From contig NZ_FOMR01000001.1 in the NCBI RefSeq assembly GCF_900112705.1, positions 1-64,000 of the forward strand: DNA of 64,000 bases. The letters are read 5' to 3'. Under the pieces are notes generated by a model. It was not told where the DNA came from and searched no databases. It saw only the letters and a program-made list of their open reading frames with translations. Numbering within the stretch: the stretch's first letter is position 1; the number at the start of each line of letters is the position of its first letter. This document shows, piece by piece, positions 1 through 64,000 of the stretch. This stretch comes from Lentibacillus persicus. GTDB lineage: Bacteria; Bacillota; Bacilli; Bacillales; Amphibacillaceae. The position numbers and the translations under genes were made by a program.

Positions 1-1
1 C

Positions 2-202
2 AAATATCACCGCTTTATTCACAGTACGAATTCCTTGGAACGTTTGAATCAGGAAGTGAGACGAAGAGAAAGAGTCATACGTATTTTTCCAAATACCCAA
101 TCCGCCTTTCGATTGATTGGCGCCGTCTTAATGGATGAGGCTGAAAAACAGAAGCAAAAGAAAAATATTATCGGAGTTCCCAACCATACCAAGAAAAAAT
201 GA
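2..202 (+). CDS. IS256-family (mutator) transposase, C-terminal end only
   Basis: The window opens inside this reading frame, which runs 67 codons to a TGA. The visible protein contains NSLERLNQEVRRRERVIRIF followed by PNTQSAFRLIGAVLMD, the typical C-terminal block of IS256/mutator DDE transposases, whose usual form is S/T-N-x-(L/I)ER-N-E-(I/V)RRR-R-V-x-x-FP. The enzyme would cut and join element ends during transposition. The catalytic DDE residues lie mostly outside the window, so activity cannot be judged. The Lys/Gln-rich tail is ordinary for the family. A perfect palindrome starts 2 bp after the stop codon. Confidence 0.85.
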   Translation, partial: KYHRFIHSTNSLERLNQEVRRRERVIRIFPNTQSAFRLIGAVLMDEAEKQKQKKNIIGVPNHTKKK

Positions 203-203
203 C

Positions 204-245
204 GATTTGGCAGGGTATGGGGCCGGCCCCATACCCTGCCAAATC
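204..245. repeat. Perfect 42-bp palindrome after the transposase
   Basis: Positions 204-224 and 225-245 are exact reverse complements with no spacer; the centre is GGGGCCGGCCCC and the arms begin GATTTGGCAGGGTATGG. It lies directly behind the transposase stop codon. It could be a terminator-like hairpin, although no T-run follows on either strand, or two element ends joined head to head. Confidence 0.9.
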
Positions 246-559
246 AATATTCACATAAGAGCACTAAAGGTTGAAAGCTTGTAACCCAATTTACACATAA
301 CTATGGACTTGACTAAATATGTGCTGGAGAGAAGAATTATCAGCCCGAGAACGGAAATTTCGTCCCGAGAGCAAAAGTATCAGCTCGAGCGAGGGTTGCG
401 CCTTTTAGCACTTAACGACAATCAGAAAGGGAGAATTTTCACTGGTTCGCACTTCCGCATTTTGTGACAAAATCCTGCAATTCCATTAACACCCGCTGCT
501 CTTCTTTTGTTACAATAAAATCAGTTATACTATCTTTTTTACATAAGGAGGCAGTCAAT
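246..559. other. Gene-free stretch upstream of fumC
   Basis: Apart from array I, this interval holds a solo end of the dispersed foldback repeat at about 424-452 (core GAATTTTCACTGGTTCGCAC). That end matches the right end of the element at 38250-38281 and, inverted, the left end at 22872-22903. The rest, 470-556, is AT-rich and presumably carries the fumC promoter; I see no unambiguous -35/-10 pair. Confidence 0.6.
315..394 (+). repeat. 20-bp-period array I (four units)
   Basis: Unit cores start at 321, 341, 361 and 381, exactly 20 bp apart: GTGCTGGAGA, CAGCCCGAGA, CGTCCCGAGA and CAGCTCGAGC, each preceded by TAT/ATT-type sequence. This is the smallest member of the array family also found at 17321, 29215, 30555 and 58160. 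The core (N)GC(C/T)(C/G)GAGA corresponds to (A/T)(A/G)CAGAAGA in the other arrays. No coding potential is evident. Confidence 0.75.
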
Positions 560-1945
560 ATGGATTACCGGATAGAAAAAGATACACTTGGGGAAATGAA
601 AGTGCCGGCAGAAAAGTATTGGGGAGCGCAGACACAGCGAAGCAAGCAAAACTTCCCGATTGGTGAGGAAAAAATGCCTATGGAAGTCATTCGGGCATTT
701 GCGATTCTTAAAAAAAGTGCTGCTAAAGCCAACAGCGAGCTGGGCCTGCTTGATAAACAAAAAGCGGATGCGATCGGTTATGCTGCTGATCAGATTGTAG
801 AAGGGAATCTTGACGATCATTTTCCATTAGTCGTGTGGCAAACAGGAAGCGGCACCCAGTCCAACATGAACGTTAACGAGGTTATTGCTTACGTGGGAAC
901 AGAATGGCTGAAAGAGCAGGGTAGTGATATAACGCTTCACCCGAATGATGACGTGAATAAATCACAAAGCTCCAACGACACTTATCCAACAGCGATGCAT
1001 ATCGCTTTTGTTTTGAAACTGGAAGATCATGTTTTGCCTGCTGTACAAGCTCTGAAGAAAACAATGGGCGAAAAAGTTGAAAACTTCCAGGAAGTGGTTA
1101 AAATTGGCAGAACACATTTGCAGGATGCGACACCTTTAACGTTGGGGCAGGAAATTAGCGGCTGGCACCGTATGCTCGAAAAGTCAGAAACGATGATCTC
1201 TGAAAGCATTGCCTATGTCAGAGATCTGGCTATCGGCGGAACAGCCGTCGGGACAGGCCTTAACGCGCACCCTGATTTTTCGGAAGCTGTCACGAAAGCA
1301 GTTGTTGAAGAAACTGGTAAAACATTTAAATCTGCTCCGAATAAATTTCATGCATTAACGAGCCATGATGATACGGTTCATGTTCATGGGGCTTTAAAAG
1401 GACTGGCAGCCGATTTAATGAAAATCGCCAATGATGTGCGCTGGCTGGCAAGTGGTCCGCGTTCGGGCATTGGGGAAATTACAATCCCGGCTAATGAACC
1501 CGGCAGCTCGATTATGCCTGGTAAAGTCAATCCGACGCAGCCTGAAGCCGTCACAATGGCAGCAACACAGGTTATGGGGAACGATGCTGCGATTGGATTT
1601 GCAGCAAGTCAGGGCAACTTTGAACTGAACGTCTTTAAACCGGTTATCGCTTACAATTTTCTGCAATCATGCCAGCTCCTTGCTGATACGATGCTTTCGT
1701 TTGATGAACGTTGTGTTCAGGGGCTCGAGCCGGATTTGGAAAAAATTGAGACGTATCTGCGCGATTCCTTAATGCTTGTTACCGCCTTAAACCCGCATAT
1801 CGGGTATGAAAATGCAGCGAAAATTGCCAAAAAAGCATTCAATGATAATTCAACATTGAAAGAAGCTGCTGTTGAGTTGGACTTGCTTACTGAAGACGAA
1901 TTTGAAAAATACGTTAATCCAAAAGAAATGACATATCCGAAATAA
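560..1945 (+). CDS. fumC: Class II fumarate hydratase
   Basis: Converts fumarate to L-malate in the TCA cycle, as a cytosolic homotetramer without an iron-sulfur cluster. The 461-residue length equals that of Bacillus FumC. The family signature [15 protein letters not shown], with the active-site Ser/Lys loop, is near residue 320. The N-terminal [16 protein letters not shown] and the [16 protein letters not shown] block are also present. The ATG at 560 follows AAGGAGG (545-551); a longer in-frame extension to 464 lacks a ribosome-binding site. It is monocistronic, with a terminator directly after it. In B. subtilis this gene lies elsewhere, so its position here is a local rearrangement. Confidence 0.96.
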
Positions 1946-1960
1946 AATGATCTAAACTAC

Positions 1961-1993
1961 AAAAACTCACTATCTTCTCAGGTAGTGAGTTTT
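1961..1993 (+). terminator. Rho-independent terminator of fumC
   Basis: An 8-bp perfect stem, ACTCACTA/TAGTGAGT, followed by TTTT, 20 bp after the fumC stop. Confidence 0.85.
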
Positions 1994-2127
1994 CATGTTG
2001 ATTGGTCATTAATATGGTTTTGATAGAGATTTTAAAGAACACGTCGATATAAGCAACAATTACCAGCTGCATTTTATGATAAGTTTCCGAGTTCTGTTCA
2101 CAATAATGCGTACAGGAGGTGATAAAC

Positions 2128-2331
2128 ATGGCTAATAACAACAGTGGAAATTCAAATCAGCTGGTTGTGCCTGGTGCTGAACAAGCTCTGAACCAAATGA
2201 AAACTGAGATTGCCTCAGAATTTGGTGTTAACCTTGGCGCTGATACAACTTCCCGTGCAAACGGTTCGGTTGGCGGTGAGATTACCAAGCGACTCGTTCA
2301 GTCAGCTCAATCTCAATTTAGCGGACAATAA
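2128..2331 (+). CDS. Alpha/beta-type small acid-soluble spore protein
   Basis: A 67-residue DNA-binding protein that coats and protects spore DNA and is cleaved by the GPR protease at germination. The GPR site is recognisable as [12 protein letters not shown], and the second conserved block as [18 protein letters not shown]. Asn/Gln-rich N-terminus. The ATG at 2128 follows AGGAGGTGAT; two earlier in-frame codons (from 2119) lie inside that ribosome-binding site. Presumably transcribed by sigma-G in the forespore, although I did not identify the promoter. Organisms carry several paralogues, so no symbol is given. Confidence 0.93.
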
Positions 2332-2377
2332 CAATAATAAATGGCCTCAGAGGGGCACTGCACCCCTATGACAAAGA

Positions 2378-2406
2378 CAGAGGGAAGTTTTAAAAGCTTC
2401 CCTCTG
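2378..2406. terminator. Hairpin between SASP gene and msmX
   Basis: A perfect 10-bp stem, CAGAGGGAAG/CTTCCCTCTG. No strong T-run; the minus side (TCTTTGTC) is slightly T-richer. It lies between convergent genes and may serve both. Confidence 0.6.
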
Positions 2407-2488
2407 CTTGCATCACTTGGTATTTTTTACATTTCCCACGTTATTATACTGAAGTCATCTGTTTTTATCTGCCCCACTGATTGAAGAT

Positions 2489-3586
2489 TCACCGGATACG
2501 CTCTTCTGTTTCACGATCAAAGAAAATGGCTTTGTTCATATCAAAGGCCAGCTCGATCGTGTCACCTCCGTGAACGTCCGATCGGGCGTCAACACGAGCA
2601 ATGAAGTCCTGTCCATTAAATTTCGAGTATAAATACGATTCAGCACCCATCAACTCGGCAACGTCAACGGTTGCTGAGATTTTTGTTTCAGGGCTTGCTT
2701 CAATAAATGCCGGCTCATCATGTATATCCTCAGGCCGTATACCTAACACAATATCCTTATCAAGATACCCTTGATCACGCAATGTCTTCATTTTGCCTTC
2801 AGGAATTTTAATCGTTGTGTCTTCACTAACGAATGCGTCATCCTTAATCGCACCGGAAAGAAAGTTCATTGATGGGGAACCAATAAAGCCGGCAACAAAC
2901 ATATTTTCCGGCTGGTCGTAGACATCTTTCGGAACGCCCACCTGCTGAATAATACCATCTTTCATGACAACAAGGCGTGTGGCCATTGTCATCGCTTCTG
3001 TTTGATCATGTGTTACATAAATCGTAGTGGTTTGAAGACGCTGGTGCAGCTTTTGAATTTCCGCGCGCATTTGGACACGGAGCTTGGCATCAAGGTTGGA
3101 AAGCGGTTCGTCCATTAAGAAGACTTTCGCATCACGGACAATGGCACGGCCTAAAGCGACACGCTGGCGCTGACCGCCCGAGAGTGCTTTTGGTTTACGG
3201 TCCAAATAATTTTCCAATCCGAGAATGGAAGCGGCGTTCTGCACTCTTTTATCAATTTCGTCTTTTTTGAATTTACGAAGCTTTAACCCAAAGGCCATAT
3301 TGTCATAGACATTCATGTGCGGGTATAAAGCATAGTTTTGAAAGACCATTGCGATATCACGGTCTTTCGGTGCGATGTCATTCATCCGTTCATCATTAAT
3401 GTAAAGCGACCCGTCAGTAATTTCCTCAAGACCGGCGATCATTCGTAACGTGGTTGATTTTCCGCAGCCTGATGGCCCCACAAACACAATAAATTCCTTA
3501 TCCTTAATATCAAGGTTAAAATCATTGACAGCGGTAACATTTTTATCGTATTTCTTTTGGATATGTTCCAAGCGCATTTCAGCCAT
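2489..3586 (-). CDS. msmX: MsmX/UgpC-type sugar ABC transporter ATPase
   Basis: Cytoplasmic ATPase that energises carbohydrate ABC importers. The 365-residue length is that of B. subtilis MsmX, a shared ATPase serving several sugar importers. Walker [10 protein letters not shown] is near residue 39, the ABC signature LSGGQRQR near 134, Walker [13 protein letters not shown] near 155 and the switch His in YVTHDQTEA. The C-terminal MOBE-type regulatory domain (GIRPEDI region) begins near residue 240. No permease or binding-protein gene is adjacent, which fits a multitask ATPase. The start follows AGGGGG. A cre-like sequence overlaps the leader. Confidence 0.85.
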
Positions 3587-3601
3587 CTTCGTATTCCCCC
3601 T

Positions 3602-3617
3602 ATGTAATCGTTTAACT
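3602..3617 (-). promoter_or_regulatory. Possible cre (CcpA) site upstream of msmX
   Basis: ATGTAATCGTTTAACT keeps the TGNAANCG half of the cre consensus but departs from it at the 3' end. It sits 16 bp before the start codon. Catabolite control of a shared sugar ATPase would be sensible. Weak match. Confidence 0.3.
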
Positions 3618-3747
3618 AATTTTAGCTGACTGGAAGAGACGCTGTAAACGGCTAATGTGCCTGAAAAATTTGATTTCTTTTGTGCATGTTGTTATTCATT
3701 AGACTAGCAATACTTGCAAAAATACAACGCCTGATTTGAAGTTTTAC

Positions 3748-4620
3748 TTATTTGGTTGCCAGAATTGCTAAATATACCGTTGCTGCCTGATGGAAGTCAC
3801 GTATGTCAATATTTGTTTTTTCTTTAAATTTATCAAGCCTGTACTGAAGACTGTTGCGGTGCAGGTACAGTTCCTTTGCGGTCAAGGAAACGTTTAGATT
3901 GCAGGCAATAAATGTTTCAGCGGTTATGAGAAGTTCAGTGGCGTCTATAGCCTCAGCCAAAACAGTCCGGGCAAGCCCATTTCGAAAAGCGTTTGTTGTC
4001 TGGTTAATCAGCATAAAAGGGAAGGCGTCGACGTAAGTTGTAACGGGCTTACCCGAATATTTCCGGGCGATGACAGCTGCTTCCATGAGCCACTTATACC
4101 CTTCTTTAGCATTTTTAAGCGATGTCATAAATGGCCCTACGAAAAAACGGACCTTGACGGCAAGGTCGCTCATGAGAATATCGATGATGGTGTCATATGA
4201 AATAGGCTCATCAGGCTCCGTTTCAACAATGATACCTTCATGGTCATTCTCCCATAAAACAGGAACCTCTTTGGCAAAGAACGCGTTCACTGCCTCCTTA
4301 AACAAAGAAGGTTCTATCTGGTTCGGCCGAAACGAAAAGTGGATAAAACGGAAGACCTGTGATGAAGGTTCCGGAATACGATCGGCTCGGATATATGTAA
4401 GCCAATTCTTTTCTTCAGGTGCTAAATCGGGCAAGGAGTTGCTGTGAGGCCATAAAAAAGTATTTAATAACTGGATATCTTTTGTATCCAGTTCGCTGTT
4501 GTGAATGCCAATTAACGTTCCATTTTCGGTCGTAAACCATTGATAGTTATCGTTTTCTTTTTCAGCTGCATCTTCAGATAAAATTAATGAAGAAAAAATA
4601 TTACGTAATTGTTCAATCAT
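3748..4620 (-). CDS. PucR/CdaR-type helix-turn-helix regulator
   Basis: A predicted cytoplasmic transcriptional activator of 290 residues. The last 60 residues match the PucR C-terminal HTH (HTH_30): NVSLTAKELYLHRNSLQYRL followed by DKFKEKTNIDIRDF, as in sugar-diacid and purine regulators. The N-terminal two thirds carry no motif I recognise. I chose the ATG at 4620 because AAAGAGG lies 8 nt upstream; a 24-residue extension to 4692 has no ribosome-binding site. It lies upstream of msmX in the same direction, with about 160 bp between. The effector and targets are unknown; control of a sugar-uptake gene is only suggested by position. Confidence 0.75.
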   Translation of the reverse strand: MIEQLRNIFSSLILSEDAAEKENDNYQWFTTENGTLIGIHNSELDTKDIQLLNTFLWPHSNSLPDLAPEEKNWLTYIRADRIPEPSSQVFRFIHFSFRPNQIEPSLFKEAVNAFFAKEVPVLWENDHEGIIVETEPDEPISYDTIIDILMSDLAVKVRFFVGPFMTSLKNAKEGYKWLMEAAVIARKYSGKPVTTYVDAFPFMLINQTTNAFRNGLARTVLAEAIDATELLITAETFIACNLNVSLTAKELYLHRNSLQYRLDKFKEKTNIDIRDFHQAATVYLAILATK

Positions 4621-4774
4621 AAAATGCCTCTTTCCCCTGGACTTTTTTCCATTATAGCAATGTATGACAGAATCGAAAATCAATTTTTCCATTTATTCGT
4701 CTCTTTACTAATGGTATACAGGGGTATTAACGTCTGTTATAGTATGTTTAGACGAAAATTAAGGAGGACTTATC

Positions 4775-5137
4775 GTGGCAAATATTTACGATAGTGCATA
4801 CGATCTTGAAAAGGCAATTCGCAACAGTGAAGAATTCACGAGTTTAAAACAAGCATATGATGCCGTTATGGCGGACGAATCAGCTAAGAAAATGTTCGAT
4901 AACTTCCGTAACACACAAATGGAACTTCAAGAAAAACAAATGCAGGGTCAGGAAATTTCTGAAAAGGAAGTTGAAGAAGCCCGCAAAGTTGTTGAATTAG
5001 TACAGCAGCACGAGGACATCTCCAAATTAATGGAAGAAGAACAGCGTTTGAATGTTGTTATTAATGATGTCAGCCGCATTATTACAAAACCGCTTGAAGA
5101 GCTGTACGGCAACCCTGAAGAAGAATCAAACGAATAA
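4775..5137 (+). CDS. yheA: YheA/YmcA-YlbF family protein
   Basis: A 120-residue, highly charged, helical cytoplasmic protein of the Com_YlbF (UPF0342) family. Conserved content: the N-terminal AYDLEKAIRNSEEFTSLKQA and the central FRNTQMELQEKQMQG. Relatives YlbF and YmcA form a complex with YaaT that affects RNase Y and development; YheA's own role is not established. The GTG start at 4775 follows AAGGAGG (4761-4767). Single gene ended by a strong terminator. Confidence 0.88.
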   Translation: MANIYDSAYDLEKAIRNSEEFTSLKQAYDAVMADESAKKMFDNFRNTQMELQEKQMQGQEISEKEVEEARKVVELVQQHEDISKLMEEEQRLNVVINDVSRIITKPLEELYGNPEEESNE

Positions 5138-5147
5138 ACGGTTTTTA

Positions 5148-5185
5148 TCCCTCGCAATAAAGTAGATGTTGCGGGGAATTTTTTT
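5148..5185 (+). terminator. Terminator of yheA
   Basis: Stem CCCTCGCAA/TTGCGGGG followed by AATTTTTTT. Confidence 0.88.
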
Positions 5186-5256
5186 CATATAAGAAGGATT
5201 TTTGATAAAAGTCTCGAAATATGTCTTATATAAATTTATTGGAAGAGGTTGATGGC

Positions 5257-6027
5257 ATGCGTACAGTTTTATTTGAAAGCAAAAATAACGTATCGTACGT
5301 TTATTTGAACCGACCGGAGCGGTATAACGCTATGGACAGAGAAATGCTGTTTGAATTGAATCATGTGCTGGGTCAAGTGGAAGCGAACGATGATAAAGTT
5401 GTTATTTTAAGCGGCAAAGGGAAAGCGTTTTCTGCAGGTGGCGATGTTGGTATGATGGTTGATTTAGCTGGGGAAGACTATTATCAGGAAGTAATGGAAC
5501 AAATCGAAGAAGTTGTTCTGAAGCTTTACCGGATGCCAAAAATCGTCATTTCAGCCGTACAAGGGTCCGCTGCCGGCTTAGGTTTAAGTGTGGCGTTAAC
5601 GGCGGATTATACGGTGGCGGATAATCACGCTAAGCTTGGAATGCTGTTTATTGGAATAGGGCTTGCTCCTGATGGAGGCGGACACTTCTGGCTGAGTGAG
5701 CGCGTTGGCACACATCGGGCAAAACAGTTCATATGGGGAATGGAGCAAGTTAAAGGAAAAGAAGCTGAAGAAATGGGCTTGGTGGATGTATTGACCGATG
5801 AAGGTGTGATGGAGGCAGCTGTACATATTTCCGAGAAAATTTTGGCTTCCCCGATTGTTTCCATGCTAAAGACGAAAAAAATCTATCGGGATCAAAATAT
5901 CGACAGGCTTAAAAGCTATCTCCAAGCCGAGCGGCAAACACAATGGGAATTGCTTCATACTAAAGATCACAGGGAAGGTGTAAGGGCTTTCCAGGAAAAA
6001 CGCAAGCCGGCTTTTATTGGAGAATGA
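5257..6027 (+). CDS. yhaR: Enoyl-CoA hydratase/isomerase family protein
   Basis: A 256-residue crotonase-fold protein, likely hydrating or isomerising an acyl-CoA thioester in the cytoplasm. The crotonase oxyanion-hole segments are visible: AFSAGGDVGMM and QGSAAGLGLSVAL. The usual catalytic Glu pair is not clear: the second region reads GIGLAPDGGGHFWLSERVG, which keeps D/G-type residues rather than Glu. The ATG at 5257 follows GGAAGAGG; the upstream in-frame ATG at 5221 lacks a close ribosome-binding site. Length and gene order match B. subtilis YhaR. The true substrate is unknown. Confidence 0.85.
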   Translation: MRTVLFESKNNVSYVYLNRPERYNAMDREMLFELNHVLGQVEANDDKVVILSGKGKAFSAGGDVGMMVDLAGEDYYQEVMEQIEEVVLKLYRMPKIVISAVQGSAAGLGLSVALTADYTVADNHAKLGMLFIGIGLAPDGGGHFWLSERVGTHRAKQFIWGMEQVKGKEAEEMGLVDVLTDEGVMEAAVHISEKILASPIVSMLKTKKIYRDQNIDRLKSYLQAERQTQWELLHTKDHREGVRAFQEKRKPAFIGE

Positions 6028-6036
6028 CACGGTTGC

Positions 6037-6070
6037 CGGAGGGAGCGGAATATCCCGCTCCGCTAACCCC
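6037..6070. repeat. Short GC-rich hairpin, probable remnant of the dispersed foldback repeat
   Basis: GGAGCGG and CCGCTCC flank AATAT, and the surroundings (GTTGCCGGAGG, CTCCGCTAACCC) resemble the two edges of the foldback elements at 22 and 37.9 kb. It lies between the convergent yhaR and yhzC and may act as a terminator, although it lacks a T-run. Confidence 0.45.
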
Positions 6071-6080
6071 CGTCATCCCG

Positions 6081-6266
6081 TCACCGGTGGAAGAGGACGA
6101 GTTTTGCGTTTGGTGAAACACAGCGGTGGGTATACTCGCTGTAGCCTTCTTCGCCAAGCCGTGTCTGGCCAATCTTTTTTGCCTCTTCATTATCGCTCGC
6201 TTCAAATGATTCATTAAGCAATCTTTCACCAGTCTGGTCAAAAACAGTTAAAAAATAGGTTTTCAT
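6081..6266 (-). CDS. yhzC: YhzC-like small protein
   Basis: A 61-residue soluble protein starting MKTYFLTVFDQTGERLL, with a conserved Phe/Glu-rich core and the motif GYSEYTHRC. It resembles B. subtilis YhzC, which is of unknown function. The ATG at 6266 is preceded by GGGAGGAAG; a 14-residue upstream extension is not supported. Its 3' end faces yhaR. Function unknown. Confidence 0.7.
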   Translation of the reverse strand: MKTYFLTVFDQTGERLLNESFEASDNEEAKKIGQTRLGEEGYSEYTHRCVSPNAKLVLFHR

Positions 6267-6550
6267 CGGAACTTCCTCCCAAATACTTAATCTGCTTAAT
6301 GTAAACATATCACAAAGCAGAGGAAAGTAGAAGGAATTTTATGATAACAGATGTAGTGAAGCACATTGTAAGCTAAGTCATTAAAGGTTGTCTGGTAAAT
6401 TTACGTTCGCATTCAGCAGTCATTAATGGTAAACTATTTCCAGATTAGAAAACTAGCTATTTTGCTGGTAACCCCATGAGGAGACCGGTGCGATAAGCAG
6501 CATTATTTAAATAACTAAAACCTCTGATAACTACATATGGAGGGATCCGA

Positions 6551-7126
6551 TTGTCTGATGACAAAAATCTAAATAACGAAGAAGAAAAATATGAAGAAGC
6601 GGTGGAAAAATTTATTCAGGTAATCGCCAAAAACATGAATCTGTATGGCATTACTTCATCTATCGGACGATTGTATGGTGTATTATATTTTTCGGATGAA
6701 CCGATGACACTGGATGGCATGCGTGACGCCCTTAAAATGAGCAAAACCAGCATGTCAACAGGTGTCCGGGCGCTGTCCGACATGAAAATGGTCGAATCCA
6801 CATTTAGAAGAGGGGAGCGGAAAGATTTATACCAATCGGAGGAAGACTGGTATAAATCATTTACCTCATTATTTGGCAATCGGTGGCGGCACCATACTGA
6901 AACAAATATTGAAGAAGCCGATGAGACCATAGTGGAACTACAAAAAATTGCGGAGAAAACCAGTGATCAAACCCTCAGGGATAAGATACTCCGTGACATT
7001 GAACGCCTGCGTTACGCGAAAGATTATTACAAATGGCTGATGCGTTTTATTCAAGTCGTTGAATCCGGCGAAATTTTTGAATACATACCAAAGAATGTTC
7101 AAGGTGAAGACAGAGAAAACGATTAA
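6551..7126 (+). CDS. GbsR/MarR-family transcriptional regulator (first copy)
   Basis: A 191-residue winged-helix regulator related to GbsR/OpcR, which sense choline or glycine betaine and repress compatible-solute genes. The HTH core is at about residues 52-90: DGMRDALKMSKTSMSTGVRA, then LSDMKMVESTFRRGERKDLY. The TTG start at 6551 lies 7 nt after GGAGGGA. No betaine gene is adjacent; yhaM follows after 38 bp, so the target is unclear. A second, shorter paralogue lies at 10861. Confidence 0.85.
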   Translation: MSDDKNLNNEEEKYEEAVEKFIQVIAKNMNLYGITSSIGRLYGVLYFSDEPMTLDGMRDALKMSKTSMSTGVRALSDMKMVESTFRRGERKDLYQSEEDWYKSFTSLFGNRWRHHTETNIEEADETIVELQKIAEKTSDQTLRDKILRDIERLRYAKDYYKWLMRFIQVVESGEIFEYIPKNVQGEDREND

Positions 7127-7164
7127 GATAAAAAGCATGGCGTTATAAAGGGGGAGAAAGCAAA

Positions 7165-8112
7165 TTGAAAAAAGGGATAGGAAACTGCAGTGTCGGGGAT
7201 GCTTTTGATAACTTTTTATTGATCAAGGGGTCCTCGCGGGGGGTTGCCAGCAATGGGAAGCCGTTTTTGACATTAATATTTCGTGATGCCACAGGTGAGA
7301 TTGAGGCAAAGTTATGGGACGCAACAAAAGAAGATGAAGAGTTATTTGTTCCTGAGCAGATTGTTAAAGTTTCAGGGGAAGTTAATCAATTTAGAGGCAA
7401 ACCGCAGCTGAAAATATTTTCCGTCCGCCCTTCACAGCCAACAGATGGTGTTCAGGTATCAGATTTTGTGGAAAAAGCGCCGGTGGAAAAAGAAGCCCTA
7501 ATGGAAAAGTTAACCGAAGCAATTTTTGAAATGAAAAATTCTTCACTTCAGCGAATTGTACGAGCATTTATCAAGAAGTATCAGGAAGCTCTTTTAACAT
7601 ACCCTGCAGCAGCGAAAAACCATCATGAATATGTATCCGGTCTGGCGCACCACATTGTCAGTATGCTTGCGCTCGCAAAAGAGCTTCATCATTTGTACCC
7701 GCAAACGAATAAGGATTTATTATATGCAGGCGTGATTCTGCACGATTTAGGCAAGATTAAAGAGCTGTCAGGAGTCGTCACAACGTCTTACTCGTTGGAA
7801 GGTAAGTTAATGGGTCATATCCCAATAATGGTGGAAGAAATTGGAGACATGGCCAAAGCGTTACAAATTGAAGGTGAAGAGGTATTAATTTTACAACATT
7901 TAATCCTTTCGCATCACGGTAAAGCAGAATGGGGGAGTCCTAAACCGCCATTAATACGGGAAGCAGAGTTGCTGCATTTAATTGATTTGATTGATGCACG
8001 CATGAATATGCTTAACCGTTCATTGGAAAAAGTAAAACCCGGGGAATTCACTGAGCGAATGTTCGCTCTTGATAACCGATCATTTTATAAACCGCTTTTT
8101 GAAGAACAGTAA
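7165..8112 (+). CDS. yhaM: 3'-5' exoribonuclease YhaM
   Basis: A 315-residue cytoplasmic nuclease that trims RNA or ssDNA from the 3' end. It has an N-terminal OB-fold (about residues 10-95; [20 protein letters not shown]) and a C-terminal HD phosphohydrolase domain (about 155-285) with metal ligands in [19 protein letters not shown] and [14 protein letters not shown]. Length and layout match B. subtilis YhaM. The TTG start at 7165 follows GGGGGAG. Probably co-transcribed with the upstream gbsR-like gene, given the 38-bp gap. Confidence 0.95.
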
Positions 8113-8200
8113 ACCGGGAATTTAGTAATTTTGGTCATGCTGCCGCCGCTACAGGCATATACATGAAATAGATTCGTTCATGGACAAGGAGGAAATCGAC

Positions 8201-8398
8201 ATGATCCTGGGCGTCCCTTGGTGGGTTTTTATGATGATTCTTTTCATTTTTTTAAGTGGTTTAATGGCTTTTAGAGCAATGAGAGCGGAACAGCGGCTTG
8301 AGGAGCAATTTATTGAGCAGGAAGGCAGAATCTATATTGACCGTATGGAAGAAGAACGCAGGGAAAAGCAGAACCGAAAACAAAGGCTGCCGCAATAA
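8201..8398 (+). CDS. yhaL: YhaL-like sporulation-associated membrane protein
   Basis: A 65-residue protein: one N-terminal membrane helix (PWWVFMMILFIFLSGLMAF) followed by a very charged cytoplasmic tail (EEERREKQNRKQR). Size, topology and position between yhaM and prsA match B. subtilis YhaL, annotated as a sporulation protein. I chose the ATG at 8201 because AAGGAGG (8186-8192) lies just upstream; the longer frame from 8180 would include that site. Confidence 0.78.
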   Translation: MILGVPWWVFMMILFIFLSGLMAFRAMRAEQRLEEQFIEQEGRIYIDRMEEERREKQNRKQRLPQ

Positions 8399-8414
8399 TT
8401 AATTTGTTTACATT

Positions 8415-8454
8415 AAAAAACTGCTGGGCCACTTTTGTGGTTCAGCAGTTTTTT
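8415..8454. terminator. Bidirectional terminator between yhaL and prsA
   Basis: AAAAAACTGCTG and CAGCAGTTTTTT flank a GGCCAC/GTGG extension. T-runs occur on both strands, serving the convergent genes. Confidence 0.92.
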
Positions 8455-8467
8455 AATGTTTATTGGT

Positions 8468-9379
8468 TTAGCCTTGGCCTTGACCTTGACCCTGTCCTTG
8501 ACCTTGACCTGAATTTTGCTGTTCGAAGATATCTTCCAGACCTTCAGCCTGCACGTTGACGTCAGCTTCCTCAATCATGCTGCTAACTTTCTCTTGAAGC
8601 GCTTGAGGATCAATCCGCTGATTTATAATATTACGGCGAATGCTTTCTTTCTCTTCCTCAAACGATCCAATATCCGCTTCAGTTTCCCGCTTGTCGTTTA
8701 CTTTTATAATGTGAAAACCATGTTCTGATTCAACCGGATCGCTTACTTCATCAGCCTCCATGTTGTATGCAGCATCTTCAAAAGCAGGCACCATATCGCC
8801 GGATGAGAAGTAACCCAAGTCGCCGCCATTTTGTGCTGACGCATTGTCAGTGGAATATTCCTCAGCGAGGGAAGCGAAATCACCGCCGTCTTCCAGTTTG
8901 GTTTTTACTTCATTGGCTGTTTCTTCATCCTCAACTAAGATGTGCTGTGCTTTAATTTCTGTCTGCATGCGGTCATAGCGCTTCTGAAGTTCTTCTTCTG
9001 TTATGTCCATATCTTCGGCAGCTGCCTCCATTTGCAGAAGACTCAGCCGGATTCTGTCGCGATAGGCTTGTTCATCCGAAATACCCTGTTGTTGGAGGAA
9101 CATCTCGAATTGATCGCCTAATTGGTCTTTTGTACTTTGAACTTCTTTATCAACTTGCTCATCAGATACATCATATTTATCATTGAGAAGCTTAAGTGTC
9201 ACTAATTGCTGTAAAACCTGCTGTCCGGATTGTGATTTCATCTCCTGGTAGAATTCTTCCTTTGTAACATCTCCGGCGCTGGTTTCGGCTACAACTTCTG
9301 AGTCGCCTTCACCTGAATTACAAGCGGTTAACGTGAATATACTGACTGTCAGCGCTGCAGCAATTGCTGTTTTTTTCAT
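8468..9379 (-). CDS. prsA: PrsA foldase lipoprotein (peptidyl-prolyl isomerase)
   Basis: A membrane-anchored extracellular foldase that helps secreted proteins fold after Sec export. It has a signal peptide with lipobox LTAC (Cys20), N- and C-terminal chaperone helices, and a central parvulin domain (about residues 140-230) with KAQHILVEDE, GGDLGYFSSGDMVPAFEDAA and EHGFHIIKV. The ATG at 9379 follows TAGGAGTG; an upstream extension to 9439 would spoil the signal peptide. Length 303. The C-terminus is an unusual seven-fold Gly-Gln run encoded by a hexanucleotide repeat. Very acidic overall, as in halotolerant species. Confidence 0.96.
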   Translation of the reverse strand: MKKTAIAAALTVSIFTLTACNSGEGDSEVVAETSAGDVTKEEFYQEMKSQSGQQVLQQLVTLKLLNDKYDVSDEQVDKEVQSTKDQLGDQFEMFLQQQGISDEQAYRDRIRLSLLQMEAAAEDMDITEEELQKRYDRMQTEIKAQHILVEDEETANEVKTKLEDGGDFASLAEEYSTDNASAQNGGDLGYFSSGDMVPAFEDAAYNMEADEVSDPVESEHGFHIIKVNDKRETEADIGSFEEEKESIRRNIINQRIDPQALQEKVSSMIEEADVNVQAEGLEDIFEQQNSGQGQGQGQGQGQG

Positions 9380-9461
9380 TTTGAGCACACTCCTAGATTC
9401 TTGTTCACTTTTACATGAGTCAATTTTAATACGTACCATCGATCAGCTTGAATGACGAGCA

Positions 9462-9647
9462 TCAAACGGTGGCATTTAACACTCTGACATATGAAGATAC
9501 GAGTAATATGAGAACCATTATATTAATAACACGGAACATGGAAGATTGCTTTTTTTCTTTCATTTCCATTTTCGTGCAAAATTGCTGGGTCAGTGAATTA
9601 AAAATTAAGAGCACCAGTATTGCATAAAACGGAAAAATCAAATCCAT
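9462..9647 (-). CDS. Small two-helix membrane protein, function unknown
   Basis: A 61-residue protein with two hydrophobic segments (about residues 2-18 and 42-57) joined by a charged loop KMEMKEKKQ. The ATG at 9647 is preceded by AAGGGGG, and codon use is ordinary, so it looks real. It lies between prsA and a DUF3267 gene on the same strand, where B. subtilis has yhaK. I do not recognise the family. Confidence 0.6.
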   Translation of the reverse strand: MDLIFPFYAILVLLIFNSLTQQFCTKMEMKEKKQSSMFRVINIMVLILLVSSYVRVLNATV

Positions 9648-9814
9648 TTCAAAACCCCCTTAAAAGGATACCACATCATCCATATTTAATACTTTATCAA
9701 AAGATGCCTGTCATGAACAGTATAAATTTTCAGCGTTGGAATTCCATGAATTGCAGGGTGCAGGCTAATAGTCATATAAGAGCATAACGTACTGCTGTTT
9801 TAATAAGCAAAAAA

Positions 9815-9834
9815 AATCGGCTATATAGCCGATT
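9815..9834 (-). terminator. Terminator of the DUF3267 gene, overlapping its stop codon
   Basis: AATCGGCTATATAGCCGATT is a perfect 20-bp palindrome followed on the minus strand by TTTTTT. The stop codon of the gene (9821-9823) lies inside the stem. Confidence 0.85.
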
Positions 9835-10378
9835 CATTTTCTTTGCTTATTAGAATTGTAATTTCATTGTTGCTGTTTTCAATATATGAACGTTTTGGTG
9901 CTTTAACAATATATCTGATATAAATGAAGTCAGTAAATGTCAGTGCTGTGTGAACAGACGTGAAAATGAGAAAGTACACATAGAAATCACTGAATAAGAA
10001 GGTTGCTGCTACCCCTGGTACTGTAATTAATAATGTAGGAGCCATCGCAGCAAACAATGAAGCTTTTTTAGACACGTATTTTTTAGTATAATAATTAACA
10101 ATTGGAAATAATAGCGCATCGCGTTTATAAATTAGCCGCGCCTGTTTGTTCATTAAAATTAAAGGCAGTATATGCGTGAACGAATGTAGAAACGGCAACA
10201 AGCACAATGCTATAATTAATGGCCAAACGCCAGTTTCATCGATGGTAGAGGTACCATGCTTAATTGAAAAAGGTATATATAGAATTATAAAACTCAGCAG
10301 GCCGATTAAAAATGATTGCAAATACAACCTGTTTATTCCGAACTCTTTGTTGAAATTAATGATTTGCCAGCAATTCAT
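9821..10378 (-). CDS. yhaJ: DUF3267 integral membrane protein (YhaJ-like)
   Basis: A 185-residue protein with about four membrane helices and the conserved segment LCLLPFLHSFTHILPL, a metal-like HxxxH pattern of the DUF3267 family. Position next to yhaI matches B. subtilis yhaJ. The ATG at 10378 follows CAGGAGGG. Function unknown. Its C-terminal codons are part of the terminator stem. Confidence 0.78.
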   Translation of the reverse strand: MNCWQIINFNKEFGINRLYLQSFLIGLLSFIILYIPFSIKHGTSTIDETGVWPLIIALCLLPFLHSFTHILPLILMNKQARLIYKRDALLFPIVNYYTKKYVSKKASLFAAMAPTLLITVPGVAATFLFSDFYVYFLIFTSVHTALTFTDFIYIRYIVKAPKRSYIENSNNEITILISKENESAI

Positions 10379-10531
10379 TTTAATCCCTCCTGCGTAAATG
10401 GTTAATCTGATTTCCCTAAAGCATCATAGTACTTCCACTATTAAAAATCAATAGGTTCGACAAAAAAATTTATTCTTTTACAAAACACTGTCATAAAGAG
10501 TCTGAAGAATATAACTTTGGGGGTCATTTTG

Positions 10532-10864
10532 TTGATAAATGAAGAACAGAATGAAACAATTAATTTCCATCTTCAACTGTTATCCAGAACGATTGATATG
10601 AATCGGTTTCCATTTACAAAATTGGTTATTGAGAAAAATATTACGAAGTCTGATTATGAAAAACTGTTTAATATGCTGAATGAGTTGGAACGTCAATATA
10701 AAAAACAGAAAGAAGAAGGGTTTTTGGATTTCTCTTCTCTTTTAGTTCAATTTGCCGGCATGCTGAATGAAAGATTTGAACCGACCACCTTGGTTTATGC
10801 ATTAAAAAAAGAAGGATACTATCCTTCTTTAATGAGTGAATTTATAAAAATCTTAGAGTCTTAA
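10532..10864 (+). CDS. yhaI: YhaI-like DUF1878 protein
   Basis: A 110-residue soluble, helical protein of the DUF1878 family, with conserved FLDFSSLLVQFAGMLNERF and a C-terminus ending in a short Leu-rich helix. The start is uncertain: TTG codons exist at 10517, 10529 and 10532. GGGGG (10519-10523) sits 8 nt before 10532, which I prefer. Position matches B. subtilis yhaI. Its last 4 bp overlap the end of the convergent gbsR-like gene. Function unknown. Confidence 0.78.
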   Translation: MINEEQNETINFHLQLLSRTIDMNRFPFTKLVIEKNITKSDYEKLFNMLNELERQYKKQKEEGFLDFSSLLVQFAGMLNERFEPTTLVYALKKEGYYPSLMSEFIKILES

Positions 10865-11346
10865 GTTTCGTCTTCGCTGTTTTCCAACTGGTTGAAGGAG
10901 GTTTCAATCTGCCGGTGAAATCGGATAATTTTATCCAGGCTGTCAATAAGGTCCGGATGATCTTCTGTATCACTTAGTTCCATCTCTGTTTTAATATGGT
11001 TTAATGCATCCTTTTGTTGGCCGGAAATACTAATCCACTTACTGATATAATGCGTCATAAATGTTTTGAACAACGCCTCGTTTGCTGCATATAAATCTTT
11101 TCGCACGCCTTTTTTCCATATAAGTGAGACAAGCCCATAATTAGATAAGTTTCGTATGTTTGTATTTATGGATGTCTTGCTTTTTCCGAACGCTTCACCC
11201 ATTTCATCCAAGGTCTTTGGGTCCTTTTGCAAATACAGATAAGCAAACAATCGTGCTTCTGGTCCATTTAACCCAAACAGTTCGATCGTTTTCGAAAACT
11301 CCAGGATAATGTTATTAATTTTGTCCTCAGTTGCTAAGTTTTGCAT
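10861..11346 (-). CDS. GbsR-type regulator, probable repressor of opuA
   Basis: A 161-residue winged-helix protein of the GbsR/MarR group, with the HTH at about residues 46-85 (KTLDEMGEAFGKSKTSINTN). It is divergent from opuAA, 486 bp away, with a palindromic operator candidate between them. Regulators in this position (OpuAR-type) control betaine import in other Bacillaceae. It shares SKTS and RKDLY motifs with the paralogue at 6551 but is 30 residues shorter. No ribosome-binding site is strong; GGGG lies 9 nt before ATG 11346. Confidence 0.85.
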   Translation of the reverse strand: MQNLATEDKINNIILEFSKTIELFGLNGPEARLFAYLYLQKDPKTLDEMGEAFGKSKTSINTNIRNLSNYGLVSLIWKKGVRKDLYAANEALFKTFMTHYISKWISISGQQKDALNHIKTEMELSDTEDHPDLIDSLDKIIRFHRQIETSFNQLENSEDET

Positions 11347-11421
11347 ATAATCCCCCTAGTAGAAACGACTGTTTAAAGATTACATGAAAATAAACCTGAA
11401 TAAAAATGTAGAAGAAACCAG

Positions 11422-11427
11422 TATAAT
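11422..11427 (+). promoter_or_regulatory. Candidate -10 box of the opuA promoter
   Basis: TATAAT is 40 bp before the inverted repeat at 11467. No good -35 hexamer is visible at the expected distance, so the promoter may need an activator or another sigma factor. Tentative. Confidence 0.35.
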
Positions 11428-11466
11428 ATCGAAAAATGGAGGAAATTTAAGAATGTGGAAGAATAG

Positions 11467-11492
11467 TTTTGTACAGTACAAACTGTACAAAA
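11467..11492. promoter_or_regulatory. Inverted-repeat operator candidate in the opuA leader
   Basis: TTTTGTACAG and CTGTACAAAA form a perfect 10-bp inverted repeat around TACAAA. It contains a nested perfect palindrome, TTTGTAC-A-GTACAAA. It lies between the divergent gbsR-like gene and opuAA, downstream of the candidate -10 box. That layout would allow a road-block type of repression like that reported for B. subtilis GbsR. Confidence 0.65.
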
Positions 11493-11832
11493 ATTACATT
11501 TAAAATTTTTGGTATTTAATATTTGAAATTTATGTTTGAGAGTAATATAGTGTTAAGAGTGAGCGATGCGAGGTCGGGTTATAAATCAAGTCAAAAATCA
11601 AACCAAATAGCGTTTGGGTTGATTTATGGTATTTATCTGATGAAAAAGTTGCAGGACTATTATCCTTTCCATTTTGTCTTAAGGTCGGTTTGAAAAAAGA
11701 CTTAATAGAAAGTTAGATTTAAGCGAGCAGCTGAATTATATTTCTTTTTTCTAAACACAACGATTTCGCAAAACAAGGAAGTTAATTCCTGACAAATGAA
11801 TACCCCGTAATTGGGATAAGAGAGGTGAAAGA

Positions 11833-13047
11833 ATGAGTAAAATAAAGGTGGATCGCTTGACTAAAATATTCGGCAAGCGTCCGAAGCAAGCGGTCAAATA
11901 CCTGGACGAGAATAAATCCAAAGATGATATTCTCGAACTGACAGGTATGACTGTAGGTGTGAACCAAGCTACATTTGAGGTTGAAGAAGGTGAAGTCTTC
12001 GTTATTATGGGTTTATCCGGAAGTGGTAAATCCACTCTTGTTCGTATGTTGAACCGTTTAATCGAACCAACTTCAGGAGACGTTCTGCTTGGTGATGAAA
12101 ACATTACGACGATGAATAAAGAGCAGCTTCGCGAACTGCGCAGAAAAAAAATGAGTATGGTTTTCCAGAACTTCGCATTGCTGCCACATAAGACGATACT
12201 TAAGAATGCGGAGTACGGGCTTGAGATTCAGGGTATTGATAAGTCGGAACGCGAAAAAAAAGCAACTGAGGCGCTTGAATTGGTTGGCTTGGGCGGCTAT
12301 TTGGATAAGTATCCGAATGAGCTTTCCGGTGGTATGCAGCAGCGTGTCGGATTGGCACGAGCACTCGCCAACGACCCCGAAATTCTTTTGATGGACGAGG
12401 CGTTCAGTGCATTGGACCCATTGATTCGTAAAGATATGCAGGATGAATTGATGGATTTGCAACAGCGCGTGCATAAAACCATTATTTTTATTACGCATGA
12501 TTTGGACGAAGCATTAAGAATCGGTGATCGAATCGCACTGATGAAAGATGGAAGTATCGTGCAAATCGGTACGGCAGAAGAAATTCTGATGGATCCAGCC
12601 AATGATTACGTTGAACGTTTCGTGGAAGATGTGGATCTGGCGAAAGTACTGACAGCCGGCCATGTTATGAAACGCGCAGAAACAGTTACAGTTGACCGGG
12701 GTCCTAAAGTAGCGCTGAAGCTAATGAGAAACGATGGGATTTCAACTGTATATGTCGTCGATAAGAGGCAAAAATTACTCGGCTATGTAACAGCAGACCA
12801 GGCATCGCAAGCCGATAAAGAAGGTAAGACCCTGGAAGAGGTCCTTACCACTGATATCCCAACTGTGCACCAGGACTCGTTGCTTGTTGATCTATTTGAA
12901 CCAATGGCTGACGATAAAGCACCCCTTTCAGTCGTTGATGAAAACGGTAAGCTACTGGGTATTGTTGTCAGAGGCTCAGTTATTGGTGCGTTAGCCGGTA
13001 ATAATGAAGTGCTGAATGAAAATGGGGGTGAAGGTATAAATGAATAA
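11833..13047 (+). CDS. opuAA: Glycine betaine ABC transporter ATPase OpuAA
   Basis: ATP-binding subunit of the OpuA betaine/proline-betaine importer, on the inner face of the membrane. 404 residues. Walker A GLSGSGKST is near residue 60, the signature ELSGGMQQR near 162 and Walker B ILLMDEAFSALD near 184. Two CBS domains occupy about residues 275-395 (GHVMKRAETV, DGISTVYVVD, PLSVVDENGKLLGI); such domains sense ionic strength in related transporters. ATG follows AGAGGTG. It overlaps opuAB by 8 bp and leads a three-gene operon. Confidence 0.96.
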   Translation: MSKIKVDRLTKIFGKRPKQAVKYLDENKSKDDILELTGMTVGVNQATFEVEEGEVFVIMGLSGSGKSTLVRMLNRLIEPTSGDVLLGDENITTMNKEQLRELRRKKMSMVFQNFALLPHKTILKNAEYGLEIQGIDKSEREKKATEALELVGLGGYLDKYPNELSGGMQQRVGLARALANDPEILLMDEAFSALDPLIRKDMQDELMDLQQRVHKTIIFITHDLDEALRIGDRIALMKDGSIVQIGTAEEILMDPANDYVERFVEDVDLAKVLTAGHVMKRAETVTVDRGPKVALKLMRNDGISTVYVVDKRQKLLGYVTADQASQADKEGKTLEEVLTTDIPTVHQDSLLVDLFEPMADDKAPLSVVDENGKLLGIVVRGSVIGALAGNNEVLNENGGEGINE

Positions 13048-13879
13048 CGAAGGAACTCTTTTCCCCAAATTACCGTTAGCTGAATGGGTAGAATCATTTG
13101 TTGATTTTCTTACTGCTAATCTATCGGTTGTCTTTGATTCAATTTCAGCAGTTGTTGCGTTTATTACAGAGAACTTTGTTGTGCTGCTGGAAATGGTGCC
13201 GCCTTTATTGCTGATTGTTCTTGTTGCACTGCTTGCATGGTGGGTCGTGAATTGGAAACTTGGCCTGTTCGCGCTTATTGGTCTTGGTCTTATTAACAAC
13301 CTTGGTTATTGGCCGGAGACACTTGAAACGGTAGCACTGGTTATTGTTTCTGTTGTGATTTCGATGGTTATCGGGATTCCGATTGGTATTTGGATGTCAC
13401 AGAAAGCATCGGTCCAGGCCATTGTTACACCTATACTCGATTTCATGCAGACAATGCCGGCCTTTGTTTACTTGATTCCTGCAGTCGTATTCTTCAGTCT
13501 CGGAATGGTGCCGGGGGTCGTGGCAACGATTATCTTCTCCATGCCGCCGACTGTCAGACTGACAAACCTTGGTATTCGCCAGGTGGATCAGGAATTGATT
13601 GAAGCATCGAATGCGTTCGGTTCATCAACCGGACAGCGACTTGGAAAAGTACAAATTCCGCTTGCTATGCCAACAATCATGGCAGGTATTAACCAGACAA
13701 TCATGCTTTCATTATCGATGGTTGTTATCGCATCTATGGTTGGGGCGCCGGGACTTGGTACAGTTGTTTATCGAGCTGTAACACAGGTCGCTATCGGTCC
13801 TGGCTTTGAAGGTGGTTTGTCCCTTGTTATTCTGGCTATGCTGCTGGATCGTATTACACAGGGAGCAAACGCAAAATAA
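13040..13879 (+). CDS. opuAB: Glycine betaine ABC transporter permease OpuAB
   Basis: A 279-residue membrane subunit forming the translocation path of OpuA. About 6-7 hydrophobic segments, and the binding-protein-dependent transport signature EASNAFGSSTGQRLGKVQIP, the EAA loop that contacts OpuAA. The start overlaps the end of opuAA; its site GGGGGTGAAGG lies within the opuAA coding region, implying coupled translation. Length and family match B. subtilis OpuAB. Confidence 0.96.
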   Translation: MNNEGTLFPKLPLAEWVESFVDFLTANLSVVFDSISAVVAFITENFVVLLEMVPPLLLIVLVALLAWWVVNWKLGLFALIGLGLINNLGYWPETLETVALVIVSVVISMVIGIPIGIWMSQKASVQAIVTPILDFMQTMPAFVYLIPAVVFFSLGMVPGVVATIIFSMPPTVRLTNLGIRQVDQELIEASNAFGSSTGQRLGKVQIPLAMPTIMAGINQTIMLSLSMVVIASMVGAPGLGTVVYRAVTQVAIGPGFEGGLSLVILAMLLDRITQGANAK

Positions 13880-13897
13880 GGATGTTTCCGGGATGAC

Positions 13898-13919
13898 TCT
13901 GCCCTTTTGACAGGGCAGA
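13898..13919 (+). promoter_or_regulatory. Intercistronic hairpin between opuAB and opuAC
   Basis: A perfect stem TCTGCCC/GGGCAGA with a TTTTGACA loop and no T-run. It could adjust mRNA stability so that the binding protein is made in excess, as is common in ABC operons. Confidence 0.5.
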
Positions 13920-13965
13920 TGCCCGAACATATATATAATTATTATTTTAAGGAGGTCAATTTCTT

Positions 13966-14931
13966 ATGTTTAAGAAATTTAGATTTTGGGGATTAGCTGC
14001 AGCCCTTGTGCTGGCAATTACATTGGCAGCTTGCGGCGGTGGAAGTGACGAAGGAAGCGGTGACGAATCCGGCGACAGCGGCAATGGTGAGAGTGGAGAC
14101 AGTTCAGGCAACGAAAGTGTCGAACTGGGAGAAAGTGAACTCTCTATCCCGTACGTTTCTTGGGCAGGCGCTATTGCTCGTACGCCTTTAGTTCAGCAGG
14201 TTCTGGAAGAAGTAGGATATACTGTGGAAACGTCACAAGTTGATGCTGGGTCGATGTGGACAAGTGTTGCCAACGATGACGCATCATTCATGACCGCTTC
14301 ATGGCTGCCGGCGACACACACATCTTATCAAGAGCAATATGGCGATGATGTGGAAGCTATTGGTGAATTCGTAGCACAGGCACCTCTTGGTATGACAGTT
14401 CCATCATATATGGATGTTGAAGCTATCGAAGACTTGAAAGGCAACGAAGAAATTGGTGAAGCAACAGACTGGACAATCACTGGCATTGATCCTGGTGCCG
14501 GTGTTATGCAGAGCACGCAAGATGCTATTGACACTTACGGTTTGGAAAACTGGGAACTGCAATCCAGTTCTGAAGGTGCTATGCTGTCAGAACTGCAGTC
14601 AGCCATTGAAAATGAGGAACCAATCATTGTTCCGGGCTGGCAACCGCATTGGAAGTTTGCAGAAATGGATCTGAAAATGCTTGAAGACCCTGAAGAAGTC
14701 TACGGTGGTGAAGGTGACCGTATCGAAGCTGTAGCACACACAAGCTTCAAGGAAGATTCACCTGCAGCATACGAAGTCGTCCAACGTCTGACAGAAGACT
14801 ACGATACTGAAATGGAAAACGAACTGCTTGTAGCGATTAATGATGGTGGCGATCCAGCTGAAGTTGCAAGCCAGTTCCTTGAAGACAATCCTGATCTTCT
14901 TGAAAAGTGGACAGAAGGACTTGGTGAATAA
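13966..14931 (+). CDS. opuAC: Glycine betaine-binding lipoprotein OpuAC
   Basis: Extracellular lipid-anchored substrate-binding protein that delivers betaine to OpuAB. Signal peptide with lipobox LAAC (Cys23), then a Ser/Gly/Asp/Glu-rich linker (about residues 24-56), then the OpuAC domain. Trp residues that could form the betaine cage are seen in GSMWTS, TASWLPATH and VPGWQPHWKF. At 321 residues it is longer than the roughly 290 of B. subtilis because of the acidic linker. AAGGAGG precedes the ATG. The composition is strongly acidic, consistent with life in salt. Confidence 0.95.
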   Translation: MFKKFRFWGLAAALVLAITLAACGGGSDEGSGDESGDSGNGESGDSSGNESVELGESELSIPYVSWAGAIARTPLVQQVLEEVGYTVETSQVDAGSMWTSVANDDASFMTASWLPATHTSYQEQYGDDVEAIGEFVAQAPLGMTVPSYMDVEAIEDLKGNEEIGEATDWTITGIDPGAGVMQSTQDAIDTYGLENWELQSSSEGAMLSELQSAIENEEPIIVPGWQPHWKFAEMDLKMLEDPEEVYGGEGDRIEAVAHTSFKEDSPAAYEVVQRLTEDYDTEMENELLVAINDGGDPAEVASQFLEDNPDLLEKWTEGLGE

Positions 14932-14950
14932 TACACCGGTTTTTGAATAG

Positions 14951-14984
14951 AAAAGCTGCTCCCTTAAACGGGGAGCAGCTTTTT
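14951..14984 (+). terminator. Terminator of the opuA operon
   Basis: Stem AAGCTGCTCCC/GGGGAGCAGCTT followed by TTT. Confidence 0.92.
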
Positions 14985-15009
14985 AATGAAGAAAACGTAA
15001 CATTAATCG

Positions 15010-15366
15010 TTATTCCTTAGCTTTTTCTTCTAAGTCTTTCAGGCTTGATTCAATTTGTTCCAGATAATCATGAATGTTTTCCTGATGCGGTTCAATTGTT
15101 TTTTTCCACTCTTCAACAGAGTTCTTCATTTCCTGAGTCAATTCTTTGATAAGAACGGCACCTTCTTTTGACGTTTCAGTAAGCTGCTCTTTCAGCTGCA
15201 TACTGTCATCTTTTAATTTGTCAAGAAGTTCTTTCCATTCAAAGCCTTGTTCTTTGACACGGTTCCTGAGATTTCTCCCCGAATCGGGTGTGCTCAGCAA
15301 TGTGGCAGCTGCACTGATCGTTCCTCCTACAAGAATTCCCAGAAGTATGGATTTTCCTTTCCCCAT
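15010..15366 (-). CDS. yhaH: YtxH-domain protein YhaH
   Basis: A 118-residue protein with an N-terminal hydrophobic Gly/Ala-rich segment (SILLGILVGGTISAAATLL) typical of YtxH proteins and a long charged coiled-coil tail. The family is linked with general stress; molecular role unknown. I chose the ATG at 15366, preceded by AAAGGAGCG; the first in-frame ATG (15396) has a weaker site. Position next to trpP matches B. subtilis yhaH. Confidence 0.82.
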   Translation of the reverse strand: MGKGKSILLGILVGGTISAAATLLSTPDSGRNLRNRVKEQGFEWKELLDKLKDDSMQLKEQLTETSKEGAVLIKELTQEMKNSVEEWKKTIEPHQENIHDYLEQIESSLKDLEEKAKE

Positions 15367-15449
15367 AACAGTTAGCGCTCCTTTCAGATTCTCCATATAA
15401 CTTTACCTGTTTAGAACATAAAAAAACATTCGGTTTAAATTAATTTTTG

Positions 15450-15485
15450 AAAAAAATCCTCTGACAAAAAATGTGCCAGAGGATT
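15450..15485 (-). terminator. Terminator of trpP
   Basis: On the minus strand, AATCCTCTG/CAGAGGATT is followed by TTTTTTT. Confidence 0.88.
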
Positions 15486-15506
15486 AATCAAGTTTACCGT
15501 CTTAAC

Positions 15507-16028
15507 TTAGACGGTGGTTAGTGGGCGGGACTGTTTTAAAATGTTTTGAACGATTGGGTAGATAACAATCATAAATGCTGTATTCAAAGCAGCTGCAGGC
15601 AATACAATCGTACCGAACAGAATCAGAAATGCGCCTTCCATCAGACCAATCATGTAGAGTGCCACTGTTAAAAATATGGCACCGCTGATCATTGTCCCGA
15701 CAGCTGTCATCACTGGCACATTAATCTTAGGATTCACCCGATCCTTTACTAACAAGAGCAACGCGAAAAACAATATGCCGGTAATTGGTTTATCGATCAT
15801 ATTGGCAATCTGTCCGCCGGGTGTCTGTGTGGTTAAAGCTGAAATAACGCCTGCTGCTACAGACAGCACCAAAACATAATTTGTCTTAGGAAACAGCATG
15901 ATACCTAAAAACATCATAGACAGCAGCATGTCTGGTTTCATTCCGTAAATAAATGGCGGAACGACAAAGTGTAAAACAGCACCAATCCCCAATAACAGTG
16001 ATAAAAGTACTAAAACCCTCGTATTCAT
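15507..16028 (-). CDS. trpP: Tryptophan transporter TrpP
   Basis: A 173-residue integral membrane protein with about five helices. The family segments GAVLHFVVPPFIYGMKPDML and TTQTPGGQIANMIDKP match TrpP (YhaG), a probable tryptophan importer. Its ribosome-binding site GAGGAGAGG overlaps a series of evenly spaced (T/G)AG triplets, pointing to TRAP control of translation as described for B. subtilis trpP. It sits between yhaH and hit as in B. subtilis. Confidence 0.9.
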   Translation of the reverse strand: MNTRVLVLLSLLLGIGAVLHFVVPPFIYGMKPDMLLSMMFLGIMLFPKTNYVLVLSVAAGVISALTTQTPGGQIANMIDKPITGILFFALLLLVKDRVNPKINVPVMTAVGTMISGAIFLTVALYMIGLMEGAFLILFGTIVLPAAALNTAFMIVIYPIVQNILKQSRPLTTV

Positions 16029-16034
16029 TTATAC

Positions 16035-16057
16035 CTCTCCTCTTCTCGGCTAAGCTA
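16035..16057 (-). promoter_or_regulatory. Candidate TRAP (MtrB) binding site over the trpP ribosome-binding site
   Basis: Reading the minus strand, triplets TAG, TAG, GAG, GAG, GAG occupy 16057-16055, 16052-16050, 16047-16045, 16042-16040 and 16037-16035. They are spaced exactly 5 nt apart, the register preferred by tryptophan-activated TRAP. Further triplets lie upstream (16081-16079) and inside the coding region (16020-16018, 16012-16010). Binding would hide the ribosome-binding site. Confidence 0.7.
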
Positions 16058-16219
16058 AATTTAGTTTCCAGCTGTGCACTATTGCCAGCTGCGAAAGTAT
16101 AAAATTATTATAACAGAAAACATCGAAAATAAACAGTGCTGTAATAATTTTCTGACCTTTTCAGGCTGGTGATGTGACGCGCCCGAATCGATCGGTTAAC
16201 TATGTTTGATTCTGCATAC

Positions 16220-16645
16220 TTACAAAGCTTCATTAATTTCTTGAGCAATTTGCTGCAAATCATCTTGTGAATAATCATCTGAATGGACCTGCCAATTAAA
16301 TGAAAAGCCGTCATCCTCGCCATAACGGGGCAACAAGTGGATATGTAAATGGAATACTGACTGGTCGGCCGGTTTCTCATTATTATTGAGCAAATTCATG
16401 CCGATTGGCTGATATGCTTTTTTAATGGCATTCGCGATATACGGAACGCGTTCAAACAATTTACCGGCAACTTCCGGCGGTGTTTCATAAATGTTTTTGG
16501 TATGTGTTTTGGGGATGACCAACGTGTGGCCTTTTGTTACTTGACTGATATCAAGGAAAGCATAAACATCATCATCTTCGTAAACTTTCGCTGATGGAAG
16601 CTCGCCATCAAGAATCTTGCAAAAAATACAATCTTCGTGAGCCAT
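16220..16645 (-). CDS. hit: HIT-family nucleotide hydrolase
   Basis: A 141-residue cytoplasmic histidine-triad protein, probably hydrolysing adenosine nucleotide phosphoramidates or dinucleoside polyphosphates. The triad is HLHIHLLPR near residue 97; Cys residues at 6 and 9 (CIFCKI) fit the zinc-binding N-terminus of the family. The ATG at 16645 follows AGGAGTGATT; a 9-residue upstream extension is unsupported. Located beside ecsAB as in B. subtilis. Confidence 0.94.
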   Translation of the reverse strand: MAHEDCIFCKILDGELPSAKVYEDDDVYAFLDISQVTKGHTLVIPKTHTKNIYETPPEVAGKLFERVPYIANAIKKAYQPIGMNLLNNNEKPADQSVFHLHIHLLPRYGEDDGFSFNWQVHSDDYSQDDLQQIAQEINEAL

Positions 16646-16739
16646 GCCAATCACTCCTATACAGGTTTTCATCCATTGTATAAAGAAACAGGGTGAAAAG
16701 TAAAGCTTTGTGACCAGCAGCCAAAAAAATAACAGGTCA

Positions 16740-16765
16740 GACTCACGTTTTAAGTGAGCCTGCCT
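16740..16765 (-). terminator. Orphan terminator on the minus strand
   Basis: CAG-A-CTCAC/GTGAG-C-CTG hairpin, followed on the minus strand by TTATTTTTTT. It does not follow any gene: on that strand the preceding 850 bp are non-coding. It may end a small RNA or be left from a lost gene. Confidence 0.6.
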
Positions 16766-17320
16766 GCTTTAAGAAGCAAGAGGATGACAATGCATCTAAC
16801 GTTGGGGACTTCGTAATTCTTGTTAAACCGCATCTGCTCTTTAACGTGATTACAAAAACCAGTTTGTCAGCATCCCAAATGACTTGGGGTTTTGGCAAAA
16901 AGGTTTAAAGCATTAGATGGAACGTTAGATCGGCTTTACATCACGTATGATGTTCAGCTTTAAGATCTGTTCTGACAATCACCTAATTGTCGATCACAAA
17001 CACCTCATTTGTGTGCAATACGAAATTATATGATGTTGTACATCCCCTTAACTTCATTTATAGTCTGTCGCATCGGTACATTTATTATACATATTTATGT
17101 TTTTTTATTTAGCTGTTATCGTGTATTATTTTTACCTACTCCGCGCATTAGATGTGAATTGCGACGGAGTGAAAATTAATTAGCCTCTCGAGCGACGCAG
17201 CTGGAATACCCGGGTGCTCGCCGTCTGCAGGTGATTTCAGAGAAGCAGGATTCCTCGCAGATCGTAGCATGTTCAGCGAAGTGTTGCTTTGTGCTCGTCG
17301 TTTTACGCGGCCCCGTGCTG

Positions 17321-17510
17321 AAGCATCCGCTCTCCGGAACATATTTTTGTTCTCCGGCACATATTTCAGCTCTCCGGCACATATTTTTGTTCTCCGGCGC
17401 ATATTTCAGCTCTCCGGAACATATCTCTGCTCTCCGGAACATATTTTAGCTCTCCGGAACCTATTCCCGCTCTCCGGCGCATATTTCTGCTCCCCGCCCC
17501 CCGATTTCTG
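17321..17510 (-). repeat. 20-bp-period array II (nine units)
   Basis: Units TCTCCGG(A/C)(A/G)CATATNNNNN start at 17331, 17351, 17371, 17391, 17411, 17431, 17451, 17471 and 17491, with an exact 20-bp period. On the minus strand the core reads ATATGTGCCGGAGA, equivalent to ATATCAACAGAAGA of arrays III-V. Non-coding: the period is not a multiple of three, so all frames stay open by chance. Confidence 0.88.
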
Positions 17511-17661
17511 CTTTTTTCAGGAAGCGGTCTGTCCTTCAGAGATATCACAGCAAAGTACGTCGCAGTTTATGGAAACTGTCGAATGGCAACGATGAGTTTG
17601 TTTTGTTATGCCGCTGTAATCGTGGTAAAATTTAACTAAGTGAAAATTGGGAGGCGCGCTT

Positions 17662-18405
17662 GTGGAACCTTTGCTTCGTATCGATAATTTACATGGCGGA
17701 TATACACATAAAAACGTGCTGCACGGCATTTCGTTCAATCTTTTTCCCGGCGAGATAGTTGGACTGATCGGATTAAACGGTGCCGGCAAGAGTACGACAA
17801 TAAAACATATCATTGGTCTGATGCAGGCTAAAAAAGGAACGGTCGCTGTTAACGGAAGAACTTTTAAGGAGAATCCTGACACTTACCGAAATCAAATTGC
17901 CTATATCCCTGAAATGCCGATCCTATATGATGAATTGACACTGTATGAACATCTGAAGTTGACGGCAATGGCGTATAACATTCCGGAAGATACATTTGAA
18001 AAAAGACTTCCGCCGCTTCTTAAAGCGTTCCGGATGGAAAAACGTCTGAAATGGTTTCCGACCCATTTTTCAAAAGGGATGCGGCAAAAAGTTATGATCA
18101 TGTGTGCGTTTTTAATTGAGCCGCCGCTGTATATAGTGGACGAGCCGTTTGTTGGTCTTGACCCGCTTGGCATAAAGTCTTATTTGCAGCTAATGGATGA
18201 TATGAAAGCGGACGGTTCAGGTGTTTTAATGTCAACACATATTCTTGCTACGGCGGAACGAAATTGCGACCGGTTCATTATTTTGCATGAAGGTGAGATA
18301 AGGGCGATTGGTACACTTGATGAATTACGGGAAAAATTTGATATGCCTCGGGCAGCGCTGGATGATTTATATGTAGAACTGACAAAGGAAGATAGCCATG
18401 TTTGA
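17662..18405 (+). CDS. ecsA: ABC transporter ATPase EcsA
   Basis: A 247-residue cytoplasmic ATPase of the EcsAB transporter, which affects secretion, competence, sporulation and regulated intramembrane proteolysis (RasP) in B. subtilis. Walker A GLNGAGKST is near residue 38, a modified signature FSKGMRQKV near 140 and Walker B LYIVDEPFVGLD near 160. The GTG at 17662 lies 7 nt after GGAGG and gives the same length as B. subtilis EcsA; the TTG at 17647 would include that site. Overlaps ecsB by 8 bp. Confidence 0.95.
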   Translation: MEPLLRIDNLHGGYTHKNVLHGISFNLFPGEIVGLIGLNGAGKSTTIKHIIGLMQAKKGTVAVNGRTFKENPDTYRNQIAYIPEMPILYDELTLYEHLKLTAMAYNIPEDTFEKRLPPLLKAFRMEKRLKWFPTHFSKGMRQKVMIMCAFLIEPPLYIVDEPFVGLDPLGIKSYLQLMDDMKADGSGVLMSTHILATAERNCDRFIILHEGEIRAIGTLDELREKFDMPRAALDDLYVELTKEDSHV

Positions 18406-19615
18406 CGCACATGCTTTTTTTAAAGAGCGGTTTGCGGCGCATTTAAAGGAAACCAGCCGCTACATGCGTTATATTTTTAACAGTCATATTGCATTTGCTA
18501 TGTTCTTTTTTGTATCCGTTGCGGCTTATTATTATCAGCTATGGCTGCAAGGGCTTCCGGATGACTTTCCCACAGCAACAATCATTGGCATAACGTTCGG
18601 TCTACTGGTCAGCTATAGTCCGGCCAGAACGCTCTTGAAGGAACCTGATTTAGTATTTTTAATTGCTGCTGAGAATAAAATGGGGCCATATTTCCGGGAT
18701 GCCCTGGTTTACAGTTTTGTGGTACAGCTTTATTTAATATTTCTTGCAGGTGCAGCGTTTGGTCCGCTTTATTTTGCAACTTATCCTGAACGGGCAGGGA
18801 ATGTTTATTTACTGACATTGCTTATCGTCCTGATATTTAAAGCAGGGAATCTAATTGCTTCCTGGTGGATGCTCAAAATAAGGGAGCCGGGAACTCGACG
18901 GATAGACCAGGTTGTAAGACTGCTGCTCAATTTGGCTGTTTTTTATTTCCTTATTGAAGGGGAAACGCTTTGGGCTGGTGTGACAACCGTGTTATTTGCA
19001 CTGGTGTTCCTGTATGATTTGAATGTTTCCCGAAAGCAGCCGGGGATTGTTTGGGATCTGCTGCTTGAAAAAGATCAAAGCCGTATGCAGACGTTTTACC
19101 GGATAGCTAATATGTTTACGGATGTTCCTCATTTAAAAAATCAAGTTAAAAGCAGGCATTGGCTTGTATCGCTTGTGGCAAAAGTTCCATTCTTGAACAA
19201 GCATACGTTTGATTATTTGTACCGTATTTCCTTTGTCCGGAGCGGTGACTACTTGGGGATGTATGTCCGACTGATCGTTCTTGGCGGTCTGTTCATTGTT
19301 TTCATTCCTAATTTATGGATGAAATTATTTCTTGCGCTATTGTTTTTATATATGAGCGCATTCCAGATGATGACCTTATATTCCCATCATAAAACGATCA
19401 TGTGGCTTGATTTGTACCCGGTTCCGCTTGAGATCCGGAAACAGTCACTCATTAAGCTTCTGTTTCAGTTGACATTCATTCAGACAGTGATTTTTGGTCT
19501 GTTATTTATTGCTTTGCAGGAATGGATTGGAATGGCGGCTGTGTTTGTTGGCGGCATCGTGTTCAATTATATATTTATTCAAGGGTACGTTAAGAAAAAA
19601 ATTGGAGCATCTTAA
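18398..19615 (+). CDS. ecsB: ABC transporter membrane subunit EcsB
   Basis: A 405-residue integral membrane protein with about 9-10 helices that pairs with EcsA. The recognisable segment LLVSYSPARTLLKEPDLVFL and the charged central loop (KDQSRMQTFYRIANMFTDVP) match EcsB. The start lies inside the ecsA 3' end, indicating translational coupling. The cargo is still unknown. No ecsC follows. Confidence 0.94.
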   Translation: MFDAHAFFKERFAAHLKETSRYMRYIFNSHIAFAMFFFVSVAAYYYQLWLQGLPDDFPTATIIGITFGLLVSYSPARTLLKEPDLVFLIAAENKMGPYFRDALVYSFVVQLYLIFLAGAAFGPLYFATYPERAGNVYLLTLLIVLIFKAGNLIASWWMLKIREPGTRRIDQVVRLLLNLAVFYFLIEGETLWAGVTTVLFALVFLYDLNVSRKQPGIVWDLLLEKDQSRMQTFYRIANMFTDVPHLKNQVKSRHWLVSLVAKVPFLNKHTFDYLYRISFVRSGDYLGMYVRLIVLGGLFIVFIPNLWMKLFLALLFLYMSAFQMMTLYSHHKTIMWLDLYPVPLEIRKQSLIKLLFQLTFIQTVIFGLLFIALQEWIGMAAVFVGGIVFNYIFIQGYVKKKIGAS

Positions 19616-19651
19616 ACTTAACGAGTGTATTTATCCAGATTGATAGGTTTT

Positions 19652-19690
19652 AAAAAAAACTGCTCCAAACGATTGGTTTGGAGCAGCTTT
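19652..19690 (-). terminator. Terminator downstream of the ferritin-like gene
   Basis: CTGCTCCAAAC/GTTTGGAGCAG, with a long T-run on the minus strand (TTTTTTTT) and a weak one (CTTTAAT) on the plus strand. It probably also stops ecsAB. Confidence 0.88.
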
Positions 19691-19695
19691 AATGG

Positions 19696-20130
19696 TTAAT
19701 GAACTCTGGGGTCCGTCAATAATCGCTGAATTTCTTCCTCATGTCCTGTTTCATCGGCAATCATATCTTCAAGCTTAACAACGAGTTCGGTGTAGCCCAG
19801 CGCTTCTGCCTGGTTTCTGCGGTTTTCATAACGTTTAATAGTTGCTTTTTCAGCTTCCAATGAGGCTTCCAGTAAGTCTTTCACTTCAGTAGGCTGCGGT
19901 ACTGAAGCTGATTCAGTTGTCGGTGTTCCGCCTAATGATTTAATCTTTTCAGACAAGTACAAGGCATGACCCATTTCGTCATTAATTTCACTTTCAAAGA
20001 AAGGTTTCAGGGCAGAACGATATAAACCGCTGACAACCGCTGCGCTGTACGTATATTGAATTGCTGCTGCATATTCATGTGCCAAATCATCGTTAAGTCC
20101 ATCGATTAGTTCCTGTAAATCTTTATCCAT
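19696..20130 (-). CDS. Ferritin-like diiron-domain protein
   Basis: A 144-residue four-helix-bundle protein. Candidate iron ligands are the Glu/His of NDDLAHEYAAAIQYTY, ESEINDEMGHALYLSEKIK and MIADETGHEEEI, the paired E...ExxH pattern of bacterioferritin/rubrerythrin-type proteins. It may store iron or consume peroxide. The ATG at 20130 follows AAAGG; a 12-residue upstream extension is unlikely. Single gene. Which ferritin subfamily it belongs to cannot be fixed by eye. Confidence 0.82.
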   Translation of the reverse strand: MDKDLQELIDGLNDDLAHEYAAAIQYTYSAAVVSGLYRSALKPFFESEINDEMGHALYLSEKIKSLGGTPTTESASVPQPTEVKDLLEASLEAEKATIKRYENRRNQAEALGYTELVVKLEDMIADETGHEEEIQRLLTDPRVH

Positions 20131-20274
20131 CTTATATCCCAACCTTTCTAAAAATAATAAGAGCACATAATTAATGTACCCTTCTTGATATTTTTGAAAC
20201 GTGATTTACTGGAGCTGTGCCCGGGAATTATGACAAAGTAAAATCAGGTATGATAGGATCAGGGAGTGGTACAT

Positions 20275-20931
20275 GTGCGACAAAAACGAAATTATGGGCT
20301 CTTACTATTCTTTTCAGCAGTCCTTCTGGTTATTGGAATATGGATTTACCGGATTGTCAGCGGAAGCGTGCTTTACATTGATACAGCAACACGCGGCCTT
20401 GTGGAAGCGTTATCGGGTACTGCAACGTTTACAATTTTTCGATGGATTACGGAACTGGGTTCTGGTGAATTTCTGACACCGTTTACGATTATCATGTCTC
20501 TTGTAATGTGGTATGTTTTCCGCGACTGGCTTCCGGGATTGGTTTTGGGGTTAGGAACATGGAGTACCCATGGTTTAAATATAATGATTAAACAGATTGT
20601 TGAACGTGAACGCCCGAGCATTTTCATCGCAGCGAATGCGGAAGGTTATAGTTTTCCATCCGGTCATGCAATGATTCCAATGGTATGTTACGGCTTGCTT
20701 GCTTATTTTGCTGCCAAAAAACTTTTGTCGAACAAGAGTGCTTTAACTGTTCAAGTAAGTCTTGCTCTGCTTGTCTTTTTGATTGGGATCAGCCGTTATA
20801 TTATTAATGTGCATTATTTATCAGATGTGATCGCAGGCTTTGTTTTTGGGTTCATTTATTTAATGGTTTTAATATATTTGTATAACTGGGTGCAGGCCTT
20901 AAAAGGGCCAACAGGAAAAACGTCAGCGTGA
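20275..20931 (+). CDS. PAP2-type membrane phosphatase
   Basis: A 218-residue membrane protein with about six helices and the three phosphatase motifs KQIVERERPS, PSGHA and SRYIINVHYLSDVIAG, whose His residues form the active site. Likely dephosphorylates a lipid such as undecaprenyl or phosphatidylglycerol phosphate outside the membrane. GTG at 20275 lies 8 nt after AGGGAG; the GTG at 20266 overlaps that site. Single gene. The substrate cannot be read from the sequence. Confidence 0.9.
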   Translation: MRQKRNYGLLLFFSAVLLVIGIWIYRIVSGSVLYIDTATRGLVEALSGTATFTIFRWITELGSGEFLTPFTIIMSLVMWYVFRDWLPGLVLGLGTWSTHGLNIMIKQIVERERPSIFIAANAEGYSFPSGHAMIPMVCYGLLAYFAAKKLLSNKSALTVQVSLALLVFLIGISRYIINVHYLSDVIAGFVFGFIYLMVLIYLYNWVQALKGPTGKTSA

Positions 20932-20998
20932 CAGAACCATAATGTTCACAAAACCGACGAATTTTAATTGATTAAAACACTATTAAAAGACTTCCCTT

Positions 20999-21028
20999 TT
21001 GATTTATAATCAATTTTAGCTGTATAAT
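20999..21028 (+). promoter_or_regulatory. Candidate sigma-A promoter of bdbC
   Basis: TTGATT and TATAAT are separated by 18 bp, 32 bp before the start codon. Confidence 0.6.
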
Positions 21029-21059
21029 ACGGAAGAAATGAAAGGGAAAGGACGTCCAT

Positions 21060-21491
21060 ATGGAAAACGCAAAAACAAACGAAACATTGTTGATGATAAT
21101 ATGGGCGCAATCGGTTGCAGCGGTACTCGGCAGCTTGTTTTTTTCCGAAGTACTCGGCTACGTGCCGTGTGAATTGTGCTGGGTTCAGCGGATATTAATG
21201 TACCCGCTGGTGATTATTTATGGTACTTCGCTTATAAAAAAAGATGTATCGATTGCTCTTCCCGGGTTAGTCTTAAGCAGTATTGGAGCAGTTGTATCCA
21301 TCTATCATTATATGGTGCAGAAAGTGCCGGCACTTCAGGAGGCAGGAGGTTCATGTGGCGCTGTACCGTGTAATACCGAATATGTGAACTACTTTGGCTT
21401 TGTCACGATCCCATTTTTAGCCGGTTCTGCTTTTATTATTATTACCGTATTGCATATTTTTATCTTAAAACGGAGGAAAATTAACTTATGA
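21060..21491 (+). CDS. bdbC: DsbB-like thiol oxidoreductase BdbC
   Basis: A 143-residue membrane protein with four helices that passes electrons from a thiol oxidase to quinones during disulfide formation. Cysteine pairs: Cys37/Cys40 (CELC, first loop) and Cys99/Cys104 (CGAVPC, second loop), the DsbB/BdbC arrangement. The start is supported by GGAAAGGACG. Its stop codon overlaps the start of the downstream thioredoxin-like gene (ATGA), so the two act as a pair. Confidence 0.93.
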   Translation: MENAKTNETLLMIIWAQSVAAVLGSLFFSEVLGYVPCELCWVQRILMYPLVIIYGTSLIKKDVSIALPGLVLSSIGAVVSIYHYMVQKVPALQEAGGSCGAVPCNTEYVNYFGFVTIPFLAGSAFIIITVLHIFILKRRKINL

Positions 21492-21997
21492 AAAAGAAAA
21501 TGATTATTATATTAAGTTCAATCGTCGTATTGTTAGTTGCGCTGTATTTTGTTGTTGATTACAAAAATCAGCAGGCGATGGGTGATAATGAAAATCCATA
21601 TGGAAAAGAAGACTTGGATCAGGCAACGATTGATCAATTAGATAACCCGAACTATCAAAATCAAATTTTGCCGGATGAATTAAGTGATAAACTGGAGAAT
21701 GGAGAAGACATGATGGTCTATTTCTATGATCCGACATGCCCCCATTGTCAGGAGTTAACGCCAAGGCTTGTCCCAATTGCAGAGGACATGAATGTCGATA
21801 TGAAGAAGTTGAACCTACTTGAATTTCAGGGTGCTTGGAATACGTACGGCATACAAAGTACCCCGACACTCGTTTATTTTGAAGATGGGGAAGAGGTCGA
21901 CCGTATTAACGGCGCCCAGCAAAACGAACTGTTCGAAGCGTTTTTCAATGAATATGCTGCTGACGATTCAGGAGATGAACAAGAGGCTGGGGCATAA
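21488..21997 (+). CDS. Membrane-anchored thioredoxin-like protein
   Basis: A 169-residue protein: one N-terminal membrane helix (about residues 5-23), an acidic linker, then an extracytoplasmic thioredoxin fold with active site CPHC (Cys84/Cys87) and cis-Pro in STPTLVYF. As the overlapping partner of bdbC it probably acts as the thiol oxidase or a cytochrome-c-maturation type reductant; CPHC is DsbA-like but the fold is short. The last four residues (EAGA) and stop codon are encoded by the terminal repeat of the adjacent foldback element. Confidence 0.85.
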   Translation: MKKKMIIILSSIVVLLVALYFVVDYKNQQAMGDNENPYGKEDLDQATIDQLDNPNYQNQILPDELSDKLENGEDMMVYFYDPTCPHCQELTPRLVPIAEDMNVDMKKLNLLEFQGAWNTYGIQSTPTLVYFEDGEEVDRINGAQQNELFEAFFNEYAADDSGDEQEAGA

Positions 21998-22300
21998 CTT
22001 ATATTTAACATAAAAGACGAACGATAATTTAGAGGGGGCGGGATACACCGCTCCGGAAATATGCTTCGCTTTCCGCGGGCGGCTGGTGAGCCAACTCGTG
22101 CTCGTCGTGTTGCAAGTTTTTCTGTGATGCAGCACTCCTCGCAGGTCGAAGCATACTCGATGAAGTCTTGCTTTGTGCCAAGGCACTTCGTCGTCTCACC
22201 TATGCCTCTGTTCCCGCAGGAGGCTACGCATATTTCCTCCGCTAACCCACATTATCGTTCGTCTTTTCTTTCACCTTTAAACCTTTTGTCCCAGGCTCTT
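21983..22300. repeat. Foldback (MITE-like) element, copy 1
   Basis: Ends GAGGCTGGGGCATAA (21983) and the inverted CCAGGCTCTT (22291). Inside lies a perfect 17-bp inverted repeat (22012-22028 and 22251-22267; AAAAGACGAACGATAAT). The core holds the Bacillaceae-type GC-rich module beginning CCGCTCCGGAAATATG and ending TATTTCCTCCGCTAA. No reading frame makes sense. It lies between the thioredoxin-like gene and hmoB. Confidence 0.8.
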
Positions 22301-22303
22301 ATT

Positions 22304-22807
22304 TTATTTTTCTTCTAAATCAATCATCCGGTAACTGGTTATAAATGGCCGGTCAAGAAAATAGGCTGGCGGTTTCACATTGCTTCCTTCTTTATGTGCC
22401 TTCTTGAATTGATCTGATTTTTTCCAGTTTTCAAAGTCTGCTTCTGAAGCCCATTGTGTCATGACAACATATGTGTTTCCTTTCTTTGGTCTCAGTAATC
22501 TGAGTGCCTCAAAGCCAGGCATTGTTTCAACATTTTGCTGGCGCTGTTTAAATTTATCCTCAAAGGTTGCCTTGCCGTCATCGGCTACGGGAATATTATT
22601 CATGACCACAAAGCCGGTGTCTTTAAGGTCTCCCTGTTGCAGTATGATTTCATAGGATCTCCCGGAAGCAAAGATGCTCTTTTTTTCATCTTCGTAATAG
22701 ACAAGTGTGCTGGCACTTTCCCGCATAAAATAAAAATTTTTCCCAGGGTGTTTTTCCGGAAGCTTTCTTAAAAAATCCAGCGTCCCGTTTGTCATATAGC
22801 CGTTCAT
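22304..22807 (-). CDS. hmoB: Haem-degrading monooxygenase HmoB
   Basis: A 167-residue protein with a C-terminal antibiotic-biosynthesis-monooxygenase fold (about residues 65-165) including YVVMTQWASEADFENWKKSD, as in HmoB (YhgC) of B. subtilis, which has the same length. It opens the haem ring and releases iron. ATG at 22807 follows GGGGG. Its place upstream of pbpF and the haem genes is the same as in B. subtilis. Confidence 0.93.
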   Translation of the reverse strand: MNGYMTNGTLDFLRKLPEKHPGKNFYFMRESASTLVYYEDEKKSIFASGRSYEIILQQGDLKDTGFVVMNNIPVADDGKATFEDKFKQRQQNVETMPGFEALRLLRPKKGNTYVVMTQWASEADFENWKKSDQFKKAHKEGSNVKPPAYFLDRPFITSYRMIDLEEK

Positions 22808-22830
22808 ATTTGAATCCCCCTTTGTATTTT

Positions 22831-23317
22831 AGGCTTTTTCGTAAGCATTGTTGTTTCCTTCACATTTGATGTAAAGTGCGAACCAATGAAAATTCTTCCT
22901 TCTAATTTCAGTAAGTGCTATACCACCGCTTCGGAAATACACGCCGCTTTCCGCGGGCGGCTGGTGAGCCAACTCGTGCCAAGGCACTTCGTTGTCTCAC
23001 CTATGCCTGTGCTCCCGCAGGAGTCGGCGTGTATTTCCTTCGCTAAGATTGTTTATTTCTATACTATTATGGAAACAGTAAACACTTCCCAGCGCAGGCA
23101 ATATACGAAGACTCCTATGGGAACAGCACGTGTCCGAAGACACCTTGAAAAGTGGTCTTTGCTTTTCAAGGTGGCTGAGGCCGTGCCCATGGAAAGCGAA
23201 GTATATTGCCGGAGCGGCTTTAAGCACCCATGTGTATTTCCGAAGTGGTGGACGAGGCACTAACTAGTTCGCACTTTATGGATTTTTTGTAACAACAATC
23301 TCACAGAAAAAAAGCCT
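22831..23317. repeat. Foldback (MITE-like) element, copy 2
   Basis: Outer ends AGGCTTTTT (22831) and AAAAAGCCT (23309). Inner perfect inverted repeat TAAAGTGCGAAC (22872-22883 and 23267-23278). Between them are two GC-rich modules, one starting at about 22923 and ending TTCCTTCGCTAA at 23046, the second from about 23089 to 23222, arranged as inverted copies of each other. Matches copy 3 at 37854-38326 throughout. The 125-codon frame across it is a by-product. Confidence 0.85.
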
Positions 23318-23476
23318 TTATTTACTGTTAGTTTATCATACCCGTTTCTCTAATGTGTTACGCTTAATTTTAAACACCGTACGTTATTTAGAATGATTAT
23401 CAGATGACAGTGGATATTATTCTTTCGTCACTGCGAGAATTGTCGTATACTAATACTGAGGTGAATTAATAATAAG

Positions 23477-25609
23477 ATGAAGAAGCTTAAATGGCTGCTT
23501 TTGTCATTAGTTTTTGTACTTGCATTGGCTGCAATGGGGTATGCGACCGTTCTCTTTGGCGGTGCCCTGATTGTTGATAAGGAAGACATGATTCTTGATG
23601 CAACAACTACCATTGAAACAAATGACGGAACAGTCATCGGAAAGTTATATGAAGAAAATCGTGTGCCTCTATCGCTTGATGACATACCTGAACATGTCCG
23701 AAAAGCCTTTATAGCAATCGAAGACAGGCGCTTTTATCAACACTCCGGCGTTGACTTCAAATCGGTTGTTCGGGCCGTTTATCGTGATATCATTGCCATG
23801 GCCAAAGTTGAAGGAGCCAGCACCATAACACAACAGCTGGCAAAAAACTTGTTTCTGACCAATGACAAAACATGGCTCCGGAAAACGAAGGAAGTTATGG
23901 CTGCCATGCATTTGGAACGAAACTTCTCCAAAGATGAAATTCTTGAATTGTACTTGAATGAAATATACTTCGGCGAGGGCGTTTATGGTATCGAAATGGC
24001 GTCTCAAACGTTTTTCGACAAGCCGGCCGGTGAATTAACACTTTCCGAGAGCGCACTGCTTGCGGGTTTGGCTAAAGCCCCAAACGGCTATTCACCAATT
24101 CGCCATCCGGAAAAAGCGGAAAACAGACGAAATATCGTGTTGCAAGCGATGGAAGATTCAGGCGTAATCTCCTCGGAGGAAAAGACTGCGGCACAGGGTA
24201 AAACATTGGGGTTGGATATTCAGGAATACGAGCCGAAACCATGGGCAGCCAGTTACATAGACCTGGTTTTAAAAGAAGCAAAAGACAAGCATCATTTGTC
24301 GAATAAAGAAGTGCGCCGGGGCGGCTACAAAATTGTCATCAACATCGACCCTGAAATCCAGCAAATCGCCTATGAAAAGTTCCAGAATGAGACGTATTTC
24401 CCGGGTAATACAGAGGGGGTGGAGGGGGCTTTCGTCATGATTGAACAGGAATCGGGGGCAGTCGCCGCAGCTGTCGGCGGAAGGGATTATCAGCTGGGGG
24501 ACTTGAACCGGGTCCTGGTAAACCGACAGCCCGGTTCAACGATGAAGCCGCTCGCTGTATATGGGCCCGCGATGATGAAGGAGAACTATCAGCCTTATAC
24601 CCTGATTCGTGACCAGAAAATGGCGATTGATGGTTATACAGCGACAAATTATGACGGGCAATATGATGGTTCTGTGTCCATTTATGAAGCACTGGTAAAG
24701 TCGAAAAATGCGCCGGCAGTATGGTTGTTAAACGAGATAGGAATTTCTTATTCTAAAACGTATTTGGATGATTTAGGTTTGTCGGTACAGGACGAGGGGC
24801 TGGCAATAGCCTTGGGCGGATTATCAGAAGGGTTAACACCGCTTGAAATGACCGAAAGTTATCGTTCATTTGCCAGCGGCGGCGATAAAGTTGATGCTTT
24901 GGCTATCAACCAAATCTATAATCGGAAAGGCGAGGAAGTCTATAAAGGGCAAACAACACCTTCTGAAGTGTTCAGTCAGCAGGTAGCATGGAACATGACG
25001 TCGATATTGGCCGATGCTGTTACGGAAGGAACAGGAAGCCCCGGCTATTATTCAAAAGCGCTGGCGGGCAAAACAGGAAGTACACAGCATCCGCACGTTG
25101 ATGGCGCGGTGAAAGATGCCTGGTTTGTCGGCTATACACCGGAGTATGTCAGTGCAGCATGGATGGGCTATGATCATTCGGATAAAGAACATTACTTAAC
25201 AGCTGGAAGTGAAAAGCCAACACAGTTGACCAAAGATATTTTATCTGAAGTGGATCAGCAGAGATCTTTAGCTGCATCGTTTGATAAGCCAAAAAGTGTC
25301 GCGGAAGTCCCAAAACCAATCGATTTGCCTGAGGATATCACATTGCACGGCGGCTATTCGTTCAGAGGCATTTCCCTTTTTAACGGCAAACTCGAATGGA
25401 ACACGGCTGAAGATGACCGGATTGTGTATCGTGTTTACCGGGAAGAGGAAAACGGGATAGATGAACGGATCGCTGAAGTCAAAGGCGGGCATGAATATAC
25501 CATTGACCGTGTTAATATTTTCAGCAGGTCCAGCTACTATGTTGTGCCGTATGATCCATTAACTAAAATGGAAGGCGTTCCATCAAATACGGTTGAACTT
25601 TCCTCCTGA
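23477..25609 (+). CDS. pbpF: Class A penicillin-binding protein PbpF
   Basis: A 710-residue bifunctional cell-wall synthase anchored by an N-terminal membrane helix (residues 7-30). Glycosyltransferase domain (about 60-240): catalytic Glu82 in EDRRFYQHSG, then TITQQLAKN and LYLNEIYFGEGVYGIE. Transpeptidase domain (about 320-600): Ser354-Thr-Met-Lys357, SKN in VKSKNAPAVW, and KTG in LAGKTGST. A short C-terminal Fn3-like part follows. In B. subtilis PbpF is linked to sporulation and germination. GAGGTG lies 13 nt before the ATG, a loose spacing. Confidence 0.93.
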   Translation: MKKLKWLLLSLVFVLALAAMGYATVLFGGALIVDKEDMILDATTTIETNDGTVIGKLYEENRVPLSLDDIPEHVRKAFIAIEDRRFYQHSGVDFKSVVRAVYRDIIAMAKVEGASTITQQLAKNLFLTNDKTWLRKTKEVMAAMHLERNFSKDEILELYLNEIYFGEGVYGIEMASQTFFDKPAGELTLSESALLAGLAKAPNGYSPIRHPEKAENRRNIVLQAMEDSGVISSEEKTAAQGKTLGLDIQEYEPKPWAASYIDLVLKEAKDKHHLSNKEVRRGGYKIVINIDPEIQQIAYEKFQNETYFPGNTEGVEGAFVMIEQESGAVAAAVGGRDYQLGDLNRVLVNRQPGSTMKPLAVYGPAMMKENYQPYTLIRDQKMAIDGYTATNYDGQYDGSVSIYEALVKSKNAPAVWLLNEIGISYSKTYLDDLGLSVQDEGLAIALGGLSEGLTPLEMTESYRSFASGGDKVDALAINQIYNRKGEEVYKGQTTPSEVFSQQVAWNMTSILADAVTEGTGSPGYYSKALAGKTGSTQHPHVDGAVKDAWFVGYTPEYVSAAWMGYDHSDKEHYLTAGSEKPTQLTKDILSEVDQQRSLAASFDKPKSVAEVPKPIDLPEDITLHGGYSFRGISLFNGKLEWNTAEDDRIVYRVYREEENGIDERIAEVKGGHEYTIDRVNIFSRSSYYVVPYDPLTKMEGVPSNTVELSS

Positions 25610-25728
25610 AGCTAAAATTTACATTAATTGAGACAAATTGATGACAATCCATCAAGCTTTCTATACAACGAGGCTGAGAATCGCTATAGTAAGTATTGGA
25701 AGCTATAGTAGGGTAAAGGGTGAAGTAA

Positions 25729-26763
25729 GTGTCAAAACAGTTTAATGATACGATTCTAAAAGCATATAAAGGCGAGAAGACTGATTATACGCCTGCATGG
25801 TTTATGCGTCAGGCTGGCAGGTCACAAAAAGAGTACCGGGAGCTGAAAGAAAAGTATTCGCTATTTGAGATTACGCATCAGCCTGAGCTGTGCGCTTATG
25901 TGACACGCCTTCCTGTCGAACAATACGGTGTTGATGCTGCGATTTTATATAAAGATATTATGTCGCCGCTTCCGTCACTTGGTGTTGACGTGGAAATAAA
26001 AAAGGGTGTTGGACCGGTTATTGATAACCCGATTAGAACGTACCAGGACGTCGAAAAGCTTGGGATGATTAATCCTAAAGCAGACGTGCCGTATGTTCTT
26101 GATACGATTCGTCTTTTGACAGAAGAACAGCTTAGTGTACCACTTATTGGATTCAGCGGCGCCCCATTCACACTTGCAAGCTATATGGTTGAAGGCGGTC
26201 CGTCAAAAAATTACAGCAAAACAAAGGCATTGATGTACAGCCAGCCGGATGTCTGGTTTGCTTTAATGGATAAATTGGCTGATATGACGATTGCTTACGT
26301 AAAAGCTCAAATTGACGCCGGAGTGAGCGCTGTACAGGTTTTTGACTCCTGGGTAGGTGCTTTGAGTGCTGAAGATTACCGCTATTATATCAAGCCGGTT
26401 ATGGAGCGAATTTTTTCGGCATTGCAGACGAAAGATGTGCCACTGATTGTTTTCGGTGTCGGTGCACGGCATCTCTTGCCGGAGTGGAATGATTTACCGG
26501 TTGATGTTATCGGCCTTGACTGGCGCACATCGATAACAGAAGCGCGTGAAATGGGGGTTACCAAAGTGCTGCAGGGCAATCTCGACCCGACAGTCCTGCT
26601 TGCAGACTGGGAAACAATCGAAACTAAAACGAAAGCGATTTTGGACGAAAGCAAACAGGATAATAAGCATGTTTTTAACCTTGGTCATGGTGTCACGCCG
26701 GATATTAAGCCGGCGACACTTAAAAAATTGACTGAGCTTATCCAAACTTATTCAAAACGATAA
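25729..26763 (+). CDS. hemE: Uroporphyrinogen decarboxylase
   Basis: A 344-residue cytoplasmic enzyme that removes four carboxyl groups from uroporphyrinogen III to give coproporphyrinogen III. Signatures: [17 protein letters not shown] near the N-terminus and [17 protein letters not shown] in the middle. The GTG start at 25729 follows AGGGTGAAG. First gene of the hemEHY operon; 25 bp separate it from hemH. Confidence 0.96.
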
Positions 26764-26788
26764 TTTTTAGACTGATGAGGTGTTTCAA

Positions 26789-27727
26789 ATGGGAAAGAAA
26801 AAACTGGGTTTACTGGTCATGGCATATGGCACGCCTTATAAGGAAGAGGACATTGAACCGTACTACACTGATATTCGCCATGGACGAAAACCGTCTGAAG
26901 AAGCATTGCAGGATTTGAAAGACCGTTATAAAGCAATCGGTGGTATATCACCATTAGCCCGGATTACGGAAGAACAGACGAATGCTTTAGAGGAAAAATT
27001 GAATGGGATGCAGGATGACGTTGAATTCAAGGCATACATTGGCTTGAAACATATCCATCCATTCATTGAAGATGCGGTTAAGCAAATGGCTGACGATGGC
27101 ATTGATGAAGCTGTATCCATTGTCTTGGCCCCCCATTATTCAACTTTCAGTGTGAAGTCGTATAATCAGCGTGCCAATGATACAGCGGCCAAATACGGCA
27201 TTTCCATTGAGTCGGTGGAAAGCTGGTACAATGAACCGGGCTTTATCAAATATTGGGCTGATGCGATAAGTGATGTTTATGATGCGTTACCTGAAGCGGA
27301 AAAGGAAAAAGCCGTTCTTGTTGTTTCGGCGCACAGTCTGCCGGAGAAAATTTTGAAAGATGGCGATCCGTATCCAGATCAACTGAAAGAAACAGCCGAA
27401 TTAATTTCAGATCAAACAGGCATTCAAAACTATGCAATCGGTTGGCAAAGTGAAGGTAATACGCCTGATCCATGGCTGGGTCCGGATGTTCAGGATCTAA
27501 CCCGTGATTTGCATGAACAATATGGCTACCGTTCATTCATTTACGCACCGGTTGGTTTTATCGCTGATCACCTTGAAGTGCTCTATGACAATGACTATGA
27601 ATGCAAAGTGGTGTGTGATGAGCTTGGCGCAACTTATCACCGTCCGGAAATGCCAAATGCGCATCCACAGTTTATTGCCACACTTGCTGAGGTGGTCTTG
27701 AATAAAGTGAAGCGTGAAGTACAATGA
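26789..27727 (+). CDS. hemH: Ferrochelatase (coproporphyrin ferrochelatase)
   Basis: Inserts Fe2+ into the porphyrin; in Firmicutes the substrate is coproporphyrin III. 312 residues, with the iron-site His in [11 protein letters not shown] and the Glu of [17 protein letters not shown]. The ATG at 26789 follows GATGAGG (26774-26780); a GTG at 26780 overlaps that site. Overlaps hemY by 4 bp (ATGA), so translation is coupled. Confidence 0.96.
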
Positions 27728-29130
27728 GTGAGACGAAAAAAATATTAATAGTGGGCGGCGGAATAACAGGTTTATCCGCTGCCTACTATTTGCAGAAAGA
27801 AATAACTGAAAAAGACTTGCCGTATGAGATAAAACTTGTCGAAGCAGGAAACCGGCTGGGCGGTAAAATAAAAACGACCAGGCGCAACGGCTATGTGATT
27901 GAGCAAGGACCTGATTCGTTTTTATCACGTAAAGAGCCCGGCGTTAAGCTGGTGAACGAGTTGGGGTTAAGCGATCAACTTGTGCGTAACGGTACGGGGC
28001 AATCTTATATTTTAGTAAATGGTAAATTGCATAAAATGCCTGCAGGGTCCTATATGGGCATCCCTGTCAGGATGCGGCCATTCTTGTTTTCCGGCATTTT
28101 TTCACCTGCCGGAAAGCTGCGTGCCGGAATGGATTTTGTGAAACCAAGAGGCAAAGCAGGCGACCAGTCACTAGGAAGCTTTTTCCGCCGGCGGTTCGGG
28201 AATGAACTTGTCGAGAACTTGGTAGAACCGCTTTTATCCGGGATTTACGCCGGGGATATTGATAATATGAGCATCAAAGCAACATTTCCTAACTTTTATC
28301 ATTTGGAACAAAAACACCGCAGTTTGATTAAAGGGCTGCAAAAAACGACGCCGAAACCACCGAAACAAAAGAAAACAGGTGCTAAAAAACAAGGTATCTT
28401 TTATTCGTTTGAAAATGGATTGGAAACATTGGTGGAAAAGCTTGAGTCCGTTCTTGGCGATATTGTGTCACTTGGCACAGGGGTGGACCATATCGAAAAG
28501 AAAGAACATGGTTACCACGTGTTATTGAGCGATGGTGACGTATATAAGGCGGATGCAGTTGTGATGGCCACACCACATAACACAGTACCTAAGATCTTCA
28601 GTCAGTACAGCGTCTTTGATGACTTCAACGATATTCCTGCAACCTCTGTGGCCAACGTTGCAATGGCGTTTGATGCCTCAGCCATTAAACAGGATATTGA
28701 TGGAACAGGTTTCGTTGTTTCCCGAAACAGTGACTTTCGAATAACCGCGTGCACGTGGACGCATAAGAAATGGCCGAACGCCGTACCTGAAGGAAAAGCA
28801 CTCGTCCGCTGTTACGTCGGGAAACCGAGTGATCAGGCCGTGGTGGATTTATCGGATAAAGAAATTACGGATATTGTCATGAACGATTTAAACAAGACAA
28901 TGAATATTACTGAGGAACCTGAATTCAGTGTCATCAGCCGCTGGAAAAATGCCATGCCGCAATATACCGTCGGCCATACCGAGCGTATAGCGAATGTCCG
29001 GGAAACAATGGGTCACCAACTTCCAGGCGTATTTCTGGCCGGCAGCTCCTACGAAGGCGTAGGCATTCCTGATTGTATCGGCCAGGGAGAAAAAGCAGTT
29101 AAAGATGTGCTCAAGTATCTACAAGGTTGA
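27724..29130 (+). CDS. hemY: Coproporphyrinogen III oxidase (HemY/CgoX)
   Basis: A 468-residue FAD enzyme, peripheral on the membrane, that oxidises coproporphyrinogen III to coproporphyrin III in the Gram-positive haem route. FAD-binding [13 protein letters not shown] is at residues 11-23, with a second substrate/FAD segment [20 protein letters not shown] and the C-terminal [16 protein letters not shown]. Last gene of the operon, closed by a strong terminator. HemQ, which completes the route, is not in this window. Confidence 0.95.
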
Positions 29131-29150
29131 TTTTGAACGGGAGACCGGGA

Positions 29151-29188
29151 GACCGGCACCAAATTGTATGTTTGGTGCCGGTCTTTTT
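29151..29188 (+). terminator. Terminator of hemEHY
   Basis: A 13-bp stem GACCGGCACCAAA/TTTGGTGCCGGTC followed by TTTTT. Confidence 0.95.
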
Positions 29189-29214
29189 GCGATTAAAAAA
29201 ATTACAGTGGAACG

Positions 29215-29372
29215 GATATCGACAGAAGGAGCGAAGAATCTTCAGAAGAGAAATTATATCAACGGTAGAATGATAATATCAACAGAAGACCGGGAAAATC
29301 AACAGATGAGCGATAATATCACCAGAAGAAAAAATTTATCTGCAGAAGATAGGCTATATCACTAGAAGAATA
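29215..29372 (+). repeat. 20-bp-period array III (eight units)
   Basis: Units begin at 29221, 29241, 29261, 29281, 29301, 29321, 29341 and 29361: GACAGAAGGA, TTCAGAAGAG, AACGGTAGAA, AACAGAAGAC, AACAGATGAG, ACCAGAAGAA, TGCAGAAGAT and ACTAGAAGAA, most preceded by (T)ATC. It is collinear with array IV at 30555. Its last unit contains the stop codon of the NERD gene. Confidence 0.9.
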
Positions 29373-30411
29373 GTGGCCCTTCAAAAATTGAACTATTAAT
29401 ATGTGGAAATGAGGAATTTTGTGGAAAATCACTCATATACGGCGCGTAGTATTTCCTTCCTTTATTCCGTCCATCGTGTTGAAGATGCATGCTGTTTAAA
29501 AGGGTGTGAGCCGTTCTTGGTGAATCAATCTGCAGTATTTCCCGGCATTCTTTATTTGTGATTGTAGGTCCATGAAGAAGAAAATAGTCTAATATAACCC
29601 TTTGATGAGCTTTAAAGGATGTTGAATAACAATTTGGGCATTGCCATTTTTTATATAATCGCTTCATAGGGTAATGCTGGCATCTCTCACAAGGTATCCC
29701 TTTTATCAAATGTCGTTCAGTTAAATGATGCTTCTGCAATAAGTCTGTCCGAAGTGCAGTATCTTCGTGCAATAACGTTTTGCACAGATTTCTCAAATCC
29801 GCTTTTGTAAATTGTTCCTCTGTAAAGTTATTGTTCAATCGATCCAAGTGCTGGTGCAAACTTTCATTGTGAATTATTTTCTTATAAACATCTGGATCCT
29901 CCCTGACGTTCTCAATAATCGTTGAGGGAAAAGCAACCACTACAAGGGTTTCAATCGGAATATTATATTTTGCCTTATTTTCCATCCAGCTGACTAGATG
30001 TGCTTTTTGGGCTTCAGCCTGAAGTATCGGATCTTTAAAAGACTTCGTTTCGCCGTTAATTTCTTGTGTTAGTTGCTGCTGTTTGGAATCATACTTAAAT
30101 GTTCCTTTTTTATTTTTAATTTCGAGAATGCAGATGAATTTTTTTGTCAGGAGGAGCGTGTCTATTTGAAAATGAAACGGAGGGTTTGCCAACCGGAGAC
30201 CTTGAAAAATGAAGAGATTTTTATGTGGGTAAGTAGAAAGTTTGTAGTCAACGTTTCTTTCGCCGTCATAACCGGCTTTTTCCCGTTTGTATGCTGAAAC
30301 TATGGAATCGTTTAGCCAATATTCTTTTAAAATGCGCCGGAACATTGCCTCATAAGCTAACAATTTATGCGTCTTTGTTCTGTATTTAACTGTTATGGAA
30401 TTCAAAGTCAA
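29362..30411 (-). CDS. NERD-domain protein with C-terminal zinc ribbon
   Basis: A 349-residue predicted nuclease-related protein. The NERD domain (about residues 45-165) has the restriction-like pattern GYDGE (Glu51), FQIDTLLLTKK (Asp84) and CILEIKNKKG (Glu97-x-Lys99). A zinc ribbon with Cys241/244 and Cys258/261 and a helical tail follow. ATG at 30411 follows AAAGGAGTG. The gene sits between two collinear repeat arrays in direct orientation and is absent from this place in B. subtilis, so it is likely an accessory insertion. NERD proteins are suspected DNA-processing enzymes; the role here is unknown. Confidence 0.83.
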   Translation of the reverse strand: MTLNSITVKYRTKTHKLLAYEAMFRRILKEYWLNDSIVSAYKREKAGYDGERNVDYKLSTYPHKNLFIFQGLRLANPPFHFQIDTLLLTKKFICILEIKNKKGTFKYDSKQQQLTQEINGETKSFKDPILQAEAQKAHLVSWMENKAKYNIPIETLVVVAFPSTIIENVREDPDVYKKIIHNESLHQHLDRLNNNFTEEQFTKADLRNLCKTLLHEDTALRTDLLQKHHLTERHLIKGIPCERCQHYPMKRLYKKWQCPNCYSTSFKAHQRVILDYFLLHGPTITNKECREILQIDSPRTAHTLLNSMHLQHDGRNKGRKYYAPYMSDFPQNSSFPHINSSIFEGPLFF

Positions 30412-30554
30412 ATCACTCCTTTTTGTGAATAGCTATATATTCGACAAAAAAGGATAATTTCCTGCTTTAAGAAGTCAATTTTTTTGTGACAAAATAGCAC
30501 GATTACAATAAAATGCTACTCGAAAAGAAAGCATTAGCAGAACTTTTAAATAGA

Positions 30555-30730
30555 ACACCAGCAGAAAATGACCAGAATCTGCAGAAGAGAACATAAATCA
30601 ACAGAAGAATGAGAATATCAACAGAAGACCGGGGAAATCAACAGATGAGCAAATATATCAACAGAAGAAAAAATTTATCTGCAGAAGACTAACGATATCG
30701 ACAGAATAAAGGGAATATCAACAGAAGCAT
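30555..30730 (+). repeat. 20-bp-period array IV (nine units)
   Basis: Units begin at 30560, 30580, 30600, 30620, 30640, 30660, 30680, 30700 and 30720, with an exact 20-bp period and core ATCAACAGAAGA. Units 3-7 match units 3-7 of array III even in the normally variable hexamer (for example GACCGGG, GATGAGC and GAAGAAAAAATTTATC). Confidence 0.9.
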
Positions 30731-30746
30731 CACCGTCCTATCTAAT

Positions 30747-30779
30747 ATAAAAAAGTGCCCCGGCCAGGACCGGGGCACA
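30747..30779 (-). terminator. Terminator of pepF
   Basis: GTGCCCCGG/CCGGGGCAC, followed on the minus strand by TTTTTT. Confidence 0.92.
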
Positions 30780-30785
30780 GACTTT

Positions 30786-32597
30786 CTATGCATAGCTTTC
30801 TTCCAGTTCATCGACGAGTTTGCCTACATAAGCGACGGCTTCTCTGATTGCTTCGGGGTTGGACATGTCCACACCGGCTTTTTGGGCCAACTCAAGTGGT
30901 TTCATCGTTCCACCCGCTTTCAATACAGCCAGCCAGCGGTCGACAGCAGGCTTGCCTTCTTCCCGGATTTTCCCGGCGACGGCTGTGGAAATCGTCAGGC
31001 CGGCTGAATAAGTGTATGGGTAAAGCCCCATATAGTAGTGCGGCTGGCGCATCCACGTCAGGCCGGCGCCTTCATCAATTTCCACTGCATCTCCCCAAAA
31101 GTTTTGCAATGTTTCGCTTTTCTGCCCGGTTAGGACGTCTTCTGTCAGCGGCGTGCCAGACTCAGCCAATGAATAGACTCTGCGCTGGAATTCACCTTCA
31201 AGTAAATGCGTCACAAAGTTATGATAATACGTTTCAAGAAGCTGTGTGATAACCCAACGTTTCATTCGTTTATCATCTGTGTTGGCAATCATATAGTCTG
31301 CGAGCAGCAATTCGTTCAGTGTTGAAGGGGCTTCAACAAAGTAGGTTGATGGTTCAGTGTTAACCAGTGACTGGTTCTCACCGGCGAGATAGAAATGGCC
31401 TGCGTGTCCCAGCTCATGGGCCAGTACAAACGCACCACGCATTGTGTCTGTCCATGTGATTAAAATATACGGATGAACTCCATATGGTGAAGCACAAAAG
31501 GCGCCTGACTGTTTTCCTATGTTATCAGCCCGGTCCACCCAGCGTTCATTGATACCTTTGCGTATAATTTCACTATATTCAGGTCCCATCACCGCAAGTG
31601 CCTGTTGTATTGTGTCGGTTGCTTCCTCAAATGTTGTGGAAGGATTGAATGCCGGATCAAGCGGCGCTTTTAAATCATAGAAATGCATTTTTTCAAGGCC
31701 AAGTTTTTCTTGCTTGAGCTTGGCAAACCGGCGCATGTGCGGTGCGAGTTCCTCCTGTACGATATCAAGCTGATTATGATACATTTGTTTGGTTACCTGC
31801 TGTGAATGCAGCAGCATATCAGTCACGGAGTCGTACGAACGAAGCCGCGACATTGTGACCTGTTTGGTTACTTCAGTACTGTATGCAACGGCATACGTAT
31901 TTTTATAGTGATTTAACGTTTTTGTAAATGATTCAAAAGCCTGTTTGCGGATAACAGCATCCGGGGAAGTTTCATAGCTGTCTTCGTAAAGGGCTGCTGA
32001 CATGGGGAGTTCTGTTCCGCTTTCATCTGCTATTGCATCAAATGCCAGATCGGATGATTTGCTTCGTTCATAAATCATAAAAGGCGCGTTATGTACATCG
32101 CTGAGTGCAGCCAGCGTTTCTTCGGTTTCCGGTGCCAATACAAATGGTTTCTTCTCGAGAATATCTTCAAGCAGTTTTCGGTACGTTTCCAGTTCGGGTT
32201 CTTCTTCGACAAGCGGTTCTAAATGGTCAGCCTGCAGTTCGAGAAGTTCGTTTTCAACGAATGCAAGTTTAGCGCCAAGATCTGCGAGAACAGAAGCTGT
32301 GCGGGCTGAATCCGCTTGATTTTGCGGGTCTGAACCATCTGTGCTTGATTTTAATTCCGCATATGTTGAAACACGAATCAGACGGTCTTGGAAACGTTCA
32401 TAAGCCTTCAGACCGTTTAACAGGTTTTCGACATTTGCTGTGAGACGTCCTTTATATTGTGTCACGTCACTCACATTAGCTTGGATAGCGTTTAATTCCC
32501 GCTCCCATTCGTCCCGTGAAGCGAATAAATCAGTCAAATCCCACGTTTTGTCTTCGGCCACTTCAGAACGTTCGAACCGTTTCATTTCATGTGTCAT
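30786..32597 (-). CDS. pepF: Oligoendopeptidase F
   Basis: A 603-residue cytoplasmic zinc metallopeptidase (M3B) that cleaves short peptides. The zinc motif HELGHAGHF (HExxH) is near residue 385, with the downstream Glu of APSTLNELLLADYMI as third ligand. Full family length. The ATG at 32597 lies 7 nt after AAAAGGA; a 6-residue extension to 32615 would include that site. Single gene with its own terminator. Confidence 0.95.
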   Translation of the reverse strand: MTHEMKRFERSEVAEDKTWDLTDLFASRDEWERELNAIQANVSDVTQYKGRLTANVENLLNGLKAYERFQDRLIRVSTYAELKSSTDGSDPQNQADSARTASVLADLGAKLAFVENELLELQADHLEPLVEEEPELETYRKLLEDILEKKPFVLAPETEETLAALSDVHNAPFMIYERSKSSDLAFDAIADESGTELPMSAALYEDSYETSPDAVIRKQAFESFTKTLNHYKNTYAVAYSTEVTKQVTMSRLRSYDSVTDMLLHSQQVTKQMYHNQLDIVQEELAPHMRRFAKLKQEKLGLEKMHFYDLKAPLDPAFNPSTTFEEATDTIQQALAVMGPEYSEIIRKGINERWVDRADNIGKQSGAFCASPYGVHPYILITWTDTMRGAFVLAHELGHAGHFYLAGENQSLVNTEPSTYFVEAPSTLNELLLADYMIANTDDKRMKRWVITQLLETYYHNFVTHLLEGEFQRRVYSLAESGTPLTEDVLTGQKSETLQNFWGDAVEIDEGAGLTWMRQPHYYMGLYPYTYSAGLTISTAVAGKIREEGKPAVDRWLAVLKAGGTMKPLELAQKAGVDMSNPEAIREAVAYVGKLVDELEESYA

Positions 32598-32634
32598 CGT
32601 ATCAGTCCTTTTCATCCAATTCTTACTAAAGTAT

Positions 32635-32961
32635 AAAGTAAAACTTCATTCAGTGGAAGGGTTTTATTCCACTGAATGTTAGTTGACCTTATCAGACATT
32701 TAGGGCCAGTTAACCGCCGTATTCTGGCGGATTAGTGGCCATTATATGGGTGGAAAAGTAAAACTTCATTCAGTGGAAGGGGTTTGTTCCACTGATGAAG
32801 AGGAACAAAGGCTAAGTTCGCAACATCGTGTTGCAACGCCTTTGTGACCTGCATCGTGCAGGCCCGAACTTATCAGACATTTAGGGCCAGTTAACCGCCG
32901 TATTTTGGCGGGTTAGTGGCCATTATATGGGTGGAAAAGTAAAACTTCATTCAGTGGAAGG
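32635..32961. repeat. Tandemly duplicated hairpin element (two copies plus a truncated third)
   Basis: Copy 1 (32635-32754, 120 bp) and copy 2 (32755-32935, 181 bp) both begin AAAGTAAAACTTCATTCAG and end CATTATATGGGTGGAA; a third copy stops after 25 bp. Each copy has hairpin A (TCAGTGGAA/TTCCACTGA, 32650-32675) and hairpin B (GGCCAGTTAACCGCC/GGCGGATTAGTGGCC, 32704-32740). Copy 2 carries an insertion at about 32795-32871 that could fold into a three-way junction. Confidence 0.88.
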
Positions 32962-32999
32962 AATTCATATTTGGGCGTCGGGCAAGATAACGTATAGCA

Positions 33000-33033
33000 T
33001 AAAAAAAGATACAGCTGTATGAGTAGCTGTATC
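33000..33033 (-). terminator. Terminator of yhfH
   Basis: GATACAGCT/AGCTGTATC followed on the minus strand by TTTTTTT. Confidence 0.88.
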
Positions 33034-33085
33034 AGTGGAAAAAAAGTATATTATTCATCTACAATGAACTTAGGCTCAAAGCAAG

Positions 33086-33214
33086 TTATCTTGCAGGAGT
33101 GTCGCATTCGTCACACAGATTGCCGTAACAATCCGCTTTTTCTATCATGTCGTGACCGCAATTGCGGCATTTTTTTCTAGGCAGATTACGGAAAAACTCA
33201 ACAACGTTCATCAT
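33086..33214 (-). CDS. yhfH: YhfH-family zinc-ribbon miniprotein
   Basis: A 42-residue protein beginning MMNVVEFFRNLPRKKC, with two CxxC pairs (CRNC, CDEC) that could bind zinc. Sequence and position next to yhfI match the YhfH family of Bacillaceae. Start: ATG at 33214 after AAAGGGGATG. A promoter candidate and its own terminator frame it. Function unknown. Confidence 0.85.
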   Translation of the reverse strand: MMNVVEFFRNLPRKKCRNCGHDMIEKADCYGNLCDECDTPAR

Positions 33215-33244
33215 ATATAACATCCCCTTTGTTGTGTTAAAACT

Positions 33245-33274
33245 ATTGTATTATAACAGTATGTGTGTTGTCAA
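33245..33274 (-). promoter_or_regulatory. Candidate promoter of yhfH
   Basis: On the minus strand TTGACA (33274-33269) and TACAAT (33250-33245) are spaced 18 bp. The region between the divergent yhfH and yhfI also has TGTTGT and ACAACA in inverted orientation (33266-33289), a possible operator. Confidence 0.5.
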
Positions 33275-33315
33275 TACTGTGTTACAACAAATTTTAAATT
33301 CGAGGTGAAAAATTT

Positions 33316-34050
33316 ATGAAGCTGACGATTATTGGGTATTGGGGTGGCTATCCAGCCCCGGGTGGCGCTACTTCAGCGTATTTATTGGAACAGGATGATT
33401 TTACACTGTTAATTGATGCGGGAAGCGGGGCGTTATCCAAACTCCAGCATACGAAACACGTCATGGATCTTGATGCGGTCATCCTGTCGCATTATCACAA
33501 CGATCATGTAGCCGATATTGGTGTGCTTCAATATGCATGGCTCGTTCAGTCTTATATTCGTGAAAGGAATGAAATTTTGCCGATATACGGGCATACAGAA
33601 GACGAAGAAGGCTTTAAAGCATTGACACACAAAAATACAGAAGGCATACCTTATGATCCGGATGCTGCACTGGAAGTCGGCCCGTTTACCATTACGTTTT
33701 TGCGGACGGAGCATCCGGTGCCGTGCTTTGGCATGCGGATTACAGATGGCGAAACAGTTCTTGTCTATACGGCGGATACAGCTTTTAAGGAAGAATGGTA
33801 TGATTTTGCAAGAGACGCTGACTTTCTCATAACGGACTGTAATTTTTATGAGCATCAGGATGGCTCCGGCACCGGGCATATGACGAGTAAAGAGGGTGCT
33901 ATGATTGCGGAGGAGGCAAACGCTGGAAAGCTTATTCTGAGTCATCTGCCGCAATATGGAGACAATCGAAATCTGGTTAAAGAAGCAAAACAATATTTCT
34001 CCGGAAGTATTCAGTTGGCAGCCGAAGATCTCGTGTGGGAAAAGTCATAA
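33316..34050 (+). CDS. yhfI: Metallo-beta-lactamase-fold hydrolase
   Basis: A 244-residue MBL-fold protein. Metal ligands in SHYHNDHVAD, the His of TEHPVPCFGM, the Asp of VYTADTAF and the C-terminal His of LILSHLPQY. It resembles RNase Z-like and phosphodiesterase members of the superfamily; the substrate is unknown. ATG at 33316 follows GAGGTG. Divergent from yhfH, upstream of lplJ as in B. subtilis. Confidence 0.9.
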   Translation: MKLTIIGYWGGYPAPGGATSAYLLEQDDFTLLIDAGSGALSKLQHTKHVMDLDAVILSHYHNDHVADIGVLQYAWLVQSYIRERNEILPIYGHTEDEEGFKALTHKNTEGIPYDPDAALEVGPFTITFLRTEHPVPCFGMRITDGETVLVYTADTAFKEEWYDFARDADFLITDCNFYEHQDGSGTGHMTSKEGAMIAEEANAGKLILSHLPQYGDNRNLVKEAKQYFSGSIQLAAEDLVWEKS

Positions 34051-34121
34051 ATTTTGCCTGGGATCGCCATTTTTATTAAACTGTTAACTAGGACGTTAGA
34101 ATGACAAGGGAGGAACAAAAC

Positions 34122-35117
34122 GTGAAATTTATTGATAACCAAGGTATCACCGACCCGACTATAAACTTGGCCATAGAGGAATTTATCCTGCAGAATTTTG
34201 GGGAACAAGATACATATTTATTATTCTATATCAATAAGCCCTCAATTATTGTCGGAAGAAATCAGAACTCAGTGGAAGAGATTAATACCGACTATGTCGA
34301 TAAAAATGGTATTAAAGTTGTCCGCAGGCTGTCCGGAGGCGGAGCAGTCTACCATGATGAGCAAAACCTTAATTTCAGCTTTATTACAAAAGATGATGGG
34401 GAAAGCTTTCAGGATTTTGCAAAATTCACCCAGCCGATTGTTGATGCGTTGAACAAAGTAGGTGTGCCCGCCGAAATGAAAGGCCGTAATGATCTGGCTG
34501 TAGAAGGCCGTAAAATCTCCGGCAATGCCATGTTCTCAACACGAGGCCGGATGTTCAGTCATGGCACATTGATGCTTGATTCAGAAATTGAAAATGTTGT
34601 TTCAGCATTGAATGTCAACAAAGAAAAAATTGAATCAAAAGGGATCAAATCGATACGCAGCCGTGTGGCCAACATTTCGGAATACCTTAATGAAAAGATT
34701 TCGATGGATGCGTTCAAAGAAATGATCCTGAAACATGTATTTGATGTGGAAGATGTTAACGATGTGCCCGAGTATAAGCTCACTGAAGCCGATTGGGAAG
34801 AAATTTATAAAATCTCAGAAAACAGGTATCAAAAATGGGAGTGGAACTTTGGCAAGTCCCCTAAATTTAATGTGCAAGAGTCACATAAATTTGATGCAGG
34901 ACTTGTTGACGTGCGGCTCGATGTTAAAAATGGCATCATTGAAAACTGCAAAATCTACGGTGACTTTTTCGGACTTGGAGAGATCAGTGACCTGGAAAAT
35001 GCATTGACAGGTGTACGCCATGAACGTCAGGCGATTCAGGAAGCACTGGCTGATGTTGATGTCCCGCATTACCTCGGTAAAATTCCAAAAGAAGAATTTA
35101 TGAAAATGCTGTATTAA
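34122..35117 (+). CDS. lplJ: Lipoate-protein ligase
   Basis: A 331-residue cytoplasmic enzyme that activates free lipoate with ATP and attaches it to acceptor lysines, here most likely GcvH and the E2 subunits. Lipoate-binding motif RRLSGGGAVYHDEQNLNFSF and catalytic-Lys region EGRKISGNAM. GTG at 34122 lies 8 nt after GGGAGG and gives the same length as B. subtilis LplJ; the ATG at 34101 is too far upstream. Ends with a strong terminator. Confidence 0.95.
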   Translation: MKFIDNQGITDPTINLAIEEFILQNFGEQDTYLLFYINKPSIIVGRNQNSVEEINTDYVDKNGIKVVRRLSGGGAVYHDEQNLNFSFITKDDGESFQDFAKFTQPIVDALNKVGVPAEMKGRNDLAVEGRKISGNAMFSTRGRMFSHGTLMLDSEIENVVSALNVNKEKIESKGIKSIRSRVANISEYLNEKISMDAFKEMILKHVFDVEDVNDVPEYKLTEADWEEIYKISENRYQKWEWNFGKSPKFNVQESHKFDAGLVDVRLDVKNGIIENCKIYGDFFGLGEISDLENALTGVRHERQAIQEALADVDVPHYLGKIPKEEFMKMLY

Positions 35118-35136
35118 TACAGATGAATTTTTATTA

Positions 35137-35168
35137 AGCAGTCCAACACAAAATGGACTGCTTTTTTT
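35137..35168 (+). terminator. Terminator of lplJ
   Basis: AGCAGTCCA/TGGACTGCT followed by TTTTTT. Confidence 0.92.
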
Positions 35169-35232
35169 CTTGGGAAGATATCTTACACAGTTGTGGCACC
35201 TTTTAATCTTGTCAAACCCGTAAAATTAAGAA

Positions 35233-35245
35233 AAAATTGAATTTT
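35233..35245 (+). promoter_or_regulatory. ComK-type AT-box upstream of comK
   Basis: AAAA-TTGAA-TTTT fits the AAAA-N5-TTTT half of a ComK box. A second correctly spaced AT-box is not clear. Autoregulation by ComK is the known behaviour in B. subtilis. Confidence 0.5.
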
Positions 35246-35325
35246 CTATTGTCTTTTGCATTTCTTATTGGTAAATTATAGATACGCCTCTTTCTTTTCA
35301 TGTTTACATGAAAGGATGAAAGATT

Positions 35326-35847
35326 ATGCTCGATAATTATTACGCCCCATCTTATGAAATAACACCTCTCACCATGGCTGTCATCGCTCAGCAGGACGAA
35401 AATGGAAACACCACCACGCGTATCCTGGAAGATCAGGAGGAATATTCCATCCATTATACCCCAAGTAAAATGGTTGATAACGCCTGCAAGTTTTTCGGGA
35501 GCAGCCTTCGGGGAAGACAGGATGGCACCCGCGACATATGTGGCATCACCCACAAAGCCCCGATTTCAATCGACCCGACCAGCGGCATGTATTTTTTCCC
35601 AACAACATCACCAACCAACACGAAATGTTCATGGATCGCCCATTCGCATATTGATCAGGTGAATCAGGGACCTGGGAAACAGACTGAAATCATTTTTAAA
35701 AACCAGAAATCCATTATTCTGTCTGTCTCTTTTGGCTCGATGCTTAACCAAGTACAGCGGACTGCACAATACCGCTACTTACTTGATAATCGGATTAAGT
35801 ATCTGCAGCGGCATAATCCGGAGATGATTGCTGAGCCTTTTGTATAA
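35326..35847 (+). CDS. comK: Competence transcription factor ComK
   Basis: Master activator of DNA-uptake genes; binds paired AT-boxes in the minor groove. 173 residues, with conserved YEITPLTMAVIAQQDENGN, NACKFFGSSLRGRQDGTRDI, THKAPISIDPTSGMYFFPT and CSWIAHSHI. ATG at 35326 follows AAAGGATGA. No truncation is seen, so the gene looks intact. Its last 53 bp overlap the convergent yhjD-like gene. Confidence 0.93.
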   Translation: MLDNYYAPSYEITPLTMAVIAQQDENGNTTTRILEDQEEYSIHYTPSKMVDNACKFFGSSLRGRQDGTRDICGITHKAPISIDPTSGMYFFPTTSPTNTKCSWIAHSHIDQVNQGPGKQTEIIFKNQKSIILSVSFGSMLNQVQRTAQYRYLLDNRIKYLQRHNPEMIAEPFV

Positions 35848-36184
35848 GTTCCTGTATGATGACCTCCACTTTTTTGCGGATTGCCGGGTTAAAATAATTG
35901 CGTTTTTCTTCCCGTCCCCTGCAAAGGAACAAATAGGAAGAAAACGAATCATTTTTATTCAGTGCCATAACTTGAATTTTTTTGTCCCGCATGGTCTTTC
36001 GCAGCTCTCTCCGTTCGTTCGCAGCTTCAGCATGCATTTTTTCCAGAAGTTTTATATACGGTTCCTTAATTTTAAAGTTTCCCTGCTCAATTGTTTGAAG
36101 ATCCTGCTGAATTACCACAATGGCCATCGAAAGAAACAAAAAGCGTGAAGCCAGTTGTAATTCCTCGTCATTTAAATAGCGCAA
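35795..36184 (-). CDS. yhjD: YhjD-like protein
   Basis: A 129-residue soluble protein, helical and charged, with a hydrophobic N-terminal stretch (LASRFLFLSMAIVVIQQDLQ). Gene order comK-yhjD-yhjE-sipV matches B. subtilis. I prefer the TTG at 36184 because GGAGGG lies 6 nt upstream; the GTG at 36202 would include that site. The 3' end overlaps comK. Function unknown. Confidence 0.65.
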   Translation of the reverse strand: MRYLNDEELQLASRFLFLSMAIVVIQQDLQTIEQGNFKIKEPYIKLLEKMHAEAANERRELRKTMRDKKIQVMALNKNDSFSSYLFLCRGREEKRNYFNPAIRKKVEVIIQELIQKAQQSSPDYAAADT

Positions 36185-36442
36185 ACCATTCCCTCCGTTC
36201 ACGAACGTTTGTTCCTTTTATTGTTAGTATATGATAAATTGAACAAAAAATACACTAAAAAACTCAAATTGAGGTAAAATGATAAGAAAGAGGCATCTGT
36301 CATTCTACTGACAAAAGATCATCTGGAGGATAATGGGCTGGATATTTTTTACTGTGCACGGCGTAAAGATTGCTATAAAATAAGTATAATGAGAATGACG
36401 ATGAATGAAGAAAACGCTTTTGAGTAAGGGGACACAAAATAG

Positions 36443-37105
36443 ATGAAGTTGCTGAATATCAGCCTGGCTGACTGGCGGCTGTGGCTGGAACAGGACAAAA
36501 TGGATGAATATATTTTAAAATTACTGAATGAATATGAAAGTCTTGGCCCGCTGCCGGGGATTTTATTGCCATTTATAGAAGCATTTCTTCCGTTTTTGCC
36601 GTTAATCGTATTTGTCTTTGCCAACGCAGCAGCATATGGTTTGTGGAAGGGCTTCATATTTTCCTGGATTGGTGCATGCAGTGGGGCTGTCCTGGTATTT
36701 TTAGCCATACGCAAGCTTGGGGATAAGCGTATATTTCAAATCATACGCCGTAACAAGCAAGTTCGCCGGGTAACCGCATGGGTTGAGCGGCACGGTTTTG
36801 GTCCGCTCTTTCTGTTAATGTGTTTTCCTTTCTCACCGTCGTCAGTCATCAACATCGTGGCAGGGCTTTCAAAAATAAGTGTTCAGCAATTTATTTTGGC
36901 CGTTCTTCTCGGAAAGTCGGTCATGATTTTCTCCCTGGCTTTTGTCGGATCAAGCATCTTTGAATTTGCCAAAAATCCGGTCAGAACAATTGTCGTCGGT
37001 ATCTGCATAGGCTTGTTCTGGCTGTTTGGAAAATATATTGAAAGGCGGCTTCAGCGAAGAACCGTCATAAAGGAGATTTCTGAGCGGGAAAAGATTAAAA
37101 ATTAG
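36443..37105 (+). CDS. yhjE: TVP38/TMEM64 (SNARE-associated) family membrane protein
   Basis: A 220-residue protein with about five hydrophobic segments and the VTT-domain pattern: FIEAFLPFLPLIVFVFANAA, AAAYGLWKGFIFSWIGACSG and RHGFGPLFLLMCFPFSPSSV. Members of this DedA-like superfamily move or scramble lipids; the specific role is unknown. ATG 36443 follows AAGGGGA at a rather long distance (12 nt). Upstream of the signal peptidase, as in B. subtilis. Confidence 0.82.
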   Translation: MKLLNISLADWRLWLEQDKMDEYILKLLNEYESLGPLPGILLPFIEAFLPFLPLIVFVFANAAAYGLWKGFIFSWIGACSGAVLVFLAIRKLGDKRIFQIIRRNKQVRRVTAWVERHGFGPLFLLMCFPFSPSSVINIVAGLSKISVQQFILAVLLGKSVMIFSLAFVGSSIFEFAKNPVRTIVVGICIGLFWLFGKYIERRLQRRTVIKEISEREKIKN

Positions 37106-37233
37106 CCAATCAGGGTATGCTGTTATAAGTGATAGAAAGCGGCTGCATTTATAAGAGAAGCGTGAATTTATTGCGCTGCACGCTTATGTGGATGTTATTC
37201 CGTATTCAGTTAACACCCTGGAGGAAGATTGGT

Positions 37234-37782
37234 ATGAAAAAAAGATACTTACGAAAGATTGTCCCGGTCGTGTTGGCAGCTGTGGTTCTGGCAATTATTT
37301 TCCGTTCCTCGCTTTTTGCCAGTTACGTGGTTAATGGTGAGTCAATGGAGCCAACTTTATATGACGGGAATTTATTAATGGTCAATAAAGTAGTTTATAA
37401 TTTGACAGATATTGATCGCTTTGACATTATCATCTTCCGGGCTGATAAAGACGATGATTATGTTAAGCGGGTCGTCGGTCTCCCCGGCGATAAAATAGTT
37501 TATGAAAATGATAAATTGTATATTAATGGTGAACATGTGAAGGAGCCGTTCTTAGAGCCGTTTCGTGATTTGAACGATAGTGAACCGTATACGAAAGATT
37601 TTACGCTTAAGGGTGTCACAGGCTCTGCAGAGGTACCTGAAGGGAAATTGTTTGTCATGGGAGATAATCGTCAGGACAGTCTCGACAGTCGTGAGATTGG
37701 GTTTGTGGACGCTGAAACATTGGTTGGAAAAGTCGATATTAAGTACTGGCCCATTTCAGAGTTGAAATTGAGTTTTGGCTAG
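37234..37782 (+). CDS. sipV: Type I signal peptidase
   Basis: A 182-residue membrane protease with one N-terminal helix (residues 9-30) that removes signal peptides outside the membrane. Ser-Lys dyad: Ser37 in NGESMEPTL and Lys78 in VKRVVGLPGD; C-terminal box MGDNRQDSLDSREIG. ATG 37234 follows GGAGGAAG. A 35-residue upstream extension is not supported. The symbol is by position; paralogues elsewhere are likely. Confidence 0.92.
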   Translation: MKKRYLRKIVPVVLAAVVLAIIFRSSLFASYVVNGESMEPTLYDGNLLMVNKVVYNLTDIDRFDIIIFRADKDDDYVKRVVGLPGDKIVYENDKLYINGEHVKEPFLEPFRDLNDSEPYTKDFTLKGVTGSAEVPEGKLFVMGDNRQDSLDSREIGFVDAETLVGKVDIKYWPISELKLSFG

Positions 37783-37810
37783 GGCATATAAAATAAACGG
37801 AAAGTGTATT

Positions 37811-37847
37811 AAACCTATTTCTCTGATAAAATGAGAAATAGGTTTTT
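37811..37847 (+). terminator. Terminator of the signal peptidase gene
   Basis: AACCTATTTCTC/GAGAAATAGGTT followed by TTTC. Confidence 0.92.
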
Positions 37848-37853
37848 CGTTTT

Positions 37854-38326
37854 AGACTCTTTTCGTAAACGTTGAACCTTCGTAGTTTCCATAAACTGCG
37901 AACTAACTCTAATTTTGAGTTGGTGTGTATCCCGCCGCTCCGGAAATACACGCCGCTTTCCGCGGGCGGCTGATGAGCCTTCTCGTGCTATCGCACGCGA
38001 AGTCTCACCTATGCCTTTGCTCCCGCAGGAGTCGGCATGTATTTCCTGCGCTAAGATTGGCTTGAGCGTATAGCATCACAGAAACAGTAAGCATCCCCAG
38101 CGCAGGCAATATACGCAGACTCCTATGGGAACAGCACGTGTCCGAAGACCCCGCAAGAAAGCGGTCTTTGCTTTCTGAGGAGGCTGAGGCCGTGCCCATG
38201 GAAAGCGAAGTATATTGCCGGAGCGACTTTTAATACTTACCGTAATTAAGAAGGGAAGAATTTTCACTGGTTCGCAGTTTACATCCAGTGCGGAGCAGAT
38301 AACAAAATCTATGCGAAAACAGTCTT
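37854..38326. repeat. Foldback (MITE-like) element, copy 3
   Basis: Outer ends AGACTCTTTTCG (37854) and CGAAAACAGTCT (38314) match in inverted orientation at 11 of 12 positions. An inner perfect inverted repeat TAAACTGCGAAC is at 37892-37903 and 38270-38281. Module A (about 37930-38056) and module B (about 38098-38225) are inverted versions of each other: CCGCTCCGGAAATACACG against the reverse of TATTGCCGGAGCG. It fills the interval between sipV and addB. Confidence 0.85.
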
Positions 38327-38384
38327 GTTTTAACATCAGTTAATGTTATAAAACAGTCTTTAATTTCAAGGGGGGACTGGATAA

Positions 38385-41300
38385 ATGGGAGTCCGATTTT
38401 TATTAGGCAGGGCCGGCGCGGGAAAAAGTGAACGGGTTTTAAACGACATCCGGAAAAAACTCGCGGAAAACCCGCAAGGCTCACCGATTTTTTATATTGT
38501 ACCGGAGCAAATGACGTTCCAGCGTGAATACGCGCTGTTTCAGGACGCCATCACTGGCAGCATCCGGGCTCAGGTCGTCAGCTTTTCCCGCCTGGCTTGG
38601 CGGGTGATGCAGGAAACAGGCGGGGCTACAAAGCAATTTATCAGCTCTGTCGGCACGCAAATGATGCTCCGCAAAATTATTGCCGAAAAAGAAAGCGATT
38701 GGCACGTTTTTCAAAAAGCGCTTGAAAAGCAAGGGTTCCTGGAGCAGCTTGAAAACATGATAACAGAATTTAAACGTCACCGTGTGACACCGGAAATGCT
38801 TTATATGCAAATCGAACAGATGAAGCAGTTTGTTCATAAAGAACCTGGTGAAGCAGCACTGGAAGGTAAGTTAAATGATTTGGCTTACATCTATGACAAT
38901 TTAATCCGCGTGCTGCAAGGTAAATATGTGGACAGTGAGGATCAGCTTCAACTGCTTGCAGAAAAAATAAAGCACGCGCCGCTGCTGGATGATGCTGACA
39001 TTTATTTAGACGGGTTTCATCGTTTTTCACCGCAAGAGCTCCTCGTCGTTGAAGAACTGATGAAAAAATGCCGTTCGGTAACGGTAGCATTGACAACGGA
39101 CACGTTAAATGACGCCAGCTTGTCCGAACTGGATCTCTTTTACCAGACAAAAGAGACGTGTCGTGAATTACAGGCGATTGCTCATGAAAATGCAGTTCCG
39201 ATAGATGAAACGCTCATACTCGGACCGGAAGACGGCAGGCTGCATAACCGTCCCTATTTTACGCATCTTGAACAGCAGTTTGATGTAAGGCCTGCCCCTG
39301 TTTATGACGGTGAAGTGCCGATTCAGATAGCTGAAGCAGTCCACCCGCGTGCAGAGGTGGAAGGCGCGGCTCAGGAGATACTCCGCCTCGTAAGAGAAGA
39401 AAACTACCGCTTTCAGGAGATAGCTGTATTTATCCGCCAGACTGATGTTTATCATGATTTAATCGCCACGATTTTTAATGATTATGATATTCCTGTTTTT
39501 ATAGATGAAAAGCGCAGTATGCTGAATCATTCGCTGATTGAATTTATCCGTTCGATTATGGATGTGGTGGATGGAAATTGGCGATACGATGCGGTGTTTC
39601 GCGTGTTGAAAACAGGATTCATTCCAATAACGGATTCCCGGCATCCGCTCGATAATGACGGTATTGATGAGCTTGAAAATTACGTGCTTGAATACGGCGT
39701 TCGGTCACGTTCGCAGTGGATGAGTGATGAGGACTGGGTTTTTCAGCGATTTGCCGGTTTTGACCGGTCGGCGCAGACCGATGCGGAAAAAGAAACACAG
39801 AAGCGGATTAACGCATACCGGAAACAAGTTGTTCGGGCTTTAGGAGGATTTGATAAAGCATTTCGGAAAGCTGCGACCGTAAGTGAACGCTGTGAAATTT
39901 TGTATACATTGCTTGAAGAACTTGGCGTTCCGACCAGACTTGAAAAGATGCGGGAAACGTTTGATGAACAAGGTCAACTTGAAAAAGCACGCGAACAGGA
40001 ACAAGTATGGAATGCTGTTATTCAGCTGTTTGATGAGATAGTTGAAATGGCGGGAAATGAAACAATGTCCCTGGAAACATTCCGCTCTGCTGTTGAGGCT
40101 GGTTTTGAATCACTCACATTCGCCCATGTACCGCCAAGCATTGACCATGTGATTGTGGGTACGATTGACCGGTCGCGCATAAGTGGAATGAAATGTTCAT
40201 TTCTGCTCGGTGTGAACGAGGGCACGTGGCCGATGAAAGCGGCAGACGAGGGCATGATCAATGAACAGGAACGGCAGCGGCTTGCCGCACAGGGTTTGGA
40301 GCTTGCTGAAAGCAGCGAGCGTCAGCTTCTGGATGATTGGTTTTATATGTATCTCGCATTTACCTCAGCGAACGACTATTTATGGGTCAGTTACCCGCTG
40401 AGCGATGAAGAAGGTAAATCGAAAATGCCATCCCAGCTGATTAAGCGGGTGGAAGACTTATTCCCTTCATGCTGTGATCATCTTCTGCTGCAAGAGCCTG
40501 ATGAACTGTTTGATGCTGAACGTTTTATCACAACCCCGCTTAAGACGAGGGCAGCGCTCACTGTACAGCTGGCCCGCAGTGCAAAAGGCTATCCGGTTAA
40601 AAAGGTGTGGTGGTACGTGCTCGACTGGTACATACGCCATCATGCAAAGTACAGTACCACTTATACGATTCTGCAGAGTCTGTATTATCAGAATCTGCCG
40701 GTGAATCTGAGCAAACAGACGACCGAATCGCTTTATCCGCAACAGGTGAAAGCGAGTGTATCAAGGCTTGAGTCTTACTATCGCTGTTCCTATCAGCATT
40801 TTGCCCAGTACAGCTTAAATCTTCAGGAACGAAAAACGTATAAGCTTGATGCCCCGGATATTGGCCAACTGTTCCATGAAGCACTGAAAAAGATTACCGA
40901 ATGGATCCAGGCTGACGGCAGGGACTTTGCTCAACTAACGCGACAGGAAAGTGCCGGCTATGCCCGGCAGGCCGTTGAAAATCTGGCGCCGGTCCTGCAG
41001 CATCAGATTTTGCACAGTTCAAACCGCTATAAGTATATCCAGAAAAAGCTGCAGGACGTGATCACTCGCGCCACCCACATTTTAAGTGAACAGTCACGGC
41101 AAAGTGAGTTTTCACCGGTTGGACTCGAGCTTGGATTTGGGGATAAACAGACTCTCGATCCGGTTTCACTAAAACTTCCGAATGGCTATGAACTGATGCT
41201 GCGCGGACGTATCGACCGGGTCGATAAAGCGGAAAGTGCTGAGGGTTTATTTCTGCGGATTATTGATTATAAATCGAGCGAAAAGGGCTTGAGTCTTTTA

Positions 41301-41873
41301 GAAGTATATTACGGGCTGGCGCTTCAAATGCTGGCATACCTTGATGTTGTGCTGTCCCAGTCTGAACAATGGCTCGGGGTGAAAGCGAGCCCGGCAGGCG
41401 TTCTTTATTTCCATGTTCACAATCCGATGCTTTCTGACGCTATGAATCTATCAGATAACGAAATTGAAAAGAAATTATTCAAAAAATATAAGATGCAAGG
41501 CTTGCTGTTGTCTGATCAAGAGCTTATCAGGCAAATGGATACCTCGCTGGAATCAGGCGTGAGCGACATCATACCGGCCGGCTTGAAAAAAGACGGTGAT
41601 TTCCGAAAAGGTTCCAGGATTGCCGATCAGGAAACGTTCAGAAGTCTTCAAAACCATATTCACCATTTGATGATGCAAGCAGGACTGGATATGACTTCAG
41701 GCGGTGTACATCTGAACCCTTATCAGCATAAGCAGCAGACAGCATGCACGTTTTGCTCATTCCGGTCAGTTTGTCAGTTTGATCCGACATTGGAAGAGAA
41801 TAACTACCGCAAACTGACCGATATGAAGGATGAGGAAATTTTGGACATGCTGCGTCATAAGGAGGAATCATAG
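38385..41873 (+). CDS. addB: AddB subunit of the AddAB helicase-nuclease
   Basis: A 1162-residue subunit of the enzyme that resects double-strand breaks, recognises Chi and loads RecA. P-loop GRAGAGKS at residues 8-15; RecB-type nuclease near the C-terminus (MLRGRIDRVD, RIIDYKSSEKG). Iron-sulfur cysteines fall at 801, 1121, 1124 and 1130, the same numbers I recall for B. subtilis AddB. ATG 38385 follows GGGGGGA. Stop codon shares one base with the addA start (TAGTG), so translation is coupled. Confidence 0.97.
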   Translation: MGVRFLLGRAGAGKSERVLNDIRKKLAENPQGSPIFYIVPEQMTFQREYALFQDAITGSIRAQVVSFSRLAWRVMQETGGATKQFISSVGTQMMLRKIIAEKESDWHVFQKALEKQGFLEQLENMITEFKRHRVTPEMLYMQIEQMKQFVHKEPGEAALEGKLNDLAYIYDNLIRVLQGKYVDSEDQLQLLAEKIKHAPLLDDADIYLDGFHRFSPQELLVVEELMKKCRSVTVALTTDTLNDASLSELDLFYQTKETCRELQAIAHENAVPIDETLILGPEDGRLHNRPYFTHLEQQFDVRPAPVYDGEVPIQIAEAVHPRAEVEGAAQEILRLVREENYRFQEIAVFIRQTDVYHDLIATIFNDYDIPVFIDEKRSMLNHSLIEFIRSIMDVVDGNWRYDAVFRVLKTGFIPITDSRHPLDNDGIDELENYVLEYGVRSRSQWMSDEDWVFQRFAGFDRSAQTDAEKETQKRINAYRKQVVRALGGFDKAFRKAATVSERCEILYTLLEELGVPTRLEKMRETFDEQGQLEKAREQEQVWNAVIQLFDEIVEMAGNETMSLETFRSAVEAGFESLTFAHVPPSIDHVIVGTIDRSRISGMKCSFLLGVNEGTWPMKAADEGMINEQERQRLAAQGLELAESSERQLLDDWFYMYLAFTSANDYLWVSYPLSDEEGKSKMPSQLIKRVEDLFPSCCDHLLLQEPDELFDAERFITTPLKTRAALTVQLARSAKGYPVKKVWWYVLDWYIRHHAKYSTTYTILQSLYYQNLPVNLSKQTTESLYPQQVKASVSRLESYYRCSYQHFAQYSLNLQERKTYKLDAPDIGQLFHEALKKITEWIQADGRDFAQLTRQESAGYARQAVENLAPVLQHQILHSSNRYKYIQKKLQDVITRATHILSEQSRQSEFSPVGLELGFGDKQTLDPVSLKLPNGYELMLRGRIDRVDKAESAEGLFLRIIDYKSSEKGLSLLEVYYGLALQMLAYLDVVLSQSEQWLGVKASPAGVLYFHVHNPMLSDAMNLSDNEIEKKLFKKYKMQGLLLSDQELIRQMDTSLESGVSDIIPAGLKKDGDFRKGSRIADQETFRSLQNHIHHLMMQAGLDMTSGGVHLNPYQHKQQTACTFCSFRSVCQFDPTLEENNYRKLTDMKDEEILDMLRHKEES

Positions 41874-44800
41874 TGGTCAACTGGACAACCGAACAAGAAG
41901 AAGCGATTTATACTGATGGGCGTGATGTTCTTGTTGCTGCAGCTGCCGGGTCAGGAAAGACTGCGGTCCTTGTTGAGCGGATCATCCAAAAACTTGTTCG
42001 AAAAGAAAACCCGGTGGATATTGACTCGTTGCTGGTGGTGACTTTCACCAATGCAGCTGCACAGGAAATGCGCAACCGTGTGGCGGAGGCACTTGAGGAA
42101 CGGTTGGCAGAAGATCCTTCTTCCATCCATTTGAAAAAACAATTATCACTTTTGCAGCGTGCTTCAATTTCCACATTGCATTCATTTTGTCTTGATATTG
42201 TCAGACAGTACGCCTATCTACTTGATATTGACCCGGGCTTTCGGATTGCAGACGATATGGAAGCCGATCTCATCAAGCAGGAAGTGATCGATGACTTATT
42301 TGAAGAATGGTACGGGAAAGAAGATGCTGAGCAGCAGGAAAATTTCTTTTCAGTCGTTGACCGTTTTTCCAATGACCGTAGTGATGCCGATGTTGAGGAA
42401 CTTGTTTTCAAATTATATAACTTTGCCATGCAAAATCCCTGGCCGGTCAAATGGCTCGACAGGCTGGCAGATGCCTATGACGTGCCGGAAAACTGGGAAG
42501 AGGACGATTTGGGCTGGCTTCAAATTATCAAAAATGAAGTGCAGAATGAGTTGGATGCTATCAATCAGGAGATGCAGCTCGCCATGGAACTGACACGGGC
42601 AAGTGACGGCCCTTATCATTACGCTGAAGCCATTGAATCTGATATTGAATTAGTGCACGAAGCAAAAGCCAGGCAAACAAACTGGCGTGATTTGCAGGCG
42701 TTTATGACGTCAAGTTCATTTGGAAGGTTATCCGGTAAGTCTGTTGAATGTGATGAAGCAAAACAGGATAGTGTCAAAACGCTCAGAAAAAGTTATAAAG
42801 ACCGATGGGAAAAAATGAAAAAAAACTGGTTCAGTCGCAACTTGGAAAGCCATGTGGCAGATATGCAGACACTGGCTCCCGTCATCAGACAACTGGCTGA
42901 ATTGGTGAAGCAGTTCAAAGAACGTTTCAGCGAGCAGAAACGCGAACGCGGGATCGTGGATTTCTCCGATTTAGAACATTTTTGCCTCGAGCTTTTAATG
43001 GACGAATCGTCAGATGAAGGAAATGTGGTACCGTCCAATGTCACCATCAGTTTAAGGAATCAATTTACAGAGCTCCTGGTTGATGAGTATCAGGATACGA
43101 ACCTTGTTCAGGAGACAATTTTGACAATGATAAGCGATTCAAACGGGCCGGGGAACATGTTTATGGTCGGCGATGTCAAACAAAGCATCTACAGGTTCCG
43201 TCATGCTGAACCATCCTTGTTCATTGATAAATATAAACGATTTGCGAGTGAAGAACTTTCGGCAAGGCGGATCGATCTCGCAAGTAATTTCCGCAGCAGA
43301 GAACAAATCTTGAAAGGAACGAATTACGTTTTCAGGCAGATTTTGGATGAAACGCTTGGTGAAATAAATTATGACAAAGACGCTGAGCTGATTTATGCCA
43401 ACAACCGGTATGATGCACTCCCGCATCCGGAACCGGAACCTGAACTTGTCATTATCGACCGCGAGGCACCTGAAGAAAAAGAGGATGTCTCACCGGAAGA
43501 AGAAAATTATCAAGATTTGGAGAAGGCGCAGCTTGAGGCCCGGGCTTATGCTGAAAAAATTAAAAAATGGATAGGGAAGAAGGACGAAAAACCGCTCCAG
43601 GTTTATGATAAAACAACCGATGCCCAACGGGATATGCAATACCGGGATGTTGTGATATTGCTCCGATCGATGACATGGGCACCTGCCATTATGGATGAAT
43701 TGAAGAAGCAGGGCATCCCTGTTTATGCTGAACTTTCCACGGGCTATTTTGAAGCAATGGAAATAAGAATCATGATTAATCTGCTGAAAGTAATTGATAA
43801 TCCGAGGCAGGATATTCCGCTTGCTTCTGTATTAAAGTCGCCAATCGTCGGTTTGGATGAGGAAGAACTCGGGCAGGTAAGACTGGCTGACAAACATGGA
43901 AACTATTATGATGCGTTAAAAGCCTATTACAAGCAATATAATAATGATACAGCCGTTAAAGCCGGAAATTTTCTGACTCAGCTTGAACGCTATCGTCTTG
44001 CTTCAAGGCAGGGCGCACTGTCGGAACTTATTTGGCAAATCTATCGGGAAACCGGTTATTATGACTTTGTCGGCGGTATGCCCGGCGGCCGTCAGCGCCA
44101 GGCTAATCTAAGGGCGCTTTATGACCGTGCTCGCGGCTATGAATCAACGTCATTTCGCGGGCTGTTCCGTTTCTTGAGATTTATTGAACGGATGGAAGAA
44201 CGGGGCGACGATCTTGGGGCCGCCCGGGCGCTCAGTGAACAGGAAGATGTTGTAAGGATTATGACCATTCATAAAAGCAAAGGGCTCGAATTTCCTGTCG
44301 TTATTCTCGGCGCAATGGACAAACAATTCAATACACAAGACCTAAGCGCGCGCTATTTATTGCATAAAGACCTTGGATTTGCCAGTAAATTTATCGATCC
44401 TGTTAAACGGATTATGTATCCAACACTGTTTTATCATGCGATAAAAGCAGAAAAGCGCCGTGAAATGCTGGCTGAAGAAATGCGGGTTTTATATGTTGCG
44501 CTGACGAGGGCAAAAGAAAAACTGCTGATGGTCGGCAATGTCGCATCTTTCGCCAAAAAACAAGCGAAGTGGGAACAGATTATGCATCATGCTGACTGGG
44601 TACTCCCCGCGCACTATCGCTCGGGATCGAAAACATATTTGGACTGGGTCGGCCCGGCTTTAATCCGCCACCAGTCCAATGCGCCATTGCGTTCAATGGA
44701 GGTTTCTGACCAGGTGCTTGATGCGATTCAAGTTGACCCGTCTGAGTGGCATGTGTCAGTGATCCATGGAAGTTACTACGCGAATTTGGATGAAGAGCCA

Positions 44801-45595
44801 TCGCGTGAAGCGGGCGAACTGAAGGAAAACATTGTGAACTGGCGAGAGCTGGATTTAGAGGATAATGTTTATCATAAAGCTGTTGACAACCGGTTATCCT
44901 ATGTCTACCCGTATCATGAAGCTGCACATTCCCGTGCTAAACAGACCGTGACTGAAATTAAGCGGCAGCGTGAAATAAAAGATGAATACAGCGATGACCA
45001 GCTTGTTCAAGGCTTTCGGCAGCCGATTATAAAACGGCCTGCCTTTATGCAAAAACAACAGACGATAACAGCTGCAGAGCGAGGCACCGCGATGCATACC
45101 GTTATGCAGCATCTCCCGTTGGATAAGCCTCTTTCCGGAACAGAAATTGAAGAATTTGTTGAATCACTCGTTGAACGTGAGTTACTTACGGAACAGGAAG
45201 CAGAAGCGATTGAGATACCAGCTGTTGAAGCCTTCTTTACGACCAGCATCGGTCAAATGGTGATAAATGCGCGGGTTATTTATCGTGAAGTGCCGTTCAG
45301 TTTAACGCTGCCCGCATCAGAAATCTATGCGAACTGGACGAGCGATACGGATGAACGCGTGCTTGTGCAAGGTGTGATTGACTGTGTTATCCCCGGTGAA
45401 GATGGCTGGATATTATTGGATTATAAAACAGATGCCATCACTGGTGAACTCACTGAAGCGAAAAAGCATAATTTGCTTAAGCGTTATGAAGTACAAATAA
45501 AACTTTACAAACAGGCATTGGAATCAATCTGGAAAGAACCTGTCACAGCAGCTCATCTTTATTTCTTTGATCGTCAGCTGGAAATGAATCTTTGA
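41873..45595 (+). CDS. addA: AddA subunit of the AddAB helicase-nuclease
   Basis: A 1240-residue UvrD-type 3'-5' helicase with a C-terminal nuclease. Walker A AAAAGSGKT (Lys29), Walker B LLVDEYQDTN near residue 402, helicase motif VRIMTIHKSKGLEFPVV near 800, and nuclease GVIDCVIPGEDGWILLDYKT near 1165. GTG 41873 follows AAGGAGG. Normal length and no broken motif; with addB it forms a complete enzyme. Confidence 0.97.
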   Translation: MVNWTTEQEEAIYTDGRDVLVAAAAGSGKTAVLVERIIQKLVRKENPVDIDSLLVVTFTNAAAQEMRNRVAEALEERLAEDPSSIHLKKQLSLLQRASISTLHSFCLDIVRQYAYLLDIDPGFRIADDMEADLIKQEVIDDLFEEWYGKEDAEQQENFFSVVDRFSNDRSDADVEELVFKLYNFAMQNPWPVKWLDRLADAYDVPENWEEDDLGWLQIIKNEVQNELDAINQEMQLAMELTRASDGPYHYAEAIESDIELVHEAKARQTNWRDLQAFMTSSSFGRLSGKSVECDEAKQDSVKTLRKSYKDRWEKMKKNWFSRNLESHVADMQTLAPVIRQLAELVKQFKERFSEQKRERGIVDFSDLEHFCLELLMDESSDEGNVVPSNVTISLRNQFTELLVDEYQDTNLVQETILTMISDSNGPGNMFMVGDVKQSIYRFRHAEPSLFIDKYKRFASEELSARRIDLASNFRSREQILKGTNYVFRQILDETLGEINYDKDAELIYANNRYDALPHPEPEPELVIIDREAPEEKEDVSPEEENYQDLEKAQLEARAYAEKIKKWIGKKDEKPLQVYDKTTDAQRDMQYRDVVILLRSMTWAPAIMDELKKQGIPVYAELSTGYFEAMEIRIMINLLKVIDNPRQDIPLASVLKSPIVGLDEEELGQVRLADKHGNYYDALKAYYKQYNNDTAVKAGNFLTQLERYRLASRQGALSELIWQIYRETGYYDFVGGMPGGRQRQANLRALYDRARGYESTSFRGLFRFLRFIERMEERGDDLGAARALSEQEDVVRIMTIHKSKGLEFPVVILGAMDKQFNTQDLSARYLLHKDLGFASKFIDPVKRIMYPTLFYHAIKAEKRREMLAEEMRVLYVALTRAKEKLLMVGNVASFAKKQAKWEQIMHHADWVLPAHYRSGSKTYLDWVGPALIRHQSNAPLRSMEVSDQVLDAIQVDPSEWHVSVIHGSYYANLDEEPSREAGELKENIVNWRELDLEDNVYHKAVDNRLSYVYPYHEAAHSRAKQTVTEIKRQREIKDEYSDDQLVQGFRQPIIKRPAFMQKQQTITAAERGTAMHTVMQHLPLDKPLSGTEIEEFVESLVERELLTEQEAEAIEIPAVEAFFTTSIGQMVINARVIYREVPFSLTLPASEIYANWTSDTDERVLVQGVIDCVIPGEDGWILLDYKTDAITGELTEAKKHNLLKRYEVQIKLYKQALESIWKEPVTAAHLYFFDRQLEMNL

Positions 45596-45642
45596 TTTAA
45601 ATATATGACAAATTTGTTACAGAGTAATGCTAAGTAACTGCT

Positions 45643-45680
45643 TGCCAAAACCTTGATATATCAGGGTTTTGGCTTTTTTT
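45643..45680 (+). terminator. Terminator of addBA
   Basis: GCCAAAACC/GGTTTTGGC followed by TTTTTTT. Confidence 0.94.
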
Positions 45681-45811
45681 AACCTGGAAAAAGTGTCAAC
45701 CTGTTAAGACTGTTGCAGAAATCACTTTTACGTGTGATTTAGTTCACTTCGACAGAGCCTCAAACTGAATAAGATATAACCATAGCCAGTTAAACAAGGA
45801 GGGGGATTTAC

Positions 45812-45961
45812 ATGGAGGACGTCAAAAAGAACGTACCTGAACAAGAACATAATGAAGACGAAAAGTCGTTAAAGGGAACTTTTGCATCTGTTATGCTTCT
45901 CGCGGGTTTTCTCATTGCTTCTTGGGCGGGAGTCTTTCTGCTGTTTATGGACCGGGTGTAA
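45812..45961 (+). CDS. cbaD: Cytochrome c oxidase (ba3 type) subunit IIa
   Basis: A 49-residue protein: charged N-terminus (MEDVKKNVPEQEHNEDEKS) and a single membrane helix (about residues 24-47, including LLAGFLIASWAG). This is the size and shape of CoxIIa, the third subunit of ba3 oxidases, and it directly precedes the genes for subunits II and I. AAGGAGGGGG precedes the ATG. The symbol follows Thermus usage. Confidence 0.85.
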   Translation: MEDVKKNVPEQEHNEDEKSLKGTFASVMLLAGFLIASWAGVFLLFMDRV

Positions 45962-46082
45962 TCGAGCATTCCTCGATATTCATTAAGTCCCTGATTCAAT
46001 CGATGGAGATCTCCTTACCTGCAAGTACGGGGAACATCCGATAATTAAGCAAATTCAGACCTTATCATAGGGAGGGAATGAC

Positions 46083-46544
46083 ATGCATCGTTTAGAGGAA
46101 ATTTGGCTTAGCGTAAGTGCGGGCGTTTTAGTACTATTTATGGTTATTGTAGGTTATCAGGCTTTTGCGCTGGGAATGGGTCCGCCAAGTCACCAGGAAA
46201 CAATTGATCCACAGAAAGTTGATGAAACAGAACCATTTGATGAACCTGGCGTCTACGAAACAGGCGAAAATGAATACGAAGTCGTAATGACACTTCAGGC
46301 ATTTAGTTTTACGCCAAACGAAATTGAAGTTCCGGCGGGTGCAGAGGTGACGTTCACGATGACATCAAAAGACGTTACCCACGGATTTCAGGTAGCCGGT
46401 ACCAATATTAACGCTATGGTTATGCCAGGGCATATACAGAAAATCACGCACACCTTTAAAGAACCGGGCAATTATCTCGTATTGTGCAATGAATACTGCG
46501 GAACCGGGCATCAGCTGATGTCAACGGAAATTATGGTGAAGTAA
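46083..46544 (+). CDS. cbaB: Cytochrome c oxidase subunit II, ba3 type (CuA)
   Basis: A 153-residue subunit with one N-terminal membrane helix (about residues 9-31) and an external cupredoxin domain. CuA ligands are all present: His100 (DVTHGF), Cys135, Cys139, His143 and Met146 (CNEYCGTGHQLM). It accepts electrons from cytochrome c. GGGAGGG precedes the ATG; 12 bp separate it from subunit I. The single-helix anchor is typical of B-family oxidases. Confidence 0.95.
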   Translation: MHRLEEIWLSVSAGVLVLFMVIVGYQAFALGMGPPSHQETIDPQKVDETEPFDEPGVYETGENEYEVVMTLQAFSFTPNEIEVPAGAEVTFTMTSKDVTHGFQVAGTNINAMVMPGHIQKITHTFKEPGNYLVLCNEYCGTGHQLMSTEIMVK

Positions 46545-46556
46545 AGGAGTGATCAT

Positions 46557-48236
46557 ATGGCGAAACCACTGAAAGAAATTATTAAAGACGACCCGAAAAA
46601 AGCCTTGGGTGTTAATCCTGAGGACGCAAAGATTTCAAAAGTATATATTTCAGTAGCTTTTATAACATTACTCATTGGCGGACTTTTAGGATTATTACAG
46701 GGTCTTGAACGCGGCGGCCTTTTGCAGCTGCCATCATGGCTGAACTACTATCAGGTTTTGACCGCACACGGCGTTTTATTAATTCTAATCTTTACAGCAA
46801 CGTTCTCAATTGGTTATTTATATGCCGGTTTTTCGCATACGATAGGCGGCTTGCTTCCTAAAGTACGGAAAATGGCCTGGACCGGACTCGGACTGATGCT
46901 GTTTGGCACAGCCCTGGTTGTTGCAACAATTGTTATGAATGAAGCATCGGTACTGTACACATTCTATCCGCCAATGGCGGCATCACCTATATTTTATATT
47001 GGTTTAGTCTTTGTTGTCCTTGGTATCTGGTCTTGTGCATTTGGTGTATTTATTAACTATAACCACTGGCGTAAAAATCACAAAGGTGAAGTAACACCAC
47101 TCTTTGCTTTCTTCACAATGGGGATTTTTATCCTTTGGTTCTTTGGAAGCCTCGGCGTAACGGTAGAAGTTTTTATGCTGATTCCGTGGTCAATGGGCTT
47201 GACGGAAACGATCAATGTTATGGTCAGCCGGACACTGTTCTGGAGCTTTGGACACACGTTAGTTAACGTTTGGTATCTGATTGCAACATCAGCATGGTAT
47301 GTAGCTGTACCAAAATTGATCGATGGAAAAGTTTTCAGTGATAAATTGGCAAGAGTCGTTGTTATCCTGTTGGTCATCTTGAATATTCCGGGCGGGTTTC
47401 ACCACCAAATTATCGATCCGGGTATCTCTGAAACGGTTAAATTCCTGCACGTCTTCATGAGTGTCGCAATAGCGTTCCCATCACTTATGACTGCATTTGC
47501 AATGTTTGCAGTATTTGAGCGGGCTGGACGCAAAAAAGGCGGCAAAGGACTCTTTGGCTGGTTCAAAAAGCTGCCGTGGGGCGACGTTCGTTTCCTGGCA
47601 CCAATGATTGCTATGATTGCCTTCATTCCTGGCGGTGCAGGCGGCTTGATTAACACAAGTAACCAGATGAACCAGGTTGTTCATAATACATTATGGGTTG
47701 TGGGGCACTTCCATATCACAGTAGGTGTTACGGTTGTTCTGACATTTTTCGGTATCTGTTACTGGCTGATTCCGTATATCTCAAAACGCAAGCTGACACC
47801 ACAGATGAACCGTTTAGGTATCATTCAAACAATCGTTTGGACCGTTGGTATGCTTCTTATGTCAGGTTCACAGCACTTAGTTGGTCTTTTGGGTGACCCA
47901 CGGCGGACATCGTATACAACATACGGCGAGCACGAGACAGCTTTAAGCTGGATTCCGTACGAATATGTCATGGCATTCGGTGCAACATTGCTGCTGGTTG
48001 GTGTCATTATTCAAGTGTATGCGGTATTCAATATGATGTTTTTCGCGCCAAAAGGCGAAACCGAATTCCCTGTCGGTGAAGAAGAAGCAGGGGCAGAGAA
48101 GACACCATTTTGGACTGAGCGCTGGAGTCTTTGGATTATCTTACTGCTGATGGTTGTTGCAATGGCTTACGTTGTTCCGATTGTAGACTTCGTCGTCAAC
48201 GCACCTCCAGGGTCTCCTCCAATTAAGACATGGTAG
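46557..48236 (+). CDS. cbaA: Cytochrome c oxidase subunit I, b(o/a)3 type
   Basis: A 559-residue membrane subunit holding the low-spin haem and the haem-CuB centre where O2 is reduced. About 13 helices. Key His residues are in LTAHGVLLIL (low-spin haem), GHTLVNVWYLIATSAWYVAV (CuB region), GGFHHQIIDPG (CuB) and VVGHFHITVGV (haem ligands). Start follows AAAGGAGTGATC. Family B (ba3) features include the short subunit II and the IIa miniprotein upstream. Confidence 0.95.
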   Translation: MAKPLKEIIKDDPKKALGVNPEDAKISKVYISVAFITLLIGGLLGLLQGLERGGLLQLPSWLNYYQVLTAHGVLLILIFTATFSIGYLYAGFSHTIGGLLPKVRKMAWTGLGLMLFGTALVVATIVMNEASVLYTFYPPMAASPIFYIGLVFVVLGIWSCAFGVFINYNHWRKNHKGEVTPLFAFFTMGIFILWFFGSLGVTVEVFMLIPWSMGLTETINVMVSRTLFWSFGHTLVNVWYLIATSAWYVAVPKLIDGKVFSDKLARVVVILLVILNIPGGFHHQIIDPGISETVKFLHVFMSVAIAFPSLMTAFAMFAVFERAGRKKGGKGLFGWFKKLPWGDVRFLAPMIAMIAFIPGGAGGLINTSNQMNQVVHNTLWVVGHFHITVGVTVVLTFFGICYWLIPYISKRKLTPQMNRLGIIQTIVWTVGMLLMSGSQHLVGLLGDPRRTSYTTYGEHETALSWIPYEYVMAFGATLLLVGVIIQVYAVFNMMFFAPKGETEFPVGEEEAGAEKTPFWTERWSLWIILLLMVVAMAYVVPIVDFVVNAPPGSPPIKTW

Positions 48237-48360
48237 AATACTGAAGGGGAAGGTCCCGGCTGAAAGTTGTCTTTCGGCCGGGTTTCAGGTAAATCTGCTA
48301 TAGGTCTGCTAACCATAAACGGTTCCGACCTCATATTTGCTTGTTAAGGGTGTGATCACA

Positions 48361-48996
48361 ATAATCAAAAATGGCCACAGCACAATTGCCGTCTTTATCG
48401 TGTTAGTCTTTGGGTTTGTGCTTTTTTATAATGGCACAGATGGTTTTCAAGCTTTTACGGCTGAAAGTGCCCGAACTTATGATATTAATCAAAACCAGCC
48501 TGCTTTTACGAATGTAACGCTGGAAGATAGTAAGGAACGAACTTATTCATTTAAAGAATTTGCTGAAGGAAAATATGTTTTCGTCACATTTATGTACACG
48601 AACTGTACAACTGTCTGTCCACAGCTGGAAATGAATATGGCGCAAGTGTATGAGCAAGTTCCGGATAAATATATTGGCGAAGATATTGTGTTTTTAAGTA
48701 TCAGTTTCGACCCTGAGCGGGACGATCCTGCCACATTATCGAAATACCGATCATATTTCGGCAGTGACGGTGAAACGTGGCGGATGGCCAGGGTTAACGA
48801 TGAAAGTGAGCTGAATACCTTACTGGATAATTTGGGTGTCATTGTTATTCCTGATGGTGAAGGTGACTTCACGCACAATAGCGCCTTTTATTTTATAGGA
48901 AAATCCGGTCACTTACTGGAAATGATGGACTACACGCTCATTGATGAAGCGGCGGATAAAGTAAATGAAACGCTTAACAGTGAAGAAGGTGTGTAA
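48361..48996 (+). CDS. SCO1/SenC-family copper chaperone
   Basis: Membrane-anchored thioredoxin-fold protein that delivers copper to the CuA site of oxidases. One N-terminal helix (TIAVFIVLVFGFVLFY), copper ligands CTTVC and the His of FTHNSAFYF. The start is unusual: the frame is open back to a TTG at 48337, but the strong ribosome-binding site AAGGGTGTGATC (48346-48357) points to ATA at 48361. A GTG at 48352 lies inside that site. I give the ATA start; the alternative is TTG 48337. It follows the oxidase genes and probably serves them. Confidence 0.85.
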   Translation: MIKNGHSTIAVFIVLVFGFVLFYNGTDGFQAFTAESARTYDINQNQPAFTNVTLEDSKERTYSFKEFAEGKYVFVTFMYTNCTTVCPQLEMNMAQVYEQVPDKYIGEDIVFLSISFDPERDDPATLSKYRSYFGSDGETWRMARVNDESELNTLLDNLGVIVIPDGEGDFTHNSAFYFIGKSGHLLEMMDYTLIDEAADKVNETLNSEEGV

Positions 48997-48999
48997 GCT

Positions 49000-49557
49000 A
49001 TGAAACAGGCATTTTATGGATTGCTCTTATTTATTTTTCTTGCCTTGCCGCCTGTTGCTGCCATTATGGAATCAGTGATGATTGTTCATATGCATATGCA
49101 GATGACGCTATTGGCTGTTTCAGGGTTGTTGATGGCGCGTTTCTTTCAAATTAAATTTCCGGGCTTTTTCAGGAAGTGGAATTCAAATGGTGTCCCAGGT
49201 ATTCTATTATTCGTGATTATATGGAGTTTTTGGATGATTCCGCGCTCAATGGACGAGGCGCTTACAATCCAACTCGTTGAAATATTCAAGTTTATCAGCC
49301 TGCCGTTTCTCGCAGGGATTGCTCTTAGAGATAGCTGGACGAAAATCGGTTCGTTCGGGCAGAAAATTGTTTTTGTATTTTTCATTGTCATGTTTTCAAT
49401 TATGGCGTGGATTTATATTGGTGCCGACAGCCAAATTTGCAACAATTATCTTCAAGTTGAACAGCAAACAGTTGGATGGGGTTCGTTGTTTTTTGGCGTA
49501 TTTCTGCTGATTTATGTTCTGCAACTGATATTCATTGACCATTCTCAATATGAATAA
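49000..49557 (+). CDS. His/Met-rich membrane protein linked to the oxidase cluster
   Basis: A 185-residue protein with about five hydrophobic helices. Near the first helix is the unusual run HMHMQM (MIVHMHMQMTLLAVSGLL), a plausible copper or haem site; a Cys lies in DSQICNNY. It starts 3 bp after the SCO stop, so it is in the same operon, and it ends with a terminator. I do not recognise the family with certainty; an oxidase-assembly or copper-handling role is inferred from context. Confidence 0.7.
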   Translation: MKQAFYGLLLFIFLALPPVAAIMESVMIVHMHMQMTLLAVSGLLMARFFQIKFPGFFRKWNSNGVPGILLFVIIWSFWMIPRSMDEALTIQLVEIFKFISLPFLAGIALRDSWTKIGSFGQKIVFVFFIVMFSIMAWIYIGADSQICNNYLQVEQQTVGWGSLFFGVFLLIYVLQLIFIDHSQYE

Positions 49558-49558
49558 G

Positions 49559-49589
49559 CACCTCTTGATTAAGGTCAGGAGGTGTTTTT
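49559..49589 (+). terminator. Terminator of the ba3 oxidase cluster
   Basis: CACCTC-TTGA/TCAGGAGGTG followed by TTTTT. Confidence 0.85.
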
Positions 49590-49678
49590 CGTTGTGATAT
49601 GATCAGATGGTTTTGTTGGCATTTGCACGTCCTTCTTTCCTATAATTTATTTATGCTGTATTGAGGGATGTGAAAAAT

Positions 49679-50851
49679 ATGCAGACGGCGGCACCACTAA
49701 AGAGATCTGAACGCATGATGTGGATCGATGCTTCCCGCGGGTTTGCCATTTTAGGGATTTTTGTTGTAAATATCGGTGCTTTCTCAGCGCCGTACTTTTT
49801 ATACGGGGGTGGGATGGAAGCTTGGAGTAATCAAGTTGATCAAGCTGTGCAAGTCATCATTGATATATTCTTTCAGGCAAGTTTTTATACATTATTTTCA
49901 ATCCTCTTTGGGTTTGGTTTGCAAATACTAAAAGAACGGCTCGAAGAAAAAGCCATTGCCGTCAAACCGTTTCTATACCGCAGGCTTTTTATACTAATCG
50001 GGTTTGGCCTGGTGCATGCATTTCTAATATGGCATGGGGATATCTTGTTGTCTTATGGAATCATCGGGCTGGTTTTCACAGCTTTTGTATTCCATGATGA
50101 AAAAACAATCTTGGCTTGGGGATCGCTTATCCTCTTGGTTAGTGTCAGTTTATATACGTTGATGCTTTATAATGTGAGGGATTTACTTGGTACGGCAAAT
50201 ACATTCGAGATTCGTCTTGCCAAGGAAAATTATGCCAGTAATGATCTGGGTGCAATCCTTGGCCAGAACTTAAACGACTGGCTGTATTCGAATAGCGTCT
50301 TTTCCTATATACTTTTGGGGACGACTTTATTGCCGCTCTTTTTGTTCGGGATGTATTTAGGCAAAAAACGCTGGCTCCATCGCCCGGCTGATTTCAAACA
50401 GGAACTTATGAAGGGGTGGCTGATCAGTTTATTTTTCTTTGTTGTGCTGAAAGCGGGGCCGTATGTGTTCGGCAATCCGGATTGGTTTTCTTATGCACAG
50501 GATAATCTAGGCGGCTCGGCGTCGGCATTGTTTTATCTGTTTACGATTACATTGCTGGCACAGCGCAGGTTTGGGGTGAAGCTGCTGAAGCCATTCAGTT
50601 TTGTCGGCCGTATGTCCTTGAGCAATTATATTCTGCAGTCGCTTATATGTTTTGTTTTATTTTATGGAATAGGGTTTGGGCTGTACGGTTCGGTGAGACC
50701 GGTGGAAGCCATGGGCGTAGTTGTGCTGGTTTACACAGCGCAAATACTTTTCAGTAAATGGTGGCTTGCCAGGTTTCGTTATGGTCCGCTTGAATGGCTG
50801 TGGCGAAGTTTGACATATCGACAAAGACAGCCATTGCGTGAGAGGAATTAG
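49679..50851 (+). CDS. DUF418 (YeiB-type) integral membrane protein
   Basis: A 390-residue protein with about ten helices. Typical family N-terminus (R-x-x-x-D-x-x-R-G-F-A-I-L-G-I: WIDASRGFAILGIFVVNIGA), central LFSILFGFGLQI and C-terminal FVGRMSLSNYILQSLICF. Function unknown; the fold is distantly like membrane acyltransferases. ATG 49679 is preceded by GAGGG at 11 nt; a TTG at 49661 is the longest alternative. Single gene. Confidence 0.85.
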   Translation: MQTAAPLKRSERMMWIDASRGFAILGIFVVNIGAFSAPYFLYGGGMEAWSNQVDQAVQVIIDIFFQASFYTLFSILFGFGLQILKERLEEKAIAVKPFLYRRLFILIGFGLVHAFLIWHGDILLSYGIIGLVFTAFVFHDEKTILAWGSLILLVSVSLYTLMLYNVRDLLGTANTFEIRLAKENYASNDLGAILGQNLNDWLYSNSVFSYILLGTTLLPLFLFGMYLGKKRWLHRPADFKQELMKGWLISLFFFVVLKAGPYVFGNPDWFSYAQDNLGGSASALFYLFTITLLAQRRFGVKLLKPFSFVGRMSLSNYILQSLICFVLFYGIGFGLYGSVRPVEAMGVVVLVYTAQILFSKWWLARFRYGPLEWLWRSLTYRQRQPLRERN

Positions 50852-50913
50852 AGCTTCTACCGGCAATCTCCCCCGAGTATTCAAACATCCAGCGTTTCCT
50901 GGGAAACTCCCAT

Positions 50914-50944
50914 GAAAAAGGCTGCTCGTTTGTTGGAGCAGCCT
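50914..50944 (-). terminator. Terminator of rocD
   Basis: AGGCTGCTC/GAGCAGCCT with TTTTT following on the minus strand. Confidence 0.9.
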
Positions 50945-50962
50945 TGAGGGGATTTCCGTGTT

Positions 50963-52159
50963 TTATCCTTTTAACACTTCTTTTATCTGATCGATGGCCC
51001 AGTCAAGATCGGCTTTTTCTATAATGAGCGGCGGAGCAAAGCGGATGACATTTTCGTGTGTTTCCTTACAAAGCAGCCCGCGTTCTTTTAAAGCTTCACA
51101 GTACGGACGCGCTGATTCGGTCATTTCCACACCGATGAACAACCCTTTGCCTCGAACTTCTTTGATTTTCGGGTTACTGATGCTTTTCATCTCATCCATC
51201 ATATAGTTGCCCAGTTCCAGCGAGCGATCAGCTAAATTTTCTTCTTCAAGAACTTCAAGCGACGCGAGTGAAACGGCGCTTGCGAGCGGGTTGCCGCCGA
51301 AAGTTGACCCGTGCGAGCCGGGGTTGAAGACACCGAGTATATCTTTATTGGAAACAACGCACGATATTGGAAAAACACCGCCGCCTAACGCTTTACCTAA
51401 GATCAGCACATCAGGGGTCACGTCCTCCCAGTCACACGCAAACATCTTGCCGGTACGTGCCAAGCCTGACTGGATTTCATCGGCTACATATAAGACGTTG
51501 TTTTTGGCACAGACATCATAAGCTTCTTTTAGAAACCCTTCAGGCGGTATATTAATGCCTGCTTCGCCTTGTATAGGCTCAAACAGGAAACCGGCTGTAT
51601 TTTCATTAATAGCTTCTTTTAATGCATCAATATCACCATACGGAACGGTTTTGATACCTGGAAGCAACGGTCCGAAACCGCGCTGGTATTCTTCTTCTGA
51701 CGAGAGGGAAACAGCGGTCATTGTACGACCGTGGAAGTTGCCTTCAGCTACGATAATTTCGGCTTTGTCCTCAGGAACCCCCTTAACGTCATAAGCCCAG
51801 CGGCGGACGGCTTTAATCGCCGTTTCAACTGCTTCTGCGCCGGTATTCATCGGAAGTGTCATTTCTTTGTTCGTCAGTTTGCATATTTTTTCATACCATG
51901 GACCAAGCTGGTCGTTATGAAACGCACGGGAGGTCAGGGTAACTTTATCTGCCTGCTTTTTCAATGCATCAATAATCTTCGGATGACGATGGCCCTGGTT
52001 TAAAGCAGAGTATGAACTGAGCATATCCATGTAACGATTGCCCTCAGGATCCTCGACCCAGACACCTTCTGCTTTTTCGATGACGACGGGGAGCGGATGA
52101 TAATTTTTAGCACCGTACTCCTGCGTCTGATCAATAATTTCCTGACTTGATTTTCCCAT
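50963..52159 (-). CDS. rocD: Ornithine aminotransferase
   Basis: A 398-residue PLP enzyme that converts ornithine and 2-oxoglutarate to glutamate-5-semialdehyde and glutamate in arginine breakdown or proline formation. PLP Lys in [10 protein letters not shown]; cofactor Asp in [17 protein letters not shown]; substrate regions [20 protein letters not shown] and [13 protein letters not shown]. Class III aminotransferase of RocD length. GGAGGG precedes the ATG. Proline made from this route could serve as an osmolyte, but that is inference. Confidence 0.95.
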
Positions 52160-52363
52160 AGTATCCCTCCGAATAAAAAATGCGACTCACTCATTAGTAT
52201 AACAGTTTTTATTTAAATTTACTTCCGTTCAATAAATTTTCAAATGATTTTCTTAGTATGACGTGTTAAGATAGATGTTACGATATTGCAGTTGTTCAGA
52301 AAGGCTATTTCCCTTTTGAATAATTTTTAATCACGTAAATGTATGATTCAAGGAGGAACAGTA

Positions 52364-52729
52364 ATGAATACGCACTTGCATGTGACATCATGGGTTTTGG
52401 CATTCATTCTATTTATCGTTGTGATCGCTCTCAATAAAGCGGGTAAAGCAAAAGCGGCTAAAATCGTTCAAATGATTCTTCGGCTGGATTACTTGTTAAT
52501 TTTATATTCAGGCGGTGACTTGCTCGCGGCTTATTTCAACGGTGCCCAAATGGGTGAAGCAATCTTCAAAGGGATTGCAGGCATATGGGCTATTTTTGCC
52601 ATGGAAATGATCAGCCTGAAATCAGGCAGGGAAGAGCCGACTAAGAGCTGGTGGATACAGCTTGTCATAGCGGTTCTCTTGACTTTAATTTTAGGGTTTG
52701 GCCGATTAGGTTTTGGGTTTTTGCCATAA
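52364..52729 (+). CDS. yisL: YisL-family (UPF0344) membrane protein
   Basis: A 121-residue protein with four membrane helices, starting MNTHLHVTSWVLAFILFIVV, a layout matching the YisL (DUF1516) family. ATG 52364 follows AAGGAGGAAC; a 7-residue extension to 52343 would include that site. Function unknown. Confidence 0.85.
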   Translation: MNTHLHVTSWVLAFILFIVVIALNKAGKAKAAKIVQMILRLDYLLILYSGGDLLAAYFNGAQMGEAIFKGIAGIWAIFAMEMISLKSGREEPTKSWWIQLVIAVLLTLILGFGRLGFGFLP

Positions 52730-52819
52730 GCTTAAATGGCTTCAGGGTTTTCTCTGTTCAGGGGAAATCCTTTTAAAGTTGTAATGTCTTTCTCGGGGCG
52801 TAAACCATATATTCTCGTT

Positions 52820-52863
52820 GAAAAAACGACCTAAGCGGCATGCACGTCATCCGCTTAGGTCGT
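52820..52863 (-). terminator. Terminator of the siderophore-binding protein gene
   Basis: A 13-bp stem ACGACCTAAGCGG/CCGCTTAGGTCGT with TTTTTT on the minus strand. Confidence 0.92.
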
Positions 52864-52921
52864 GTTGTGATTAGTTGCATTTCCTGTTTTCATCCATGTC
52901 TTATCTTATAATTGAAAAGGA

Positions 52922-53878
52922 TTATTCCGCCAGTGCTTTAAGCAGGTCATCAATCGTTTTTTCCGAAGCAATTAATCCTTTATTTGTCCAGTTACTTGAT
53001 TCATTTATCGTATAAACGTTTCCATTTTCCACCGCGGGTGTACTTTGCCAGACGTTACTGTCCTTAAGTGTTTGCAGTCCCGGTTCATTTTCTTCTGCCA
53101 AAAGAAATACATGATCAGCTTTTAATTGAGACAATTTTTCCAGGGAAATCGGGTTCCATTGCGTCTCAGCTTTGCCAAGGTCTTTGACCAATTCAGGCTG
53201 ATTAATATCAAGTTCGGAATACAGGACTTCTGCGCTGTGACGATTTTGCTCAAATAAAAAGAATTGATCGCCTTTAGCCCAAATGGCTGCGACTGTTTCG
53301 TCGCCGATGGCATTGTTTAATGTTTCTTTGGCTTTGGCAACTTTCGCATCATATTGGTTCAGGACTTTGTCTGCTTGCGATTCCTTGCCAAACATTTTGC
53401 CGAATGTTTCGATTTGCTTGCGCCAGTCATTAGTCGTTTCTTCGGTCATGATGTATGTTGGAGCGATTTTTTGGTAATCTTCATAAGATCCTTCATAACT
53501 GTCTGTACCATTTTCTAAAATAATTAAATCAGGTTCATGTTTTAGCACCTGTTCCTGGGGCATATTCCACTCGATCTTTGGAACCTCTTTTATCTGATCT
53601 TCGAGGTAGCCTTGGACCGTTTGCCCAATCGCCCATTTAGCAACCGGTTTAACATCCAGTGCAAGCAACGCGTCTTCATGGAACGGAGCAAGGACACGCT
53701 GGGCGTCTCCGGGGATGGTGATTTCTCCCTTAGCACTATTCATGGTCACGTCTGAATTCTGATTCTTACTCTGTTCACTGGAATTACTGTCCGTATTGTC
53801 GCCGCAGGCTGTCATCAGTACTGTTAACAAAAATAATAAACCGATTACAAGAAAGCTTGATGTGTTTCGTTGTCGCAT
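52922..53878 (-). CDS. Iron-siderophore-binding lipoprotein
   Basis: A 318-residue FecB/FhuD-type periplasmic-binding-protein homologue: signal peptide with lipobox MTAC (Cys25), an Asn/Ser-rich linker, then two lobes (IPGDAQRVLAPFHEDALLAL; LKHEPDLIILENGTDSY; LKADHVFLLAEEN). It captures a ferric siderophore outside the cell. Divergent from two FecCD permease genes with a Fur box between. GGAGGTGAC precedes the ATG. The ligand cannot be told from sequence. Confidence 0.93.
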   Translation of the reverse strand: MRQRNTSSFLVIGLLFLLTVLMTACGDNTDSNSSEQSKNQNSDVTMNSAKGEITIPGDAQRVLAPFHEDALLALDVKPVAKWAIGQTVQGYLEDQIKEVPKIEWNMPQEQVLKHEPDLIILENGTDSYEGSYEDYQKIAPTYIMTEETTNDWRKQIETFGKMFGKESQADKVLNQYDAKVAKAKETLNNAIGDETVAAIWAKGDQFFLFEQNRHSAEVLYSELDINQPELVKDLGKAETQWNPISLEKLSQLKADHVFLLAEENEPGLQTLKDSNVWQSTPAVENGNVYTINESSNWTNKGLIASEKTIDDLLKALAE

Positions 53879-53915
53879 ATGTAAGTCACCTCCATGTTAT
53901 AATAGTTTACTACCG

Positions 53916-53938
53916 ACAATGATAATCATTTTCAATTA
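53916..53938. promoter_or_regulatory. Fur box
   Basis: TGATAAT-C-ATTTTCA (53920-53934) fits the 7-1-7 Fur consensus TGATAATNATTATCA with one mismatch. It lies between the divergent binding-protein and permease genes and should repress both when iron is plentiful. Confidence 0.85.
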
Positions 53939-54089
53939 ATGCGTCAATTTTTTTGACAAGCGACAGGGGTGGAAAGAAGCAAGGAGTCAATTGTGTTTAC
54001 ATATTTATGTTTTTCCGGCCCGGTTTAGCAAAGATTCTTCGTGATTTTAAACGAGAAAGAAATCAATGTAGAATGAGCGGGAGTAAATT

Positions 54090-55109
54090 ATGTTTTCATT
54101 TATTCAGCATTCAAAGTTTATTAAACTGATAATCGTTTTTTTGACAATAATCGCCTTGGGAATTTCCATAGGTTTTTCTGTTTCATTTGGGGCCGCTGAT
54201 ATTCATCTTTCGGTTGTATGGCAGGCAGTCTTTAATTTTAACGAAAACCTTACATCTCATCAGGTCATTCAAGAGTTACGGTTACCGAGAGCGCTTGCGG
54301 CCGTAATGACAGGTGCTTTTCTGGCGGTTTCCGGGGCAGTAATGCAAGGATTGACCCGGAATCCGCTTGCCTCACCCTCGATAATGGGGGTGACCCATGG
54401 AGCAGCGTTTGCGCTTGTCGTGGTGATGGCGTTTTACCCGGCAGTATCTAACTTTGGGATGACGATTGCTTCATTTGCAGGTGCCGGGATTGCCGTTATA
54501 TTGATTTTCATGATCGGATCTTTTTCACCTGGCGGCTTGACTCCGGTTAAACTTGCGCTGGCAGGAGTGGCGATCGGTACGTTGTTAAGCTCACTTTCAT
54601 CGGTCATTGCACTTCATTTTCAACTGGAAAAGCAGCTGGGATTCTGGATGGCGGGCGGACTAGCCGGAACAGACTGGACGTCCAACAGAATTCTGCTTAT
54701 CTCAGGCGTTATTGGTATGCTGATTGCTCTGATCATTTCCAAATCGATGACCGTGCTTAACCTGGGAGAAGAAGTGGCTGCAGGGTTGGGACAAAATACG
54801 ATACTCATTAAAATAATGGGCATACTGACCGTATTGTTACTCACCGGGGCGGCTGTGTCTGTCGCAGGTGCCATTGGCTTTATTGGGCTTATAATTCCGC
54901 ATATGACCCGTTTTATAATCGGGACAGATTACAGGTGGGTTATTCCTGTTTCTGCGTTGTTCGGAGCATTATTGCTTGTGTTGTCGGATGTCGTTTCAAG
55001 AATGATTAATGCCCCATATGAAACGCCGGTTGGTGCAATCACATCAATTCTTGGCGTTCCTTTCTTCCTTTATCTTGCCCGGGGAGCAAAAAGGGGTGGT
55101 AACGAATGA
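54090..55109 (+). CDS. Siderophore ABC permease, FecCD family (first subunit)
   Basis: A 339-residue membrane protein with about 9-10 helices. Family motifs: LRLPRALAAVMTGAFLAVSG, VMQGLTRNPLASPSIMGV and the ATPase-contact/exit region GAIGFIGLIIPHMTRFIIG. It forms a heterodimeric channel with the next gene, which it overlaps by 4 bp. GCGGGAG precedes the ATG at a normal distance. Confidence 0.94.
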   Translation: MFSFIQHSKFIKLIIVFLTIIALGISIGFSVSFGAADIHLSVVWQAVFNFNENLTSHQVIQELRLPRALAAVMTGAFLAVSGAVMQGLTRNPLASPSIMGVTHGAAFALVVVMAFYPAVSNFGMTIASFAGAGIAVILIFMIGSFSPGGLTPVKLALAGVAIGTLLSSLSSVIALHFQLEKQLGFWMAGGLAGTDWTSNRILLISGVIGMLIALIISKSMTVLNLGEEVAAGLGQNTILIKIMGILTVLLLTGAAVSVAGAIGFIGLIIPHMTRFIIGTDYRWVIPVSALFGALLLVLSDVVSRMINAPYETPVGAITSILGVPFFLYLARGAKRGGNE

Positions 55110-56113
55110 ATACACGCAAGATGCGACGCATGACAGGGATAATTGCGTTACTCATGCTGTTAATTGTTGTTATGTTTTTTATCACGCTTGGAACAGGTGT
55201 CGTTAATATTTCCCCTCAGGAAGTTATTCAAACACTGCTGGGAAACGGGACAGATCAGCAGGAGCTGGTGTTATTTGAATTCCGCCTGCCAAGAATTATT
55301 TTAGCTCTTTTAATCGGCATTGGTTTGGCGGTTTCCGGGGTGATACTCCAAAGTATAACGCAGAATGATTTGGCCGAACCGGGTATTTTAGGTATTAATA
55401 CCGGAGCAGGGTTTGCTGTTGTGTTGTTTATATTTTTTTTACAGGATTCAATGAACAGTGTGCTCTCTTTTTTTATCATGCCATTATTTGCATTAGCAGG
55501 TGCCTTGTTTGCAGCGTTATTAATCTACGTACTCGCGTGGAAAAAAGGTGTTAATCCAATCAGGCTGGTGCTCGTCGGAATAGGTATTAATGCAGGTTTC
55601 TCTGCGGCATTGGCTATCCTTCAGCTGAAGATGAGCCCGCAGGATTTTCGCCAGGCCACTGTCTGGCTCTCCGGTGATATATGGAATGCTAACTGGACGT
55701 TTGTACTTGCATTATTGCCGTGGATCCTGATTTTTGTGCCCTATGCTCTGCAAAAATCAAATACCCTCAATATTATGAATCTGGGGGACGATGTTGCTGG
55801 AGGACTCGGGTCAAGCGTGGAAAGTGATCGGCGCATACTCTTAATTATAGCCGTGGCATTGGCGGGCGCCAGTGTTGCGGCTGGTGGCGCTATTGCCTTT
55901 TTGGGACTTGTTGTACCACATATTGCCCGAAGAATTATTGGACCACTGCACCAATATACGATTCCGATATCAGCATTAATGGGCGGCTTGCTTTTAATGG
56001 TATCGGATACGATTGGAAAAAATTTGTTAACACCGATGGAAATACCTGTGGGGATTGTTGTCGCGATTCTTAGTACGCCATATTTTATATATTTATTAAT
56101 CAAGGAAAAATGA
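55106..56113 (+). CDS. Siderophore ABC permease, FecCD family (second subunit)
   Basis: A 335-residue partner of the preceding permease, with the same motifs (FRLPRIILALLIGIGLAVSG, ITQNDLAEPGILGINTGAG, AIAFLGLVVPHIARRIIG). No ATPase gene follows, so the importer must borrow one from elsewhere, as Feu- and Yfi-type systems of B. subtilis do with YusV. Confidence 0.94.
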   Translation: MNTRKMRRMTGIIALLMLLIVVMFFITLGTGVVNISPQEVIQTLLGNGTDQQELVLFEFRLPRIILALLIGIGLAVSGVILQSITQNDLAEPGILGINTGAGFAVVLFIFFLQDSMNSVLSFFIMPLFALAGALFAALLIYVLAWKKGVNPIRLVLVGIGINAGFSAALAILQLKMSPQDFRQATVWLSGDIWNANWTFVLALLPWILIFVPYALQKSNTLNIMNLGDDVAGGLGSSVESDRRILLIIAVALAGASVAAGGAIAFLGLVVPHIARRIIGPLHQYTIPISALMGGLLLMVSDTIGKNLLTPMEIPVGIVVAILSTPYFIYLLIKEK

Positions 56114-56219
56114 ATTCAATTATGAATGATTTTCAACAATATGCCAATCAGCATTGACTATCGGAATTAAAAGTTAATAATAGAAAAAGAACATCATGCG
56201 CATATGAAGGAGTACATAT

Positions 56220-57722
56220 ATGAAACATTTAACAATGATTATTGCGGGTTTAATGCTGGGGTCCTTTTTAACAATACCTGTCTCGGCGGCAGAAGAGACA
56301 GCGGCTGTAAACAGTGAAATCTATTATGATATTCTGGTGGACCGTTTTAATAACGGCGACCCAACCCTCGATAAACAGGTCGACCTTGACGATCCGTTAA
56401 CATATCACGGCGGAGATATTCAGGGGGTTATCGACAAACTTGATCATCTGAAGGAATATGGCTATACAACGTTGGTATTATCACCGATTATGCAAAACGC
56501 ATCAGACGGCTACCACGGGTATTGGATTGAAGATTTTTACCAAGTGGATGAGCAATACGGGACAATGGGTGACTTAAAGAAACTGGTGGAAGAAGCGCAC
56601 AGCCGTGATATGAAAGTTGTGCTCGAATTTGTGACGAATTATGCTTCCGAAACGCACCCAATGACAGAAGACCCTGCTAAAAGCGATTGGTTTAAAGAAA
56701 ATAATGGGTCTGATACGTCTTTCCAGTGGGCTGATAAGACGGTCAGTTTGAATCAAGGGAATCCGGAAGTGCGCGATTTCATGAAAGATGTAGCGGACTA
56801 TTGGATTGAGGAAGCCGGGATTGATGGCTATATGTTTCATGCGGCCGATCAGGCGGATACCGGTTTTTTAAACGATTTAACCACCTCGCTTCGGGAAAAT
56901 AATCCTGAATTTTATCTACTGGGTGATGTTCTTGAGGATGAATCATACAATGGCAATCTTACTGAAAAGACAGCTATTCAAGCGACAGAAAATACTGAGC
57001 TGTTTCAGCCGGTGACAAATGTGTTTGCTGAGGCTGGGACACCGCTTACTCAAATATATGAAAACAATCAAGGTCATCATAGTCCGGAAAGCTTAAATTA
57101 TGTTGATACGCCGTATATGGAACGTTTTACGCAAAAAGCTCTGGAAAATGGCCGGAAACCACTGACGACATGGAAACTTACGTTAACGTATTTGTATACG
57201 GCGCCGGGTGCACCACTGATATATCAGGGAACTGAAATTCCGATGGGTGGCACAGATTTTCCTGAAAGTCAGAAGCTGGTCGAGTGGAACAGTGCTGATG
57301 ATGATTTGGAACAATTTACAAATCGGATTGCCGCTCTGCGTTCTGAATTCCCTGCTTTAAAGTACGGTGACTATGAATTAGTGGGCTCGAGCGGAGCGAT
57401 GAGTGTATTTAAGCGTTCATATGAAGGGCAGTCTGTCTACGTTGCAATTAATAATGATACTGAATCACAGGTAATTCAAGTTGATACCATTGAAGCCGGT
57501 AAACAGTTGGACGGTCTGCTTGGCGATAATCTCGCACGGGATAATGGTGAAGGGGTAATCAATATTGGGCTGCCGCGGGAGACATCTGAAGTCTATGTTG
57601 TCGAACCGGAAACAGGCATTAATTGGGTTGTTGTTGCCCCGATTGCCGGCATATTCTTATTATTCGTTGCAGGTGTTATTTATTTATCAAGAAAGCAAAA
57701 AAGGCGGGAAGCTGAGGCGTAA
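56220..57722 (+). CDS. Extracellular GH13-like protein lacking catalytic residues, C-terminally membrane-anchored
   Basis: A 500-residue alpha-amylase-fold protein with a signal peptide (cleavage near VSAAEE), a (beta/alpha)8 barrel and a C-terminal helix (about residues 461-483) with a KKRR-type tail. The GH13 landmarks are present but altered: region I EFVTNY (usual DxxxNH), region II GYMFHAADQ (usual GxRxDxxxH), region III LLGDV (usual GE), region IV YVDTPYMERF (usual xxDNHDxxRF). Nucleophile, acid and transition-state Asp are thus His, Asp and Tyr. Probably binds rather than cleaves a glycan. ATG follows AAGGAG. Confidence 0.88.
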   Translation: MKHLTMIIAGLMLGSFLTIPVSAAEETAAVNSEIYYDILVDRFNNGDPTLDKQVDLDDPLTYHGGDIQGVIDKLDHLKEYGYTTLVLSPIMQNASDGYHGYWIEDFYQVDEQYGTMGDLKKLVEEAHSRDMKVVLEFVTNYASETHPMTEDPAKSDWFKENNGSDTSFQWADKTVSLNQGNPEVRDFMKDVADYWIEEAGIDGYMFHAADQADTGFLNDLTTSLRENNPEFYLLGDVLEDESYNGNLTEKTAIQATENTELFQPVTNVFAEAGTPLTQIYENNQGHHSPESLNYVDTPYMERFTQKALENGRKPLTTWKLTLTYLYTAPGAPLIYQGTEIPMGGTDFPESQKLVEWNSADDDLEQFTNRIAALRSEFPALKYGDYELVGSSGAMSVFKRSYEGQSVYVAINNDTESQVIQVDTIEAGKQLDGLLGDNLARDNGEGVINIGLPRETSEVYVVEPETGINWVVVAPIAGIFLLFVAGVIYLSRKQKRREAEA

Positions 57723-57755
57723 TGCACAGTTTCCGCCTTTTTCTTGATACCTTTA

Positions 57756-57941
57756 TTATGCAAATTCATGCGAGGATACAGCCCCTTGCCGGTGAAGGTA
57801 ATGGTAGATTTTTCGATAAGCGAGGATGTCAATCTCGCCTGCAATGTATTTTTGCTGGTAAAAATCGAGTAAAGCATCAATCGATTCCGGCGGCCGTTCC
57901 CGGTCAGTTTCAAAGATCGTGATAAGTTCAAATATACTCAC
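57756..57941 (-). CDS. YppF-like small protein
   Basis: A 61-residue soluble helical protein. The segment ESIDALLDFYQQKYIAGEID, then ILAYRKIYHYL and GAVSS, resembles the YppF family of Bacillaceae. GTG 57941 follows GGGGGAG. Convergent with the GH13-like gene. Function unknown. Confidence 0.7.
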   Translation of the reverse strand: MSIFELITIFETDRERPPESIDALLDFYQQKYIAGEIDILAYRKIYHYLHRQGAVSSHEFA

Positions 57942-58159
57942 GTGACTCCCCCTTTAATATTCCCGTTATAGGCTGTCCTACCGAAAATATATGCTGAACA
58001 CGCGAGCAACATGAACGCTGAGATTATTTTTTGATCAATTGTCGGTGCAGAAAAATTTATTGCAAGGCGATTATTCAACTGTCTATCAGAAAAAGATAAT
58101 CATCGGACCGGTTTAAAGAAAGGCTGCGGTATGTAAGGTGTTCAGTTTCCCGGTGACAA

Positions 58160-58445
58160 GGTATAGATATCGTCAGAAGAGCGTGGATATCAGCAGAGAG
58201 CGTGGGTATCAACAGAAGAGCGTGGATATCAGCAGAAGATCGTGGATATCAGCAGAAGAGCGTGGATATCGTCAGAAGAGCGTGGATATCAACAGAAGAG
58301 CGTGGATATCGTCAGAAGAGCGTGGGTATCTGCAGAAGATCATGGATATCGTCAGAAGAGCGTGGATATCAGCAGAAGATCGTGGATATCAACAGAAGAG
58401 CGTGGATATCAGCAGAAGATCTGAAATATCAATAGAAGTTCAAGA
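58160..58445 (+). repeat. 20-bp-period array V (fourteen units)
   Basis: The largest and most regular array: unit GGATATC-NN-CAGAAGA-GCGT, with NN varying (GT, AG, AA, TG). Units begin at 58172, 58192, 58211, 58231, 58251, 58271, 58291, 58311, 58331, 58351, 58371, 58391, 58411 and 58431; only the second unit is 19 bp. All three forward frames stay open through most of it because the unit has no stop codon and is not a multiple of three. Confidence 0.95.
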
Positions 58446-58508
58446 GTATTGACGTTGGCAGTACAGGTCACGGTCAGGTTACAAACGAAACGGGATTTAA
58501 CTTACACA

Positions 58509-58543
58509 GAAAAGGGTATCCAGCAAAAGAGGACACCCTTTTC
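58509..58543 (-). terminator. Probable terminator of degV
   Basis: GAAAAGGGT-AT-CC/GG-AC-ACCCTTTTC, T-rich tail on the minus strand (TTTTCTGTG). Confidence 0.7.
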
Positions 58544-58559
58544 ATGTCATTTTCTTGAA

Positions 58560-59420
58560 TTACTTGTAATCGTTATTTAAAAAGAATATGGCGATTGTGC
58601 CCGGGCCAGCGTGAGCACCGATTGTAGCGCCGACCATTTCGATCAGGATGTCATCTGGATTGAATTTCGCTTCGATGGCATCTGCTAATTTTTTTGCTGT
58701 GTCATAGTCATCGCCATGGCTGATGCCAATCGTCTGGTTAGAAAAATCCTTACCGCGTTCTTCCATAATTTCAAGCATACGGCTGTGTAATTTTTTTGTA
58801 CCGCGGATTTTTTCGAGCGGTATAAGTTTGCCGTCTTCCACATGCAAAATCGGTTTAATTTTAAGAAATGATCCGACAAACGCGGCTGTTTTACTGACAC
58901 GCCCGCCGCGGTACAGATATTCAAGGTCGTCGACGGTGAAAATATGTTCCATATGTTTGGCATGATAGGTTGCTGTTTCAATAATTTTTTCTACCCCGGC
59001 ACCGTCGTTAGCGAGCTGCGCTGCACGAAGAACTGTAAGCCCGTAACCGATTGAAGCACATTTTGTGTCGATCACATGCAATTCAGCATCAGGGTAGGTT
59101 TCCTTGATTTCCTGTTCCATCATCTTGGCCGTTTGATATGTACCTGAAAGTTCTGATGAAAAGGCAAGGTATACTAATGGTTGCTTTGATTCAGCATAGG
59201 ATGTAAAAATGGTTTTAAAGGACTCTGGGGATGCTTGAGATGTTTTAGGGCTTTTGCCTTCCCGCATGGCGTCATAAACTGTTTTCGGCTTAATATCGAT
59301 AGCATCCTTGTATTCCTCATCGTCCATATGAACTGTTAAAGGTACCATTTCAATGTCATATGATTTATAATGGTTCTCTGACAGATCAGAAGCGGAGTCT
59401 GCGAGGATTTTTATGTTCAT
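58560..59420 (-). CDS. DegV-family fatty-acid-binding protein
   Basis: A 286-residue cytoplasmic protein that binds a fatty acid; FakB members of the family present it to the kinase FakA for phosphorylation. Typical N-terminus ILADSASDLS, then KTSQASPESF, AFSSELSGTYQTA and DDLEYLYRGGRVSKTAAFVG. ATG 59420 follows GAGGGTG; a 6-residue extension to 59438 is unsupported. Position corresponds to the DegV gene beside yitT in B. subtilis. Confidence 0.92.
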   Translation of the reverse strand: MNIKILADSASDLSENHYKSYDIEMVPLTVHMDDEEYKDAIDIKPKTVYDAMREGKSPKTSQASPESFKTIFTSYAESKQPLVYLAFSSELSGTYQTAKMMEQEIKETYPDAELHVIDTKCASIGYGLTVLRAAQLANDGAGVEKIIETATYHAKHMEHIFTVDDLEYLYRGGRVSKTAAFVGSFLKIKPILHVEDGKLIPLEKIRGTKKLHSRMLEIMEERGKDFSNQTIGISHGDDYDTAKKLADAIEAKFNPDDILIEMVGATIGAHAGPGTIAIFFLNNDYK

Positions 59421-59527
59421 GTTTTCACCCTCATTCACTTGAATTAGTTATTGATTTTAGTTTAAAGCTATATTGAAGAATAGTCAAAAAATAGTAATAT
59501 ACGTAATGGAGATAAGGAGGGCACCGT

Positions 59528-60370
59528 TTGTTTTTAGTCGAAGCAAGACGAATTATCATTGTGTTTTTCGGAGCTGTGCTGAACGCCCTGTCACTGAACT
59601 TTTTCCTGATTTCCGCTAATGTGTATGCCAGCGGTTTTACAGGGGCTGCACAGTTGTTCTCAAGTATCTTTAATGATTTTCTAGGAATTGGTTTATCAAC
59701 CGGTATCATTTTGTTCGTATTGAATATCCCGGTTGCCATTCTGGGGTGGTACAAAGTTGGAAAAGGGTTTACGATCTACAGTATCATATCCGTCATCGTG
59801 ACAACTTTTTTCCTTGAAGCATTGCCTGTTATCGAGCTGTCTGAAGATATCATACTAAACGCGGTGTTTGGTGGTGTGCTCGGTGGTGCCGGTGTCGGTC
59901 TGACATTGCGTCACGGTGCTTCGACAGGTGGCATGGATATTGTGGCAATGGTGTTGTCCCGTATGAAAGACAGACCAATCGGTATTTATTTTTTAACGCT
60001 GAATTCAATTATTATCGCTATGGCTGGTCTCCTTTATGAACCGGAAAACGCATTATATACATTGTTGACACTTTATGTAACAACGCGCGTGATTGACGCG
60101 CTGCACACACGTCATGCAAAAGTAACAGCTATGATAATTACACATAAACCTGAAGAGCTGCAGAAAGCCATTCATGAAACAATGGTGCGCGGTATAACGA
60201 TTATCCCGGCAAAAGGGGCTTATACGCGCGATGATAAAAGTATGATGTATCTCGTAGTGACGCGTTATGAATTGTACGACCTTGAGCGGATTATCGGGGA
60301 AGTTGACCCGAATGCGTTTACCAATATTGTGCAGACAACGAATGTCTTCGGATCATTCAGAAGGGATTAG
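59528..60370 (+). CDS. yitT: YitT-family membrane protein
   Basis: A 280-residue protein: about five helices (YitT_membrane, DUF161, residues 8-180; motif GGVLGGAGVGLTLRHGASTG) followed by a cytoplasmic DUF2179 domain (about 195-275; MVRGITIIPAKGAYTRDDKS). Role unknown. TTG 59528 follows AAGGAGG. Divergent from degV, as in the B. subtilis yit region. The gene ends just before a strong terminator. Confidence 0.93.
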   Translation: MFLVEARRIIIVFFGAVLNALSLNFFLISANVYASGFTGAAQLFSSIFNDFLGIGLSTGIILFVLNIPVAILGWYKVGKGFTIYSIISVIVTTFFLEALPVIELSEDIILNAVFGGVLGGAGVGLTLRHGASTGGMDIVAMVLSRMKDRPIGIYFLTLNSIIIAMAGLLYEPENALYTLLTLYVTTRVIDALHTRHAKVTAMIITHKPEELQKAIHETMVRGITIIPAKGAYTRDDKSMMYLVVTRYELYDLERIIGEVDPNAFTNIVQTTNVFGSFRRD

Positions 60371-60385
60371 TATAGTATTTGTAGA

Positions 60386-60428
60386 AGTTCAATTATGGTG
60401 TCGCGGACCATAATTGAACTGTTTTTTT
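60386..60428 (+). terminator. Terminator of yitT
   Basis: A 14-bp stem AGTTCAATTATGGT/ACCATAATTGAACT followed by TTTTTTT. Confidence 0.94.
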
Positions 60429-60446
60429 ATGGGGAGGAGAGTTCAA

Positions 60447-61022
60447 GTGGATAAAAAAAGATTAAGAAAAATGAGGATAAAGCAGGTATCTGTCATAAAT
60501 ACTTTAATTATAGTATTCATCATCATTTTCTTTACGTTTGTGGGTGGCCTTGAAATAACCCAATCACAATTTTTCTTAATATTAGGGATTATTATTTTAG
60601 CACAAACGCTGGTAAGATGGTTCAAACGAAAGTCAACGAAATCGATTATTCCTGTTTTTGAACAAGTCGCAACTTATGAAAAGCAAAAGATGGGGAAGGA
60701 GTGGAAAAAGCAGTATAACACAGGTACAATTTCGAACTTATTCCTGAGTGGAATCTTTTTGTTGCAGGCATATTTGTTCACCGGCGTAAATGATAGGGGT
60801 ATTCATATAGATAAGGGTTTCATGCTCGTTACATTTCTGATTTCTGCGGTTATAATTAATGTGGCATTATATTTCCATATACGGAAAGTCGATCAATCAC
60901 ATACTGCATCGGAATTTAAAGGTTATACGCTGAAATCCTACCTTATAGGAGCGGCAGGGGGGGTGGCATTAACTTTCATATTTTTTACCGGGCTGATTTT
61001 TTACGTCCTGACTTTTCGTTAA
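60447..61022 (+). CDS. Four-helix membrane protein, family not recognised
   Basis: A 191-residue protein with hydrophobic segments at about residues 16-35, 40-58, 92-110 (weak), 118-140 and 165-188, and a charged loop with YEKQKMGKEWKKQYNTGT. GTG 60447 lies 6 nt after GGGGAGGAGA; the longer frame from 60414 would run through the yitT terminator. Single gene. No function can be assigned. Confidence 0.7.
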   Translation: MDKKRLRKMRIKQVSVINTLIIVFIIIFFTFVGGLEITQSQFFLILGIIILAQTLVRWFKRKSTKSIIPVFEQVATYEKQKMGKEWKKQYNTGTISNLFLSGIFLLQAYLFTGVNDRGIHIDKGFMLVTFLISAVIINVALYFHIRKVDQSHTASEFKGYTLKSYLIGAAGGVALTFIFFTGLIFYVLTFR

Positions 61023-61070
61023 ACTGTTACTTTTAACATTTTTATGGCGAAATAATGCGCTTGAAACCAT

Positions 61071-61108
61071 AAAAAACCATCAAAGCGCCTTGGCGATTTG
61101 ATGGTTTT
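61071..61108. terminator. Bidirectional terminator
   Basis: AACCATCAAA/TTTGATGGTT with TTT on the plus strand and TTTTTT on the minus strand, between convergent genes. Confidence 0.88.
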
Positions 61109-61126
61109 ATTACCAATATGTATTTT

Positions 61127-61390
61127 TTAGTAGCCGTATGCTTCAATAACGTCGATGACTTTTGGCTGTAATTCGTCCCATTCGACATCAAATGCTTTGT
61201 TGACGGTAATAAAGTTCTGATAGCCAAAGACGTTGTCAACGCCGTTAACTTTCATTAAGTCATTCATAATGTCATGCTCACTGGTGTCGCCAGGCATAAC
61301 AGAGATACTGCTTTCCCCTTCAAAAATCAGGCTGTCAGTCGTGAACTTCAGTGCATTTGGGTTTGGTGTCGCTTCAGCTCTTACGCCCAT
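61127..61390 (-). CDS. Stand-alone Nfu/NifU N-terminal-type domain protein
   Basis: An 87-residue protein with the Nfu_N signature EATPNPNALKF and the block VNGVDNVFGYQNFITVNK. In larger proteins this domain precedes an iron-sulfur scaffold; here no Cys-x-x-Cys scaffold is attached, so it may assist iron-sulfur assembly in trans. AGGTATAAAC-type leader with GGAGG before the ATG. Single gene. Confidence 0.85.
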   Translation of the reverse strand: MGVRAEATPNPNALKFTTDSLIFEGESSISVMPGDTSEHDIMNDLMKVNGVDNVFGYQNFITVNKAFDVEWDELQPKVIDVIEAYGY

Positions 61391-61452
61391 AGTTTATACC
61401 TCCACTTTTAAACATACTTTATTTAATTCTAACAGAAAAAAGGATAAAAGGG

Positions 61453-61486
61453 AAACACCCTTGCTTGTGTTCAGCAAGGGTGTTTT
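61453..61486 (-). terminator. Terminator of the 61.6-61.9 kb gene pair
   Basis: AACACCCTTGCT/AGCAAGGGTGTT; T-stretches on both sides. A second perfect hairpin, GCTGAAGA-ACA-TCTTCAGC, is nearby at 61550-61568. Confidence 0.75.
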
Positions 61487-61585
61487 AAGCATGTTAGAAT
61501 CCCGAGCTTCATCAACTCCGATGAATGGCAGATCGTTAACATGCCTTTGCTGAAGAACATCTTCAGCCTAACGGACTAACGGAGG

Positions 61586-61792
61586 TTACTGCAATTGATT
61601 TTTTTGTTTCAATTGCTGCTCAAGTTGTTGGAGCTGCTGCTGTTCTTCGGGTGAAGCCTGGTTTTTAGCGGCCTGGATTGCATTTTGTGCAGCCTGCTGC
61701 TCCTGCTGATTAGCATTGCCTTGAGCATTCGTCAATTGATTGACGGCATTTCTGGCGCGCTGCATAAAGTTGTTATTTTGCTGCTGTGCCAT
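61586..61792 (-). CDS. Small Gln-rich protein (DUF3813-like)
   Basis: A 68-residue helical protein, very rich in Gln/Asn/Ala (QRARNAVNQL, QNAIQAAKNQASPEEQQQLQ). The pattern RA(K/R)N...AVNxA...AKNAI...EEQQQLQQLEQ resembles the DUF3813 family of Bacillaceae; a spore-coat or core role is possible but not shown. AGGAGGGG precedes the ATG. It begins 2 bp after the preceding gene on this strand, so the two form an operon. Confidence 0.65.
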   Translation of the reverse strand: MAQQQNNNFMQRARNAVNQLTNAQGNANQQEQQAAQNAIQAAKNQASPEEQQQLQQLEQQLKQKNQLQ

Positions 61793-61794
61793 TT

Positions 61795-61944
61795 CTAAAC
61801 CCCTCCTATCGTGTGAAGGTCAGCCTGGTCGTGTGTGTCTTTCGCATCAGCGTAACGCGTTCTATACGGAAAAACTTCATCGTGCTTTTTGACAGCATCA
61901 GCACTATGCTGACTGAAGCGTCGTGATTTACTTTGTTTTCCCAT
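61795..61944 (-). CDS. Small basic/hydrophilic protein, function unknown
   Basis: A 49-residue protein beginning MGKQSKSRRFSQHSADAVKK, hydrophilic, with many His/Asp (THDQADLHTIGG). ATG 61944 follows GGGGGG; the 16-residue extension to 61992 is unsupported. Its size and composition resemble small spore proteins, but I do not recognise the family. Operon with the downstream Gln-rich gene. Confidence 0.55.
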   Translation of the reverse strand: MGKQSKSRRFSQHSADAVKKHDEVFPYRTRYADAKDTHDQADLHTIGGV

Positions 61945-62010
61945 CGGCAATCCCCCCTGGAATACACCATGTTCCAGACACATGCTCAACATTCACCAAA
62001 ATAAATAAGA

Positions 62011-62035
62011 AGTGAACGCTAACTTAGCGCTCACT
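62011..62035 (-). terminator. Probable terminator of yitU
   Basis: AGTGAACGCTA/TAGCGCTCACT (one mismatch) with a T-rich tail on the minus strand. Confidence 0.65.
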
Positions 62036-62076
62036 CCTAGTTTGGTCGCGTAGGCCGTATTTATAACAGGAAAATA

Positions 62077-62934
62077 TTAGAGGTTTTTAATCCCGGGTGA
62101 AGACTTAATGACATTGGATGAAAGGTTTAAATAATCATCCAGAAATGTGCCGATTCCATCGTTTTCGTTTTCCTCAGTCACGTGCTTTGCCACCGATTTA
62201 AGCTCACTAATAGCATTCCCCATGGCGACGCCGACACCGGCGTAATCAATCATTTCCAAATCATTGTCCTCATCACCGAATGCAATAATTCGTTCTTTTG
62301 GTATATGATAATAATGGGCAATTTTTTTCAATCCGACAGCTTTATTCAGCCCTTTTTTGACAATTTCAATGATGTTCCAAGGCGCGCCCCATTTCCGATG
62401 TTCAATCAGCTCTGCATGATAATCATTAAGATGACTTCTTATTTTGCTGATATTTTCTTCTTTTGGGTGGATCAGAATTGAAGTAGGATCTTCCTGGAGT
62501 TTATTCTTCAGGCTGCCGACTGTAAAAGGTGAGTCCTTACGGGAGGACTGAAAAATATCAATAATGTCTTCATCATATTGGTCGAGGTAAACGTTGTCCA
62601 TTACTTCAGCCACGATATTATTAACGTCAAGGTCGTGGCATGCATCAACAATTCCATGGGCCGTTCTGACCGGCATCGGGTTATGAAGCACATCCCATTT
62701 TTTATCTGTCGGATGATGGACCAGTGCCCCGTTAAAGTTGACCATAGGGGTTTTCAGCCCAAGTGTATGATAATAATCGATGCTCGCACGATGCGGCCTT
62801 CCTGTTGCAATGACGACAATATGCCCTTCATCAAGCGCTCGTTTTATCGATTCTTGGTTACGCAGACTTATTTCTTTATTATCAGTCAGCAGTGTTCCAT
62901 CAAGGTCCAAAGCGATTAAATGCTGTTTTTTCAT
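62077..62934 (-). CDS. yitU: Cof-type HAD hydrolase
   Basis: A 285-residue cytoplasmic phosphatase. HAD motifs: DLDGTLL (nucleophile Asp), VVIATGRP, the Lys of KKGLNKAVGL and GDEDNDLEMI. Related B. subtilis YitU dephosphorylates the riboflavin-pathway intermediate ARPP; the same activity is likely but paralogues differ. Position beside yitV and yitW agrees with that name. ATG 62934 follows GAGGTG. Confidence 0.9.
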   Translation of the reverse strand: MKKQHLIALDLDGTLLTDNKEISLRNQESIKRALDEGHIVVIATGRPHRASIDYYHTLGLKTPMVNFNGALVHHPTDKKWDVLHNPMPVRTAHGIVDACHDLDVNNIVAEVMDNVYLDQYDEDIIDIFQSSRKDSPFTVGSLKNKLQEDPTSILIHPKEENISKIRSHLNDYHAELIEHRKWGAPWNIIEIVKKGLNKAVGLKKIAHYYHIPKERIIAFGDEDNDLEMIDYAGVGVAMGNAISELKSVAKHVTEENENDGIGTFLDDYLNLSSNVIKSSPGIKNL

Positions 62935-63065
62935 ATTATTTCACCTCATATGCTAATTAGTTTATAAGTGATCAATGGATATGTAAAGGCATTCGTTTGC
63001 ATTTTACAAAAACTTCATATTATGATAAATGGTACAATTCATTTTTCAGGAGAGGAACCAATTTT

Positions 63066-63827
63066 ATGATAGGCGTATATCGCGAAACAATTGCAGCGAT
63101 TCCGTGTTTAATTGTTATAGATCATTCAAATGAAAACAAAACATTGCCGACGATTACATATTTTCACGGCTTTACCAGTGCGAAAGAACATAACCTGCCA
63201 CTGGCTTATTTATTGGCGGAAGAAGGTTTTCGGGTTATATTGCCTGACAGTATGTTCCACGGAGAAAGGGAGCAGGAGGTGTCCAGCAAAAAGAAACAAC
63301 TATCATTTTGGGATATTGTTATGCAGAATGTAGAGGAACTGGCTGCTATAAAAAATGATTTAGAGTCGAAAGAACTTATACTCGACGGCCGTTTTGGAAC
63401 TGCTGGAACAAGTATGGGAGGCATTACAACTGCAGCAGCACTTTCCCGGTATTCATGGGTCACAACAGCAGGCATTCTAATGGGGTCACCAAAAATGACA
63501 ACATATGCTAAAACACTGGTTGACAGCTTCAAAAAGATGGGGGCACTGCCGGTTACGGACGAGGTTATTGAGCAATTATATGTGCGGCTTGAGCAATATG
63601 ATTTATCCCGGCATATCGACAAACTGAATGAACGTCCGATACTGTTCTGGCATGGTGAAAGCGATCCCGTCGTACCGTTTGATCATTCATATACATTCTA
63701 TGAAGAAGCAAAAAACTATTATTCAACTCAGGAAAACATTCGTTTCATCAAGGAAGAAAACCACGGGCATAAAGTGAGCAGATATGCTATATTGGAAACA
63801 GTCAAATGGTTTAAACAGCATTTGTAA
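63066..63827 (+). CDS. yitV: Alpha/beta-hydrolase (esterase) YitV
   Basis: A 253-residue serine hydrolase: nucleophile in GTSMGG, Asp in HGESDPVVPFD, His in EENHGHKV, oxyanion segment YFHGFTSAKEH. The substrate is unknown. ATG 63066 follows AGGAGAGG; a 23-residue extension to 62997 lacks a ribosome-binding site. Divergent from yitU, followed by yitW as in B. subtilis. Confidence 0.9.
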   Translation: MIGVYRETIAAIPCLIVIDHSNENKTLPTITYFHGFTSAKEHNLPLAYLLAEEGFRVILPDSMFHGEREQEVSSKKKQLSFWDIVMQNVEELAAIKNDLESKELILDGRFGTAGTSMGGITTAAALSRYSWVTTAGILMGSPKMTTYAKTLVDSFKKMGALPVTDEVIEQLYVRLEQYDLSRHIDKLNERPILFWHGESDPVVPFDHSYTFYEEAKNYYSTQENIRFIKEENHGHKVSRYAILETVKWFKQHL

Positions 63828-63914
63828 CGACTTGTCTAAAGTGTGATTAAAATCATTTAAATACAATGCTGAATATGTTTAAATATAACTATGATGAGTG
63901 AAGGAGGGATTGGC

Positions 63915-64000
63915 ATGGAAACAGCTCTCGAAGAAAATATTATGGGAGCACTTGAGAATGTTATCGACCCTGAACTGGGTATTGACATTGTCAACCTTGG
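63915..64000 (+). CDS. yitW: MIP18/PaaD-type iron-sulfur assembly protein, N-terminal part
   Basis: Reading frame from ATG 63915, preceded by AAGGAGGGAT, to the window end: METALEENIMGALENVID, then PELGIDIVNLG. This is the start of the DUF59/MIP18 domain (SufT/YitW-type), which helps mature iron-sulfur proteins. The rest lies outside the window. Confidence 0.88.
   Translation, partial: METALEENIMGALENVIDPELGIDIVNL

What the first reader, a model, noticed from the sequence alone, without database searches (positions are those of the whole stretch)
58160..58445. A family of exact 20-bp-period intergenic arrays with a shared degenerate core
Five arrays (315-394, 17321-17510, 29215-29372, 30555-30730, 58160-58445) repeat a 20-bp unit 4 to 14 times with almost no length error. 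Aligned, the core is ATAT-S-NN-CMGRAGA followed by a hexamer that varies between units. Each array has its own dialect: CAGCCCGAGA, GTGCCGGAGA or AACAGAAGA. A constant period with a drifting core is unlike microsatellites and unlike CRISPR, whose spacers are longer and unique. Twenty bp is close to two helical turns, so sites would face nearly one side of the DNA, as expected for a cooperatively bound protein or a phased structure. I do not recognise a described family; function is inference.
Basis: partly seen in the sequence, partly recalled or inferred. Interest (0 to 1): 0.72.

Follow-up and report, generated by a model that had tools for sequence, protein, structure and literature searches.

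The report
Nuclease genes with cognate repeat arrays
The 20-bp repeat arrays look like one half of a two-part genetic element of bacilli: copies of a gene for a probable DNA-cutting, DNA-binding protein are bordered by their own matching family of 20- or 21-bp repeats, which is also scattered through the genome.

Summary
In detail: among periods 14 to 44, only 20 bp and its double give arrays in the window. They are part of a two-part system. The gene at 29362-30411 (minus), between two of the arrays, encodes a NERD nuclease domain, a four-cysteine ribbon and a winged-helix-like end. In related bacilli such genes are bordered by 20/21-bp arrays (25 of 30 loci; DegV control 3 of 30). Each lineage has its own core: in a 462-kb sample of this genome, 16 of 21 dispersed arrays match the flanks of one of its seven NERD loci. 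Between genomes, flanks are alike in 81% of locus pairs with winged helices at least 60% identical, and in 0-2% below 50%. The two arrays around a gene often share unit order; another species has one lone array at the same site, matching both. The 20-bp arrays mostly point from origin to terminus (35 of 35, 19 of 20 and 26 of 33 clusters in three genomes); the 21-bp families do not obey this uniformly. Best reading: a self-propagating nuclease-iteron element, with lone arrays as targets or scars. Association and pairing are shown; binding, cutting and movement are inferred. No description was found in the papers searched.

The parts
58167..58445 (+). Lone array, 14 units, CAGAAGA dialect, between an alpha-amylase-family gene (+) and degV (-)
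   Evidence: matches the flanks of the NERD gene at 29362-30411 with z=29.7
29216..29375 (+). Left array of the NERD locus, 8 units; its last unit holds the NERD stop codon
29362..30411 (-). NERD-zinc ribbon-winged-helix-like protein, 349 aa (P0001); conserved E51, D84, E97, K99 and C241, C244, C258, C261
   Evidence: Pfam PF08378 E=8.1e-18; alignment of 55 homologues
30555..30734 (+). Right array of the NERD locus, 9 units; same unit order as the left array
17325..17484 (-). Array of 8 units, CCGGAGA dialect, between hit-like (-) and ecsA-like (+) genes (gene names recalled)
   Evidence: matches the flanks of the second NERD gene, C2:88867, z=44
17144..17575 (-). Dispersed element around the 17-kb array: about 90 bp before and 170-180 bp after the array are conserved in four copies in the genome; limits approximate
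317..396 (+). Short loose array, 4 units, mixed dialect
   Evidence: R1 match E=5.2e-14, but it was among the rows of the model

Best explanation
The arrays are the repeat half of a two-part, self-propagating element; the protein half is a NERD nuclease with a zinc ribbon and a winged helix. The winged helix binds the 20- or 21-bp unit (two helical turns, so bound copies line up on one face), much as a Rep protein binds iterons, and each NERD lineage has its own unit. The nuclease cuts or nicks at or beside its arrays; repair by copying from another array spreads units, makes dialects alike within a genome and sometimes carries the NERD gene along, giving array-gene-array. Recombination between the two direct arrays, or loss of the gene, leaves a lone array such as 58167-58445. 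Shown here: association of gene and arrays, cognate pairing, shared unit order, a lone array at an orthologous site, different dialects at orthologous sites, replication polarity of the 20-bp class. Inferred: binding, cutting, copying by repair.
For: 20/21-bp arrays within 500 bp in 25 of 30 NERD loci (both sides 12), DegV control 3 of 30 (both sides 0); 65 of 116 NERD flanks peak at period 20/21, 4 at another, control 2 of 60. 16 of 21 sampled dispersed arrays of this genome match the flanks of its NERD loci. Flank similarity follows winged-helix identity, 0 of 999 permutations. Nuclease and cysteine residues conserved in 55 proteins. Left and right arrays share unit order in 21 loci. Orthologous site with and without the gene; a lone array keeping the gene-side unit and about 24 bp resembling the NERD 3' end. 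Orthologous gaps with different dialects.
Against: No movement, binding or cutting was observed. The gene evolves under purifying selection (dN/dS 0.07-0.19 in the 5 of 28 pairs not saturated), which also suits a host function. Not found in phage or plasmid records. Some NERD loci show no array by TRF (5 of 30; L228 and L230 among 20 more loci). G003 and G011 have 20-bp arrays but no close NERD gene. Gene and array are co-inherited: the NERD-domain part correlates with the arrays as well as the winged helix does (0.31 and 0.32), so specificity through the winged helix is not proved. Gain and loss of the gene at the pepF site cannot be told apart.
Confidence: 0.5

Rival explanations
1. Defence. 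The NERD nuclease is an effector held on, or made self-tolerant by, chromosomal arrays; it cuts DNA when arrays are lost or on DNA that lacks them.
For: Weak similarity of the NERD part to PglW of BREX (E=0.0051 NCBIfam; 0.0014 PADLOC) and of two paralogues to MAD6 (3.4e-06 and 8e-07); papers treat PglW's NERD as a nuclease effector (passages of PMC12839542). Purifying selection.
Against: All these matches are far below the curated cut-offs. It does not by itself explain scattered and duplicated arrays. Neighbours checked by Pfam beside the window arrays are housekeeping genes.
Confidence: 0.16
2. A host function in chromosome organisation or segregation: polar arrays read by a translocase or segregation protein, with NERD as a helper.
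For: Origin-to-terminus polarity of the 20-bp class: 35 of 35, 19 of 20 and 26 of 33 clusters, following replication rather than transcription (12 against 0).
Against: No such array found in G004 and few in G002. Outside arrays the core is little skewed: CCGGAGA 35 against 28, CMGRAGA 232 against 121, while GAAGAAG is 247 against 51. Other families in the same genome are not polar (10 same, 6 opposite). The cognate nuclease is unexplained.
Confidence: 0.14
3. Arrays are ordinary minisatellites that grow by slippage; NERD genes merely settle in or beside them.
For: Local homogenisation and 40-bp higher-order units look like slippage or unequal exchange.
Against: Slippage does not fix the period at 20/21 (21 of 22 arrays of the own sample), nor pair each core with a gene. 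Density is 11 per 600 kb in NERD-bearing against 2 per 600 kb in NERD-less genomes; the share among all arrays, however, did not differ (Fisher p 0.43).
Confidence: 0.1
4. Arrays are promoter or operator arrays through which the NERD gene regulates itself and neighbours.
For: The right array lies 144 bp before the NERD start; on the minus strand units resemble -35/-10 pairs, best 11 of 12.
Against: 6 promoter-like sites against 5.1 in shuffles. Array rows lie in convergent gaps 39 times and divergent ones 11 times of 104, so many cannot serve a promoter.
Confidence: 0.1

Closest known systems
REPIN-RAYT systems (abstract of PMC3116915 seen)
   Same: Short extragenic repeats scattered in a genome, several families side by side, each tied to its own protein gene nearby.
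   Different: REPs are palindromic and paired as hairpins with a tyrosine transposase; here units are direct, 20/21 bp, in arrays, with a NERD nuclease; two of three arrays tested fold no better than shuffles.
Iteron-Rep pairs of plasmids (recalled)
   Same: Direct repeats of about two helical turns beside the gene of a winged-helix protein.
   Different: No Rep family in Pfam; chromosomal, many copies; no plasmid record matches the protein or the 58-kb array.
Homing endonuclease elements and solo-LTR cycles (recalled)
   Same: Gene-bearing and gene-free forms of one site; direct repeats bordering the gene; broken copies of the gene.
   Different: No intron, intein or reverse transcriptase was seen; the target is a repeat array.
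Strand-polar guide motifs KOPS/SRS (recalled)
   Same: Polarity from origin to terminus.
   Different: Arrays rather than single octamers; the core is little skewed outside arrays.
NERD proteins such as SmdA and PglW (passages of PMC9040797 and PMC12839542)
   Same: NERD domain.
   Different: SmdA is a membrane protein and PglW a kinase fusion; neither passage set mentions repeat arrays.

Membership tests
NERD family (PF08378) | Domain match over the curated cut-off | tested here: met
   65.4 bits against 22.1
NERD family (PF08378) | PD-(D/E)XK-like catalytic residues | tested here: met
   E51, D84, K99 in all and E97 in 85% of 55 proteins; reading as catalytic is by analogy
NERD family (PF08378) | Nuclease activity | not testable with these tools
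   needs a bench test
REPIN-RAYT | Palindromic or hairpin repeats | tested here: not met
   z 1.11 and 0.29 as DNA for two arrays; the 17-kb array folds somewhat better than shuffles (z -1.53 DNA, -2.20 RNA)
REPIN-RAYT | Tyrosine (HUH) transposase | tested here: not met
   only NERD in the window protein at E 0.001
REPIN-RAYT | Repeat families each tied to a protein gene | tested here: met
Iteron-Rep | Direct repeats of 17-22 bp beside the gene | tested here: met
Iteron-Rep | Replication initiator protein at a plasmid origin | tested here: not met
   no Rep domain; no plasmid match
CRISPR | Repeats separated by unique spacers of about repeat length, with cas genes | tested here: not met
   14-bp core with a 6-bp variable part, often shared between units; no cas family among the 10 window neighbours scanned
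KOPS/SRS guide motifs | Polarity with replication | tested here: met
   20-bp class only
KOPS/SRS guide motifs | Single-copy motif strongly skewed genome-wide | tested here: not met
   CCGGAGA 35 against 28; CMGRAGA 232 against 121 outside arrays, in 602 kb of own genome
Homing element | Empty and occupied forms of one target site | tested here: inconclusive
   lone array in G011 against array-gene-array in five genomes; gain and loss not separable
Rfam families | Match at gathering score over an array | tested here: not met
   one match in the window, elsewhere (32796-32862)

The most novel reading that the evidence does not exclude
A new class of autonomous genetic element of bacilli: a NERD nuclease that recognises its own 20/21-bp iteron array and spreads by cutting chromosomal DNA, so that arrays, sometimes with the gene, are copied (in the 20-bp class at replication forks with fixed polarity), and that rewrites the dialect of its lone arrays throughout a genome. 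Several such nuclease-array lineages live side by side in one chromosome.
Probability: 0.38. Interest if true: 0.93.

Novelty: categorically new. Interest (0 to 1): 0.86.

Why it matters
NERD domains are widespread and hardly studied; a 2022 paper states that their role in bacteria had, to its authors' knowledge, not been studied (passages of PMC9040797). Here one lineage comes with its probable DNA target written beside the gene, in dozens of pairs, so specificity can be read and tested. It accounts for most of the minisatellite-like arrays sampled in this genome (16 of 21), offers a bacterial case of satellite-like concerted evolution, and makes the question why arrays face one way relative to the fork testable.

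Tried and rejected
Considered and rejected or put low: CRISPR (no spacers); a described RNA family; palindromic REPs; guide motif as the whole story; phage or plasmid origin (no match, each only for the sequence queried); plain slippage.

Led nowhere or discarded: the scanner was far too permissive and was replaced. One search was spoiled by padding letters that aligned with each other and was replaced. Foldseek gave no match at E 0.001 or better for a model of mean pLDDT 62.8; winged-helix regulators appear with E of about 0.16-0.4, a hint only. The first density comparison (0 against 3 arrays in 200 kb each) was enlarged to 600 kb each (2 against 11); 5 of the 11 come from genomes of the window's own genus, and the share of 20/21-bp arrays among all arrays did not differ (Fisher p 0.43). 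Scarcity of arrays near the terminus of G007 was not significant (KS p 0.08). Removal of the seven flank-sharing elements from the G000 polarity count (23 of 26) was decided after seeing the exceptions; the full count is 26 of 33. In the distant paralogues alone the opposite-strand control also correlates somewhat (0.18 against 0.26).

Rows dropped: two palindromic double detections at C9:419k; three clusters on contigs without assigned leading strand; seven duplicate copies among 66 genes; loci L200, L212 and L230 gave no open frame of 220 aa and are absent; four proteins under 300 aa are absent from the 55; loci with less than 150 bp on a side were skipped, and loci scoring under 50 not printed; two upstream flanks shorter than 300 bp were left out of the 116. 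Searches with R1 score only a capped number of candidates (78 or 150 per genome), so array counts are lower bounds.

Full report
OBSERVATION. The arrays are there and are not due to chance. Self-similarity in the window was scanned for periods 14-44: only 20 and its double 40 give arrays, at 17.3, 29.2, 30.6 and 58.2 kb. Units read ATAT-S-NN-CMGRAGA plus six variable bases; the 17-kb array is on the minus strand. Two-unit patterns hit the genome 65 and 109 times against 0 for reversed controls. A sequence model of four units (R1), built from ten window segments, gives 90 matches at E 0.01 in this 3.3-Mb genome (the building segments match by construction, and only 150 of 1788 candidates were scored).

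DISTRIBUTION. R1 finds such arrays at E 0.001 in 14 of 60 related genomes: 11 of 12 in the genus, own genome included (none in G004), 3 of 24 in other genera of the family, 0 of 24 outside it. An exact two-unit pattern against 84,980 species genomes hit 26 stretches in ten species, all named Virgibacillus, Lentibacillus or Oceanobacillus, and nothing in viral contigs. The 58-kb array has no match in phage or plasmid records.

ORIENTATION. Array neighbourhoods were fetched in the own genome, G007 (one contig) and G001 (four contigs). The leading strand was taken from dnaA and, for G001 and ten own contigs, from GC skew and coding strand; the terminus was placed opposite the origin (G007) or in the array-free middle (G001). 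The array strand equals the leading strand in 35 of 35 clusters in G001, 19 of 20 in G007 and 26 of 33 in G000. Four of the seven G000 exceptions are among the flank-sharing elements described next. Transcription does not explain it: among arrays between two genes read against replication, 12 follow replication and none follows the genes; between two genes read with replication, 32 follow both and 3 neither.

COPYING. BLAST of flanks showed: (a) arrays at C12:17325, C12:415417, C11:29925 and C16:80436 share about 90 bp before and 150-185 bp after the array, with unrelated sequence beyond, a dispersed element; C12:128707 shares part of it and C11:65796 with C12:397958 form a related pair. (b) Orthologous gaps hold arrays of different dialects in different species, for example C12:356094 (CAGAAGA), G007:668976 (ATATGGGC...) and G001:2251806 (TATCAGGAGAAGA) (dialects). 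(c) Arrays lie on both sides of one kind of gene: 29362-30411 in the window, C2:88867 in the same genome, and counterparts in G001 and G007.

THE GENE. It encodes 349 aa with a NERD domain. In 55 homologues G50, E51, D84, K99 and four cysteines (241, 244, 258, 261) are invariant and E97 is in 85%: the pattern of a PD-(D/E)XK-type nuclease plus a zinc ribbon (reading by analogy). The winged-helix label for the C-terminus rests on the residue pattern, on predicted secondary structure and on non-significant Foldseek matches. Homologues at E 1e-10 occur in 43 of 60 relatives but 4 of 299 genomes drawn over the phylum, own genome included, and in no plasmid or phage record. No solved structure matches by sequence at E 1. 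dN/dS is 0.07-0.19 in the 5 of 28 pairs where synonymous change was not saturated. Several copies are broken, for example G007:351579-352452 and G001:1032716-1033704.

GENE AND ARRAYS BELONG TOGETHER. In 30 NERD loci, one per genome, a 20/21-bp-type array lies within 500 bp in 25, on both sides in 12; in 30 DegV loci of a search over the same 60 genomes in 3 (one of them the 58-kb array), on both sides in 0. With a measure open to periods 12-35 on 59 NERD genes, 65 of 116 flanks peak at 20 or 21 with at least 60% self-match, 4 at another period; of 60 control flanks 2 peak at all. Twenty further stretches with distant paralogues (about 30% identity) mostly show 21-bp arrays with other cores; L228 and L230 show none by TRF. 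So the 20-bp arrays of the window are one branch of a larger family.

COGNATE PAIRS. The own genome has eight NERD matches at seven loci. In a sample not chosen for arrays (window plus 20 stretches, 462 kb), 21 arrays outside the window's NERD locus were compared with the flanks of the seven: 16 match, with z from 6.7 to 44; five do not. The second-best family is mostly near the null level, but ties for L167:18350 and is close for L179:5718. Over 1431 pairs of loci from different genomes, flanks are alike (score 40 or more) in 81% of pairs with winged helices at least 60% identical, 42% at 50-60%, 1% at 40-50%, 2% at 30-40% and 0% below; opposite-strand control 5, 3, 1, 0 and 0%. Spearman 0.32 (control 0.05), permutations 0 of 999. 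Among distant paralogues alone the figures are 94%, 46%, 1% and 0%, Spearman 0.26, with a control of 0.18. The NERD-domain part correlates equally (0.31): the data show that gene and array go together; they do not prove which part of the protein reads the unit.

LIFE CYCLE. Flanks left and right of the gene match in direct orientation in 41 and in inverted orientation in 6 of 59 loci. In 21 of the 32 loci whose flanks align at score 50 or more, they align clearly better than block-shuffled versions, so unit order is shared (59 genes less those with short flanks were examined). The gap between the amine oxidase gene and pepF was compared in 13 genomes (arrays on the far side): array-NERD-array in G000, G005, G006, G008 and, broken, G007; one array without NERD in G011 (9 units), G002 (6) and G003 (3 recognised); two decayed units, seen by eye, in G001; an array of a different 21-bp core in G010; none seen in G009 and G012; no amine oxidase neighbour in the fetched stretch of G004. 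In G011 units 2-7 match both G000 arrays at the same rank (1-4 mismatches), unit 1 is nearer the left array, units 8 and 9 match the right one. An untouched target or a recombinational excision would look alike. A lone array at C2:64806 keeps the left array's gene-side unit (1 mismatch) and, by eye, about 24 bp resembling the NERD 3' end, beside another gene: a partial copy.

CO-OCCURRENCE. By hand: close NERD genes (41% identity or more) and R1-type arrays occur together in 12 of 60 genomes, arrays alone in 2 (G003, G011), the gene alone in 3 (G004, G015, G017, which have arrays of other cores beside the gene), neither in 43. Relatedness of the genomes was not corrected for. Density of 20/21-bp arrays: 21 in 462 kb of the own genome (one array of other period), 11 in 600 kb of eight genomes with 3-8 NERD matches, 2 in 600 kb of seven genomes without (Poisson 0.001, but Fisher on the share among all arrays 0.43, and three of the eight genomes are of the own genus).

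POLARITY OF GENE AND OTHER FAMILIES. By hand: close NERD genes of G000, G001 and G007 lie on the lagging strand in 6 of 6 cases, distant ones on the leading strand in 12 of 13. The dispersed arrays matched have the same leading-strand orientation as the flanks of their NERD locus in 10 of 16 cases, so strict polarity belongs to the 20-bp class (and the four CGTGCGAG arrays seen), not to all.

MECHANISM. I favour a self-propagating nuclease-iteron element. Binding, cutting and copying by repair are inferred from domain content and footprints. Purifying selection and strict polarity of one class would also suit a host function; polarity could come from copying at forks.

PRIOR WORK. Searches of the held library: NERD domain with tandem repeats and nuclease, 0; NERD domain-containing protein with repeats, 0; Lentibacillus with tandem repeat, 0; four terms on 21-bp intergenic repeats in Bacillaceae, 0; wider searches with no relevant title among those listed; ten papers with both NERD terms (listing); REPIN-RAYT (listing). 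I saw passages of PMC9040797, PMC10910872, PMC12839542, PMC12802215 and PMC10556750, and the abstract and outline of PMC3116915. None of what I saw describes NERD genes bordered by arrays. Most subscription journals and preprints are not in the library.

Noticed in passing
window 32796-32862 (+): Bacillaceae-1 RNA (RF01690), 74.5 bits, the only Rfam match in the window.
   Followed up: no
window about 1-200 and G000:C15 end: 191 bp before the 317 array are identical to a stretch after the C15:19012 array in opposite orientation, probably a shared transposable-element end (inference).
   Followed up: no
G000:C11:1, C13, C15, C22:1: Arrays lie at or near contig ends, so short-read assembly probably breaks in them.
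   Followed up: no
own genome, 602 kb sampled: GAAGAAG is the most leading-strand-skewed 7-mer outside arrays (247 against 51); from memory it equals the KOPS motif of Lactococcus lactis. Codon use may explain it.
   Followed up: no
L286 (G010, pepF site): The gap that holds 20-bp arrays in other species holds a 21-bp array of a different core here: the same gap is used by different families.
   Followed up: partly
G000:C9:419181-419520: Array units with a palindromic TTCCGGAA core, detected on both strands.
   Followed up: no
G007:C1:2725563-2725962: The only anti-polar arrays of G007 have a variant core (GGGCCGGTGC).
   Followed up: no
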